This document shows positions 1 to 64,000 of a stretch of DNA of 64,000 nucleotides, one piece after another. This stretch comes from Volutella citrinella. Its lineage: Eukaryota > Ascomycota > Sordariomycetes > Hypocreales > Nectriaceae. Under the pieces are notes generated by a model that searched no databases, was not told where the DNA came from, and saw only the letters and a program-made list of their open reading frames with translations. The position numbers and the translations under genes were made by a program. Each line of letters begins with the position of its first letter. Position 1 is the first letter of the stretch. The stretch is from assembly GCA_034401135.1 (NCBI GenBank), contig JAWZSP010000006.1:2108001-2172000 (forward strand). Reading direction: 5' to 3'.

Positions 1-1579
1 CGTACATCCTCAAGACGACGTACCTCTCGCTCCTCAACAGTCTGAACTACATTGGCTTCGCCTTCGGGCTGGTCTTTGGCAACCTCGTCAGCCGCAGATA
101 CGGTCGACGCATCGCCATGTTCAGCATGTGCTTCTGGGCCCTTGCCGCGGCCGTCATCCTCATCTCCGCCCAGCACCGTGAGCAGATGATTGCCGGGCGT
201 ATCGTGGCATATGTCTATATAGGTAAGTGACAGTGGCAATTTGAGAGACCCGTGCCTTATGTTTATGTAGGAATGGAACTCGCACTCGTGCCTGTGCTGC
301 AGTCGGAGCTTGTTCCTCGCCAGGTCCGCGGATTCGTCGTTGGAACGTATCAGTCCGGCATTCTGGTGAGACATCCTATCCGTGTGCTTCATACTGGCGA
401 CTGACTTGCTAGGTCGGTGCATTGCTGATGGCGGGCATCTGCCGTGGCACAAGCGACATCAAGAGCCATGCATCGTGGAGGATCCCGTTTGGTCTCTTCT
501 TCATCATTCCCTCCCTTCTCTTCGTTGGAGTCTTCTGGCTACCCGAGGTATGTCTCCAGCCTCTCATCCTGGCCCAATTCTGACCGTTCAGTCGCCGCGA
601 TGGCTCTTGACACGCAACCGAAACGAAGAAGCCCTGGAGTCGCTGAGGCTCCTGCGACAGGGTCGATACACGGAGGAGGAGATTCAGGCCGAATTCGAGG
701 AGATCCAGATGAGCGTCAGCACCATTGTCGAGAAGGGCACCTTCCCTGAGCTCTTTCAGGGCAGTAAGACCGCCTAGCGAACCAGATTTGGCCACGCTGA
801 CCAGAGCAGCGAATCTCAAGCGAACAATGATCACCGTCGGAGTCAACATCTTCCTCCAGCTCACGGGACAGAACTTTGCCTCCATCTACGGCACCATCTT
901 CATCCAGTCGCTCGGCACCGTCAACCCGTTCACCATGAACCTAATCAACAGTGCCATCGGAATTCTCGTGACCCTTTCCAGCCAGCTGCTGACGGATAGG
1001 GCGGGCCGAAAGTAAGTCGCCCTCTCAACTGCCTCCAGAATCCGCTAACGAGTAAGGCCACTCATGGCGATTGGTACTGTCGTGCAGATGTCCGCCATCA
1101 TGACCATGGGCGGTCTCGGAACTGTTGCCAACCCTTCGTACGGTATCAAGACGGCGATCGTCTCCATGCTGTCCATCTTCCAGGCCGGCTTCTGCTTTGG
1201 CTGGGCACCCCTATCGCATGTCGTTGCCGCCGAAATTCCCACCAACCGCCTGCGAGATCTCACCTATGCCTTTGGCAGCATCTTCAACATTTTGATTCAG
1301 TTTACTGTCTCGTTTTCCATCCCATACCTTCTCAACAAGCCGTACGCGGCACTAGGGTCCAAGGTCGGCTTCATCTTTGGATCAACTGCCTTTTGTGCAT
1401 TGCTCTTCACCATCTTCTGCATCCCAGACTGCAAGGGCAAGACGCTTGAAGAGATTGACAACCTGTTCTTGCAGAGTGTGCCAGTCCGGAAGTTTGCCAC
1501 AACAAAGCTGGCCCCTTTAGGTCAGGTGAATGACGAGAAGGCCGAGGTGGTAGAGAAGGAGCACCGTGATATGGTCTGA
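1..1579 (+). CDS. MFS sugar transporter (SP family), 5' end outside the window
   Basis: This is a hexose or alpha-glucoside type permease of the plasma membrane, truncated at the left window edge. It splices as 1-222, 271-365, 413-547, 592-763, 807-1011 and 1057-1579, and the reading frame is preserved across all five introns. Sugar-porter signatures appear in order: RRYGRR in the first cytoplasmic loop, PESPRWLL split by an intron after helix 6, and DRAGRK in the second half-repeat. Several hydrophobic segments follow, then a charged tail with KTLEEIDNLF, a typical sugar-transporter C-terminal motif. The first helices are missing only because the window starts inside the gene. The adjacent GH35 and GH95 relics suggest that this stretch once belonged to a carbohydrate-utilisation neighbourhood. 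Substrate cannot be assigned. The family is certain and the exon borders are well supported. Confidence 0.93.
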
Positions 1580-1726
1580 GCTGGTCGATAAATATGTCGA
1601 AACGAGAGCGAACGGCAAGTTGGCGGCCCATTGAGATGTGTCATACACTATAAAGCCGAATTTAATACTTGGCTTGCCGATTTTCTCGAGACTGTACTCT
1701 CAAAATCCCAGATTGAGTTCGTGAGC

Positions 1727-2090
1727 CTAGACAGCCCCTAATAAGCATTCTCTCGCTTGGCCCAACCCACTCCTACCAGTCCACACAGGCCTGGACGCCA
1801 CCAAAACGATCTTGTCAAACTTGGCTCCGCTACCCTCCAGCGCCCACAGCAGAACAGATATCTGGTTCTGGCCGTTGTAGTTCAGAATGCCCCCCCGGAA
1901 CAAGGAACTTGAACTGAGGGCCGAGATTTCCAGCGAGTTTTCCAAATTGCCAGCCGTTGATGTAGAGAAGCGCGCGGAACGCACCACTCGGCTTGTTGGG
2001 GGTGAACTCGACCGACAGCGGAATGCCATACTTGTCTGAGGGAAGGCCCAGGGAGAACTTGGTCGTGTAGAGTTTCGCTCCGGGTCCAGC
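1727..2090 (-). pseudogene. C-terminal relic of a GH35 beta-galactosidase
   Basis: The reverse strand encodes the last part of a glycoside hydrolase family 35 beta-galactosidase: LYTTKFSLGLPSDKYGIP, then SGAFRALLYINGWQFGK, FLVPGG, and, after a one-base frame change, ILNYNGQNQISVLLWALEG to the end. The frame break lies at a run of seven C (+ strand, about 1890-1896); removing one base makes the reading continuous. Upstream in the same frame there is a stop just before 2090, and no catalytic domain is present. Family members are about 1000 residues long, so only the terminal jelly-roll region survives. Its broken 5' edge faces the broken 5' edge of the GH95 relic at about 2100-2115. The protein family is recognised from sequence resemblance, and no functional product is expected. 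Confidence 0.8.
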
Positions 2091-2113
2091 GAGACCTCAA
2101 CGCTGGAGGCGGC

Positions 2114-2145
2114 GCATCTGGGTGGCCACGCATCTGGGTGGCCAC
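2114..2145. repeat. Perfect 16-base tandem duplication at the relic junction
   Basis: The 16-mer GCATCTGGGTGGCCAC occurs twice back to back, at 2114-2129 and 2130-2145. It sits between the truncated 5' edges of the GH35 (minus) and GH95 (plus) relics. In the second copy the bases code for the IWVAT of the GH95 frame. A short duplication at a gene-gene junction fits end joining or replication slippage during the deletion that fused the two relics. Confidence 0.9.
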
Positions 2146-2572
2146 CTGCTTCGCCCGTCTCCTCGACGGTCAGAACGCCTTTACCAACATCCAAGCCTTG
2201 TTGAAGGAGAACCCGAAGCCAAATACGTTCAATGGTATCAGCCGCGGGGGTGTTTTCCAGATTGACAGCAACTTTGGTCTTGTCGCTGCTGTCACAGAGA
2301 CCCTGCTGCAAAGCCATGCTAGTGTCGTCCACCTCCTACCGGCACTTAGCTAGAAGCTTACCACAGGACCTGTGTCTGGCCGTGTAGCCCGCGGTGGCTT
2401 CATTGTGTCTGTGAGCTGGAAGGACGGCGCGCTCACTACGGCTGAGATCTTGTCGCAGCTAGGCGGAACTCTTTCTGTCAGAGTTGCTGATGGTAAAGCT
2501 TTCAAGATCAATGGCGCATCAGTTCAAAGTCTGGAAACGAAGGCTGGGTCGAGGTACACCATCTCTCTTTAG
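2130..2572 (+). pseudogene. C-terminal relic of a GH95 alpha-L-fucosidase
   Basis: The plus strand encodes IWVATCFARLLDGQNAF, then GGVFQIDSNFGLVAAVTETL, QSHASVVHLLPAL, and, after an in-frame TAG at about 2351, KLTTGPVSG, RVARGGFIVSVSWKDG and a final beta-rich stretch ending in YTISL. These blocks match the C-terminal third of family 95 alpha-fucosidases: the (alpha/alpha)6 barrel end with the FQIDxNFG motif and the small terminal domain. Everything upstream is lost at the tandem duplication. The internal TAG and the missing catalytic centre make it a pseudogene. The surviving sequence is otherwise well preserved, so inactivation is probably recent. Confidence 0.8.
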
Positions 2573-3306
2573 GCGGCAACCCAAAGTGGCATGCCTGGAA
2601 TTTCACAGCACGTAGTCCCTTGGCCATGAATGCCAGTCACCCGGACTCAGTTCGGGTGGCCTTGGCAAAGCTGCTTAGTGTGGGGAATGAACAGTCTTTT
2701 CTGAACAGTTTAGGCTTTGCCTTGCGAGATGAGGCCTTGATTGATTTGATTGATCCAGTTTGTTCTGTATTGCGCCTTGGAGAAATTCGAAAATAATGGA
2801 TGATGCGGACTTGGTGCTAGCTGATTGGATCAACTCTCCCAATCTTCCGCGAACTCTCACAGTGTTTCTAGGTCTGCTGTCGTGGCTGTCTTGATGCCGA
2901 GGTCGCCGATACTGGCTGAGGTTTGTTGATGTGTTCATTGCTGCTTGGATCGATAGCTTGATCTGTGTGAGGTTTAAGGTCACGGGGGCTCATCACTCTG
3001 AGAACAAAGTCAACATAGACGCTAGGAGGGTGGCTCGGAAGGCGGTGGGAGAGCAAATGGGCTGAGAGGGCCGGGTATGGATGTCACGGGTATAGACTGC
3101 GGCCATGTCAAGCATTCCAACATAATTTTTCAGTGGAGTAATCGCATTTAAGATATATTGGATGATGTTTCTGTTGAATGATTTTCCCGATGGGTTACCC
3201 AGCCACAGGAATGGAAGAAGTTGCCGGTAAGCAAGGCCGTCTGAATTTCTGACTTACATCCATATCGAGTACGTGCAGACGACACCCTAAACGCTTGAAT
3301 TATCCA
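2573..3306. other. Intergenic, no gene recognised
   Basis: This stretch lies between the GH95 relic and the 3' end of the Dal5-type permease. Only short, uncoordinated open frames are present. No RNA gene or repeat was seen. Confidence 0.6.
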
Positions 3307-5059
3307 TCACAGCGTATAGCGGAAGCTGAGATCCTGCTTGTCGGTCATGTCATCCTCGCTCGGCACAACTTGGTTGCTGTCAAGGTTATCCCTGCGTCTG
3401 TTCTCCAACTTGGACGAAATCATAAAGGACATGAAGATAACCATGTTTCCAGCAAGGCAAACCATGTCAGTAATGATACCCTCGCGATACCTGGGCCCGT
3501 TTGTCCACAGCTGAGGCCCAACGATGGCGCCGACGGCGTAGAGAATAAAGAACCCGTTGCTGACAGCCGACTTCTTTGTGTTGCCTTTGATGTTCGAAGC
3601 AATGAGGCTATAGAAGACAACGCCTGCAGGCGAGAGAACAGTCGCCAGCCAGGTGCACACAACAACTCCCCATTTGGAGGAGCTCGGAAGGGCGGCGACG
3701 CCGATGTTGCCAACGAGAGGTGGAATGGTTGCGATGATGCCCCAGTATCCTCGTGGCAAGGATGTGTAGCGAATTCCCAAAACTACCATCCAGATGAAGG
3801 AAATTTGGATAACGCCAGCAGGCAGGCTGACGAGCATGGTGTTGAGTGGCGACCAGCCAAAGCCGTTGATGACAAGCGTGGCGAACTGGTGGTGTTAGTA
3901 TGGGCCAACTAAAAGAGAGCCGCATCAACAACTTACTTTGATCTAAGAGCTGTTAGTACATGATATCTCCACTTCATAGTAGGCAAGGTAACTTACGACT
4001 GGTGAAGCAAGGGTGTTTGTCAGAGCTCCAAGAACGAGGAGAAGAGATCTGTGGTCCTTGATAAACTCCCAGATTTGCGACTTTTTAAATACTGTGCTGT
4101 CTTTCGCCAATCGATCATCTGCCAGGCGTTGGCAGGCAATCCTGCGCTCAGTCTCGGTGAGGAACCAGGCCTTGTCGGGGCCAACCGGCATGAGCCAGAG
4201 GAACAAGCTGCCGGCAATCAGGGTACCAGCTCCGCAGACCAGGAACATGATTCTCCAAGTCGCAATTGCCGTGTTCTTGGAAAGCCCGACGCCGTACATC
4301 AGCAGAGCGCCAAGGATCTGAGCGACACCGTTGCAAGTAACCCATGCCCTAAGTGAGTCAGTAGCTGAACATGATGTAAGGCCAAAGCAAAACACTCACG
4401 CTGTACGGATAGGATGCTCCGACTTGCGGTACCAAGAGCTAACTAGTATGATGAGCGCAGGCTGAACGGCTCCCTCGGAGAAGCCAAGGAGGACTCGGAC
4501 GGCTGTGAATCCTGCGAAGTTTCCAGGTGCGGCGAGACAGCCAGCGACGATACCCCATACAATTCTCCTCGAATTAGCATATTGGATTCTGCATGTCAAG
4601 AAGCAATGGCTTACACTGTGGCTCCAACAAACCGGGCGATAGGAAGGCGGCTCATGAGGTAGATGAAGATGTAGTTGGCCAGCAGCTGTCCAAAGTAGAA
4701 GGAGCTGACGGACCACGAATATTCATGCTTGTCCATGCCGAGATCCTTGTTCAGGTTGAAGACTGCGGCATAGCCGATGCTCTGCTTGTCGAGGTCTGGT
4801 TGATGAGCAGCGCTCGTTGAATGGTAGGAGGGAGCTTACATTGGAAGAATTCCACCAGACACCTGTCTTTGTTAGAAAAGTTCGAACACAAGTAGCGGGG
4901 AGAAGGCATGACCTACATCAGAGGCACCACAACGCGATCAATCTTCCTCAAAACGCGTCTCTCGTCTTCGGCAGTGTACTCAAACGATGCTCCATCGACA
5001 GCACTGCCCGAGAGGCTGAGCTTGGCTCCCACCTCGGCTCCCTTTTCGGTGTCGGCCAT
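3307..5059 (-). CDS. MFS anion:cation symporter, Dal5 / allantoate permease type
   Basis: This plasma-membrane permease belongs to the family that takes up allantoate, ureidosuccinate, vitamins or organic anions. Seven exons read on the minus strand: 5059-4917, 4862-4840, 4795-4615, 4567-4400, 4348-3997, 3942-3937 and 3885-3307. They total 1452 bases, or 483 residues, with frame kept throughout. Family landmarks include IDRVVVPLM, YLDKQSIGYAAVF at helix 1, LMSRLPIARFVG, a long central loop, and a C-terminal LSFRYTL. One exon is only six bases (ATCAAA, residues IK). The start ATG opens a short hydrophilic N-terminus. The gene is divergent from a Zn2Cys6 regulator, and the shared upstream region holds GATA-type sites, suggesting nitrogen control and possibly local regulation. 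The substrate is not determined. Confidence 0.92.
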
Positions 5060-5816
5060 TGTGAATGTTTGGGTGTGCTGATGCTCTCTGGGTGATGATG
5101 ATGATGATGCCAGCTCAGAGGACTTAGGACCACCCAGTCGTTCTTATAAGCTTCGTGAACTGTCGGCAAGTGGAGTTCACCGCATGATAGGAGTGTCGGA
5201 AAGAAAGAGAAAGTCTGGGGTAAGGCATGTCGTTGCAGAATAGATGCTAGGTTCGGGTGATGGCACCCGAGATTTTAATGAGCGGGCGCCTAGTGAACTC
5301 TGTCCTGGTTGGCTTGTGGAGGTGGGAACTGAACTGGGAACTCGGGTGCTCGCACCCGGCCATGGCTGGCCCTTATCGTGCTTATCTGGTAATCGCCGGC
5401 CGATGCGATGCAGGGGTGGATAACCAGTCCATTCCTGTTGACGCAGTCATTCCCTCGAAGTCTTTATTATGTCGGGGATGCACTGATAGTCCAGCATTCC
5501 GAGCTTCAATGCTTGTTTTGACCTTTTCATGTCAGCCTGCGTTTCCAGACACCAGTTCGACAGGACTGCTGAACGAACATGCAAGCATCACACGACCGAT
5601 TCATGCCCAAGCCCTCCCCGCGATAAGAGTGGATCCTGATGCTTGAGGGTGGGTGTCCTGAGTCAGTCCTGACTCGTACGCCTCGCCTGGTGGCGTCTCT
5701 TTTCGGCCGCAGAAGTGGGACCCGAGGGGAGAGTCTGGGGCCCTAGCCCATAAACCACGATACGGCCTGCCACGTAATTAACCCATCACCATCAGGACCG
5801 CCCAGGAGCTGCCGTC
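5060..5816. promoter_or_regulatory. Divergent promoter between the permease and the Zn2Cys6 regulator
   Basis: These 757 bases separate two divergent start codons. They contain GATA-factor type sites (CTTATC near 5382 and CGATAAG near 5619) and a CGGCCG-centred palindrome near 5400. The GATA sites fit AreA/Nit2 binding consensus. A short (TGA)n run lies near 5095. No gene was found inside. Confidence 0.45.
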
Positions 5817-8294
5817 ATGGGGGAAAAGAAAGTCCTGCATGGGCGCCGCAAGAGGCCCACGGTGCCCGACGAACAGCGAAAGCGGGTCCGGAAAGCGTAA
5901 GCAATTCTCCGTCCTCATCAACACGTGTTTTGACAACTGCTGACGCCGGAAAAGCTGCGATGCCTGTCGAGCCAACAAGCTGAGGTGCGACAACGCGTCT
6001 CCCTGTCAGAGGTGTCGGGCTGCCTCTATTGTGTGCCGTGTCACGCACGCCCATCAAACTACTAGTGCTAGTAGTAATCTAGCCGACCGCCTCAAGTTGC
6101 TGGAGTCGGTTCTTCGGGCACACAATATCGAGGTTCCCGGTGTCACTAGCAACGACCACGATACACACATCATTCACCTTGGATCTCAAAATTCGTCTGG
6201 ACAGAAAGCCGCCATCGAACTCAGCCCAAAGCCAGGGGTACGAAATGACCACGCGGATGGCCGCGAAGATGGATCTTGTAAGGCATCGGCGTGTTCATGA
6301 CATGTGGTGATGCGTGCCAAGCTGATCATTCAGTTCCTTCGGGATCGTCCTCCTGGGCGTTCTTCCAGAGTGTCCGAGAAACGATTCACGAGCCAGTCGA
6401 CCCAAACCAACTAGGGCGTTCTGTTAGTTTCACCTGCGACAAGACTCCCTGCCAATACTAACCTCAGTAGCCACAACACTACAACTTTGATCCTCCAAAC
6501 TCGGTCCTCGGTGACCTCCGTCCGAGCCTGCTCGCAGCTCTTCCACCCAGGAACGTGCTGACCTTTCTATCGACGACATTCTTCCGCTTCTCGCAGTCCA
6601 TGTTCTTCTTCCTCCACCCAGTCATCTTTACGAGGAAGCTGGATGACTTCTTCAACGGGGTCGGCATGTTTGACCCCCAAGCGAGCCACGCAACAGCAAA
6701 GCCCATCGGGTTCATTTCCGTCGTCTTCATGGTTTTAGCCCTTGGTAGCCAGTATGCCGACCTGGAGCAAAACCCCGGCCCATATATGCAACCTCCAGAT
6801 GCGGTAGATCCGGCCCAGCTGGACTTCGGCCGGATGACGGTCCCCAAGCCGAGGCCGAACCCGGGTTGGCGCTTTTATAAACTCGCCAGATGCTTCCTTT
6901 CAGATGTCGTCTCCTCTTGCTCGATGACGAGTATCCAAGCTTGCGTCTTGCAGGGCGCATTCTTGGTAACCACTCCCGCCCACGACCTCGCCTACAACTC
7001 ATTTGGCCTCGCCGCACGAATGGCAATCAACTTGGGCATGCACAGAGCGGCCAAAGGATCAAACCCGCAAGTCCAGGAGCTTCGGAACCGTCTCTGGTGG
7101 AGCGTCTACTGCCACGAGCGGCTCTTCACCCTACAGATGGGCCGGCCGCTGATGATTGACGACGACGATATCGACGCGTCGTTTCCCGCAGACTGCCCAG
7201 AACTGGATGTACCGGAGCTCACGAAGCCGCCGCAAGGTCAGGTGTCGCTCATAAAGCTGTGCCGAGTCACAAGCAAGATTGCCAAGATGATGTACTCGAC
7301 CAAAGCGCCATCTGATGCTGGCCAGGACATCAACATCATCAAGTATGCCGAGGCCAAGGCGGCACTTGATCAATGGAAGAATACGCTTCCACAAGAAGTC
7401 CAGCTTCTGCCAACCTCTCCCCGGTGGGTTGTCCATCTTCACTTGGCATATGAGGCGTCGGTAATGCTCCTGAGTCGAGTACCATTGCGGTACGCAGCCT
7501 CTCTGGACCGCATCGAAATGGCGCCCACGCCCCACCAGCACAAGACGTTCTTGCACGAGGCAGCTCGAGACTGCATATTGGCGGCCTTTTCCACAATTGC
7601 GATGCTGCAGACCCTCAAAGACCGTCGTCTGTTGTGTCGATATGCCTGTCAAGATCCTCTGTGTTGTAGCGCAGCCCTGCATGTGCTTCTCCTCGGCTCG
7701 AGGTTGGAGGCACCGTCAGTGGCGACAAAGAGGATAATAGCTGAAGGCATCCTTATTCTTCGAGAGCTAGCATCCGGTAGCGAAACTGCCGCATCGTCGT
7801 TGAGCTACATTGTCGCAGGGTTCCAGCAGCTCTTTGATGGGCCATGCCTCGAGGCCTCTGTCGCGTGCCCCTCTGAGCCCACGCACGAGGCTCATCGGGT
7901 ATGGAAAGACTGGATGAGGCAGTCTGATTCAGTCTTGTTGTCCGAGCCGGGACGTATTGATGGCCTCTTGATGGGGGCCCGTTTGGCCTCTAGTCAGATG
8001 GACGAGGCGCGAGCCGATGATGCACATGTGAGTAGGCCCCAGCTTTGAAAGGATTAATTTTCTAACAATCAGCAGGGGGACGACAACTTATTGAGTGGAG
8101 TTGACTTCACCTCGGCGTCCAACGCTCTGCACGTCGAGGCAGAGAGCCCAGAGGTACAGTTCGATCCATCGCTCAACTGGGCCCTTCAGGGGCAGCCATT
8201 TTGGCTCGACGACTTGACGCAGAGCTTCGACTTTCTCGAACAGGACCTTTTCAAGACTCCTACAGCGTCGGGTGTGAATATTTGGGGACAATAA
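5817..8294 (+). CDS. Zn2Cys6 transcription factor with fungal_trans domain
   Basis: This is a nuclear DNA-binding regulator. Exons are 5817-5896, 5955-6277, 6334-6422, 6471-8027 and 8076-8294, giving 755 residues in one frame. Near residue 27 the cluster CDACRANKLRCDN, then CQRCRAASIVC, has the spacing C-x2-C-x6-C-x5-C-x2-C-x6-C of a binuclear zinc cluster. A coiled segment ADRLKLLESVLRAHNIEV follows. The middle homology region includes YNSFGLAARMAINLGMHR and RNRLWWSVYCHERLFTLQMG, typical of fungal_trans. An acidic C-terminus with LDDLTQSFDFLEQDLF could be an activation domain. An oddity is DLEQNPGP after a hydrophobic stretch, close to a 2A ribosome-skipping motif. It is divergent from the Dal5-type permease, which may be its target. 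The last intron ends in a tandem CAGCAG acceptor. Confidence 0.92.
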
Positions 8295-8614
8295 TATCAA
8301 CCAGAGGGAGCTTGGTCTCTATAGGTTAGTATTAGATTCAGATACTAGGAATATGGGAAATTCGAAGGCACAGGAAGGCAACGGTCATCGCGCGTAGGGG
8401 GGTGCTGTGGGTTTATCATTGTTGCAAGACTTTACCTTGCACTTACCCAGCTGTTACCCAGACAATACCCCCCTCCCCCCACCCGGAACAGGGGTAATTG
8501 AAGAGATTATTTTAGGTGTTAAAGTTTATGGAGCTTTCGCTTGTCTGGAGCATTCGCTTACTATTTACGCTAAAGGGGATAGATATAAGCAATAGTTAAT
8601 TGAATATGTCACTG
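8295..8614. other. Intergenic, C-rich stretch
   Basis: This is the convergent 3' region between the regulator and the APH gene. It holds poly-C runs near 8467-8480 and no convincing gene. Confidence 0.6.
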
Positions 8615-9868
8615 CTATTTGACAGTTGAAGTCGTAAAGCCTCCATCGCCATACTTGTCCAGTGCATTCCTATACCACATGTCCCAATTGAATGCTTGTT
8701 CCCCCGTAGCAGCCTTCCACCATCCGCTGAAAACCCTGGTAAAGTTTTTCCCATCCTCGGGGTTCGTCTCTATCACTTGGTCGACTCTAAAGTGCAGCTT
8801 CTGCGCAACCAACGCAGAGAGCTCGTCCGACTTTGTCTCTTCCTGAAGGATCTTAGCAAGGCGCTTTTCATCCTCGCTTGGTGTAGACAGGCCTTCATGG
8901 TATAGCTCTCTCAAGTTGTATAGCAATAGAGGCGACTGGAAAGCCGCGCCTTTGGCCGTGACAATGGCCAACTCCAAATCTATAATGCCTGTGATGTTGT
9001 AGTCAGGATCAACTAGGAAATTAGCATCTCTGGAGTCGACATGGCGCAAGAAGAAAGGACCCTGCTCGCTTCGGGGGAGGCGGTCAAGGAGACTCCTGTA
9101 GACAAGGTATTGATCGAGGGGTGCAGATGGTGCAATCTCCCCCGTCTTGATGAGACCAATTTTATGCTGGATCAAGGCCTTGTAGTAGTCGTCCGTATTA
9201 TCGAATGGACCAAACGGCACTGCACGCCCACTCGAGTCGTAATCGAAAAATGCCGGTCCGACTTCTGGTTGGCCTGCCGACGACGATGATGGTTGCAGGC
9301 GCCCAAGTGCTCCAAGGGGATGTTTCTCCAGCTGGGTATAAATGCCGGCTAACTGACGCATGAACTTTTCCCTCTGTGCTTGATCCGCTTCGTGCCAAGC
9401 TAACGGCTTCCCCGCAAGCTTTTCGACTAGAATGTATCCAGCGCCAACAGCGTTGGATGGATCCTCGTCATCGGCATAGTCGTAAACGCGTGGAACTGGG
9501 ACAGCAGCTTCGGCCAGAAAGCGATATGTGGCGAATTCGCTGCGACGGTCAAAGTTTCTCTCCTCCACCGGAGGTGCGTTGTGGTTCGGCAGCCGGAATC
9601 GTGCTAGCCAGGCTTTTCCATCTTCAAACACGATTGAGCCATGGTAGTTGCGTCCCCCAACGACGTCCATGTTCAAGTATGCCTGATTGGCTGCTGGAAG
9701 ACTGACAGTACATTTCATTCTGCGTAAAGTCTCGGCACGCTCGCGGAGGGCATCGCCGTCGATGCTGTCTATCAGGGCAGAGATGATCTTCTCGCCTGCC
9801 GTTCTTCGGGATGCGTTGAGCTTTCGGAGCCTAGACTCGTCACCAGACACGTAGATTGTGTTGATTTC
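8615..9868 (-). CDS. Phosphotransferase (APH/choline-kinase-like) family protein, start unresolved
   Basis: This is an aminoglycoside-phosphotransferase-fold protein of a large fungal family whose substrates are unknown. A single open exon encodes about 410 residues. The N-lobe has GRNYHGSIVFEDGKAWLARF and an ILVEKLAGKPL hinge. The catalytic loop reads RHVDSRDANF (H-x-D-x4-N, intact) and is followed by ITGIIDLE, the metal-binding DxE. The active-site residues are therefore present. The natural start is unclear: the residue where relatives begin (before SGDESRL, position 9850) is GTG here, and the open frame continues to a possible splice acceptor (TAG at about 9869) without an obvious upstream coding exon. 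Alternatives are internal initiation at the Met of RRMKCTV, or an undetected first exon. It is one of four APH-family loci in this window and the only one without an obvious lesion in the domain. Confidence 0.8.
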   Translation of the reverse strand, partial: EINTIYVSGDESRLRKLNASRRTAGEKIISALIDSIDGDALRERAETLRRMKCTVSLPAANQAYLNMDVVGGRNYHGSIVFEDGKAWLARFRLPNHNAPPVEERNFDRRSEFATYRFLAEAAVPVPRVYDYADDEDPSNAVGAGYILVEKLAGKPLAWHEADQAQREKFMRQLAGIYTQLEKHPLGALGRLQPSSSSAGQPEVGPAFFDYDSSGRAVPFGPFDNTDDYYKALIQHKIGLIKTGEIAPSAPLDQYLVYRSLLDRLPRSEQGPFFLRHVDSRDANFLVDPDYNITGIIDLELAIVTAKGAAFQSPLLLYNLRELYHEGLSTPSEDEKRLAKILQEETKSDELSALVAQKLHFRVDQVIETNPEDGKNFTRVFSGWWKAATGEQAFNWDMWYRNALDKYGDGGFTTSTVK

Positions 9869-10310
9869 CTATTACAAGGAGGGGGCCATGTCAGCTTTAT
9901 CTCGGCCTCACTCAATCATTCATGGTCTCTGTACAAACCTCTGTTGTCAGACACGTGTGTAAAGTTGAGACGGCATGCTCTCCGCAAAAATGTCGGTGGC
10001 ATTGTTCACATTGCCCAAGAAGCGTCCACAAAGCAGGACGGCGACATGCCAGAGCTGCGCAAGGCCACTTCATCATGGACTAGATTGTTGACTGTTGGTT
10101 ATGTCAGGGTGGGCTGAGCGATTCCCAAATGCTACCTTTCAATATGGAAAATATGTGGCTTAGGAGCAGGTGATGTAAATGAGTTGAAATGGAACCAACA
10201 CTGTGTTTGTTGGTCGCTGGCACTCGGTCCACCGGATATAAGAGGCAAATCAGAATCCAAGGCGCGTAACCCAGACCCAGCAAAACCGCGACGTGAAGGC
10301 CCAACAAAAG

Positions 10311-10342
10311 GGGTCAGTGCCCAGCGAAGGGGTCAGTGCCCC
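10311..10342. repeat. Direct repeat GGGGTCAGTGCCC
   Basis: Two copies of the 13-mer lie at 10311-10323 and 10330-10342, separated by six bases. Function is unknown. Confidence 0.7.
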
Positions 10343-10511
10343 CCAAGTAGAACCAATTATCGCTTACTCTGCAGAGGCGGGTAAGACTCCGCCCCCTCGT
10401 GCCATACTCTGTACAATGTGATTGGTTTAAGCCCCACTCATCTTAGCGCTGGAGTGTTGCTGCCTGGGAGAAAGGCCAATAGCACGTCACGCACGCGAGT
10501 GGGGTTGGGGA

Positions 10512-10577
10512 CTGTTGGTGATGGCCTGCTCGGTGTTGGTGATGGCCGCCTTCTCGGTGTTGGTGACGACCTGCTCG
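10512..10577. repeat. Three tandem units of about 21-24 bases
   Basis: Units beginning TGTTGGTGATGGCC, or the variant TGTTGGTGACGACC, and ending CTGCTCG or TTCTCG start at about 10512, 10533 and 10557. They stand about 40 bases before a TATA box, so they could be promoter elements of the small downstream gene or simply a minisatellite. Confidence 0.75.
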
Positions 10578-10616
10578 GATGGATTACAAATAGGATCTTA
10601 ATTCGAACAGATGAAG

Positions 10617-10623
10617 TATATAA
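10617..10623 (+). promoter_or_regulatory. TATA box of the small gene at 10740
   Basis: TATATAA lies about 120 bases before the ATG at 10740. It is followed by a C/T- and CAA-rich leader typical of well-expressed filamentous-fungal genes. Confidence 0.5.
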
Positions 10624-10739
10624 TTCTTTGTTCTTCTTCCTCAATAAGCTTCACATCGAGCCCTCAGAGTATCAGTACACCTCTTCAAGCTTATCTATCA
10701 AAGTCCCCCAACCCTCAATCAATTACTACGAAAGCAATC

Positions 10740-11032
10740 ATGGCCAACGAATGCCTCTCTCATGGCTGCACCAATTGGGCAATTTCTGGCTCTGCCTATT
10801 GCGCCCAACTTGAGTAATTACTTCTTCCTTTCTCTTAACAGTAAAGTAATTCCAAATTTCAGACGGGGGGACCACAGCGCAGAAGCTCTCCGTTTCCAGC
10901 AGCGATGCAGATGACTTTCAGGTAATACAGCCTCAACACCTAGTTGATTAATAATTGAAACTGATTTATGATATTATATAGTTCGGCTTTCCTGGGGCCA
11001 ACTGCAATTTCAAGAGAGGGGAGATGATCTAA
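10740..11032 (+). pseudogene. Small cysteine-containing protein gene, frame broken at a G run
   Basis: The ATG opens MANECLSHGCTNWAISG and then SAYCAQL, with a donor GA/GTAATT and acceptor TTTCAG before 10863. A second intron follows TTTCAG/GTAATA and ends TATATAG at 10980. After the first intron the frame stops early (41 codons in total), but removing one base from the six-G run at about 10865-10870 opens the frame. It then reads through the second intron to a short tail FGFPGANCNFKRGEMI and TAA. The gene has a TATA box and a CAA-rich leader. No family is recognised and there is no signal peptide. It is either a real small gene carrying a homopolymer error or a recently broken one, and a 41-residue product is also possible. 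Confidence 0.4.
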
Positions 11033-11643
11033 GTCTGGAGTTCAACTACATGCTATCACTAGAGCGAATGCATGGGTCAAGCTGTCAAGTTGTGTTAACA
11101 TAGTTACATGTATTGAATAGATTGCTCGTTAGTTATAACAATAGCCTCTAGCATAATCTCTGCAAACAATCTGTGAGCATCTGAGTTACGGAAGAAGTTT
11201 AGTCGCACGAGCTACTTTGCAGAAAGTCAAGCCAATCTCAGTTCTGCTGCGAAGCTAGCACTTGGACATCTCAGAAGTTACATGCGATCAAAGACGCTCA
11301 CAGTCCAGCGCAAACTGTATCAGGGGAGCCATGCACAAATCAGAGACTGTTACAAAATGCGGAGGGTAGTCCATATCATCCGTTTGTCAGAAGAGGGCCT
11401 ATTCCACAATCCTTCTTCGAGCCAAGAATGGATTGGCTGTGGCAAGCGTTGGAATTCATGGAAGCCATGCGGGCCTCAGAGGAGCAGGCAATCACTGAAC
11501 CACGTATGTCTACCCAGATGCGTGACTCGTGGATGGCATATCGTCTATTTCTATCAAACAAATTGACGGATGTGATATAATATAAACAGGGATGGGACTG
11601 TATCAACTGTAACCATCCCATATTAAAAGAGATGACGGTACCT
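11033..11643. other. Intergenic, no gene recognised
   Basis: This A/T-richer stretch lies between the small gene and the 3' end of the second permease. Only scattered short frames were seen. Confidence 0.6.
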
Positions 11644-13477
11644 CTAGAGTACATATCTGAAACGGTGGTTCTGTGATGTTTGTTAGACTTGGGTCCTTTC
11701 TCAATGATGGATTCGGCACTCACCTCAAGGTCTGTCACATCCTGGCCAAAGTTCTCCTCTGGCTCGTTATCCTGGCCAACCGCCGACTGCGCCTCGTCTC
11801 GCTTCTTGTTCCTCCACACCAGAAGCGTCCGGAGGCCAACTGCAACAAAGAATTGCGCCACCGAGCAGGACATGATGACGGTGCAGCCAGTGGGGTAGGT
11901 GGGCGACTCCTTGGCGAGGAAGGCGTGCGGGCCGATGATGTTGCCAACGCAGTACGCCGCGAAGACGACGGCAGTGGCCGTGACTCGCTTCGTGTATCCA
12001 GACATGTTGGATGCAGGCATTTGGAGTGCAACCACGAGGCTTGCTACATAGCTCCCGCAGATGTAGTAGCCCAGCAACACGCCGACCTTGTGGTGCTGTC
12101 GGTCGAGCTTCCACATGAGGGCGGTACCGATGATGGTCGGGATCATGTAGGCCATCATGACGTATGTTCGCGCATTTCGGAACCTGGAAGCTAGATATGT
12201 GCCGGTCAAGATCCATGTGACCTGAAAGGCGCCTTGCGGGATACCGAGGGCGGTAGTTTGAAGCGGGTCCTTGACCAGGCCCTTGATAACTACAGAGTGT
12301 CAGTACTCAGCCAAGGAAGATGGAAAAGAGCATCTACTCACTCAGCTTTCCAAAGTTGGCAATTCCTCCGTTGATGGTCTCGTTGAGAAGCATAAAGAGG
12401 GTCAGCAGCCAGACCTGAGGGTCCAGCAGAGCCTCCTTGATCTGAGACACCTTGATATGGCGGTTGAGGACACCGGTACGGCCTTGCTTGGCCCGTCCAA
12501 TCAGCGTGGCCTTTTCCGTCACGGTGAATCGCTTCGCCGTGATGATGTCGTCGGGGAGAAAGATGAGCATGATGATGCCCCAGATGACCGTAATACCGCC
12601 GCAAAGCAGGAAGATGGCCTTCCACACGGGGAACGTCTTAATTTGGCCAATGCCGTACGACAGCAGACCACCGAGCATTGATCCGACTCCGTTGCAGCTG
12701 TAGAAGATTCCGGCTCGGAAGGGTTGTTCCTTTCGCGTCCACTGCAAAGACGTTAGGCCCAGGGAGTCAATCAAAAGACCGCAATGCCACCTACCCACAT
12801 GCCCACAATCATCATGAAGCAGGGCGTGATTGGGGCCTCGAAGAAGCCGAGGAAGAATCGGCAGGCGGCCAGACCTCCGAAGTTGTTGCATGCCGCGGTG
12901 AGCATCAGGACGGCGCCCCATGCGACGACGCAGCTGGACACCACCTTGGCCATTCGCGTTCGCTGGGCGACGGCGCTGAGCGGGTATTCGGCAACTAGGT
13001 AGGCAAAGTAGAACATGCTGGCGAACCAGCTGTATTGGGTCTGGTTGATGCCCGTGTCGGTGAACAGGTCGAAGACGGCGGCATAGCTGTGGAGGCAAGT
13101 TAGCTCTGGTTCAACAACGACTTCAGAGGCGAGAAAGACGAGAAACATACCTCAATGCTTGCTTGTCGATGTACTGAAGCATGTATGTTCTAAATCAATT
13201 ATTTTAGCACTCAAAGTCGGCATTGAGAAGTTGAGGCCATCACCAACCCTGCGAGAAGGGGCAGGATCGTCATGTCGACCTTGCGCATGAGCCTCTTGAC
13301 CTCGGGCTCATCGTTGACGAGCTCCTCGAGATAGGCGGGGGTGATTGCGTTTTCCCTCAAGAAAACATCTCCCTCGTCCAGGTCGGCGACGTCGCCTTCT
13401 TGGATGTCGAACTTTGCAGGGGGCTCATCGTCAATCTTGGTGTCGGTCTTGACGACGGGATCAATTGGGGTACCCAT
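11644..13477 (-). CDS. MFS anion:cation symporter, second Dal5 / allantoate permease type
   Basis: This plasma-membrane permease of the Dal5 family is encoded by six exons on the minus strand: 13477-13248, 13189-13151, 13086-12795, 12741-12342, 12289-11724 and 11670-11644. They total 1554 bases, or 517 residues. The last exon is only 27 bases and restores the family C-terminus NHRFRYVL; without splicing, the open frame runs on into 90 unrelated residues. Landmarks are KVDMTILPLLAG, YMLQYIDKQALSYAAVFDL, FLGFFEAPITPCFMM, WTRKEQPFRAGIFYSCNG and NFGKL at the central loop end. It resembles the permease at 3307-5059 but has a longer N-terminus and different intron positions, so the two are distinct members. 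The gene is divergent from a carboxylesterase, with GATA sites between them, which suggests nitrogen regulation. The substrate is unknown. Confidence 0.93.
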
Positions 13478-14008
13478 GCTGACGGACGGGTTTCAGCTTC
13501 CTTCAAGTGCAAGCTGGAAGGAATTGAACAGGCGGAATGAAGTGGTGGAGCAATGCAGGTCCCCAGGGCCAGCTCGGGCTGCCTTTAAATCCGCCATGTG
13601 TCATGGCCATATCAAACGACGATCCCCTAATCGTTTTTCTGGCTCCACCTTCCCCGACACCGCTGAACTTTCATGCATCGCTTATCAAGATAAGGACCCT
13701 GATTGGGCTGTCGCTATCTGGGGGTGGGCCCAGATAACCCCAAGTCTCCACGATCCCCTCGTTCCGCTCCCTGTTTTGTGGTCCGTCGGTGGCGTTGTCG
13801 GGGTATCTCCGACACCACGGCGTCACTTCTGCGGCCGAGGGCCGTAGCTGAGCCGTTCAACGGCATCGTCATCCGCGGAAAGCTAACCAGCATCCAGATG
13901 CCGTCACTGATAAAGACGTGCTCTCACCCGCAGCCAGCCGTTACGGAGTCGATTCCGCTCGCCGCGACACGACGCAATCTACCCGCACCGCACCGCACCG
14001 CACACACA
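13478..14008. promoter_or_regulatory. Divergent promoter with clustered GATA-factor sites
   Basis: These 531 bases separate the permease and esterase start codons. CTTATCAAGATAAG at 13681-13694 is an inverted pair of HGATAR sites. Further GATA cores follow near 13714 (CTATC), 13732 (AGATAA) and 13907 (TGATAA). Paired GATA sites are the classic target of fungal AreA/Nit2 nitrogen regulators, so co-regulation of the two divergent genes by nitrogen status is plausible. Confidence 0.55.
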
Positions 14009-15674
14009 ATGTCCGAATCAGACCGCCCCTCCGTCAAGCTGCCCCAGGGCACAGTCCTGGGAATCAAGGAAACGGGCGCCTATCCCGGCGTCGTCGAGTG
14101 CTTCAAGGGTATCCCCTACGCCCTCCAGCCCACGGGCCAGCGTCGGTTCCGCCCCCCCGTCAAGGTCGCGCCCTCAAATGAGGTGATTGATGCGTCCAAG
14201 TTTGGGCCTCGTGCGCCCGCGCGCCAGTTCATCGTCCTCGGGCCCAAGCTCGAGGAGAGCGAGGAGTGCCTGACCATCAACGTCTTCCGCCCCCCCGTCG
14301 ATGGCGACGCCAAGCTCCCCGTGGCCCTCATGTTCCACGGCGGCGCCTTCAACCGCGGCAATGCCGCCATGCACGACACTGGCAACATGGTGGGCTGGTC
14401 CGAGTCGCCCTTCATCGGCGTGTCATTCGGCTACCGCATTGGCGCCCTGGGTTTCCTTCCGTCCAAGATGAGCGCAGACGAGGGTGTCCTCAATCTGGGC
14501 CTCAAGGACCAGATCTGCGCAATGGAATGGGTCCAGGAGAACATTGGCTTCTTCGGTGGTGACAAGGACCAAGTGACGCTATTCGGACTGTCTGCGGGCG
14601 CGCACTCGGTAAGTTCGTTGCTACTTTTCTGTAGAACTCGCTAACAATATCAAGATTGGACACCATCTCCTGGACTACGAAGAGGGAAAGAAGCCTCTCT
14701 TCCACCGCATCTTGATGGAGTCTGGAAGCCCGACATCCAGGGCGGTCCGTCAGCCCGACGCTCCCATCCACGAGCAGCAGTTCAAGGACTTCCTAGAAGC
14801 CGTCAAATGCCCCGAAGGCCTGTCGCCCAAGGAAGTGTTTGAGTACCTGCGCTCACTAGACACCTCTGTGATCACCGAGGCCCAGACGAAGGTCTTTTAC
14901 GAGTACAACCCCAGTCTGCGCTGGGCATTCCAGCCCGTCATCGACGGTGAAATCATCCGCCGACGCCCAATTGACGCCTGGCGCGAGGGCAAATGGCACC
15001 GAATGCCCATCATGAACGGCTTCACCACCAACGAAGGCTCCATCTACGTCACCAAGACGATTTCCACATCTGACGAGTTCTCGCACTTCTGGCGCGAGCT
15101 CCTCCCTCAACTTAGCGACGAGGACGTCGACACAATTAACAACCTATACCCCGATCCGCTCAAGGACCCCAACTCTGCGTACAAGGACGATCGCTCTGGC
15201 GTTGGCCCCATGTTCAAGCGACTCGAGGCCGCATATGCCAATTACGCCTACGTCGCGCCCGTTCGCCAAACCACAGACCTGGCCAGCAGCGACGTCCCGG
15301 TGTATCTGTATCACTGGGCTCTTGCGGCCTCCGTCCTGGGCGGCGCATGCCACGGCGACAACATGCGGTACGAGTACCGCGACCCCGAGAAGCTCGCTTT
15401 ATCCAAGAGCCAGGACGAGCTGTCAGGGACGCTGCACGCGTACGTGACGAGCTTCATCTGCACTGGCGACCCCAATGCCCTCGCCGGCACCTACAAGGAC
15501 CGACCGACGTGGGGCAAGTTTGACAAGGCGTCGCCTTCGGTCATGATCTTTGGCGAAAAGAATAAGGAGCTGGTGGGCGGACCTGTTGGGCCACCGGCAG
15601 AGTTTGTCAGGGACGACTGGGCTCGGAAGGAGTCTGAGTTCTTTTGGTCAAAGGTGGAAATATCGCAGCAATAG
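14009..15674 (+). CDS. Type-B carboxylesterase / lipase (alpha/beta hydrolase)
   Basis: This is a hydrolase of carboxylic esters of the cholinesterase-like family. Exons 14009-14608 and 14655-15674 give 539 residues. The oxyanion-hole segment VALMFHGGAFNRGN, the nucleophile elbow FGLSAGAHS (Ser at about residue 197), the acid in TTNEGSIY and the histidine in GGACHGDNM form the expected Ser-Glu-His triad. There is no signal peptide at the N-terminus (MSESDRPSVKL), so the enzyme is probably intracellular, unlike many secreted relatives. The length fits the family. It shares a GATA-rich promoter with the Dal5-type permease, so uptake and hydrolysis of a common substrate is possible but is inference. 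Confidence 0.92.
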
Positions 15675-16125
15675 ACCTCGCTGGGTAGAATTTAAAATAA
15701 ATCCGTCACCGACCGTTGCCATCTTTCTCGGCGGCGGCCACTCCTTCGTCCCGTAGGTTGTGTCAGACGTGCATTCGTTTTACCATTTGTTGTACCATTG
15801 GTTGTGCTGCTACCAATTTGCAGGACGCCACCACAGAATCCCGTGTCAACACCACTCGCGTTGGCAATTCATGAGCGCAGAACAAGCTCCAGACCCCAGA
15901 TTGGCAGTGCATGGTGTTCCCAAAGGTTTTCTTTCACGGGACCAGCGTTCAATACTGCCGAGACGTGTTCAATCGCCTCCTTCTTTGACCTGTCACCAGA
16001 ACCGTGCATGGGTTATCACGTGAGCGGTTTCCTGGCCACCACCGATTTAGTACATCTATAATCCGTACCCTACACCATCACTCAGCGCTTGCCCATCAGA
16101 GATAGCTTGAACGCAGCTTTTCACG
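15675..16125. other. Intergenic, no gene recognised
   Basis: This is the 3' region of the esterase and the upstream region of the kinase relic. No supported feature was seen. Confidence 0.6.
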
Positions 16126-17804
16126 ATGCTGCGCCCACATGGGGCTGTTCCAAGTCTGCTTTTTTTGCGAAATTGCACCCCCGACATACCGGGATTTCTT
16201 TCGCGTCGCTCCCGTCAGTCTCGCCGCTTCTCTTCGCCCACAGCGCTTGAGATTCATGAACCCATCGAGGACGAGCTGCTCCCTGGAGACCGGCTAAAAT
16301 ACTTTCATCCGACGAAACCCGGCGACGTGCTAGATGAGAGGTTCAAGATCATTGCTAAATTGGGATATGGCGGCGGATCTACAGTTTGGCTGGCCGAGAA
16401 CCTGAAGTAGTATGCATTCATTCCCTCTCCGTTGATGCTGCCCCGTCGTTTCCATAACCTTTATGACAGCTCGAGATGGAGAACTTCTCCAGGTCTCCGC
16501 TACATCAGCATTAAAATCCCAGCCCTTTATACGGACGCGAAAGGGGAGACTGGCAAGCTGAAGCTCATTGGAAATGCCGACATATCACACGAGGGTCTTG
16601 CATATATTCGCCTACCCACAGAGCACTTTGCTCTACGTGGCCCTCTAGGAATCCACTCCTGTCTTGCCTATGAGCCCATGAGAGAGACTCTGAAGCAGTT
16701 TCAGAGTTGGCTGCCGCGAGAAAGGCTAAGTGTTCCCTTGTTAAAACTCTACATCTACACTCCCCTTCCAGCTTTGGACTAGTTGCACAACAAATGCCAT
16801 TTGATCCACACAGGTAGTAGCAGTTCCTGGCATAGTTGTTGGTGTGATCTGCTAAACCCCATGCCCTAGATATCAAAGACGACAACATTATGATAACAAT
16901 CGAGAACGACAACGTGCTGGACGTTTTCGTTCGCGCTCAGCACAATAGGACGCAACCCAAGCACATTCGCCAAGATGGTCGCGAGGTTTACCTCTCCCAT
17001 GACGACTTGGGCCCGATGCAAGGCTCCATTATCCTCCCTAAGCTTTCTGATTTCAATATCAGCTTCCCCATCTTGTCTGAGGGCAAAACGCATATAGCGC
17101 ATATAGCGCCTATCCAGTCACATTGTTATCGCGCCCCCGAAGTCCTTCTTGGTTGCCAATGGACGGACAGTGTCGATATTTGGAACCTAGGTCTCCTCGT
17201 AAGTAGTTCTCAGTTCTCTTCTACCCCTCCTCTGTTGCTACCAGTGGCAATTACGTCCAAATCACTTATACGAAACAGATGTGGGATATGCTGGAGAACC
17301 GCACTCTCTTTGCCCGGCCTGCGGGCGAGGATGGCGAGTACGATTCACATATCCATTTGGCTCAAATGGTTTCCCTTCTTGGGCCTCCGCCTGGGAGACT
17401 TATTCTAAGAGAGAGATACTTTCGTGAAGTCGAATTGGCAGGACCAGTTTATAATTCCAGAGGCGAGAAGTTTACGAACATGAACAAGCACTGGGGGGGT
17501 ACCTTTTTTCGATGACGAAGGTACGTTCATCCAAGGGAGTACCGGACACCGCGCGAACGAGTCTAACTTGCTTCCCCCCGACAGACCAGATTCGCCGCAC
17601 CGATCTGGTTCAACAAGGGCAGGGGCTGAGCGGCACCATCACAGAACTGACTGGGGATGACAAAGAAGTCTTTCTCGACTTTGCTCGAAACATGCTAGAC
17701 TGGTTTCCCGAGAATAGATGAGGGCCCAGGATTTACTGAAACATTCCTTCTTCGACTCATTGTACAGAGACCGCGACCGATTTAGCAAGGCCAGTAGCGA
17801 TTGA
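16126..17804 (+). pseudogene. SRPK-like serine/threonine kinase, disabled
   Basis: The sequence is that of a fungal SR-protein-kinase-like enzyme. The N-terminal part has KYFHPTKPGDVLDERFKI, a glycine-rich loop LGYGGGSTVWLAENL and, after an intron (16407-16469), RYISIKI with the ATP-binding Lys. The catalytic loop HTDIKDDNIM is intact across another intron, and HCYRAPEVLLGCQW follows. Three lesions break it: TAG replaces the Tyr codon in ALD-LHNKCHLIH (about 16780); one extra base in the G/T run at about 17495-17510 shifts HWGG-PFFDDEG; and one base is missing at about 17720 before RAQDLLKHSFFDSLY. Intron-exon structure survives, so loss is recent. The first lesion might be masked by an alternative splice ending at that TAG, but this would delete helix E. 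Confidence 0.82.
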
Positions 17805-18281
17805 TTCGTGGGCAGGGAGATGCTGGTCTGGGTAGCAATTGTGCGCTGTGGTGTGTGACCTGAATGCTAGTATATGGTATTGAACATCGGTTGAAGCCAC
17901 TCAGCGAGCATGTGGAACTGGGCCAAAGTCCGCCTGACTTGGCCAGGTGGAGTTCTTCACAATAGAAACTATTCATATCCCAGTTGCATAGCTTCCTCCA
18001 GGATCCTTCTCTAATCCCCATTGCGTTTTGCAATTACTGGGTATTCCTTGTAGCTTAATTGTTTCCCTTGGCGACCACGGTTGGGGCCGTGGGAAGAGTT
18101 CAAGTGGCGACACACGTCACGAGGTCCCGTATCAGAAGAACTGATCTAGGATGCTGCCATAACCGCCGAGCGTGAGATGTGACAGAATCACGTGGAGCGA
18201 ATGCAACCTGTGAGCTCTGACTGCGTCCATCAACACTCTCTCTCTTCCTGCCCCCTTCAACGCCAATCCCGGCAGTCCACT
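17805..18281. other. Intergenic, no gene recognised
   Basis: This stretch lies between two pseudogenes. No supported feature was seen. Confidence 0.55.
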
Positions 18282-19665
18282 ATGCAAGATTCTGTCCGTC
18301 CTGATGATGAAACCTATAAGCGGTACTATGAAAAGGGCTATAGGACATGGCTCCAGCTCTCCCGTGTTGCATCCGCAGCTGCATCATCAAGCCCAAAACC
18401 TCCGCCCATCGATACACTCCCCTATTGCCGCCCATTCCCTTCATGCCTCAACCTTGACCAGACTTCTCCCACGGCATTGTTCGCTACCGGACACTGCACT
18501 TGGGCTCCAGGCAGCGGCAGCTGTGAACTTCCATCCTTCACATCACATCATAAAACTCAGGTGACGATTACGCAACCTACTACAGTCCATCTCACTCAGC
18601 AACCGGGCTGTTTTCCTCGATGGTTCGGCGAGGAGAATCACCTTCTCGTGCTGACCCTCGCGTGGGAATACGCTCTATCTGCTCGATGGGCATCTAATAT
18701 CCCGTGAGCATCTATTTCCTACACCAAGAGCCAGGCGCCCCTAAGTCCATGCTGCAATGGGTTCGTTGTGCGCGTGGGCGACGCTTCAGATGCAAAAGCA
18801 AGATGGTGGGCTGCCGTTCTCGCGCCGCAGCAGGGTTGGAATGCCTCCATTCAGCATAGAGAGCAACAGCTGCAATCACCCTGGTCCGCCAATTTCAGTG
18901 CAAAGGAGATGTTGCCGGTTCACTCCAGCAACCAACATGAATGTCCATCAAACTAAGCTGCCGGGTCATACCTTACAGCAGCTAGCTATATAAACGAGTA
19001 CGCCAGCCACCACGAGGTATTGGAGCAAAGCCGCCTTGCATTTATAATAGCGTTGCTTCTACCAGCGTCCCGGGCTCAGGCTGCCTCGAAGAAAATCGAA
19101 TTGCCCTTCACACAGGCCGTAGGAAAGCAGAAGATGCCCTCTTCGAGCGCCTCAACACCTGATGCAACTCCGCCATGGGGATCGGACGTTGACCAACTAG
19201 ATTAAGCTCATCACCTTGAGCTGCAATTCTATGAGTATCATCTCTCTCCTTGACAGCGCTTTCTTTGGGCCCCATATTCTTGTCAAGGATTACTTACTGG
19301 AGGTCCAGTTGCATGTTTTGAGATGCAAAGGGTTTCACGGATTGACTTACGCGGGCTGGGGCTGGGAATGTCAGGGCCACCCGCAAGACGGCAGAGTGAT
19401 AATACCAGCACCTTCAGCAATAACCAACGCAAATGCCCAGAGCCTACTAGTAGAAGACTCTCCTGTTTCCTATGAGAACCTCGACAGGGATAGAGATTGC
19501 TCTGAACCCGTCACCTGGACTCTCTTCTCCTGGCTCCGTGGAACAGATGGGTACCCGGCTGCGGAGAGAAGTACTTCTCAGCACGAGTGGATTGATGGCT
19601 GGGAATCAGATGATGAAAGCGTGACGCCCGAGGGCGATGGGCGTTCTATTAATCAGGGTCTCTGA
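18282..19665 (+). pseudogene. Decayed fungal gene of unknown family
   Basis: Consecutive open blocks in changing frames look like one broken protein-coding gene. Block 1 (18282-18707) starts MQDSVRPDDETYKRYYEKGY and ends LVLTLAWEYALSARWAS. Block 2 reads NGFVVRVGDASDAKARWW from about 18755 and continues through a TAA at about 18954 to SYINEYASHHEVLEQSRLAF. Block 3 changes frame to ALFERLNT, then TGA, and block 4 reads LITLSCNSMSIISLLDSAFF before a divergent, probably rearranged end to 19665. The blocks are compositionally coherent and collinear, but two or more stops and two frame changes interrupt them. I do not know the function. The alternative is several unrelated short frames, which the coherent spacing makes less likely. 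Confidence 0.5.
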
Positions 19666-19989
19666 GTCTAGGGCCCTGGCTAGCAGCAGTAGAAACACAA
19701 CGCAGTTATAGTATTTAATCACGGATTACTTAATCCAAGGCAATTATTCTTGAACAAAGAACTTACCAACAGACACATAAAAGCCGTGACCGGTCAAGTA
19801 ATATAAATTGATTGAAGAAAGAAAGGGCGTGCTGTTCAGTTGACGGAGTATCTAGAAGAACCCCGAAGTCTGCCGCTCACAGGTGAGCACTACCCTGTAT
19901 TAAAACTCCGAATATGAACCCAACCGCCACCACAATAGCAGGCATCTTGCGGGCTCGTAGATGTGTGTGTTGTGAGCGCTCGAGCCTGG
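19666..19989. other. Intergenic, no gene recognised
   Basis: This is an A/T-rich spacer between relics. No supported feature was seen. Confidence 0.55.
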
Positions 19990-21035
19990 GTGTTCTTGGG
20001 TGTTCTCCAAGATCTTGATGATCCCGAGGACAGTCGCCGGATGAAGTAGAACATCAGTGATGCCAACCTCGAAACGATTTATCGGCAGATTGCCCGGTTT
20101 CAGATTCAACTCTCGAAGCTTGGGTTCTCCCATATTGGTAGTTTATCTTAGATATCGCAAATGGTCGGTAATGGGCGCACGGCTACGATCGATGGACGGC
20201 CTCTGACATGGAAGGTGCACGAGACTCTCAACGTCGGTGGTGTTGATGTGTTCTGTATGTGACCAGCAAGAGCACCCCCCTCCTCGTTCTTTCTTGACCA
20301 GTCATTCCAGGCTCTCCAACCACTACCTTCTCGTCAGCTACGGACTATCTTTCCCATGTCGCAAACAACGATAGGCAGCATCTTTATCGTCAATTGAACT
20401 CGGTCGATGATGAGGATGATGCGAGGCGAAAGTATCTACACTGGAGTATCCTCGAATCTCTGATTCAACGCTTCGTTATCCCACGATACGACAAAGGGCC
20501 ATTTAAACTCATATGTGATGACTTCGGCCCAGCCAACATGATTGTCAACAATGCACAGGATCTCGAGATTGTCTCGGTAATCGATTGGGAATGGTCCTAT
20601 GCGGGTCCCCTTCAGCTCTTCTGGTCCCCTCCCCGGTGGCTTTTGATGCAGACACCTAACACGTGGAGCGAATCTGACGAGAGACTGACGGAATACAACC
20701 GATATCTAGACGTCTACTTACGGGTCTTGGAAGACGAGGAAGCCGTAGGCTGTGAGGACGCCTGTCCGGAAGACAGGCCTTCAGCCCTAATGAGGCAGTG
20801 CAGAACCAACGGCGGGATGTGGTTTCACCATATCATTTGGGAAGGATTCAATGGACTTACCCATGTTCCCTTTGAACAACTTCGAGTCGCGGTACCTGAT
20901 TTCGATGAACTCATGTCTGCGGTCCTGACGAAAGAGGTTGACGCCTTTGTTGCAACCAAGATGCAAGATCTGGAAAAGTACAGAACGAAGCTGGCTGAGA
21001 CGAAGGCGTGGCATGAGGGGTTGAAAGGCGAGTAA
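19990..21035 (+). pseudogene. APH-family phosphotransferase with two nonsense codons
   Basis: The C-terminal half is open (about 20312-21035) and carries LICDDFGPANMIV and SVIDWEWSYAGPLQLFW, the catalytic and metal-binding loops of the aminoglycoside-phosphotransferase fold; the His of the usual H-x-D is Cys here. Upstream, the same frame reads LQDLDDPEDSRRMK, TAG, NISDANLETIYRQIARFQ, SHIGSLS, TAG, then MVGNGRTATIDGRPLTWK. A normal intron (about 20257-20311) joins GGVDVF to SPTTFSSATDYLS. Two in-frame TAG codons therefore interrupt an otherwise intact N-lobe, and no start is evident upstream of about 19990. A truncated product starting at an internal Met is conceivable, but it would lack the N-lobe. 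Confidence 0.75.
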
Positions 21036-22575
21036 CAAAGCGAGCCCGGCTGCTTCCAGGACGATTCAAGTGAACATGTATGTGTTGAGATGCGGAACAA
21101 AGTCTCTCCACGTCCCAAGGCTGCTGATTCGACCCTTGTCTGAACCGTCAGCCTACCGGAAGCAGCATGGACGGCCATGTCGGGGCAGTGACGGAAGCAC
21201 CCAGCTCCAGCGACCCTTGAAAACAAGTCTTATACGGGCCATTGCTTTATCGCAGACAATAACTTTGCGTCCATCGGCTTTTCGCAGTGGTGGTCGATGC
21301 TTTCGAAGTAATTCCTTCTCGTCTTCCGGCTGGTACACAGGGTCCTCGAGGTGTCTCGCCGTTATTTCACACTCGCTGGAGCAACAGGAGTACCCCGCTA
21401 GAGCGCACCCGCTGGAGCAGAACCCCTTTAGCGGCGAGAAATGGTTCCCTGGTGCTGTTGCAACTGGGAAGGCCAGCTCAGTCGGGGGGAGACATCGGGG
21501 AGAGATGCGAAGCTTTTGCGCGTAACGGTGAGTCCATTGTAGGCCCATTCGAGTCGTGGACCGCCTAACCTGTCAGATATCGGGACATTGATCACAGGAG
21601 CGTGCGCCATGGTTGCGATTCCTACAGGAACAGCCTCAGTCGCAAGTAGAGAGATGCATGGGTGATCTCTCACACGCAAGATGCTCAGGTTCGGCTGAGG
21701 CCACTCCTGCATCCGTCCCACCGGGCGAGGCTACCAAGACCGTCCGACCCAGCAATGGTCAATGGTGACTATTACCGCGCAGCCCGACGACATATGCGGA
21801 AATGCAGCTACCGAGACCGACAAAGGAAAGCGGGAGAAGCCATTGCTTAGCCCACTGGCCTGGCTGCTGGCGTATTTGCAGGAGCTGCTTATCTCGTTGT
21901 GCTCTGATCTGCAGTCATTCTTAGAACCGGCTGTTTGTCTCGTTATTGGTGAGGACAAGCAAGGACGAGCAACTTGAAGAGAGCGCGAGCAAGTTGGGGG
22001 ATCAAGCCTCATCGTTTGGAGCCTTTCTCCATCTTACAAGAATGCAGTGAGGTTGTGTAGGAGAATTGCAAAGCCATCGTGTGGTCTATAGTGGTCATAC
22101 GCTAAATTATAAGGCTTGCACACTACTGCACTCTGAGAGGCACTGCATTCTGAGGGGCGGGAACACCGACCACGAACGGTTGGATGCGCTGGACGCTTCT
22201 CGCGAAACTTGACCTCCCTGGGACCACAACCCCTTGGTGACTGCCTGTCATGGAAAATTGGAAAGCGAAATGATTGTAAATCTAACGCCCTATATTCTCG
22301 GCTACTTGATGTGGATTCGTCTCGCGTGTCTTTTCGATGGCAGGCCATGGCCCAAGCCCGGGTGGATCACACTAAATCTCTAATCCACAGCGCCCCCGCC
22401 AAATGTGTGTGCTGAGGCTTGACAGGCGCCAACCCGATGAAAAATACCCAACAGTGCCACCAACAGCAACTGTGTCGGCTTCCCTGGCCGAGGATTGTGG
22501 GAGGCGAAATAAAGAACCCTTCAATCTAGGATCCAGTGAATACACTAATTTTGGATTCGCTCATCGCTCATCGTA
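21036..22575. other. Intergenic, no gene recognised
   Basis: About 1.5 kb of short overlapping frames on both strands shows no protein family, RNA gene or repeat that I could support. Confidence 0.5.
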
Positions 22576-25500
22576 TCAAGCATCGACCGAGGCCACTCGG
22601 CCAGCATCGCGGACCGCTGTGATGATGGTTTGCAGGCCAGCCGCACCAACGAATTCGGCATCGTGACTCTGCACAAGTCTGGCGCGCTTTGAAGACCTGT
22701 CATCAGCGGCATCATGTCCACCAGATTCACTGGCAGGGCCAAGCACATTAATATCACCGACAAGAAGCAAGAAGGATCTTTGCCGAGATACGATGGTATT
22801 GATGCACTGTGGGCTCGCGAGCAAGCCTGGGCCTGACTTCTCCGTCTCACACAGGATGGCAACGACAATGGCGTTCTCCCGGCTTCGGAAGGAGCCGACA
22901 GTCTCCACATCTATCGCTTTAATATTCGTGTAGCGTTTCTCGTTGAGAAGCACTAGCCTGGCCATGTCCACTCCCGCTCTGCAGGGCAAGATGATGGAGA
23001 CGTCTTGGATGGGTACCTTCTTGGTAGCGACAAAGCCCTGGATGGTGTCCAAGGCAATGAATATTTGCTTGACGTTTGTCCTTCCGCCGGTAATTTCATC
23101 GACTGTGCATTTGGATCTATTGCAGTGGATGAACGCTTCCTTGAGCGTGCCGGCGGGCGAGGGAGCGAGGTCTTGGAATCGCTCGGTGAGGAAGGCCTCC
23201 ATGGCTCGACCGCTGGTATGCAGAAGCGTGCTAATATTCGAACACCGACCATCTCTTAGTGGAGTATCGGAATAGCTGATACTGTGGCTAAGGTGATACA
23301 GGCCGGTAGCCATGCGAAGCTGCAATCGCAGGCGGTAGACTGGCCAGCCATGGCTTTGGAAGAAGCCCAACGCTGAGACTGCCGCCTCTTGAGCATGACG
23401 GTTCCGGGCATGCCCCTCGGTGTCTTTCTCGTTCAGCGAGAGTACCTCGAGGGACTGCTTGTCATCGCCAACCAAGAGCAGCGGCAGTAGAGTGTTGCCC
23501 CATACAGAGTAGAGGTCAGGGCGATCCATGTTGTCTGCCCTGTTTATAACGACGCCGCGGGCCAAGTCCCTTTTCCAGCCCTTGTATGGCGCCTGGCACG
23601 AAAGGGAAGGCGTGGTGCATACGGCATCTGCACCACGAAAAATGACGTCCAGGCAGCGCTCGATCTCCTGCAAGGGAATATCAGTGCCACTGTCATATTC
23701 CTGCCAGCTTATGGCACAAGTGGCAGCCTCGCGCAGGCGAAGTAAGAAAGGTGTGGTCTGATTGATACTTTGTCGCAGATCATGGAGAACGCTTGGGTCA
23801 TCTTTGTCGAGGGGCCTAACGGCAGGAGAGCCGAGAGCCATGAGGAACCAGTAAGCCAGCGAATGCTCCAAGTTCCACTCAGACGGGTTGTGCCCGTCCC
23901 AGCGTATTCGATGGTTGTCACGCGGTTTCCGAAGGTAGAGGCAGATTCCCAGGAGTTCATCCTTCAGTTCATAGCCACGGATCACCAAGAGGCGGCGAAC
24001 ACGATCTGAGTCACTGCCACAGCTTCTGTTCGCTACACCGGCCACGCGGGAGCTAATGCGCACCAGGCGACCGGCAATGTTGTCCACATCAAGACGGGTC
24101 GGTGCCGCGATGTAAATTTGACCGAGGGATCGGATCATGCCATATGCGACGATGCTCGCAGCGGTTGTCTTCCCATAGCCAGGTCCCTATCGATCAGTTA
24201 GCACGAAACGTCAGCGAAATCCCTTTTGGCCACAATGTAGTGTCGACCTACCCCAACGATGAGCCCAATGCCAAGCGGTCGACTCGAAAAGAACTTCCGG
24301 AACCGGGACCCATCAGCGGCTTCGTTCAAAAGAGCCTTGCGCTCGTTCAGATTTTTAACATTGAGCAAGTTGACTGTGTACAAGACCGGAAGCTTCTCGC
24401 CGAGGACTCCGTCGAACCCACCACCACGAACGACTGCGCGGGCAAGAGCCTGTTGTTCCTTGGTACAACACCTTGCAATATCCGAAGGGTTTGCATTGCC
24501 ACCGGAGGATTTATTTGTGTTGGTGGGCGCAGCATCTTTACGAAATTCGCTGACTGCTGTGATCTTTCGCTCACAGTCGGACATGCCAATGTCGGAGTTC
24601 AAGACGACAATATTCCATTGGTGGCTCCTTGCCCGAATGGCCCTGTGGCGGCTAGCGAAGGTCTGTGGCTGCCACCCAGGTCCCAAGTCTTTCTGCGAAT
24701 TCAACGGGCGGGTGACTATCAGAACTAGCTCGTTGAGTTGAGTAGCATGGGTGGACAACTGGGTGATGTTCCGAGGATGGTGGACGACTGATGCGGTCCA
24801 TCGAGGGGAGCCCGGCTTCGGCTGGTACTTGCCCCCTTGTTCAGGCTCATTGGTTCCGTAATTGACGACGTCAAGGGTAAGTTTGAAGCGATTGAGTTTT
24901 GTTATGCGTGTCCAGACAGAAGCATGATCCTTGCGGACTTGATCGCTCAGGGGGATTATGGCGTAGTATCGGGTGGCCGGAACCGCATCGTCGAGAGGTA
25001 CAAAGTAGGAACGAAGTTGGAGTTTTCGGAGCTTTTCGGCAGCTTTCTCGATCCATATGTATTCTTGGGCCACGGAGTGCGACAAGGCAGCAACGTGGCA
25101 GTTGTCGCTCCCGTACGAATGAGGTCTCCGAAACTCGGCGCCCTTGTGCTGGTTGATCTTGTCTGTGTACAGCGCTTCGTCCCACGTGTGATCAGCCCCC
25201 CATGGGTAGCATAAGCGTTCTGAAACTAGCTTTGGGTTCCAATTATTTGTCAGGGCTGCTCGCGATTCGCTCACGACCAAGTCAAACTTAGTCGCCTTGA
25301 GTATCTCGAACAGAGTCTTCCCAGTTCGGCGGACTGGCTGGCTGTTGAGCCAGGCCTCGCACTCGGAGCCTATGTTAAAAAACGGCATCCCGAGATTTTT
25401 TATGCGAACCTTTGCGCCTTCTGCCAACTCTATGTGAAGATGAGAGGACTTCTGCCGATGGAACTGGTGCCAGGAAGTGGGCAAAAGTGCTGCGGTCTCT

Positions 25501-25610
25501 TGGTTCACCTCAGTAACTGTCAATCGTATTTTGTCAGGTGGCAGCACCACTTGGAGGCGCAAAAATTCGGCTGGGCGGGCAAGAGACGTAGCCAGAGATG
25601 CTAAATTGCT
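22576..25610 (-). CDS. SF1 (UPF1-like) helicase-related P-loop protein with altered motif II
   Basis: Two long exons, 25610-24252 and 24186-22576, are joined by a 65-base intron that completes the Walker A motif IVG/GPGYGKTTA. Downstream are IYIAAPTRLDVDNIAGRL (motif Ia region), LLPLLLVGDDKQ (motif III), TVGSFRSREN (motif V-like) and IVSRQRSFLLLVGD (motif VI-like). This matches the AAA_11/AAA_12 helicases that are expanded in filamentous fungi. At the place of motif II, where DExx is expected before the RPDLYSVWGN block, the sequence is NRADN, so the Walker B Asp-Glu is absent. The LPP normally following GDDKQ is also lost. ATP binding without hydrolysis is therefore likely, or the gene is decaying. 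The N-terminus is unresolved: the exon is open from 25610 without a good ATG, and an upstream exon probably exists. Confidence 0.75.
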
Positions 25611-25612
25611 TC

Positions 25613-27773
25613 AGTATGTGCAGGACGTGGGATATTTTCACTTTTCTTGAGGAAAACCCAAAGGGGTGGGTTTCCATGTGAGCAAGAACGTACGCTCATA
25701 GCAGATTCCAAAATCACCATCGGTTTCATACCCGAAAGGAAGATCCAGAGTGAAGCCAATCCAATGCTCGTCGTCTGGTGTGAAGCAAGTGAGAGTCAAC
25801 GCGTGTTAGGAGACCAAACGATTTCCCACCGAGGAGGGTCGGTGGTGATCCCACAACCAACACACAGGGCTTGGAGAATCCCATAGCGTCGGCTTCTTGG
25901 TAAGACACCTCGTTCTGTGATGCAGATTTCTTGAGTGTCAAAAGTGGGCACGGGTGCCATCAGAGTGGGTGTAACCGGTGAAAAAGAGTTCGACAGCGAG
26001 GGCAGGTTGGATGAGTGGGTGAAAAGGAGGAGAGAGCGCAGGACCTTCGACAGTGTCAATGGATGAGCTACCTTTCAACTCGTTTGTTTGCACCTTGTTT
26101 GCACCATCCACGGTCGGTCAATCCGACCCACTAGCGACCTATGGTTCAGTCAGGCGGAAAAAGAGCAAGTGGCATTCACGGCCTTGCCCGGTCGGAGCCT
26201 GACGTGCTCCTGAGCCGGCAGAGAATCGGCTCTGGGTTGTGGGCAACCCGGACGGCCCAGTTGCTTTGTATCGCCATCGCCCGCATCGTACTTTGACAAT
26301 CAATCCAGATAAAGACGGGTGATATGTGCTGGTCATCTCTCGGTTGCGTGTGTGTTTTGGGGCATGGGTGAATCCAAGGGCGCTTGCAGGTCTCTGTAGC
26401 AGTACCCATAGCTACCGCCCATAGCTGGTCTGCGAACGTTTCCAGCGGAAGGAGCCCCGCCACTCCAGCTCTTGCCTTGCAGCGCAGCCTGTTTGCTGGG
26501 CACGGCAGAAATATGCACCTCAGGCATCAGGCTGGATTGACTGAGTGGAAGGCACCGCCATGCATGATGCTGAACCACGTCACACCAACTGCCTCCTCAG
26601 ACCGATGCAATCCGACAACAATCAAGAGCCAAAACTGACCGGCTGCCGGTTGAAGTGTCGATACGCAGATACACCATCGAGAGACACAGTGGAGACCGTT
26701 AGTTCGCCCGTCCATGTAAGACGATTGGCCAACTAGGGACGTGTTTCACTGCCATGTTGACGCTGAATTCCATTGCTTTACAACCGCTGTGTGTCCTGGT
26801 GTTTGACCCAGGTGAAAGATGATCGTAACGACGGAGTGCCTCTCTCCTGGCATATTACACCGCGCATGCTTCTGGATCTCGTGGGCCGCGCACTGCGTAA
26901 GGCAAGCCCGCATGATGTTGTGGGACACCCCATCCCAATGTTTAGCGGTAGTGGCCGCTAAGAGATAGTGGGGTGGAGGCCACCTGGCCTGGGAGTGTGA
27001 CACCGGGTCCCCGTCTGGCGCGGGGCATTGAGCTCAACAATGTCGGATGGGAAGGGGAAGGAGGCATGGCGCTGCCACAGGCGACCTGGGAAGGACCGGA
27101 TGGCGCGCTGGCAGGCACCCGACAATAGTAGACGGGAGCCACAGACAAAAGGGATATCACGCGCATTTGCAGTCGTTTGCCGGCGCCTGTGTCCAATGCC
27201 GCTCCCCTACTGATGCCTCCGGGGCTGGGTGTTTGCCAGGCCCACTGTAGGCGGGGGAGTCGCAGTGTTACAGCAAGCTGCCATAGCGCCGTACACATGT
27301 GCGACAAGGCAAAGAGCTGGTGCAACCATCCATGTATTCCATCCCCTCATCGGCGGCGACAAGATTGGCCACATGAGCCGTAATACTGACGCGGATAGCC
27401 TTGCCCAGATGCCTGGAGACATTCGCGGGGTTGGTATTGTTGGCAAGGCAGTGCGTGGGCTCACGTCACCAGGTTTTAGCTGAAGAATTCTTCAAACTCA
27501 GATATTCACAAGCGATCACCACTGACGATGGAGTGGTGTAGATTGGACACGATACGGGTCGAATAAACGCCGAATCGCGACGAGAACAAGAAGCTTTATT
27601 CAGAACGTGGCAACTAATCCCTCAAACCCCATGCGCCTCCAATCAGTCATGGTGAACAATTGAGCGGGAAAATCCCCCTCCTCAATGCTACATGTCCATC
27701 GCGCTGCCATCCTATCCAATCCATCGCTTCGTATCGCGCAGGCCGCTGAGATGCGGAAAACATTCAGAACAAG
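25613..27773. other. Long intergenic region, no gene recognised
   Basis: About 2.2 kb holds only short frames on both strands. I saw no transposase, RNA gene or clear repeat. The GC-rich part at 26950-27480 may hold old, unrecognisable coding sequence. Confidence 0.5.
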
Positions 27774-28289
27774 CTAGACCATGTGCGCAAAATCTTGGTT
27801 GACGAGAGTCTCCTCGCTGGCATTTCGCTCAAAAAATCTTCCCTCATCCTCGACACCTGGCTCGGACGGGAGACGTGCCTCGAGGCGCTCGCAGACGTGA
27901 CAGTACACCAGGGCGTCTGTCGTCCACAGCACGTACTCGGTGATCTTGACCATTATGACGAAAGTGACGATGAGGAGCCCCAGCGGGACGAGGACCTCCA
28001 TTATCAGTGCTCCCGTATCGATGCCGGAAGAGATGCGAGCCATGGCGTGAGTGGACGCGCACAGGGCCAGGAGAGTCAGTAGCATGAAGCTGCAGAGTAT
28101 CAGACATGTGATAGCATTGGAGAAGTGGCGCCGAGTCCTGGGCGCCCAAATATTGTTGCAAAGGTGCTTCTCAGCACTGGAAACCATCAGCTTCACTTCG
28201 GGACTCGGGAGGTCTGCTGCGCCGACATACGGGGGAGTCATTGAGATTGTGTGGTAGTTTTGTTGGATTGGGGACTTTTTGTGATGCAT
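27774..28289 (-). CDS. Small membrane protein, two transmembrane segments
   Basis: A single exon encodes 171 residues from an ATG at 28289. After a hydrophilic N-terminal 60 residues come two strongly hydrophobic segments, AITCLILCSFMLLTLLALCA and GALIMEVLVPLGLLIVTFVI, then an acidic, mostly polar tail with two cysteines (YCHVC). The likely topology is a hairpin with both ends on the same side. I do not recognise the family. It is adjacent to, and on the same strand as, the truncated HET gene, but no functional link can be claimed. The complete open frame and clear hydrophobic segments support a real gene. Confidence 0.6.
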   Translation of the reverse strand: MHHKKSPIQQNYHTISMTPPYVGAADLPSPEVKLMVSSAEKHLCNNIWAPRTRRHFSNAITCLILCSFMLLTLLALCASTHAMARISSGIDTGALIMEVLVPLGLLIVTFVIMVKITEYVLWTTDALVYCHVCERLEARLPSEPGVEDEGRFFERNASEETLVNQDFAHMV

Positions 28290-28674
28290 TTTGTCAGCAG
28301 ATGCTGGGATGGTTGAAGGGAAGACTTTGCGTGTGACAAGAGTCTGGGGGGCCGTCGCTTTTAAGGAGCGCTTGGGTCATACTTCGGCAAGATGCGTCAC
28401 GGAACCTTGGGGTTGGCATGGATAGATCAGGTGCAGTGGAAAAAGTCTATGCGCTTTCCAGTACCTTGCTGGATAAACAAAGATACCGCTCTAGCTAATG
28501 CAGCCGATTTAATAGTTGGCGCTGTCGATTCCCCAGTAGCCAATTCGTAACTCGGTTCGTCACCGGTCAAGTCACACAAGGTAATCCGCTCCCAGGCAAA
28601 CTGCAGCCTTCCGTCAGTACCCAAGTCCTCAAAGGTATCGCCTTCAACTGGAATGCGCTCCATCAGAATCCCAA

Positions 28675-29325
28675 TCAGCCTGTACCTGGCATCCTGTCCG
28701 TCCTGGGAAACTTTGCATACGTGGGCTCGGTATATTGCGAGCCAATCCGTGCCAAGTCGGTGCCGTCGGCGCGACTCAATCGCTTCAACATCTGGAGAGC
28801 GACGTCCAACTCCCCAAGGCTCATGCCTGGCGGCAGACAGTGCCCGAGCCACCCCAAGACCACTTCAGCGCTGTTAAATATGTGCCTCATCTGGGGAATC
28901 TGCTCGCCTTTCTCGACGAGGTCGTCCTGGTTGATGCAGATGGCGTCAGCCCAAATTAGGCATGGGTGTGTGAGGTGGAAGCTGATGGTATCTGGAAATA
29001 AAGATCCAAAACTACAATTATCATCTGGTGACTCGGCGCGGCGGATGAATCGAAGAGCGTTATAGAGATTCCTAGGGACAAGGAAGGGTTGGCCGTTGAC
29101 TTCAATCGTCTCTCTCTCCTCGGCCTCGCCCCAGACGTAACTGATTGCCAGGTATCTCGGAAACGGCATGGTATAAAGCGATTGATGCGCCAAGGCGATT
29201 CGGACAAGGCTTAGGTCGGGATCATCCTGAATAACTTGAACGAGACGGACCATGAATGGATTAAGGGGGCGATGATTGTACTTGGCCCTGGTTGGCGGTG
29301 CGGCTTGAACCTGCGACGGCGCCAT
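28675..29325 (-). CDS. HET-domain protein, truncated
   Basis: The ORF of 216 residues carries the first half of a heterokaryon-incompatibility domain: YLAISYVWG, then LIWADAICINQDDLVEKG, QIPQMRHIFNSAEVVLGWLG. Such proteins trigger programmed cell death after fusion of incompatible hyphae, usually with a downstream partner or repeat domain, and are commonly 500-800 residues. Here the frame stops soon after the second HET block. The next reading frame (28427-28852, minus, about 140 residues) stays open but shows no HET signature. The gene is either truncated or continues through unrecognised introns. The start ATG is well placed about 50 residues before the first motif. Confidence 0.7.
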   Translation of the reverse strand: MAPSQVQAAPPTRAKYNHRPLNPFMVRLVQVIQDDPDLSLVRIALAHQSLYTMPFPRYLAISYVWGEAEERETIEVNGQPFLVPRNLYNALRFIRRAESPDDNCSFGSLFPDTISFHLTHPCLIWADAICINQDDLVEKGEQIPQMRHIFNSAEVVLGWLGHCLPPGMSLGELDVALQMLKRLSRADGTDLARIGSQYTEPTYAKFPRTDRMPGTG

Positions 29326-29794
29326 GTCGGCTAAGGGGACAGATAGGTGAGGAAAACGGATAGGGAAAGGATAGGGAAATAGGTAGTGTGTCTGGTTCAG
29401 GTATGTTTAGATCGTGAGGGCGAAGCTATGGGCGAAGCTGTGGGCGACGCAAGAAGCCGAGGAGTCGGCCAAGGGCGTCGCGGCAGGACCATTCGACGCA
29501 GCCACGACACAACTAGCTCCGCTATTGAGTGACCGTGGACATCTTGCCATTTACAATACATCTGGCGCCGGGTTGTAATTGCCAGAGTTGTCTCTCTGCC
29601 TCTGCTAGCCTCCGCGGTTGCCCGGCCGCCGGCACCGAGTTGTATGAGGCAGGACACTATCAAGAAACAGGACAACAGATGGGCAGGCGGGAAATAGTCA
29701 AATGCTGCAAGAGCCACCCAGATAAGTCAATTTCAAGATCTACGACGAATTGAAGATTCCACGCTCCCTGGCTGATGCCCTCCGACACACAAGC
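29326..29794. other. Intergenic, no gene recognised
   Basis: This stretch lies between the HET gene promoter and the 3' end of the arabinanase. A short direct repeat (GGGCGAAGCTATGGGCGAAGCTGTGGGCGA) lies near 29418. No gene was seen. Confidence 0.55.
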
Positions 29795-31046
29795 CTAGTA
29801 AATGACGGGCCACCCGTTCTCGTACTTGATCAAGTTGATGCCAATCTGCGCAGTTCCCGCATCATTATAATAATGGTAGACGATTACATCTGTGTTTCCA
29901 TCGGTAAAGACAGTGTTGTGGCCGGGGCCATGGACGGAATTGTGACTTGCAAGCATTTCAGTGCCGCCACCCTCCATCATGGACTTGCCGGCCTTGTCGA
30001 CGTACGGACCGGTGACAGATTTTGACCGGCCAACCATGATACGATACGTGCTGGCGGCGCCGTTGCAGCACTTGTCGAAGGATACCCAGAGGTAGTAATA
30101 TCCGCCGTGGTAGAAGATTAGGGGCGCCTCGACAGCGCCACCATTTTTCGGCCGAGCGGCGATGGACGTGAGCTTGCTGCTGAGCGGCTTGCCGGTGCTG
30201 GGGCTGACCTCGACGATCTTGAGGCCGGACCAGAAGGAGCCGAAGGAAAGCCACCACTTGCCCTGGGCATCCACAATCAGGTTGGGGTCGATGGCGTTGT
30301 AGCCGCTGGTCTCCGTCGACTCGACGACCAGGCCCTCGTTCTTCCATGAACCAGAGGCACCAGTGGAACTGGGTTAGGGTAAGAAGGCTCAAGGTCAGTA
30401 TGAGTTCAATTCGGGTTGGCTAGAGTTAGGGTTACCTCGTAGCCAAGAAGATGGCCGACTTGCTCTTTCTTCACACTGTTAGCTGGCTTCAATCGGATGG
30501 GATGAGGCTACAAGATTTACCCAAAAGACGAGGCCGAGTAGTAGAGGTAGTACTTCCCGTTGTGGTAGGACTGCGAGATGTCAATGATTGCGACGTGGGT
30601 GTGCTCTAGAGTCAACGACCTACAATATCCGGCGCCCAAAGATTCTTGGAATTTCCAGTAAAAGGCTGGGTCCAGGGAGCACCGTTCTGGAGGGAATAAA
30701 TAGTTAATAATAAATATCACGGCCCAGGGGAGATGCCTCATACGGGGAACGCGGCGCCGGCGTCCTTCCAGTTCGTCCTGTCGCTCGACGTCTTGAGGCC
30801 AACATTGTCCGCGGTGAAGGCAGCTATATAACCACCTTTGGGCTTCTTGACGACCGTTGGATCGTGGATAAAAGTGTCGCCCTGCCCTTGTCAGCGACAT
30901 TCATGCTATCCGACGATGGATTCGTGCAGATATCTCACAGAAACAGGCCCAGGCCCGACGTAGTTCTGTCTCGGGAGAAGAGAGCCCACGGCAGACACAG
31001 CCAGCATGCTGCCGATGGCAAGTTGTCGAAGTGAAAATGAAATCAT
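29795..31046 (-). CDS. Secreted GH43 endo-1,5-alpha-L-arabinanase
   Basis: This enzyme cleaves alpha-1,5-linked arabinan side chains of pectin outside the cell. Six exons read on the minus strand: 31046-30939, 30881-30744, 30686-30624, 30570-30521, 30468-30436 and 30368-29795, giving 321 residues in frame. A signal peptide is evident (MISFSLRQLAIGSMLAVSAV, then GSLLPRQ). The five-bladed propeller signatures follow: GDTFIHDPTVVKKPKG with the catalytic-base Asp, NLWAPDISYHNGKYYLYYS, AIDPNLIVDAQGKWWLSFGS, GGAVEAPLIFYHGGYYYLWV with the general-acid Glu, and SVHGPGHNTVF. The length equals that of family members. The gene appears intact, in contrast to the GH35 and GH95 relics elsewhere in the window. 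It would act in plant cell-wall breakdown. Confidence 0.94.
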
Positions 31047-32594
31047 CCTGTGGTCTTGGTATTTGGGTCTCGTCCGGCGCGATCACTTGGACTCGAACAC
31101 GACAACGATGACCCGGCGCGTCCGCCTTTATAGTCTCCGCTCCTTCGCTCCGATGATGCCGGGTGCCTGCCCACAGCGTTGCTTCTTGTTGCCATCACGG
31201 AATCTAATGCTCCGTTGCTCTCTCTTTGAGACACTTAGCTCTGTTCCAGGTTGCAAACAGTGGGCGGGACCCTTGTTGTTTGGCGGAAACGAGTTTCGGC
31301 CCTGTATGGATGCCAGCCAGAGTGGACACCCGCACCTATAATTCTAGCTCCTGGCGGGCAGCTGTCCCTGCAATTTTAACCCGACAGCTTGGCTCGTATG
31401 ACAGCCCTGCGCAGGTCTCGCCCCTTTCGGCTTTGATGGAGGGAACCACTCAATGGCAAGCGCGCGATGGCTACTGGTGGACAATTAGCGTCGATCCTCA
31501 GGGTAAACACTCCACGGGGGACGGAGATTTCGCTCCAATTGGAGATGAAACGGAGGGCCTCTGTCCGTAATCGCACTCATTGCTGATGGAGCTGGCCAAG
31601 ATGCCACGGGCGCAAAGTGTTTGATGGATAGCGCAGACAAGGCCAAGCCTAGATGCCGCAGAGAAGAGCCGAAGACGCAATATGACTCCGTATGTGCGTT
31701 CCTAATACTCGCTATCAATCATGCCAGGTTGAATTTAGGTGTGGAGAGGGTTAGAGTTTGTAAGGTGTTAGGGCTAGGTACCTACTTAGTAGTGTTAGAT
31801 GTTAGGCCTCAGAGGCTCCCCGTCGTAGTGGACCTAAACATCCAGGCATCCATGGAACACCTAAATCGAGCATTGTGATTGAAGTCCGCATAGCAACGCT
31901 GTATATCAAGGGATAGTTTCGAATTCTTCCCTAAAGATTATATGTGGGTCAAGCTACCGTGTGTTCTAACCTTCCTATACATTCTCACGAGAGTGCGATC
32001 GCAATGTGTGGAATAGGTCGACAATAAGGTCGCTCGCCGCCCAGCACGACAGGGCCCTCCTCTACTACCTTGACTGATGGGGGCTGCCTATTGTTCCATG
32101 GAAGTTTATGCTGTTAAGATGTCTCTTTCCAAGCACCCAGATAATAGGATTGCCATAAAGCTCTTCAGCACCCAGGGCGAGCAATTCGATCTCTTGCGGC
32201 ATATCGATATCGATGCTGCTACGGTTACCATCGATTCTAAGACCACGAACTCCGCCATATTTTACTACTCTAACTCACCCACCGTGATGCCCCAGGGACT
32301 TTCCCATGCGTGGCGCCATACAGCAGACGAAGTGCGGAAACGTCAGAGGGCGTGTACACGGCCACAGCAGAACACAAACAACACATGACCATCCCAAACC
32401 ACCGTCCGTCCAAACGCCTGTGGTATCTCTGTCCCAGAATTGATAAAACGCCAAAACAACCATCTGTGGTATCTTTCCGCAAATTCGTCGTCGGTCCGCC
32501 TAGAGGGTGGGGTTCGGCCAGCCGTGCTGGCTGAGATTGTACAGCTCGTCTCTGCGCGCGTCGTACTGGCCATCTGCAAAGGTTCAGGCTCCCT
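31047..32594. other. Intergenic, no gene recognised
   Basis: This is the arabinanase promoter and a long gene-poor stretch. A short frame at 32077-32330 contains IAIKLFSTQGEQFDLLRHID, which looks protein-like but has no family I recognise. Several short TTAG-rich repeats lie near 31735-31815. Confidence 0.5.
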
Positions 32595-34201
32595 TCAATT
32601 CCAGCATCCATGAAACCACTCACCTTGGTCCTCGCCCTGAAAGGACACATCGGCGAATGGGATATGAATCCAATAGCCGTTGCGGTGATCCGTCAAGTTG
32701 TCAGACGGCACGCGCGAATGCCGTCTTTCGTGTGGCGGCGGCGTCTCTGGTTCCCGTGTCGCCAGTTCCCTCCAGCACTTCAATCCATCTAGATCCGATC
32801 GGTGGAGTCTTGTCCGCTCGAGGCCCTGCTTCTCTACCAGCTTCACTTCCATCGCGCGGTAACATTCCCAGTTGGGCACGGAGATGGAGACGTCGGTGCT
32901 CGGCGGGACCATCCGATGCAGGACCTTGTCGAGTGTCGGAAACGTAAAGTCGCTGAGCTTCCTGGCCAGCCGCTCGTGGTCGGCGTACGGCCAGGGCAGC
33001 ATCGTGAAGCAGTCCAGCGCGTAGTGCTTGGGCTTCTTGAACGAAATGCGGAGGAACAGGAGTGAGGGGAAGATTATTTCTCGGCGCTTTATTTGCTTTT
33101 TCGACTGGTCAAAGAAATGCCGACGCTTGATGAAGTCTGGCACACCAGCGAAGCCTTGGGAGAGGGGCACTTTCTGCGCATCCCAGACCAGCTCCAGCGA
33201 AGTCAACATCGACAGCACATTTGGCGACATGATGTCCTGGATGCCGCGGAGGAGGACGGGAGACGCAATGTGCACCGTGTTCGAGCGATACAGGACCTCG
33301 GTTCCCTCGTAGTATCTGGTCTCGTCTCGTCAGCCCGCCATCAAATCGACGACGTCAGTCTCACCCACGCTTGTCTACATGTCAGCAGCCACCCCAGTGC
33401 GCCAACAAAGCACTTTTCGGGCCATTCTCCAGGCCAGTCATTGCAAAATCCTCGGCCCTCGAGGCACATGTCTCGGTCAGGCTCGTGGGTCGTGTATCCG
33501 GGCTGCGTGCGCCGTCTGCCCAGCGGCAGACTGACGCCGTCGGGCCTGTGTCTGTGACACACGCACCCAAACCAGCGCCAGGTCAGCTTGCCGTTGGTGT
33601 CGTACATGCTGTTGTCCCCGAGCATTATAAACGTACTCAGGTGTATATTGGCGTGGATCGCCATCGCATCGCTGGTCGTGAGCCAAAGGTCGAGGGGGTC
33701 GTCGGGCGCTTGAGCAAACGGGTGTCGTAACGACAGGTCGAGGTGGACCGTCTGGTAGCCAAAGGCCTCGATCAAGATGCGCCGCCGGATCTCGGACGGC
33801 AGGCGACCAAAAAAAGGACCGTTTCTCTGGTTGTCAGTATTTCCAACACTGCGCTGCTTCTTCGAAGTAACAGGCCGGAATAGCATGCTGCGGAGTTCCT
33901 TGTCGAGGCGCCACTGCATGAGGCGCATCGAGATGCGACGGCGCATGGCGTCCATCTTGAGATGGAAGCGATAGGCCAGGTGCAGGGTCTTGATCAGGAT
34001 GCAGAAGCCGCTGCCCAGCAGAAGCAGCAATACAGCCTCTGTGTAGAGCCAGAGGACGGCTCTGAGGCCGACCTCCTTTTGCTCGCGCTTGGTAGGGAAG
34101 CCCAAAAAGTAGATCAATACCATTTCTCGTAGCGACAGTCCGTGTTGGATGAGACGTCGTGTCGAAACCCATGACGGGGGGCGCAGACCCAAGCTGTGCA
34201 T
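32595..34201 (-). CDS. F-box-like / DUF7730-type protein with N-terminal membrane anchor
   Basis: Two exons, 34201-33365 and 33320-32595, encode 520 residues. Near residue 45 a hydrophobic segment AVLWLYTEAVLLLLLGSGFC predicts a single transmembrane anchor. The motif FFGRLPSEIRRRILIEAFG starts an F-box-like domain of the type found in many fungal DUF7730 proteins, followed by conserved LLTCRQAW and, across the intron, YYEGTEVLYRSNTVHI. The C-terminal half is leucine-rich in composition with no catalytic motif. The family is a large, poorly characterised group in ascomycetes; substrate-adaptor roles are assumed only from the F-box resemblance. The splice donor GTGAGA is good; the acceptor CGAG/ACC is chosen because it keeps the family frame. 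Confidence 0.8.
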
Positions 34202-34701
34202 CCCGAGGCCGGCGCCAGGCCAGGTGACGACATGGCATGATAGAGGCAGCGGCGCGGGGCTTATATGGCTTCATGAGCCTCGACGTCGCCGCCGTGCTGG
34301 CGCTGACGCTGACGCTGACTGTACTCTGCCTGCTCTCAAACTCCTGGACTGGAAACGCCACGCGACATGGCCAAGCCCAGCCCAGCCGCCAGCCTTACCT
34401 CAACCGACTGCCGCTTCATACCAAAGGTACTTTTTCAAAAACGTAGAAGCCCAGCCGAGGACGACTTGAAAGCCGCCATCAATGGGATAGTGGGGCTTTC
34501 GTCATCCGGACGCTTCCTGACCACCATCCACCCCGGCCAAGGCAATGGGGAAAAATCGCAGAATATTTCCTGTTGCGGTATCGCTCTGTTTTTTCAACAG
34601 GATCATAGGATCTTTGGTATCAGTCGTGTAACACCCCAAGCGCGCAGAAGCTAATCGATAGCAGGCGTCTCGACCCCATCACCCGGCTAGCCAGCTGTTG
34701 C
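34202..34701. other. Intergenic, no gene recognised
   Basis: This stretch lies upstream of the F-box-like gene and downstream of the APH relic. A short GACGCTGAC direct repeat lies near 34304-34320. No gene was seen. Confidence 0.6.
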
Positions 34702-36147
34702 TTACTCCCTCATCATCTCATCAAATTCCCTTTTCCTTACTTCCTCGATCCTGGCCAACCTAATAGATCGCCAAACAATTTCCTGTCCGGGGCCCTGGAG
34801 GCTGAGGCGTTGTAGGCGTTGCGCCACCCGCTCAGAATCTTTTAAGATCTGAAAATACTGCTCGGCCTCAATGTCTGTCAGCCCCAATCCCAGATGGACC
34901 AGCTCGAACGAAAGGCCATCATCCATTCCATGCGAGATGCTATCCATCCTTATTATTTGGTAAATTCTTGAAGCTTTGCTGCCCAAGATGTCCACGATTG
35001 AGCAGCTCAGCCGGCTACCGCGCTGCTCCAGCTCCTTCTCCGCCTGTTGGAACGCTTTCCCATAGAGGAACCGTGTCACAAGCTGTCTATCTGAACTGGG
35101 GTTATCCCATTCAATATTGTCATAGACGTTTTGCATCATTTGTCTCTCGGACAGCACCTCTATGGGATAGTAGTTGACTTCCCAAGGTGCCGATTGAGCA
35201 AACTCCCACCCAATGATGCCGGTGATGTTGAACTCGCTGTCAACCAGAACCTCTGGTACAGTCCCATCCATGCGATTGATGTGGAGGGGGCCATTGGAGC
35301 TTTTGAAAAGATCGGTGTTGTTCACAATCTCAAGAAATGCGTGGGCCGCGTATCGAGTCGACGGCGATCTTGCTTGAGCAAACAGGCCTTCCCCAACGGC
35401 AATGAAGTACTCCCTTCCAGATCGGAACGGGCCAGCTGTTGAGAGATGCCCGGCCTGTGTGGAGGACAATGGGCCGATAGTCGGGCCTGTTTCCTTACTG
35501 AAGTGCGAAATTGAGCCAATTGCCGGCAAGGTGATCGCAGCCAATTCAGCTTGGAGCAAGGTCCATTGCCTGCAAAAGTGCTCTTGGGTTTGAGTCTTTG
35601 TCAAGTTAACACACACTCAAAATATGGCATCCGAGTCCTGAAGACTTACTGGAAGATTCTATATATCCTGACCCAAATGCCTGAGAGCATCACCGTAAAA
35701 ACCTTCCGTCAGCATGTATGAGTAGCCTGCCTTGTTGGCCATCAAGGATCCCGGGGCCTCGTAGGCATAGATTTTGGCAACTGGAACAGTCTTTGTGGTA
35801 TGCCGCAGAAATTCCATCGTTGCCATCTCGCACTCGATCTGGTACGTGTCCTCCTCCGCCGATGTGTTGCTGTAGGAAGGCTTCGGCATGCGCACACAAG
35901 CAATCACGAGGCGGTCATCTGACGCAACAAGCTCGAAACAGCACCAAGTATTTCCAGGGTAGTAGGCCTCACTAGTTGAAACAGATGTCCCAAGGAGAGC
36001 CGAAGTGTGGTCTACCAGCGCTGTCTTGTTGATGGACGCTAGCAAAGTGCCGAGTGCGCGGTTCACTTCTTCGTTATACCACTCACAGTAATCTTCTAGT
36101 AGTGAGGCCCATTGCTGGGAGGGTCGATTCTTCGCGTATTCTGGCAT
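34702..36147 (-). pseudogene. APH-family phosphotransferase, nonsense codon and ruined active site
   Basis: The first part opens at an ATG at 36147 (MPEYAKNRPSQQW) and encodes the N-lobe, including SYMLTEGFYGDALRHLGQDI. A TAG then replaces what would be Tyr before NLP and a GTAAGT donor. The second part (to 34702) restarts after an acceptor near 35586 and reads HFCRQWTLLQAELAA, PFRSGREYFIAVGEGLFAQA and FNITGIIGWEFAQSAPWEVN. The catalytic loop is degenerate: the position of H-x-D-x4-N reads NRMDGTVPE, and the metal-binding Asp of IIDWE is Gly (IIGWE). The lesions agree in showing loss of activity. A read-through or truncated product could exist but would not be a phosphotransferase. Confidence 0.75.
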
Positions 36148-36512
36148 TTTTAAGCGGAAAATTGACAAGCGGGCTCGTTTTGTGTTGGGTAGCGGTATGT
36201 TGAGGAGAGTCAGTTCGAGGAAGTCTAGACTACGACAGATGGTTCACGTGAGGTAGTAATTCGGCACCCAATTATTAGGAAGGTGCAACCAAGTCGAGAA
36301 TTGGCCCCGGGTGCACTCAAATGCTCAAACAAATGTATCCATTTTTCACAGTTCCATACCTTAGGTATTGATCCGCGCTGTACTTAGTGGTTCAGAGATC
36401 GGTTTAGCGCTTGCGCCCAAAGCTGCTTCGCAAGCACCAAAACGCAGATCCACCGATGACCCCTTAACATCTTCGATAAGGTCCTCCGAGATATACAGAG
36501 CGGGTCTCAAAG
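36148..36512. other. Intergenic, no gene recognised
   Basis: This is a short spacer between the APH relic promoter and the 3' end of the dehydrogenase. Nothing was recognised. Confidence 0.6.
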
Positions 36513-37850
36513 CTACTTCCATGCTAAAAGAATTCCTTCTGCAGACAGCCTTGATGCATTGCTCCCAGCGTGGCGCAGGACAATTCGCATTAGGGCGAAC
36601 GCTGTGCTGGCCAGGAAGATGGGCACTTTGAGACGTTGGGCCTCTTCGACAGCAGCACCTAGATCCTCCGCAATCTTTTGGAGAAGACTTCCACCATCCG
36701 AGGGCGCAGGCTCGCACTGTCGCCGTATCATACTGATGATGCTAGGTCCAACCGACGACAGCATCTTGGAGCCTCCCGCGGCGTTGACGCATAGCTCAAA
36801 TACCTGATCCAGATCCAGCCCGACGTGCTGAGCATATGTCAGAGTCTCGGCCGCTGCGGCGAGATGGATCCCCTTGAGGAGGCTGACAACCAGTGCCAGC
36901 TTGGCGCTGTTAGTCTCTGCTGTGCCAGTGACAGGACCGACTCGGCCCTTGCCCTGGGAGTACAGCCGAATGATACTACTGTCGTCATCGGGGCCAAATC
37001 CCCGGCCTAGTGCGTCAAAGTAGACCTGTTCCGCGGTGCTGGTCATTGGCGTCGGGAAGTTATACCGTCTCGCTTCAGATGTGATGATGCTTGTATCCTT
37101 GAGGATGATTGTTGTGGCACTCGCTAGGGGTAAATGGTTCGCGTCAAGGATGCGAGGGAGACGATTCTCGAGCATCCAACTCCATCCATCCGAGACTACA
37201 AGAGCTTCTGCTGTCTTCTTTAGGTCCAGTCCCAGATGGTCGGCAAAGCCCATAGCCTCGCTCGCCGACAAGATCTGGTTTGCGGCCAGGACCTGGTGGC
37301 ACATCTTCATGTTGCTGCCAGCGCCAATCCCGCCCTTCACAATGTACAGCTTCTTGGGGTCCGACATGGCCTGCAGAATTCCGAGACCACGGCTGATGGC
37401 AGCATCTGCTGCGCCAGCCATGATTGAGAGTGTGCCGTCGGCCGCTCGCTTGGCACCTCCTGAGACAGGACAATCGATGAGCAGAATGTCGCCGCGTCCT
37501 CGCGCAGCCAGCTCTTTGTCAAGTCCTTGAACATATCCGCAAGGGACTGTGGAACATAGTAGAAGGACGGCACCCTTGGGAAGAGCATTGATTGCGGCGT
37601 TTTCGCCATCCAAGAGCACATTTTGGGCCTGCTGTGCGGTAGCAACCATGCAGACGCAATAGTCCTTGCCTGACACGGCCTCGACGGGTGTGGTCGCTGT
37701 GCGGCCGCCCTTTTGGCTGAACCTATCCAGGGTCGGCCCATAGACATCAAATCCGGTGACAGAATAACCCTCGGAGACAAGGTGCGTGGCCATGCCAAAG
37801 CCCATGGCGCCGAGGCCAATGAAGGCAATATCGGGCTTCTCGCCGGACAT
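36513..37850 (-). CDS. LtnD-like 3-hydroxyisobutyrate dehydrogenase family protein
   Basis: This intronless gene encodes 445 residues. The N-terminal Rossmann motif IAFIGLGAMGFGMATHLV binds NAD(P). DCPVSGGAKRAADGTLSIM is the substrate-binding signature of beta-hydroxyacid dehydrogenases, and GGIGAGSNMKMCHQVLAANQ carries the catalytic Lys/Asn region. The protein is longer than 3-hydroxyisobutyrate dehydrogenase (about 300) because of an additional alpha-helical C-terminal part with a second dehydrogenase-like stretch, as in L-threonate dehydrogenase LtnD and its fungal and plant relatives. It is divergent from a class II aldolase over 537 bases. In known four-carbon sugar-acid catabolism LtnD oxidises the acid, a kinase phosphorylates the product and an aldolase-type enzyme completes the route. 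The kinase is not in this window. Confidence 0.9.
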   Translation of the reverse strand: MSGEKPDIAFIGLGAMGFGMATHLVSEGYSVTGFDVYGPTLDRFSQKGGRTATTPVEAVSGKDYCVCMVATAQQAQNVLLDGENAAINALPKGAVLLLCSTVPCGYVQGLDKELAARGRGDILLIDCPVSGGAKRAADGTLSIMAGAADAAISRGLGILQAMSDPKKLYIVKGGIGAGSNMKMCHQVLAANQILSASEAMGFADHLGLDLKKTAEALVVSDGWSWMLENRLPRILDANHLPLASATTIILKDTSIITSEARRYNFPTPMTSTAEQVYFDALGRGFGPDDDSSIIRLYSQGKGRVGPVTGTAETNSAKLALVVSLLKGIHLAAAAETLTYAQHVGLDLDQVFELCVNAAGGSKMLSSVGPSIISMIRRQCEPAPSDGGSLLQKIAEDLGAAVEEAQRLKVPIFLASTAFALMRIVLRHAGSNASRLSAEGILLAWK

Positions 37851-38387
37851 GATGAGTGAGTAGCGGGGTTATCTGAACGAGTTGATTCAAGGAGTAACGC
37901 AATCGACAGGCACAAGAGCGATTTCAAAATAATATCACATTGCCAACCACTTGAGTGAAATGCCAAGTGCGCATATATACTTACGTCGTGGACAGGCATA
38001 TGCCCGGGGGGCCGTTGTCGGACTAGACCGGCCGGATCTTGGGGCACTCACCCGAACCGAGAAGCGCTCCAACGAGCCCCCGCGTGCCCCGCGCCGTCTG
38101 CCCCTCCCCCCACCCTAGCGGCCCGGGTTCGCCCCCCTCGGATTACTGGTTTCATCCAGCCGAAGGAGAGGTCGGCCTTCGGCTCATCATGTTGCGATTC
38201 TCGTCGCTTCTTAGTAGTGAAAAAAAGGCAATTCTCTCTTTATGCTTTATCTTATAGTCACTATCTCTTTTCCCCCTCCTTTTTCGGCCACCTTGCGGCA
38301 TCTCTTTCATCTCTTGGACTCTTCAGCAGCAAGCTCATTCTCAACAGTCACACCCCACCACTAGCGTTTTGATTGCAAGATACAGAG
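37851..38387. promoter_or_regulatory. Divergent promoter of the LtnD-like and aldolase genes
   Basis: These 537 bases lie between two start codons. The region holds a CCGGCCGGATC block near 38027, a C-rich stretch at 38080-38120 and a T/C-rich leader before 38388. Shared regulation of the divergent pair is inferred from arrangement only. Confidence 0.45.
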
Positions 38388-39254
38388 ATGCCTCGACCAC
38401 CACTGGCGCAGAATCGCACCTTGGCGATCCTCAACAAGGCAAAAAGCGAGGGCTATGCTATTGCTGCCATGTGCTGCTACAACATCGAGTCCGTCATCGC
38501 AACGGTCCGCGCAGCTGAAAAGAAAAAGTCACCAGCTATTGTGCAGCTCTTCCCCTGGGCCATCGAGTATGCCGGCAAGGCCCTGGTCATCGCCGCGGCC
38601 GAAGCTTGCCATAGCGCATCCGTCCCCATCAGTTTGCATATGGACCACTGCCAATCGCCTGAGTTGGTGCGGTTTGCCGCTGACATCGAGTCCGGCTTCG
38701 ACAGCATCATGATTGACATGAGCCATTATGAGAAGGAGGAAAACCTCTCACTGACCAAGGAGCTGGTCGACTACTGTCACAAGCTTGGAATTTCCACCGA
38801 GGCTGAGCCTGGGCGCATCGAGGGCGGCGAAGATGGAGTTAGTGACACTGCGGACCTCGAGGGCGTCCTGACAACGCCAGAGCAAGCTCACGAATTCGTC
38901 GCTACAGGCATCGAAATGCTGGCTCCAGCTTTTGGCAATGTGCATGGCGAGTACGGGCCACGGGGCATCCGCCTCGAGTATGACCGCCTCGAGTCTGTCT
39001 TCCAGGCGGTCGGCGACAAGGTGCATCTTATTCTCCACGGGGCAGATCCCTTCACCCCAGAAATCTACCATCGCTGCATCAAGGCCGGCGTCACAAAGAT
39101 CAACATCAACAAGGGCATGAACAAGCATTACGCCATGTCTCAGGAGCAGACCCGAGGAAGGCCCATCACGGAGGTAATGCAAACTGGCACGACCAAGATG
39201 CAGGAGGCGATTGAGGAGTACATGGAGTGTTTCGGGAGTGCAGGAAAGGCTTAG
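38388..39254 (+). CDS. Class II (zinc) ketose-bisphosphate aldolase family protein
   Basis: This single-exon gene encodes 288 residues from the ATG at 38388. Metal-binding and substrate loops of class II aldolases are present: VPISLHMDHCQSPE with the first zinc-binding His and catalytic Asp, SIMIDMSHYEKEEN, GNVHGEYGPRG with a second His, HLILHGADPF with a third, and GVTKININKGMNKHY at the phosphate site. The length fits the FBA/tagatose-type subfamily rather than glycolytic fungal FBA (about 360), so a catabolic substrate is more likely than fructose 1,6-bisphosphate. Together with the divergent LtnD-like gene it suggests a two-enzyme segment of a sugar-acid pathway. In plants and some fungi these two enzymes occur fused with an OtnK-type kinase in one long protein; here they are separate. 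Confidence 0.92.
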   Translation: MPRPPLAQNRTLAILNKAKSEGYAIAAMCCYNIESVIATVRAAEKKKSPAIVQLFPWAIEYAGKALVIAAAEACHSASVPISLHMDHCQSPELVRFAADIESGFDSIMIDMSHYEKEENLSLTKELVDYCHKLGISTEAEPGRIEGGEDGVSDTADLEGVLTTPEQAHEFVATGIEMLAPAFGNVHGEYGPRGIRLEYDRLESVFQAVGDKVHLILHGADPFTPEIYHRCIKAGVTKININKGMNKHYAMSQEQTRGRPITEVMQTGTTKMQEAIEEYMECFGSAGKA

Positions 39255-41033
39255 GCAATGGCTTTGTAATAAAACCGACGAATGCTACTGGACCAAGCTC
39301 CAACCTCACACAGTGAATACTCGTGCTGGACGATGATGCTCCCGATGTGTTGGCCACAGAGTATGTTTCTGGTTGCAATGCACGAGGAGCCGATAGGCTT
39401 CATGGAGCTTATTGACACAAGCTATAGCGACATCTATTACTCAGAACCACGCCGTCCTGGTTGGTGAGCATTGGGCGTTGTGGTCTCCAAACTTCACTAA
39501 TTGGGCCTTCCACTAGAGTATTGGCATGGCTTCAGGGAGCCCATAGGCCCCCCGCGGTCCCAATTCCTGTCGGCGATTCCAATCTCAGACTTTCCGGTCG
39601 TGTTAGTGCTGTTGACTGTTGGTCCCGGTCCGGTGTATACATCAGCCAGACGTCAATGTCCTCCTTTTTGCACAGAATTAACTCGATGGACGCGTCAATC
39701 AGCTCCGGGGCCTTGGCCCATTGGTACGCCGCCCTCCCTCGCATGATCTTCCTTGGTCATTTGAGCAACTTTCCAGCATTTCCAGATCTCTTTGCCAAGC
39801 GTCGGAGGTATTTTTGGAATGTCAGTTCTGATGAGCACAGTCCAGCAGTCTAGTCACTCCTGTTACCAGAGTCACTGTAACCCTGTTTTTCGGCCTTTTG
39901 TCCAAATTGGAAGCCATCGTCCCCGGACATGGTGCGTTCTTGGTATGTGTAATGCTCATCGAGAAGGCTCAGGAGCTAACATTGAGGATGGAGATGTTGC
40001 TCGGCCAGGAGTCTCAGGTTCCTTGCCAAAGATCCGATATTTTAGTTTCCTGCACCATGATCAACTCTGTAGGCAACTCGGTTAGTATCAAGTCACCTTA
40101 CGCGTGTCTACGTAAGCAGCAACCTTCTGTCTACACCGACATCAGGAGTTTGGTCGACTCAGCGGCTACCTATGCCGCCCTCATGGTCCTCCTTCGCTTT
40201 TCTATGGCGCCACAGACCAGCCGCCTCGCCAGACTTGAAGATGACATCATCCCGATTACTACAACGCGGTCGTTGAGAAATGGGCTGTAAAACATCCACA
40301 AAATAAGGTGTGAAGCAGATGGCTGGCGTCGGCACCCTAGCTGTGGATGGCTCGGTACGGCCCGCATCCAAAGTTCAACGTGTACGGATCGGAGGTCGCC
40401 TTCAGAAATGCTGTATTTATTCCCAATGCAATGATCAATGCATTGCCCACCTATTTGCTCCTCATATGCCATTAGAAACCATCCAATCCATGGCATCCAT
40501 GGCACGACAGAGTATTAGGAAGAGAGAGACCTTTGCAAGTGAACTTCATGTCGGGGCTCACGCATCCAGCGCTTGTCGAGCGGCCGTATGGACTGCTACA
40601 GAGGATGTTTCCTTATGGAAGGAAAATAACGCGTACTCGCGAAGCGGAGATGACCAAGATTCAATAGCCCCTCATCAATTGTTGATAGCTTACTGCAAAT
40701 GAAGGAGATTTGGTCATTCACGACGGGATTTCAATGAGAAAATTAGCGGGCGGGAGGAAGGAACATGCCCTAGGACACCCACCGTCAGGTACCAGTGGCG
40801 ACTAAACTTCGGTGCCTGGCACTGGGTGCCGGGCGGGTAACTGCCGGTACTGCCTATTATTGTGCTACCACAGGGGCTGACCGCCCCCCCAGTGATAAAC
40901 AGCAGGGCCTCCCCGTCCCTCTTGCCTCACATCCACTCTCCCTTCATCGCCAGCGGGACATCCGCCGAGATCACTTTGGCTCGCCCTTCTCAAGGCCCGG
41001 TTCTCGGGGCTTGACTCTATTTCAGGCCACAGA
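39255..41033. other. Intergenic, unrecognised coding-like fragments
   Basis: About 1.8 kb holds several medium-length frames on both strands (for example 39461-39853 plus and 39532-39744 minus) but no family I can name. It may contain an old relic. No RNA gene was seen. Confidence 0.45.
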
Positions 41034-44000
41034 ATGTCCCACGATCCGTTCTGCACGTTATGCGGGGGCCTGTTTAGGTCTCACGATGAACCCAGCGGCC
41101 CCCCAAACTGGGCAGCGCTGGTACGCGCAGGTACACGACTCTGCATCCTTCTTTTCCCACTACGAATCAACTAGAGCTGCTAACATATGTAGTGCGCGGG
41201 TCTGAGACCGATAGTAATTCCATCTCTACGACGGGCGTGGGATTCATGCGGTCGGGCGGCCTACTAGTCCCTGATGACCATGCTGCCAGCTACGCCGACG
41301 AGCCTCCCCGTCAACCTCTCGTGTCACTCAGCGTTTTACCACCCAGTGATGAATCGAGGATCTTTGTATTCCACGAGTTCTGCTGGAAGCTACTTTTGAG
41401 TCGGCTTCGCATGCTCCATGGCTCTCCGTCCCTCAATATTCCCAAGATTGGCATGTGGCTCTTCTACTTCCTGAACTGTCAGCCATGGGCCACTCCCTTG
41501 GCCCTGATGCCCGAGGGACGCTATTACGGCGCGATTGAGAAGCGTGAGACGGCTGAGGGACGCCGTTTTCTTCTGGCAGATCCAAGCCAGGACTTTCTAT
41601 CTTTCGCCGAGCTAATCACAGAGTTTGGTAGTGGTCGGTCTCCTCCTTGCGACGACAACGACAACCAAAGCCGGCCTCCTTTGGCCCCCGTGGCGAGCAA
41701 CAAAGAATCCAAAGATCCCTTCCGCAAACTTCCCCTTGACATAATCGAAAACGTTGCTTCCTTTCTCGATAGCAGTGACCTCTGCAATGCTCGGTTGGCC
41801 TCACGGTGTGTCCCTTCGCCAAGCAGTTTCCCACGGACGTTCTGGGCAACCCGGTTCCTCCACCACAGAGAAATGGGCTTTGCGTTCCCTCAACCTATAA
41901 ATTTAAGACAGCCCGTGGACTGGTACCGACGCTACTTTGAATGTAAATTTAGGCTGGGGAAAGAGTCTGGGTTCCTCGGCTTCCACAATCGCCGACGCAT
42001 ATGGCGCTGCGTGGCAGACATCTCCATGGTACTCCACGCTCTACTTTCGTCCAAAAGAGAAGAAAAAATTAGGACTTGGCACAAAATCAGGTCGACACAT
42101 CTCCCCAAAATGTCGTGTCCCGGACAACACATTTCGTGTCCCCGGCTCCCCAGCCCCCACGACCTGAGCCCGCAGACTGGCCCACGACCAGCCGTCGGCG
42201 GCCACCAACGCGATGCGCTGACCTTCGGGATCTACTCGGACTATGGCGTCGAGAACACCATAACGATATCGACTATCAAATTCAGTTCCGTCACTTACAT
42301 CTCTGGTATGCGTATTACTTCCGAGAATCGCATAAAGAATAAGTGTGTCATCCAAGAGGCCGGCTTGGTCACCGAATCCAACAGCGTTTCTTTGCATATC
42401 CCGCAAGGACAAACCTTTGCCCGCATTGATGTCCAGGTATCGACATCGGGAATCCATGGACTCAACTTTCATCTAATGGAGCGCTATGACAGAGTCATCC
42501 AGAAATGTTTTGGCATGCTAGATGCCCCATTTCCTTCGGGTATGACGACGCTGGAGGGTGTTGGTGTGGGATTTATCATCAGTTTTGATGTATGCAACGT
42601 CCCCTCTGTCTGTTTATGCTTGCTGACCTAGTCTCTTAGGTGTATAAAGCTGTTTCTCTGCAAATCTTGAGGCCGCAAGGAGGGGTATCATTAACTCGGG
42701 GTCAGCCGTTTATTTGGAAGCCGAGGGCAGCCTTTGGCGGCCCAATAGCGCGCCCCCTAGAACCTCCGCCTCGAAGAAGCGTGCTCCCAATATACATTTC
42801 CATCTCGTTTGGTGGATATGACGGCTCCAAACTGGGTCGATTATGTCGGGTTACTGCCTACCTGCGAGGCACCGGTGGCTTTTTGGGCTTACTCTTCGTG
42901 TATGAGAACAATGAAGAGCTTTTCGGCCATCGAGAGTATCTCTGCCAAACGGGCAGCAAGAAACCTTGCCTTGAGCAATCATTTGTTCTCGACGGCCCCG
43001 GTGGCGAACGTATCGTCTCCATTGAGGCGCCGAGAGAGACCAAAGCCGCAGGTCGTCACATTTTGAACGCCATCAAGGTACACCCCGTAAAGCAATGCAC
43101 CATTGTTCTCTGTGTTGACCTTGTTCCAGGTGTGCACAAACTTTGGCCGCTACTTCGTCTTTGGCGCATTTCCTGGCCGAGACGATGCCGCGTCCAAAGA
43201 GCCAGAGTGGCGGGGTCCCTTTGAAGAAGCCATTACCTCCATGGTGGTGCGAGTCTCTGTAAGTACACGTTTCTCTGTCCACAGACATCGGCAGAGGCTC
43301 ATTACAACAGGCTCCCCTGTGGGCGTTCGAGTACTTGACTCCCCGATGCACAGTTCCTTTGCCAAGCCCGATTGGTCGCTTCAAGCAAACGACGAAACTT
43401 TCACACGTCACAACCGAAATGATCGCTTCGGGTCCATGGATGTTGCGAGGAGAGGGCGCCTGTTTCACAGCCGCTTCACTCAATCGAGTCCGGCGTATAC
43501 GTGTTTCAGTAGGTTCGCAAGGTCGTTCGCGGTCCACCCAGCATATCAGCGGTTTTATGATCGAATACTACGACAGGCAACCCGTCGTCGTGGGTCAATG
43601 GATCAAGGAAGTCGGTTGCTTCAGCTTAGAGAAGAGCGAACGCCTAACGAAACTTTGCGTCTGGACTACGACGGATGTCAGGTTCGCCCATCCATCAGAG
43701 CGATTCGGCAAGGTTGTTGGCATCAGCTTCACTACTTCGAATGGTAGAAGCCACGATGTGTCATCAACTCACCTCGATTCAAGAACCTCCAAGGCGTGCT
43801 GCCGCACAACGCCCTATGAGAAACTAGTACGGAACATGTCTACTCGGCGGGAATAGGAGGCTAACAAGCATTAGGAAAGCATCACATGGGCATTCAACTC
43901 CTCAATCGACGATGTCCAAGTTCGGCTTGGGCCGACGGGCTCAAAACGGCTTGTCTTTGGGCACTCTGAGCGAACCGCGCGACCACGAGACTTGGCCGAA

Positions 44001-44675
44001 GGTCATAGCCGGCTTTCGATGGAGCTTTTACCATCTAAGTCCAAGTATACACCTGAACTCGACGTTGAAGCTGCAATGAGACATTACACTACTCGAGAAG
44101 TGTTTTTCTTTGACGAGATTCGCCAGGACGGAGCCATAGTACCTCTACGCAGGATCAAAACTACCTTGGACATGGCCGAGTTCATTGTCGGGATCGAATT
44201 CGAATACTGGGACTCAACGCAAGTCCACTTTGGGAGAGGCGATGGCACCAGAAATGTTCTACACTTGGCTTCCGGGGAGACTCTGTCTCAGCTTCTAGTG
44301 TACAACTTGGGCACGGAACAGCTAGGCTTAGAGGTGGGTTGCCGATTTGGCGTGACAAAGCTTCGTGCTGACATCTCTCCACAGTTTCGCACTACATTGG
44401 AGAACTCTATCCAGTCAGGTGTGCGGGCTGACTGCGCAGCAAGCGTCCATTCCTTCATGTTGGAGCCTGGTGCCTCGGCGGCCAGGTCGGCGACGATGGT
44501 GCGGCACGGTGTCCCGACGACCGATCACGAGTTTCCACAGTCTGGTCCGAATGGCGCGCCAATCCAGTCCTGTGTCGGCATCTGGACAGAATGGGAAGCG
44601 GATGACGAATCTGGATACGACTTGATTGACATTGGGCCTGTTTTTGTTTGCGATTCCCGAAAGACTTCACAATGA
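41034..44675 (+). CDS. F-box protein with N-terminal CxxC motif and DUF7600-like repeats
   Basis: Six exons (41034-41130, 41193-42589, 42640-43077, 43130-43258, 43311-43826, 43875-44675) give 1125 residues in one frame; a further 51-base in-frame intron at about 44334-44384 is possible. The first exon encodes MSHDPFCTLCGGLF, a CxxC motif reminiscent of a zinc ribbon. Around residue 200 lies the F-box DPFRKLPLDIIENVASFL. The C-terminal two-thirds contain repeated beta-rich units such as TYISGMRITSEN, ISGFMIEYYDRQPVVVGQW and FIVGIEFEYWDSTQVHFGRG, resembling the DUF7600 class of fungal F-box proteins. The role is probably substrate recruitment for ubiquitination, by family only. It converges on a related gene at 44917-47056. 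Confidence 0.8.
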
Positions 44676-44916
44676 GGTGATGAAGGTTGGGTCCAACTGC
44701 GCAGCTCGTTCTGTTTCATTTTCTTGCAATTTCTTTGGCTATTTCTCTACTTCGCTACCTGATCCTTCTCGACGCCAGAGGGGACTCGGCGCAATTATGA
44801 ATGCTCTCCTTGTGTCACAACCCTCATGAGAAAATAAAAATGTCCCAGCTTTCGTTCCTGCCCTGCTGTCCCGCCTCTCATATGAAAAGGGATGCGGATT
44901 GCTCTTGTTCAATTTA

Positions 44917-47056
44917 CTAGAGCCTAATTATCTCTAGCATTGAAGCACATTCAACGATACTCAGCATAGAATGGAGGCCGGTAAAGCGCATCTGAATCAG
45001 CCCCCGTGTCTTGTGACAGACCCAACCGGCGTCTTGAGGGTGGCTGCCCAGGCCGTGATGCGAAAATTGAAGGGCGAACCGGCGCCGGTGTGGGGCATCG
45101 GCCAGCTTGTAGCACACGTGGGATGGCTCCCGATAGTGCCTGACAGCGTCAACCCCGATCCTGCACTGTCCGACCGCCTGCCGGGCCCCATTGTGGTACT
45201 CGATGAGGACCCCGCGACACATGTGGTTTTCGTCCTCGAACACCTGCGTCGAAGCAATGTTGGCCAGGGGCGCGGAAGAGAGGCAAGCAGTGTCTATTTG
45301 GCATCTGCACTCGGAGTGAGGAGTCGAAGCAGGGGATAAGAAACACTCAATGTGCTGAACGGGTGTTATTTGCTGCCTTCTGTATGTGCCATCCATTTGC
45401 ACATGTTGGTCGCCTCCCACTGGCCAGATGCGTCTGTGGGGTCCTCGTTCCATGACGAAGACAATTCTTGGCCAAGAGCCAGAAGCCACGATGCGGTCGT
45501 CGTCGTCGTCAGTCGCGCTCACGCGGCCACAGCCAACAATAATGTCGCCCGAGGTAGCCATCCGGATCTTTCCCATTAGCGAATACCCAGCTATTGTTCT
45601 GACGGTGACTACTTACTCGAAACCGCTGTCTAGTTCGCATGCACCTGCAAGTCCTTTCTCCGGTCGGAGAAGTCTGCCGGACAGATGTCCATCAGCCAAT
45701 GTACAACGATGGCGTTAGGATAGAATACTTGCCCTGGGCCCGTCCATTCCTTGCTCGCATTCGCACTTCTTCTTCCGACAGTCCATGACCTGTCGAGCGC
45801 CGAACGCAATCACTGGATCCGCTTGGGTGAGAGGCACATACACCCATGCGACCTGGTCCCGAGCAATCTGACTGCATCCAGAACCGACCAGGTGCTCCCA
45901 TGTTGTCAGGGCAGATTGGCTTTCGGTGGAATGGCAGTGCATTTGCAGGAGCCGGCCATAGGAGAAGAAGAAGGTGATGCCGGTGCAGCGCCCGGTGTCG
46001 AGAGTGTGAAATAACAAATCATCATATCTCGGCCCAGCTCTTTGGAAAAGGCTCATGGAGATGAGCGTCATCAAGCTCACGGCGTTTGGTGTCCTCCAGC
46101 ACATAAAAGAGGAAGGACGTCTTGCCAGGCGGGCAATGCCATTCTTGGAGCCAGTCAGCATTCATTCCGTCCTGTCGCTCGACGACAGGGGTAGTAGAGG
46201 CGGAGACAAACCTCGAATTCGACCTCAATGCGTTCAAAATTCCTAAACGACACAAGATAGAGCACTTTGTCTTCAGGTTCGGGATTCACATCCTCTGGGA
46301 CAGAGTCCTGGGGACGCATGGAAACAATCTCCGAAATGCCAAAGGCGTCCACAGTGAGGCGCAGCCTCCAGCTTCCCTGCCTCGACTGATCCCTCAATAT
46401 CGGGCCGCGCATGCCTCTCCTCCATTCTTGAATGTACTGGGCTGTGACTCGCGATCGATCGGTAAGAGGGGCTGCCATAATCGCGGAGGCCGTGGCGACT
46501 GCCCTGGCCAGGTGTTGGATCTGGCGCGGGGGGCTCCTTCCCTGAGGTTCGGCCACGGTCGGACTGATGTTCGTGTTCGAGTATCGCACGACATCTTCGG
46601 AAGAGACCATTTCCCAGATTCTCAGTTGAATTTCCCACGGGAGACGACACACCTGTTCGATGAGCTGACTGTGGCTTCGCAGGGAGGCCAACTCGGGCTC
46701 AGGGGCTGGATGTGAAATGCGGTATCCAGACCACGGCTTCATCCAAGTCGCTGTGAGGAACAATGGCCAAAGTCTTTCCGGGGCAAGTTGTTTGAACAGT
46801 CGGAAACATTCTAGATGGAGTCCAGCAGTTACTGTGCTCTGTATCTCACTTTGATGGGGGAGATTGCATGGGTTTCGAGGGAGGATGGATTCCTCCATCG
46901 CGGTCACTCTCCCGCGGGCTATGGACAAGGTCAGCAGAACTGGCATCCTCACGGGTCCGCCCGCAAGTTGTTCATACCTCCTCGCAACTGCAAAGTCTCG
47001 TCGCCAGTTTTGAATTGCTCGCCGCAGAGGCAGCATGCTCGGTGTGTGCAAAGCAT
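44917..47056 (-). CDS. Paralogous CxxC / DUF7600-like protein
   Basis: Supported exons on the minus strand are 47056-46978, 46918-46212, 46171-46081 and 46037-45729, then a terminal exon ending at 44917 whose start (near 45580) is tentative. The first exon encodes MLCTHRACCLCGEQFKTGD with a CxxC motif like the one in the neighbour. An F-box-like helix QVCRLPWEIQLRIWEM follows. The body has units such as GRCTGITFFFSYGRLLQMHC and GVLIEYHNGARQAVGQCRI; the latter aligns with GFMIEYYDRQPVVVGQWIK of the convergent gene. The pair are therefore distant paralogues in tail-to-tail orientation. Function is unknown beyond the F-box resemblance. Short introns (41-65 bases) with weak consensus make the middle exons less certain than the ends. 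Confidence 0.65.
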
Positions 47057-48385
47057 GTCCGTCTGTGTGTGCGCAGTCACGGAGATGAGCCGAATCAGGG
47101 TGTGCACACTGGCAGAGAATGGAGCGGAAGATATGGATATATTTATCCTATTTGCAAAGGCCTGCTTGTCGATTCGTCTCGGTGTAGCCAATATCAAGCA
47201 TTGCTGGGCAATGAAGAGAGCGTTTGCGAAGCCAGCAGGTTGACAGTCTGGTCGTTTGTCCAGCCCTGTCCGATTATTACGGCTCCCAAACGCCGTCCAC
47301 CACTCAGAGCAGAATTCTTCTCATCAAACAGCATGTACAACCCCCCTGCGATCAAAACAAAAGCCACCAGTTTTCGGGTCAAACGGTTCAAGCATTGCAG
47401 CTCGCCCGGGCCAGCTTGAAGCAACTTCCCGACAATGGTGTTTCATACCACGGTTTTGCGCCCTAACAACGAATCCAAAACTAATACAAACGAGCCCCAG
47501 TCTAGGCCATGCTCCTACTCTCCGATCGGGTTACTGGATCGATGTCATGTTGTGCACTCCCGCTTTCTGGAGCCGCCCAGGTCAGGGTGTCTGTGTTCGC
47601 TGTTTGGCCCACGCCTCTCCACCGCTAGAGCCCCACAGCACTTCAAATGTGAGACAAGTCAGCACCTGAGGCAGCCCCGCAGGCGCCCAGCTGCAGTACT
47701 CGGGGGGCATTTGGGCAGGAGCTAGGGCGGATTCAGGCTCGGTCACAGTGAGGGCAAAGCTGCCTGACGGGTCCCGGGTGCCTGTCAGGCGGGCTGACTT
47801 TCGTCCAGTTCGTCCACGCTCGTCCTTCCCTTCACGTCCCGTCCCGTCATCAAGACACCATGAGCTAAAGACGACTAGGCCCAACCCCGGCCGACCATGT
47901 GGGAAACGAGCGACTCACCATCGTCCTGGATTCTCTATTTTACGATTAATGATCCGCAAGCGCATTGACACTTAGCCAGGTGATGAAGCGTCCCCCCCGC
48001 TTCATGGGTCGCGCACCATCTCGAGCATCGACAGGGGTTGAAGTGATCGACTTGGTTGGTCGATAAGAGGCACAGCCCCCTGGGAGACACCTTGGCGACA
48101 CGGCAAACCACCCCGGACAACTCTTGGGTTACAGCGGATTGCCTGCGCTAGCCCCTCCCCCCAGTTGGCGATTCAGCCTTGTGCCCGGTCAGAGCTGCGT
48201 CACGCCGCCCGCATCGACGTCAGCCGCCTCTCCAGCCATCCATATCAACCATGGCTTGCTGCTGCTACTGCTGTATCACCCTCTGTTTGAGCAACTTGCA
48301 TCTGCCGTCTTGAGAGAATAATCAGAGGCCAAGACTGTTGGCCCAGCCCGTTTGCCTCCCCGATCCGAAGCGGAGACCACCAGCA
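47057..48385. other. Intergenic, no gene recognised
   Basis: About 1.3 kb was examined on both strands. It contains C-rich stretches near 47990 and 48150. No gene, RNA or repeat is supported. Confidence 0.55.
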
Positions 48386-48493
48386 ATGTCGTTTGACATG
48401 GAAGGCCTCCTTGTCGTCTTCCTCTACGCCCCCGTGGGCATCCGATGGATCCTCCACGTCCCCAGCGGGTTCGTGATGAGTGCGGGATACTAG
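48386..48493 (+). promoter_or_regulatory. Upstream ORF of 35 codons before the membrane-protein gene
   Basis: The ATG at 48386 opens MSFDMEGLLVVFLYAPVGIR and ends with TAG at 48491-48493. Only one base separates this stop from the main ATG at 48495. If transcribed, nearly all scanning ribosomes would meet it first, so reinitiation or leaky scanning would control the main gene. It may instead be the remains of a different N-terminal exon. Confidence 0.4.
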
Positions 48494-48494
48494 T

Positions 48495-49525
48495 ATGGCC
48501 TTGAGCAACCGGACCCGCCGGTGGCTTCCAGTGCTGATATTGAGTGCCTCCAGTTACGATCTTCTGCGGGATGCCAAGGGCATCTACGGCGTCATCCCCG
48601 GCGCCAGCGACTTGATAGACGGGCAGATGATGGTGGGAACAGCGGTATGCCAGCCGCACCACGCAACCCGCAACCCGCTAACACGTGTAGGGGACCGTTC
48701 TCATGTGGTGGAACTTTGGGAACATTGCTCTCGCAGGCTTTGCCGGCTATCTCGGTGGGCTACAAACGCTCATTGGACTCGTCGATCTCGGCATCACTCT
48801 CACCATCATCATCGGCCTCGCAATGCAGCAGGCGCTCCTGCCCGCCACCTACGGGGGGTGCAACGCCTCGGCCGGGGACTCGGCCTTCTTCATAGCCGCC
48901 AACAATACCATCGACTCGTTCAAAGCGCCACAGGCTGTCTGCCGAGAAATGGTCTGGAGCCGGGCCTTCTGCATTGCAGTTGTGTAGGTCTCGGTCAGCG
49001 TAGCACATCAGGCTCCCCAGCTAACCCTGCGGCAGATCCCTGTACTCCATTGTCACATTCGCAAACCTGCTTGTAGGCGTTTGCGGGATCGTCCAATTCC
49101 TCGGAGAATACGACCTGCGTCCCACCTGGCTCATCGAGAAGGCCTCGCCCTACGTGCAAGCGACAAAACGCAAGGCGGCCGAAAGCTGGAGCTTCGTTTC
49201 AGATAACTCCCACAAGGCCAAGGATGTTCTTGGCGCGGGTGTGCTTGTCGCCGTCTCACTACCGTCCAAGGGCGTCGCCGTCGTCCGTGAATGGAGGAGA
49301 CGGAGGGCGGTCGCCAACGAAGAGAGCATGGCGGAACTGGCTGTCAAGGATGAGGAGGAACTGGGCTTGATTCCCCGAGAAGTGGGTGGGGAGGGGTCCA
49401 AGTCGGTCGACGATGAGAGGGTTGGCCTAATGGCGTCCAAGGACGGGGACGACAACGACTCGGATACGTCCCGGAGATGGTCGGAGGACACTGTGACGGA
49501 CGGGCAAGCCGACACGCGCGCATGA
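48495..49525 (+). CDS. Conserved-looking fungal membrane protein, three hydrophobic segments
   Basis: Three exons, 48495-48644, 48691-48983 and 49036-49525, encode 310 residues with frame kept. The N-terminal part reads SSYDLLRDAKGIYGVIPGAS. Hydrophobic segments follow: VLMWWNFGNIALAGFAGYLG, GITLTIIIGLAMQQALLPA and VVSLYSIVTFANLLVGVCGI, the last spanning an intron. A loop with two cysteines and an N-glycosylation site (NNTI) lies between the second and third. The C-terminal 140 residues are charged and acidic, ending in a cytosolic-looking tail. I do not recognise the family. The start codon lies one base after a uORF stop. Confidence 0.75.
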
Positions 49526-50694
49526 GACATCGGGGCCCTTTCACCATGTAGTGGCGTCTGCGATTTAGCGTAATGAATATTGACGAACGCTGATAGTACC
49601 GTCCAGCTCGACCGTAATGCCGCGCCCAATGCACCCCAACCCAGCCCTCTCGCTGGGGGACTCAAACAACCCGTCAGCTGGGCTGGATTGCCCTTGATCG
49701 CCATTGGTTGCAAATGTGATTCATCGGCTGTCCTAATCGTTGGCTCGGCGCCACAGCCGCGGGATCTTGATTATGACCCCCCTCCCAGCCAGCCCAATAT
49801 ACAATCCGGCCCAATCACCACCAGCCTCGCCTGCGCAAACCTGCCCACTCCACTCAGGCCATTTCCGCTGCGGTGAAGAGCGAGAGAGTTCGGCTGGCCA
49901 ATCTGGGCTCTTGGTCATTTTTCAGCCATGAGCAGACGTGCGTCGTGCCACACCAATTCGATAGGCTCTGCGCACCCAGCCTGATGCAAGGACGGCAGAA
50001 TAGACACCGTCTGCATTAGCAAACTTGGCATTTCTCTTACTCGCAATCCAGACGAGTGGGCTTTTTGGTTGCAAACAGGGCGTGGAGGTAGAGTGGCCAA
50101 CGTTGTCCCCCCCAATTCGTGTGACCACAGGACACATCGTGCAGCAGCCCGCTCAAAGTATCTCCTGGTACCGGTACAAATAGCCTACTGAATATGCTGG
50201 CTCCGGGGCACCTGGCGCGCAGATCAGATGTGATTCGCTTCCTGGCATGGGTTGTGCAGACCGTGGGCGCCGCCCAAATGCCAACGCCAGACCGCAAGTG
50301 CTGATGTATCTGGGGGCTTGATAGCCTCAACTCTTCGGAACTGGGCACTGCTCGTGCTGCCATCGGAGACCGATGGGAGCCGGAGGCTGTCATGCTTTGG
50401 GGAGTCGGCATCCCGTCATTCAGCTGGAGGGCTCGCCGATCCAAGGGAGTTGTCGACCAGGCTGCCCATCGCGACTGAGATATATCCAGCGTTTACAAAT
50501 ATACAGCCCTTCACCATCTGCCAGCCAGAGCATACAGTCTTCATCAGCCGCCCAGCCTGCCCAAGTTTTGCAGAACGCTACGGCTTACAGCACACAATTA
50601 GCCAGCCCGCAAGCTACCACTGTCCCCGCCTCATCGTTCGTCAGTCCGGTGCGTAGGGTATCTGACCTGCTCTCCCGCATCCAAGCCTTCAGAC
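49526..50694. other. Intergenic, no gene recognised
   Basis: This is a 3' region and promoter stretch with CCAGCC-rich segments near 49780-49850. No supported gene. Confidence 0.55.
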
Positions 50695-52013
50695 ATGTCA
50701 TATGCTCCTGGCAATGTGATATGGGTGCCGCAGGGCATCGACTCCGAGCCAAGACTCGGCCCCGTGAACTGGCATGCACTGATGAACTACGCCAGCCTCT
50801 GCAGGTCAGTGCAAGAAAGGACAGCGATCACGCCGTGCCAGCTTTCGCAGGGTTACTGGAGAGGCGGCCGCAATCTTGTGCGTCTTGTCGAGTTCTATGA
50901 CGGCGTTACTTGGGTCGTCCGAGTGCAGATGCGCGGGCATTCGCCAGACTCGCACAATGTCATGTCGCGTGAGGTGGACACGATGAGACTCGTCCGTAGC
51001 CAAACCACTATCCCGGTCCCAAAGGTGTTTGCGTTCCAGCCCAGCGACGGAAACGTGGTCGGAGTGCCCTTTATCCTGATGGAGTACGTTCCGGGCGTCA
51101 CAGCCGACGCCTTCAAGTTGCACTACCGTGGCATCGTGCCACGTCTCAAGCCAAAGTACCACGCCTCCCTCTCCGATGCCCAGGTATGTGTCGAGTCTCG
51201 TACATCCGCTGCTGGCTGCGCAATCTGACAGTCCGGTCGTGTCAGGTCCAGATGTCGGCGATCCGCTTTCCCAAGATCGGGGCCGTCTACCAGAACCCGG
51301 ACGGGACCTACACAACGGGGCCCATCCCAGAGATCGGCGGCCCTTTTGACACGGCGGCCGAGTTCTTCATTGCTTGGGCCGATCACATGAAGTTCCCATA
51401 TAGCTTTGCTGAGATGCAGAAGAAGTGCCCGCCAAACTTGGCCTCCGACTTCTTCAGCAGCATCACCTCGTTCCCCGATAAGCTGAAGGCGATGGCGATG
51501 GCGAGCAGCTTCAGCTTTCTCGAGGGTCCGTTTCCTTTGTACCACACCAGTCTGCATTGCAGCAATGTCATTGTCGACTCGTCTTGCAAGGTGTTGTCCA
51601 TCATCGACTGGGAGGGCGCGTTTGCTGTGCCCTGGGAGATGGTCCAGGTCGCCCACGAGGTTGCCCTCAAGCCGGCCGCTCTGGAAGGGCCGCTCTACAT
51701 CCCGGATGTGTACGAACGGTTGCAGCAGATTGAATACATCAACGATGTGCGCGAGGTAGAGCGCATCAGGCGTCTGGACAAACGGTTGTCGTCGATCCTG
51801 CAGGACACGCCTGTGCAGTCGCTGGCCAGCGCTCTCTGGATGTATGGGGGTGGCACCGTCGGCTTCTATGGGGCTATTATTGACACGCTGGAGGAGAGGA
51901 ATGAGTACCTTAGTAGAGCATACCTTTCGATGCGTAACAACTCTGCGTCGGATGTGGTGGTGCCTGAGTTGGGGCCAGAGTACCGATGGCCGCGTCTGTG
52001 GGGAAGATGCTAG
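50695..52013 (+). CDS. APH-fold protein lacking the catalytic Asp (probable pseudokinase)
   Basis: Two exons, 50695-51183 and 51246-52013, encode 418 residues of an aminoglycoside-phosphotransferase-like protein. The N-lobe has EFYDGVTWVVRVQM and VPKVFAFQPSDG, the hinge VPFILMEYVPGVTADAF, and the linker GGPFDTAAEFFIAW. The catalytic loop reads LYHTSLHCSNVIVD: the Asp of H-x-D-x4-N is Ser while the Asn is kept. The metal-binding LSIIDWEGA is intact. Loss of the catalytic base predicts little or no phosphotransfer, so the protein may bind ligand without catalysis or be in early decay. The frame is complete, the splice sites are standard, and no nonsense codon is present, unlike two other APH loci here. 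Confidence 0.85.
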
Positions 52014-53188
52014 TGACGCACGTGGCCGGCGGGGAATCGGATGGGCCTGTATTAGTTCAGTCAGTGTAAAGATTGATACCAACTCAATGTTAGTTCGTTT
52101 GCGGCCTTGCCTGGTGTAACAGTTGACATTTCCAAGCCTTTGCTGGTGAAGACGTGTTGGTGTTTATGCAGTAGAGGCAGAGATTAACGGCCTGCGGAGG
52201 AGGGAACGTCGCTGAGGGGCAGCCCAATACCTGCCAGTAGTATGTAGAAATCATTCGAGTAACTGCAGTGCAGGCTACCTTACTGTAATGGACAAGGCCA
52301 GTGACAGCGCGGGTAGTGGATGCACGCCCAAGCCCACCGCGAGGCTGCACCACAACTGGGGCCCCATCGTGAGGGGCAAAGGACCGTATGGCCAACCATC
52401 TAGCATACAGTATTCTAAACATGCCCATAAATGTTTTCTCACGCTCCCTTTACCTTGCAGCCAGTCCCTGGTGCACGACGCAGGCCCCTAGTCACGCCGC
52501 CTGTGGTGGAAAAGGGGGGCACCAGCAGAACGGGGGGACATTTCTCGACGCAGCATCACGACAACACCATATGAGGATCCCTTAATAGCTTAAAAAGATG
52601 CATCACAAGCTCTTTATAGTATCTAGAAGCTCTCTTGATCATTGCATCTTCGGTTCGTGCCCTGTGGCGCAGTGTTTGCGCCCAGTTTGCCACCAACAGC
52701 TGGCCGACCGACACTCCCCGTGTTTGTACTTTGCCGCCAGTCGTCCGCCATCTACAAAACCACGTATCTAGATACCTAGAAAGCCTTCTTGAACCTTTTC
52801 AAACCTCTCATATCCATCAGAATGGAATGGCATGCGAGTTCCGGGGTTGTGGCCCCTGATATTGTCGATGTTTTGATTTATTATCCCCGGTGAGCATCTC
52901 TTACGCTACCATGACCCGCAGTATTGTTCCCCGGACCTTTTCAATGTTTTCGAAAGCACGTCTGCCTTAGAACGAGCTCACATTCACCTCAATGGCGCGG
53001 ACGTCTGCCCCAAGACTTCTCACCCACTCTCCCCGGTAGGATACAGATCCACACTCACCTTCGTCTCCTCCCGTTTTTCTTCCTTCTCTTCGCCAACTCA
53101 GTCATATTTTGGCTTCCTCGAGTCTATTCTCCATCATCTCCAACTTTTTCAAGCGTGGGATAGCTCGCTGCCTCCATCGCTGGTCAAG
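52014..53188. other. Intergenic, no gene recognised
   Basis: This is the downstream region of the APH gene and the promoter of the C2H2 gene. A T/C-rich leader precedes 53189. No additional gene is supported. Confidence 0.6.
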
Positions 53189-53907
53189 ATGTCCACTCCC
53201 TCGGGTCCCCCTCCCCCTGGCCAACACGTCTGCCTCAAGTGCAGAGTGGACTTCCCAACCGTCGAACAGCTCGAGGAACACGTCTTCACGTCGCCTCGTC
53301 ATAACTTTTGCATCTTCTGCAACCCTATCGCCGACTTCGGGACCGTCGCCGAACTGGAAGACCACCGGGCGAAGGAGCATGACTGGTGCCCTCACTGCCG
53401 TACCTACTTTGGAAACGCCGAGAAGCTGCGTGATCATGCCATCGAATTCCATGGTTTGTGCCAACTCTGCGGACAGACCCATGTGTCTGGTTACCAGTCT
53501 GCATACGTACGTTTCCATCCCATCCCTTTCCCCCCTCTGGATCTAACACAAGCCAGCAACAACACTGCCACCGTATCCCAGCCCTCCGGTGCTTTGGATG
53601 TCCTAAGACGTACAATAACTTTGCCGATATGATTCATCACCTTGAGATCGGCGCGGGCTGTCAAGCCCACGAGACGCCCCTCATGGTCACTGCCGCCGCG
53701 CTGGGCGACGCCGAACACCAGCCATACGTCAGCATCCCAGCCCCAGGAAGACTTGACTACAAGTGCCCTCGATGCAAAGAGGCTTGTCTTTCAATGGGAG
53801 ACGTCATCGAGCACGTTGAAATGGGAACTTGCGGCGAGACCTTGGAGGGCGAGAGTGCGCTGGGGGCCTTCCTGCAGCGTCTTCGCGACCTCATCCGCGG
53901 AGATTGA
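53189..53907 (+). CDS. C2H2-type zinc-finger protein
   Basis: Two exons, 53189-53506 and 53557-53907, give 222 residues. At least five zinc-finger-like units occur in series: CLKCRVDFPTVEQLEEH, CIFCNPIADFGTVAELEDH, CPHCRTYFGNAEKLRDHAI, CFGCPKTYNNFADMIHHLEI and CPRCKEACLSMGDVIEHVE. The last two end in Cys rather than His (C2HC). A proline-rich N-terminus (STPSGPPPPGQ) precedes them. The protein could bind nucleic acid or act as a protein adaptor. There is no acidic activation domain and no clear nuclear signal. Family members of this length are widespread and uncharacterised in ascomycetes. Confidence 0.85.
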
Positions 53908-54494
53908 GCATTCACCGTTTGCATCACGAAGGCGAGGTCTACCAGGCTACTACTAGCTTTGCTTTGATTACAGGTGTTTTGGTGGCTACTCATACCCAAG
54001 CCATTTTTGCGTTTCAAGGTCTGGTAGACCCGAGGTCAGGAGAACATGGCATCAAGTCACACAGTCAGGACAGTCAGGTCAAGATCCGAGACAGAATGGA
54101 TCTACATTAGGCATCAGTTCTGAATCTCACAGACAATGGAAAGCTTGCTTTCATATTTTCTTTCTGGCTCTCGTCGGTGATGTGTGATTCGTGTCCAGAG
54201 ATGAGACGGCCTGGTTGGGACCCTTCATTCGCGGGCCAACTAAGTCACCATTTAATCCTGCCTGCGAAATGCGAATCCCGCGCTCAGCTTTCACGGAGAA
54301 TTTTATCCATGCCAGTTCCAGTTACGCATTTTAGAATATGCTCTGAATCATCCAGCTGCCGCCAACTGTCGAGTGCTAGCTGTCGCGCCACAGAGCAATG
54401 GCCACTCCTAAAGCGGGTAATAAATGCCTAACTCCTCCTGCCTTTCAGACTCTCACCTCTCTCTCTCCAACTCCACCAACACCAGCCTCTCACA
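53908..54494. other. Intergenic, no gene recognised
   Basis: This is the promoter of the dynamin-type gene. A CT-rich leader with CTCTCACCTCTCTCTCTCC precedes 54495. No other feature was seen. Confidence 0.6.
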
Positions 54495-56787
54495 ATGGCG
54501 GCCCCTCCCTTGAATCTCGTTGATGAGTCCTTTTTAGAGAAGATTGACGCGCTCTTTGCCTGCAACGCGGGCAATTATGTCGACCTGCCTCAACTAGTCG
54601 TCGTCGGCCAACAGAGCTCTGGGAAGAGCTCCGTTCTCGTGGCTTTGACAGGACTCCCCTTTCCTCGAGACAGCGGATTATGCACAAGATTTGCGACGCA
54701 GATCATCTTCCGTCGGGGTAAGGCCACTTCCGTCCAGATCTCCATCATCCCCGACAAAGACTCGTCAGCCCAGCACCAGGCTCGAGTCAAGGACTGGGGC
54801 AAGCACCAGCCCGAATGCTTGGACTCAGCCTCCTTTAACCAGGCCTTGAGCGATGTAAGTCAGGTCCCTTGCTCACTCCCATCATCTTCTAACGTTTCAG
54901 GCGACGGCGTTCATGGGTGTCGGTTGTCGAGAAGGTGCGACAGCTGCGGCCTTCTCCAGGGATGTTCTTGTCGTCGAAGTCTCTGGTCCGACTCAGCAGC
55001 ACTTTAGCATCATAGACGTCCCTGGAACGTTCAAAATGGCCACGGCAGGTGTGACTGACAAGAATGACATTGAGCTAGTTGACAAGATGGTACACGACTA
55101 CATGAACAATCCTCGGACCGTAATGCTCGTCGTGGTGCAATGCAACGTGGATAATGTCAACCAAGACATTATCCAGAAGGCCAAGGACCTCGACCCGCAA
55201 GGCGAGAGAACCTTCGGCATTCTGACCAAGCCAGATCTAGTCGATCGTGGGGCTGAAGGCAACATCATCAATCTTATGGAGGGCAAGGACCAAGCCTTGA
55301 AGCTGAAATGGCACCTGCTCCGTAATCCCGGCCAAGCCGAGATGTTCGAGGCCAAGAAGTCGCGTGATGCTCTTGAGAACGATTTTTTTGAGCAAGTTCA
55401 TCCATGGAACAGCCTCGACAAAGAAACGGTCGGTGTAGGCTCGCTTCGCCTTCGCCTTCAGGATCTGTTGGCCGCCCACCTCCATCGGGAGTTTCCCAAG
55501 GTAAGCCGGCGCCCCAAGCCATTGTCCACAAATGATCCGTCATTCACAAATATCAGGTCAAGTCTGAGATCATCGCAAGACTCAAGAAGGTTACCGAGAC
55601 GCACAAGGCCCTGGGCCCAAAACGTCAGAGCCATTTTGAGCAAAGAGAATTCCTCGCCGATCTGGCCATCAGGTTCCAGGATCTCACCGCGCTAGCCATT
55701 CGAGCCGACTACGGCAGAGAGCGGCTCTTCCAGTTGCACAAAGAGTGCCGCCTGGCGACTTTGGCTGTCAAGCGAGGTCATCAATTTGCCAAAGACATGG
55801 AGAAGTTTGGCCACGAGTTCGCCTTCTCAACCAGGGGCGATGTCAAGGAAATCTTAGCCATGGACCTGGATGATCTGAAAAAGGTAGCCCTGAAGCCTAT
55901 CAAGACGAGACACTCTGGAAATCATCCAGACGTGGGTGACATGATGCCAGACACTGCGGTTGTTCGCCATCCTCAAGAAGATGGCATTCTTGGATGGCTG
56001 AAGTCTATCCACGAATCGTCCCGCGGTTTCGAGATAGGCACTTTTGACTCCAACATTCTCACCACCTTGCTAAGCCAGCAGGCCAGCAAATGGAGGGAAT
56101 TGGCACGCGGCTACGTCGCCGACATCATCAACACCGTCCACAAGATGATGTTGACGGTTCTGGGCTACATTGCTCCAGGACAAAAGCAGCTCAAGCATGG
56201 CTTGATGTCTCTTCTTATGGATGATCTCCGAAAGCGCTACGATCAAGCTCTCCAGCACACCGAGTTCCTTCTGTCCGCGGAGCTGGAAGGGACACCCGCG
56301 TCTTACAATGAGCACTTCAACGACACACTCGAACGAATGTATGCAAACTCGGCCATTCTCTTCATCTTCTTTTGTGTACCGTCCACTAACAGTCAACAGG
56401 CGTCAGGAACGTCTGAAGAACAAACTTTCCGATAGCTGCGTGCTCGACCCTAAACGTGGACGCACGATCCGTCTCGACCAGCTCGAATCCACCTCGTCGT
56501 TGAAGCAAGAGGACACAACCATCATGGAGATTCACGACATTCTCCACGCATACTACGAAGTAGCTCGCAAGCGATTTGTCGACAATGTTCGCATGCAGGT
56601 CGCGGACAGGTTTCTGGTCACCGGCCCAGACACCCCACTCAAGCTCTTTTGCGTCAAGCTCGTCACGCACATGAAGGAGGAACAGCTTCAAAAAATCGCA
56701 AGCGAGGAGCCGTCCACGAAGCGACGCAGAGTTGAGCTCCAAAAGGAGAGAGACCGCCTCGATCAAGGCAGGCGCATTCTCCAGTAA
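54495..56787 (+). CDS. Dynamin-family GTPase
   Basis: This is a large membrane-remodelling GTPase. Exons 54495-54854, 54901-55500, 55557-56338 and 56400-56787 give 709 residues. The G domain has G1 GQQSSGKSS, G2 around LCTRFATQI, G3 IDVPGTF and G4 LTKPDLVD. A middle/stalk domain follows (VKSEIIARLKKVTETHKALG, then long helices). A C-terminal GTPase effector domain is present (IMEIHDILHAYYEVARKRFV, then TPLKLFCVKLVT). There is no PH or proline-rich domain and no mitochondrial leader, so it resembles the Vps1/Dnm1/Mx-like group; fungi carry several Mx-like members and this fits one of those better than Vps1. The C-terminus ends in a basic segment with KRRR. The gene is intact. Confidence 0.93.
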
Positions 56788-57917
56788 TATTTCAGTCAAC
56801 AATTCTTAATTTTGCTTCGAATGGGTTTCGCCACCACTTGGCTGGGCGACATGGGGAAAATTACAAACTCCACGATTTATGGCAACATCTTTCGCCAGAT
56901 GTGAAGATTTTGGCCATTCACAGCATCTAGGACATTTGCTTTTGGGGTGCGAAATAAAATGAGGCGATTCATGGGCTGGCACGGAGCCGTTGCGTCGAAG
57001 CACAGGAATAAGGAACCCTTTATTCATGGGATGGGCAAAGGAGGCATTTAAGTTGGTTGATGGCTCGCCCATCGAAAAGCAACGGCTTTCATTCATGGGA
57101 TGGGTAAAACAGGCATTTGAGTTAGTACCTTGATAGCTCGCACATCAATTGCAAAAGACGCCGAACGGCGCGGAGATCATCACGATGAGGCTCGCCCCCA
57201 AAATGCGTCCACTCGTTCACAAGTGATCCGTCCTCGTTCTCGGGCCCGAGTTATCACTCGTTGTGTGCGCGCACGCGACCATGGCTGACATCGGAATGGG
57301 CCATCAGGTGATCGTCTGAGTCGTTTCAATCTGCGACCCGGATGGCTGCCTGTGGCCAACTCCCTACGTTGAATGCCAATGGTTATTGGGCCACTGAAGT
57401 CGTCAAGTGAGGGCGGACATGAAGTCGGGGGTGACGTGGTTGCGCTTCCACTAGCAACCCAGGGCCCCTAACTCCACTAACGGCCAGCAGTCTACAGCAT
57501 TGTAAGCCATGGACTCCAGGGCCTTGCAGCGCAAGCATGTTGTTCAGCGTCAACACGCCGAGACTATGTCAAGCAATGCTGAATAAATAATAATAATGAA
57601 TTAATTCCCATCGCCATTATACATTACAATTCGGAAATTGAATTACGAACGGCAGGTGTTGACCGGCCCGGAACTTGAGATCATTGAGGGAGCAACCCCA
57701 GTACATGTGTGCGAGGGGCAGGGGGTGAGGTGGTGGTGATGATGGCGATAACGGGTGTGCTCAAGATAAGACGGTTACATTTTATCAACGTCAAATGATT
57801 GGCAAAAGTGCAAATGACGAAATACGGATTGCGTCAATAAAGCAGCACAAAAAAAGGGGAGGTGGCAAGGAAAGGGCACGGTGTGAGTGTGTGATGTGGG
57901 TTACTAGCTGTGGGAGC
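56788..57917. other. Intergenic, holds one imperfect duplication
   Basis: This is a gene-free 1.1 kb between the dynamin-type gene and the tRNA. Apart from the imperfect duplication at 57022-57145 it shows nothing I could support. A small structured RNA cannot be excluded by eye. Confidence 0.55.
57022..57145. repeat. Imperfect tandem duplication, period 69 bases
   Basis: ATTCATGGGATGGGCAAAG begins a copy at 57022, and ATTCATGGGATGGGTAAAA begins the second at 57091. Similarity continues through GGCATTT(A/G)AGTT to GCTCGC-CATC. It is probably a local duplication without coding content. Confidence 0.7.
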
Positions 57918-57924
57918 AAAAAAA
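57918..57924 (-). terminator. Pol III terminator of the initiator tRNA gene
   Basis: On the minus strand a run of seven T lies 27 bases after the tRNA 3' end. It is the usual RNA polymerase III stop signal and supports Pol III transcription of the tRNA gene. Confidence 0.75.
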
Positions 57925-57951
57925 GAATTGGGCGATTTCTCGCCTTTGTGC

Positions 57952-58078
57952 TAGCAATTGCACGTTTCGATCGTGCGACCTCCGGGTTATGAGCCCGGCT
58001 GGGATGAATTAGACTGATGTCCTGGATAATGCAGTGGTGAAGAGGGAACATACCGCGCTTCCACTGCGCCAAATTGCT
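57952..58078 (-). tRNA. Initiator tRNA-Met (CAT) interrupted by a 55-base non-canonical intron
   Basis: Reading the minus strand, exon 1 (58078-58054) is AGCAATT, T, G, D arm GCGC-AGTGGAA-GCGC, G26. Exon 2 (57998-57952) is anticodon arm CCGGG-CTCATAA-CCCGG, variable AGGTC, T arm GCACG-ATCGAAA-CGTGC, AATTGCT and A73. The four stems contain 7, 4, 5 and 5 perfect Watson-Crick pairs. Eukaryotic initiator hallmarks are all present: A1:U72, three G:C pairs at 29-31/39-41, A54 and A60 in the AUCGAAA loop, and no separate U54. Box A (TGGCGCAGTGG) and box B (GATCGAAAC) are intact. The mature length is 72. The 55-base insertion lies between 26 and 27, not at 37/38, so standard tRNA finders may miss the gene. 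Confidence 0.92.
57999..58053 (-). other. Spliceosomal-type intron inside the initiator tRNA
   Basis: The minus strand reads GTATGTTCCC at the 5' end, has TCTAATTC about 10-15 bases before the 3' end, and finishes CCCAG. These are a 5' splice site, branch site and 3' splice site like those of the protein-gene introns in this window, and 55 bases is a typical length here. Because G26 precedes GT and the insertion ends in G, the border can slide by one base (GTATGT...CAG or GGTATG...CCA) without changing the tRNA. It separates box A from box B without damaging either. Confidence 0.8.
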
Positions 58079-59599
58079 TTGTTGCTGTTGAATGCTGTGG
58101 TGTTAATTGTGCCCAAGTACAGTATGACTCACGAGGCCATCGTGCCCTAGCCCTCGCCGGCTCCGGAGCTGGCCGCCCCCTCAGACGCGCGCAGCTAGGT
58201 CGCCTCACCAGTAAGATCATCTCAAGCGGCTGGCGGCTAGCTGGCTTTGATCTGTATGCGCACGCTATGCTTCTTTTGACTGATCACTCAAAATGCGCGT
58301 TATTTTCGTATTTGCTCTTTCCAATTCTGAATTTCTCGGTGGCCCCGCGGCAAAGTGCAGGGTAGCGGGAAACTAAAACACCAAGTAGCAAACACGGTGC
58401 AGCCATGTTTATCAGCGCTGCTGGAGTGATTTGTATTTTGTGCGCATGGCTTGCATTATGGTTGCTTTGGTTATTCGTTTTTGGCCTCTGTCGGTGTCCT
58501 TGACGCTCTGGCGTGGGCGTAGATTTATTTGGTCCCCTTCACAACGTGGCACGCGACATCACCACAGCGCACCGTAAATACTAGACCAGAGTATTTGGCT
58601 GTGGCATCTTGAATGGTCCCACAACAAGCTGACGTCACAGCAAGGAAACCACGCGCTTCATTACCCGCACAGAGAACCACCAAGATTGATAGAGTGAATT
58701 ACGACACATGAAAGTGGAGGTTAAAAAAAGAAAAAGACCCTGCATTTACATGGTCATGTATGGAGTACATGGTTTGCTTTTGAGCAACTGTCGCTGATCT
58801 AGGGACTAGCCACTTCCTTTTGGAGGCGACCAAGCAGACAGACGTCGAGGTAACCCGTGCATCAACAATCCTACTACATGCAGACGCCCTCCACAACTGC
58901 CACCCAGAAGCCAGGGACGGTCGCAAAGTTTGATATCCCAGCGGCTCGTAAAGCATCCCGTCCTCGCTCACCCAGTACGCTAGCAACGGCGCCACCACCA
59001 GCGAAATTCGCATCGCCTGATTGGGATGGCGGGCGTTAGGGGGGGCAAACGGGGGAAGGACAGACACAAGATGGGGTCCAGCAGGCTAACATGAAAAAAA
59101 AGGCGAGAAAGAAGTGCAAAAAACAGAGGCGACAGGCTGCCCTTTTCTCCCTCCTGTCCGAAACATTGAACGCCCGAGAACGCTGTCCTCTGCCAGGCGC
59201 TGCATTTTTGGAGCATCACGTCACAGTTGCAACAGAGCCACGCGAACCCAACGCACCCCAGGTCTGGCCCCCCTGGTCTAGGCCCCCAGGGCGTGGCGGG
59301 ACCCCTGCACAAGGCCCAGGGCCGCAGGGCCACTGCTGTCAGAGGCAGTCCGCCGGGGCAGTCACTGGACCGCCTTGACGCCATGGAGCAGCACCGCACC
59401 GCAACACCACCACGCTTCCCCCCCTCCCCCCTTCCTTCCCCCCAGCAGCAGCAGCAGCAGCGAAAGAGGCCCTACCCGGGCAGCGATCCTTCTTCGCTTC
59501 GCCGCTCCTTTGGCCGCGCTCTTTCTCCCGCTTCGCAAAAACCTCGAGCCCTCCCCTCGTTTCGCTTGGCTGCCCCCATGGCCTGATGCCGCGCGAGAC
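58079..59599. other. Intergenic, tRNA upstream region and EOS1 promoter
   Basis: The stretch holds a (CAG)n run near 59443-59460 and A/T-rich segments at 58690-58760. An open frame continues in-frame upstream of the EOS1-like ATG but has no ATG of its own. No other gene was recognised. Confidence 0.55.
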
Positions 59600-60747
59600 A
59601 TGGCCACGCCCTCCCCGCTCCGCCGGGACCTGTTCACCGGCCATGCTCCTCCTCAACCTCCGGCCGCCTCTGCACCGCCCGCAGCCCACCAGCCGCTGCT
59701 GCCTCCTCCTCCTCCCGCCAGCGGCATCGCCAATGCCCCGACGGCCATGAACATAGCGACGACGACGACCAAGACGGCCCCGGCCTCGACCGCTTCCCCC
59801 GACGATGCCCCCGTCCATCCAACACTGCTCCAGCCCCGGGTCGCCGTCGTGCTTAACGTCCCTCCGCCGTGGCACCCGTGGCTCTTCGCCCTGCGCCTCG
59901 TCTCCGTCCTGCCCGCCCTGTGGTGGGGGCTGCCGTCGGCTCTGCAGCTTCTCCTCCGTGTGCTGCCCGGGCCCCAGGTCCTCATCGTCGACGGAAAGGC
60001 CGGCGCAGGCTCGCTGCTGAGCTTCGACGCTGACCCGCGGTACGCTCTGGTTGAGACGGGGCTCGCTACCATCTGGGTATGCTCTCATGGGATACTTGGG
60101 AGGCACTCTTCTCTTTCTGACTCGCGTTAACAGGGTTTCGCATCCGGATACCTCTCCTTCTTCTTCACCGACTGCCTCATGTCTCGCTGGTGTGTAGCTA
60201 CCCCTCGAGTGCTCTGTTGTTGATGATGAATCGGTGGCTTACATGCTGTCTAGGCTGATCAACTACACGCCGCCCGCAACCATGGTCCGCCTCCTCGCTA
60301 TCAACGCCGTCAACGCATACATAACTGCCGGGCTCCTCAACCTGGCCGGCGGTTTCCAAGACCCGCGCCTCCTCCTACCGGGCTGGATCGCCATCGCAAC
60401 CGTATGTCAAGCTTGTCACACCTCCTGTCTCGCACACCCTCGGCTGTTCTACCCCCCCTCACTTGATGGACATGTGACCTAACTTCTTGCTGCAGACGCT
60501 TACTGTCCTCTACCACGTCGCGCACCAAAAGATCAACATCCGCAAGGAGACGTCGACTTCCATCAACGTCTTCTCCATCGCCAGCTTCATTAGCATGGTG
60601 ACCCTCCTGGCCCACATGCACCTACACACCCCTGCCTACCCCGAGATACCGCTCCTCACGTCTGGCCGACGGGCTTGGGAAGAGGCGTCGCGTGTCGTCT
60701 CCCAGGTCAGGGGCGACCTCCCCGTCCCAGGACACCAAGACCTATAG
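59600..60747 (+). CDS. EOS1: EOS1-like N-glycosylation protein
   Basis: Exons 59600-60076, 60134-60189, 60254-60401 and 60496-60747 encode 310 residues. After a long Pro/Ala/Thr-rich, low-complexity N-terminus, the conserved EOS1 core begins: VPPPWHPWLFALRLVSVLPA, then GFASGYLSFFFTDCLMSRW, LINYTPPATMVRLLAINAVN, TLTVLYHVAHQKINIRKETS and SINVFSIASFISMVTLLAHM. This matches the yeast Eos1 family of ER membrane proteins needed for normal N-glycosylation and stress tolerance. Four hydrophobic segments are visible. The ATG at 59600 is the only in-frame Met before the core. The gene is intact and looks like conserved core sequence. Confidence 0.88.
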
Positions 60748-61403
60748 TATGACCTTGTGCGGGTCCGGGATGCCCCAGGCGAGATTTGCTGCAAACCAAC
60801 TGATTGCGTCTTCCCTTCTTTCCGGCTTGGCTATGATATCCCGTCGTCTTGTGTGGTCCATCCTTGGCTTTTTGTCGCTGCACCTTACCTTCTCATCGCT
60901 CGGGAGTGTGGAGTTGGAGTTTATTATACCAGGACAACTGGCTGGCGTCTGTAGCTTCTGAATTTCCTCCTCTTTTTTGAAAGCATTTCTCGCATTTTCA
61001 CCTCACATGTCACATAGTAATGAAGAGACTCAAAAATTTCAGATCGACTTGAATTGCTAGACTACTGCTGGGGCTTGCCCAGAATAATGTAACGAGCGGC
61101 CGACAAGCCATGCTGATGCTGCTTTTGCCCGTAGTCTGATCCCCTGCGGGGGAGCAAAGGGAATGCAGTGGCTCTACCCGTTCCCAGAGGGAATGCAGGG
61201 GGTACTCTTCCAAAAAGAAGTCCACCAGGAACAATGATCCTGGCGGCATTGCCCGTCGTCCTAGAGTAATCGGAGCCGAGCCTCGGGGTATCAGTGGACA
61301 CGCCCGGATAAGGCACAAGCCGGAGGCTACATCCCAAAATGTCCTTAATGCCAACTTGCCCGGGGACGGCGGCGGTTGACAGGACGACAGGGCATGATGA
61401 GCA
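60748..61403. other. Convergent 3' region, no gene recognised
   Basis: This stretch lies between the EOS1-like and eIF1 genes, which converge here. GAGGGAATGCAG-type short repeats occur near 61148-61200. No gene was seen. Confidence 0.6.
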
Positions 61404-62222
61404 TTAGAAACCGTGGACCTTGATGGTCTTGGCATCTAGCTCGAGGCCTTCCTTCTTGTCGATGAGGAAATCCTGAACATCTTTGCGCTGATCACCCTGG
61501 AGCTGGATCACCTCGCCCATCTCGGTGTCGTTGACAATGGTGCCATTGCAGGCTGCTAAATGTTAGCGCGTTTCATCTGACAGTGACAGCATGGCACATA
61601 CCGAACTTCTTCTTGATGACCTTGAGAATCTTCTTTTGGTCAAACTTCTTTGGAAGACCCTGGACAGTGGTCAGAGTCTTACGTCCATTACGCTCTGCGC
61701 AAGAGTGTTAGCGGCGTGAAACATGCGACCTCATGCAGGCAACGCGTCGCGGTTGCCGACTTGAAGCATCCACGCGAGAGTTGGTGGATACATCGCGTCA
61801 CCGAGAGCGAGCGGCGCATGGGAAGGGGGTAGACGTACGCTGAATGCGTATATGGATGTAATTCTGCGTCTGCTTGGCTTCTCCTCCGTTGTCCTCGTCG
61901 GCTTCGGCGAAGGGGTCTGTACAACAGCAGTTAGTAAAATGCGCTGAGCTGGGAAGAATGCAACAATGTGATATGTAGACTGTCATGTGCGGGGGGAGTC
62001 TGGCTGGTGTGGCGTGGCAGCGACGCATGCAGGAACACGGCAGATACCCGCTTGCGGAAAAGGGAAAGGGTCGACGCGAGGAGCAAATCGACGAGTAGGA
62101 AGCGAAGCGCGAGAAAGTGGACAGGCCCAGGCGGAGCGGCGACAAGGGACAGTGACACGCGCAATGCAAAACAGGAGCGGGCGAGCGAGCGTACCGTAAC
62201 TCTTGAGATTTTCGATGGACAT
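61404..62222 (-). CDS. SUI1: Translation initiation factor eIF1 (SUI1)
   Basis: Four exons, 62222-62195, 61916-61839, 61694-61602 and 61552-61404, give 115 residues: MSIENLKSY, DPFAEAD, then NYIHIRIQQRNGRKTLTTVQ, GLPKKFDQKKILKVIKKKF, CNGTIVNDTEMGEVIQLQGD, DVQDFLIDKKEG and KTIKVHGF. This is the complete SUI1 fold that monitors start-codon selection on the 40S subunit. The first intron is long for this window (about 280 bases), as is common in fungal translation genes. The last acceptor is a tandem TAGCAG, so KKKFAC or KKKFAAC could be made. It lies about 3.3 kb from the initiator tRNA-Met gene on the same strand, a coincidence of two start-codon components. Confidence 0.96.
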
Positions 62223-64000
62223 AAACTCGGTCGGTAGCGGGGTGACCTTGGGAAATGGGTTTTGTAAAAGTGAGAGGGTGTTTTCAGCGACCGCTAACGT
62301 GAAGAGCGCCTCGCTGTGGGGTGGTGAGCTGGAGAGCTGTGCGACGGAAGTAGTGGGCAGTCGGCGGGTGATGCGATATGATGCGATGAGCGCGGGGGGG
62401 AAGGGCTTTTTAAAGTCGCAGTGGGATGACGGATGGTTGTTGCTGTTGAGGAAAGGGTGGCGAAGGGGGGAAAGAGGGAGGGAAAGAGTCAGGGCGGAGG
62501 GGCACGGGAGCGAGTGTGCACTGTGGGCTGGGCTGGGGCAGGAGCCGGCGGGTGGAGGCCTGAGATGTGAGGCTGACACAGGCAAAGGTGGCAGATGGTG
62601 GCGCACGGAACCCCAGCGCACTACCAGACTTGCACCGCAGTGGACGCCACGGACGGCAAGTCAGCCCGTGAACAGCCAGTGGGCAACCTGCCGTTCCGCG
62701 ACCGGGCGTGGAAACAAACATACAGCAAGCGCTGGAGAGCACAGGCAAGGGCGACTGATCCCGCCGCCACAGCCTCCGATTTCTGGGGCATCGCTTCGAC
62801 CGCTGTCCACGACCATCCACATCGATCATCAGTCACCGATTACGACTGTCCATGTGCGTGTGGACTGGCAGACTGGCAGACTGGTCGGGACTTTGGTCGA
62901 TTCCGGCCGACGCTGGTGTGGCGATGCGGCTCTGAACGATTTCCAATTGTCCGGAACGGCTGAGCCACATACAGTCATGGCGGGGTGTGTGTGGTGAATG
63001 TGCCATCGCTTGGTGACTCCCAGGAGGCCTTCCGCTGCCCACCACGACTTTGGTCAGTCATCCGGTCAGACATACGCGGCCCGGCCGACGAGCTTCCCCT
63101 CGATGCGTCTTGCGTCCTGAAGCGAGCACGCAAATCATCATGCAAGAAGCAGGAAATAGCAACAACCGAAGGCAGCGAATCTTGCATCACCATGATCGCA
63201 TGGTTTCGCATAGTCCGCCACTCTCTCTCCCTCAGCCCTTTTTGGGCGAGCATTGTGCCTGCACTAGCCACAGGCCACCACATTGCTCCAGTGGCTCCAC
63301 CCCTCCCGAGCGAGCCTGCTGGCAACTGCGAGTCACCGCTGCTCGATCGGGGTCCGCGCGTGACGACCAAGCCATTAGGGCTTGCCGCGGGAGGAGGCTA
63401 GCTCAACAGCCAATCTCTGTCCCTCCATTCCCATTCGACGGGCCAGCAAGCCAGGGACTCGCCGTCGCCTTCGCCGTTGCTGTCGCGTCCAATAATTACC
63501 GGGATCACTGGGTCAAGGTTCTGCGATACAGTGCTTGCTTCTCTCGCGCATCGGTTTCGGCGCCGCCACCCTGAGACAGGACGGGCTGCTGGCTTCTACC
63601 AAGTCCCCAAGACGTCGAGTCTTTCCGACGCTTCTCTGATCGGCTAGGGAAACTCCGCAATATCCTTGCCGCAAATCGTATCGGACTCTTGAGCAAGCAC
63701 AGTACTGGCGCTGTCGGAATCCCGCCATCCCGGTTGTTTCCAGGCTCAGCCAATCTGGGCCTTCCCATGCGGCGTTGATGATCAGCACCTTACCACCCCG
63801 CACAGCCCACCAACCCACTGACATTCCACTTTGCCCTGGCCTGGCGTTGCGCCCACTGCTTGCTCCCGTCGCCATTTCCGTCTGTGGAGCTCCAGTCAGC
63901 CCAGTCTAGTAACCAACTTTGCTTGACACTCCTGTGTGCTCTCCTTCCATAGCCTGACAAATCTGGATTCTGATACCCGTTTTCGGATACCTGTGTTACG
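62223..64000. other. Upstream region of eIF1 to window end, no gene recognised
   Basis: About 1.8 kb contains GC-rich, G-run sequence just upstream of eIF1 (62390-62540) and many overlapping short frames. No protein family, tRNA or repeat is supported. A gene may begin beyond the right edge. Confidence 0.5.

Follow-up and report, generated by a model that had tools for sequence, protein, structure and literature searches.

Nuclear tRNA splicing is, in textbook accounts, a protein-only process carried out by an endonuclease and a ligase, and the endonuclease introns of fungal nuclear tRNAs are located between positions 37 and 38. Spliceosomal introns are known from fungal U6 snRNA genes, and the founding reports are said to be those of Tani and Ohshima in 1989 and of Canzler et al. 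in 2016. Fungal U3 snoRNA genes carry mRNA-type introns as well, and an excerpt of the 2017 paper that describes them states that, among small structured RNAs, frequent interruption by an intron was so far known for U3 snoRNA and U6 snRNA only (PMC5832005). Eukaryotic tRNA genes are described, in an excerpt of PMC8450103, as limited to one intron. Noncanonical tRNA introns at unusual sites of the tRNA body are presented in excerpts on nucleomorphs, in which the inserts measure 3–24 nt (PMC4090602), on red algae, with tRNA genes disrupted by introns of the bulge-helix-bulge (BHB) type (PMC3978253), and on archaea (PMC8450103).

Among the PMC matches listed, judged by titles and the beginnings of abstracts, there was no report of a tRNA gene with a spliceosomal intron, nor of an intron in a fungal initiator tRNA-Met (iMet) gene; preprints and most subscription papers are located outside PMC. 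PMC gave no match for the exact wording 'spliceosomal introns in tRNA' and similar phrases, or for an initiator tRNA intron in Hypocreales. Neither interrupted nor ascomycete-like iMet patterns were found in viral or bacterial/archaeal contigs, as distinct from fungal collections.

The initiator tRNA gene of the window

The window, i.e., the whole stretch of 64,000 nucleotides that was analysed, contains an iMet gene whose parts are listed in Table 1. The original prediction had located a 55-nt insert between tRNA positions 26 and 27 of this gene, and its coordinates were exact, with the gene lying on the minus strand. The perfect initiator fold described for the sequence after removal of the insert was also confirmed: a reading of the spliced form gave 21 Watson–Crick pairs (7 + 4 + 5 + 5) and no other stem pairs, A1:U72, GGG/CCC flanking CUCAUAA, an AUCGAAA T loop and A54/A60. 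The spliced form thus presents the features of a eukaryotic initiator tRNA-Met, namely the cloverleaf, A1:U72, three G:C pairs next to the anticodon loop, the CAU anticodon and A54/A60. ARAGORN reported tRNA-Met(CAT) when the insert was removed, while with the insert kept and introns allowed the gene was miscalled as tRNA-Gly(CCC) with a 35-nt intron. In its bacterial mode ARAGORN reported no tRNA in the window, and no Rfam family matched the window at the gathering thresholds.

The GTATGT, CTAAT and terminal CAG that had been pointed out in the insert are present at the positions given in Table 1. The combination of GTATGT, CTAAY and YAG in the layout of the insert occurred in one of the 127,880 55-mers of the window (both strands), which is the insert itself. 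The sequences TGGCGCAGTGG and GATCGAAAC within the gene are taken by us to be A-box- and B-box-like.

Table 1. Position of the iMet genes, their parts in the window, and the tRNA-Pro(CGG) gene L138. C1, C3 and C7 are contigs of the host assembly.
Feature	Position	Strand	Remarks
Initiator tRNA-Met gene (iMet locus 1)	window 57952..58078	-	72-nt mature part + 55-nt intron; spliced form called tRNA-Met(CAT) by ARAGORN
Exon 1, tRNA positions 1–26	window 58054..58078	-	invariant in 5/5 iMet copies
Intron GT...AG, 55 nt, between tRNA positions 26 and 27	window 57999..58053	-	from sequence and five-gene comparison
5' splice site GTATGT	window 58048..58053	-	invariant in 5/5 iMet introns
Branch-point-like CTAAT	window 58008..58012	-	branch A 10 nt from intron 3' end; CTAAY in 5/5
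3' splice site CAG	window 57999..58001	-	5/5 iMet introns
Exon 2, tRNA positions 27–73	window 57952..57998	-	invariant in 5/5 iMet copies
A-box-like internal promoter TGGCGCAGTGG	window 58061..58071	-	read from sequence
B-box-like internal promoter GATCGAAAC	window 57964..57972	-	read from sequence
Seven-T run, Pol III terminator-like	window 57918..57924	-	sequence
iMet locus 2	C7:313909-314033	+	insert 53 nt
iMet locus 3	C1:2560045-2560168	+	insert 52 nt
iMet locus 4	C1:2560414-2560542	-	insert 57 nt
iMet locus 5	C1:2555801-2555925	-	insert 53 nt
tRNA-Pro(CGG) gene L138	C3:2077834-2077983	+	called Thr-CGT with a 77-nt intron by ARAGORN

Initiator tRNA loci in the genome

The genome searched was the host assembly (45.1 Mb, 26 contigs), which may be incomplete, and the searches score the best candidates only. 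In two protein searches with host sequences the highest-ranking named matches came from Sodiomyces, Sarocladium, Phaeoacremonium and Clonostachys (68–70% identity) and from Fusarium (55%, with Aspergillus species ranking high as well), which we take to indicate a position in the Sordariomycetes, close to Hypocreales/Glomerellales. The intact 127-nt iMet gene used as a query (whole assembly, E <= 0.001) revealed five loci on three contigs. All five carry an insert of 52–57 nt at position 26/27, and their mature sequence is the same (71 letters, 72 with the discriminator A). The copies other than that of the window, which the original prediction had left to a genome search, therefore all share its structure. 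An uninterrupted iMet gene, which it had named as a possible other source of the tRNA, was sought in the assembly with the 127-nt query, the spliced 72-mer and near-match searches, and among the best candidates scored none was found. It had also reasoned that splicing would be a prerequisite of translation initiation should every copy carry the insert, and all five iMet genes found do carry it. Neither an assembly error nor chance explains the insert, because it recurs in five of five iMet genes with diverged insert bodies, and both origins were rejected.

When introns were allowed, the five iMet genes were named by ARAGORN as Gly-CCC (two), Val-AAC (two) and Pyl-CTA (one). On C1, at about 2556451 (+; L009) and 526 bases beyond iMet locus 5, there is a shortened copy of the first iMet exon, AGCAATTTGGCGCAGTGGAAGC, which ends before the intron position is reached.

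Conservation within the inserts

In the alignment of the five iMet genes all exon columns are invariant, while the invariant columns of the inserts are exactly GTATGT, CTAA and CAG. When GTATGT, CTAA and the final AG are set aside, pairwise comparison of the inserts gives 166 identical letters out of 404 (41%). The distance from the branch A to the 3' end of the intron is 10, 10, 10, 12 and 10 nt. All five introns therefore show what is expected of the U2 type: a GT 5' end with extended consensus (GTATGT), the branch motif CTAAY 10–12 nt before the end, and CAG. Consensus folding of the five genes yielded the cloverleaf and, in addition, three weak pairs at the ends of the insert with no paired change, so that essentially no conserved intron fold was detected by this method. 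As invariance within the insert is confined to the splice-site and branch letters and the fold is not conserved, selection seems to maintain the signals for the spliceosome rather than the structure of the intron. The same invariance lends support to the spliceosomal removal proposed in the original prediction. However, as the copies are related, their agreement should not be counted as five independent events.

The A-box- and B-box-like sequences are intact in the iMet genes, and a run of at least six T occurs within 45 nt after each of the five, compared with about 0.5% of the sampled window positions having T6 within 45 nt. These T runs are as expected for Pol III terminators, and at the level of sequence features the iMet genes thus carry the A and B boxes and the T-run terminator of a Pol III tRNA gene.

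Comparison with mRNA introns of the host

The host intron set consisted of 52 frame-bridging GTRNG...CTRAY...YAG candidates collected without gene models from about 203 kb of nuclear sequence in which the iMet genes were masked. This set is noisy: some of its members are different ends of the same intron, others are there by chance, and controls that lack GT bridge the reading frame about equally often. Frame bridging gave no separation between GT-YAG (2363/28106) and GA-YAG (2720/34385), and the addition of CTRAY did not separate them either (265 versus 275, 179 and 294 in three controls). The 5' hexamers, among them GTAAGT and GTGAGT, are the one feature that stands out.

Within this noisy set the candidates measured 44–85 nt, the commonest branch-to-end distance was 10, and CTAAC or CTAAT was found in 22 of the 52. 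Their 5' sites were mostly of the GTAAGT and GTGAGT types, and GTATGT occurred in 1 of the 52. GTATGT was found close to branch motifs 13 times, compared with one far occurrence, and up to five of the 13 are the iMet introns themselves. In length and in the geometry of the branch the iMet introns agree with this rough and noisy sample of 52 candidates, in which their 5' site is uncommon. The comparison with mRNA introns made in the original prediction is therefore to be qualified: in this sample length and branch spacing agree, and GTATGT is rare.

Other tRNA genes and the Pro-CGG gene

In a first survey with ARAGORN, 54 distinct tRNA sequences were obtained, 34 of them with an intron (33 of 2–31 nt and one of 77 nt), and at the ARAGORN boundaries none of the 34 introns started with GT and ended with AG. 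The anticodon loop is the only place where ARAGORN seeks introns, and the boundaries and some of the names that it gives are approximate; for this reason it cannot by itself exclude tRNA introns elsewhere. The nuclear loci that were read comprised 101 ARAGORN calls (74 distinct gene sequences), 57 of them with an intron. The pattern GTRNG...CTRAY...YAG occurred within the gene in 6 of the 101 calls, namely the five iMet genes and one Pro gene, which is the 77-nt case. The T-loop types GGTTCGAATCC, GGTTCGAACCC, GGTTCGATTCC and GGTTCGATCCC were listed genome-wide, and T-arm-like matches that lacked an ARAGORN call were read by eye. The resulting tRNA census is incomplete: it covers other T-loop types in part and leaves out 16 GGTTCGATCCC places and a few places in Glu-tRNA clusters.

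The Pro gene, L138, contains a 51-nt GTAGGT...CTAAT...TAG insert within the anticodon in addition to a 26-nt canonical intron, and removal of the 51-nt insert changes the ARAGORN call to Pro-CGG with a 26-nt intron. A second Pro-CGG gene, L139 (C6:2773305), has a 26-nt intron and lacks the 51-nt insert, and the spliced L138 aligns with it without gaps. The anticodon stems of the two genes differ by paired changes, T28-A42 to A28-T42 and T31-A39 to C31-G39. A six-T run follows L138. With L138 as the query (E <= 0.001), only the gene itself and part of L139 were returned; Pro-AGG genes such as L089 were not returned, although their bodies are similar to that of L138. In L138 a spliceosomal intron appears to have been gained within the anticodon, alongside an endonuclease intron of the same gene.

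Two tRNA-like sequences with unusual loops (L093 and L164) were considered as further cases and dropped, as no GT-branch-AG was visible by eye. Several other observations were made during the reading. Two tRNA-like sequences at C2:4637040-4637490 (L095) have the T arm and the acceptor end in common; one is called Ser-TGA with a short variable loop by ARAGORN and the other is uncalled. Two related regions, C2:2124609-2124884 (L143) and C2:2128825-2129100 (L144), contain repeat units resembling CTTCATGGGTGAAAA, together with a T-arm-like match that is not called as a tRNA. A mitochondrial-looking, tRNA-rich genome of 37.6 kb is present once in C26 (37643 bases) and, judged from sizes and repeated tRNA positions, apparently twice in tandem in C16 (75286 bases).

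U6 and U3 RNA genes

Three U6 loci were found in the genome. Two of them, L084 (C2:4256403-4256508, minus strand) and L085 (C3:5044332-5044432, plus strand), are uninterrupted and U6-like with a deviant conserved core, having UAGCAUUUCCCC instead of UAGCAUGGCCCC. The third, L086 (C4, about 4223855-4224062, plus strand), carries UAGCAUGGCCCC, and its match at 4224003-4224062 scored 43.2 bits, just under the gathering score of 44. With exon limits set by eye, its layout is GAAACGAT, a 50-nt GTACGT...CTGAC...CAG segment, the middle exon ACAGAGAAGAT of 11 nt, a 56-nt GTCCGT...CTAAT...TAG segment and TAGCATGG. This U6 gene is thus apparently split by two spliceosomal introns, and as introns of fungal U6 genes are known, it would serve as a genome-internal precedent for a Pol III RNA being processed by the spliceosome. 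A B-box-like sequence, GGTTCGAAAACC, is contained in the first intron. The two U3 genes matched the full-length model within 266 and 268 bases, i.e., they lack an intron.

Interpretation of the insert

We consider the insert of the window to be a U2-type spliceosomal intron in an initiator tRNA gene transcribed by Pol III, with a probability of roughly 0.9. Spliceosomal removal is much the best explanation because five related genes combine the same exons and diverged introns with a strict GT-branch-AG, to which the independent Pro insertion, defined by its paralogue, is added. Both the splicing and the Pol III transcription are inferred here from gene sequences.

The explanation that survives next best assumes that the insert, as an ectopic tRNA intron of an unusual kind, is cut out by the tRNA splicing endonuclease, as in nucleomorphs, and that GT, CTAA and AG are coincidental or otherwise used. 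The noncanonical tRNA introns outside fungi described above lend it some plausibility, and in the GT-AG register of the insert three of the four central-helix pairs of a BHB are possible, two of them G-U. Against it, only the splice-site and branch letters are invariant across five diverged inserts, no intron fold is conserved, and the inserts interrupt position 26/27, away from the canonical 37/38 of fungal endonuclease introns. The pairing check at the insert borders gave 0–2 of the three pairs of the BHB inner helix; however, the canonical intron of L139, used as a positive control, failed in the same way, and for this reason the result was not used as proof. Removal of the iMet inserts by the endonuclease is disfavoured, and we regard it as very unlikely.

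It is more improbable still that the five iMet loci are broken genes, with the tRNA coming from an uninterrupted iMet gene that escaped recognition. The possible incompleteness of the assembly and the scoring of best candidates only leave some room for such a gene. Nevertheless, the spliced 72-mer, even at E <= 10, returned just ten pieces, which are both halves of the same five genes, and a reading of all the 33 places that match GGGCTCATAACCC with at most one mismatch revealed a tRNA context at the five iMet loci only. Moreover, identical exons over five loci on three contigs, together with retained splice signals, would be unexpected for broken genes.

Group I and group II introns possess a catalytic core and measure several hundred nucleotides. 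A self-splicing or a mobile element inserted at a tRNA site is barely conceivable as an explanation: a group I intron has been reported in a cyanobacterial initiator tRNA gene, but the iMet inserts of 52–57 nt are far below group I/II size, the Rfam search of the window gave nothing at the gathering score, and at E <= 0.001 the intron-bearing iMet query reached only the five iMet loci and the Pro query only itself and part of L139.

With spliceosomal removal as the preferred reading, Pol III would produce an iMet precursor with a 5' leader, the intron and a U-tail. As in the case of the fission yeast U6 snRNA, recognition of the short intron by the spliceosome would proceed through intron definition, and the intron would leave as a lariat in the nucleus, after which the joined RNA would fold into the initiator tRNA. 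The cytoplasmic supply of initiator tRNA would then depend on the spliceosome, and therefore so would ordinary translation initiation. In the Pro-CGG gene L138 two introns would have to be taken out, the ordinary endonuclease intron and the spliceosomal one that splits the anticodon. It is likely that in this lineage the whole cytoplasmic iMet supply is made only via the spliceosome and that tRNA genes are, as a class, open to spliceosomal introns, including an anticodon case that needs both splicing systems.

If this is true, the spliceosomal introns in all iMet genes would represent an added class of tRNA intron, and translation initiation would be directly dependent on mRNA splicing, with a possible control point from splicing capacity to protein synthesis. 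Introns of this kind would also result in missing or misnamed annotations, such as the ARAGORN calls of the five iMet genes. As finders that expect introns in the anticodon loop only would overlook such tRNA genes, more may be hidden in other fungi.

Comparison with known systems

Fungal U6 snRNA genes resemble the iMet genes in having short, mRNA-type introns within a small Pol III RNA gene, but U6 is no tRNA. The fungal U3 snoRNA genes, as presented in the excerpt cited above, share with them a small structured RNA with mRNA-type introns; the host is, however, a snoRNA and not a tRNA. The canonical nuclear tRNA introns, many of which are present in this genome, have a nuclear tRNA host in common with the iMet inserts, whereas the latter are located at 26/27, outside the anticodon loop, carry GT-CTAA-AG signals and measure 52–57 nt. 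The nucleomorph, red algal and archaeal introns likewise occupy unusual sites of the tRNA body, but in the excerpts they are described as BHB/endonuclease introns or as inserts of 3–24 nt, while the iMet inserts are of the GT-branch-AG type. The iMet case would thus border on both the spliceosomal introns of U6 and U3 and the endonuclease introns of tRNAs and fit neither as described, the former having other host genes and the latter another position and other signals. What is new would be the class of gene that hosts the spliceosomal introns, and not the mechanism as a whole.
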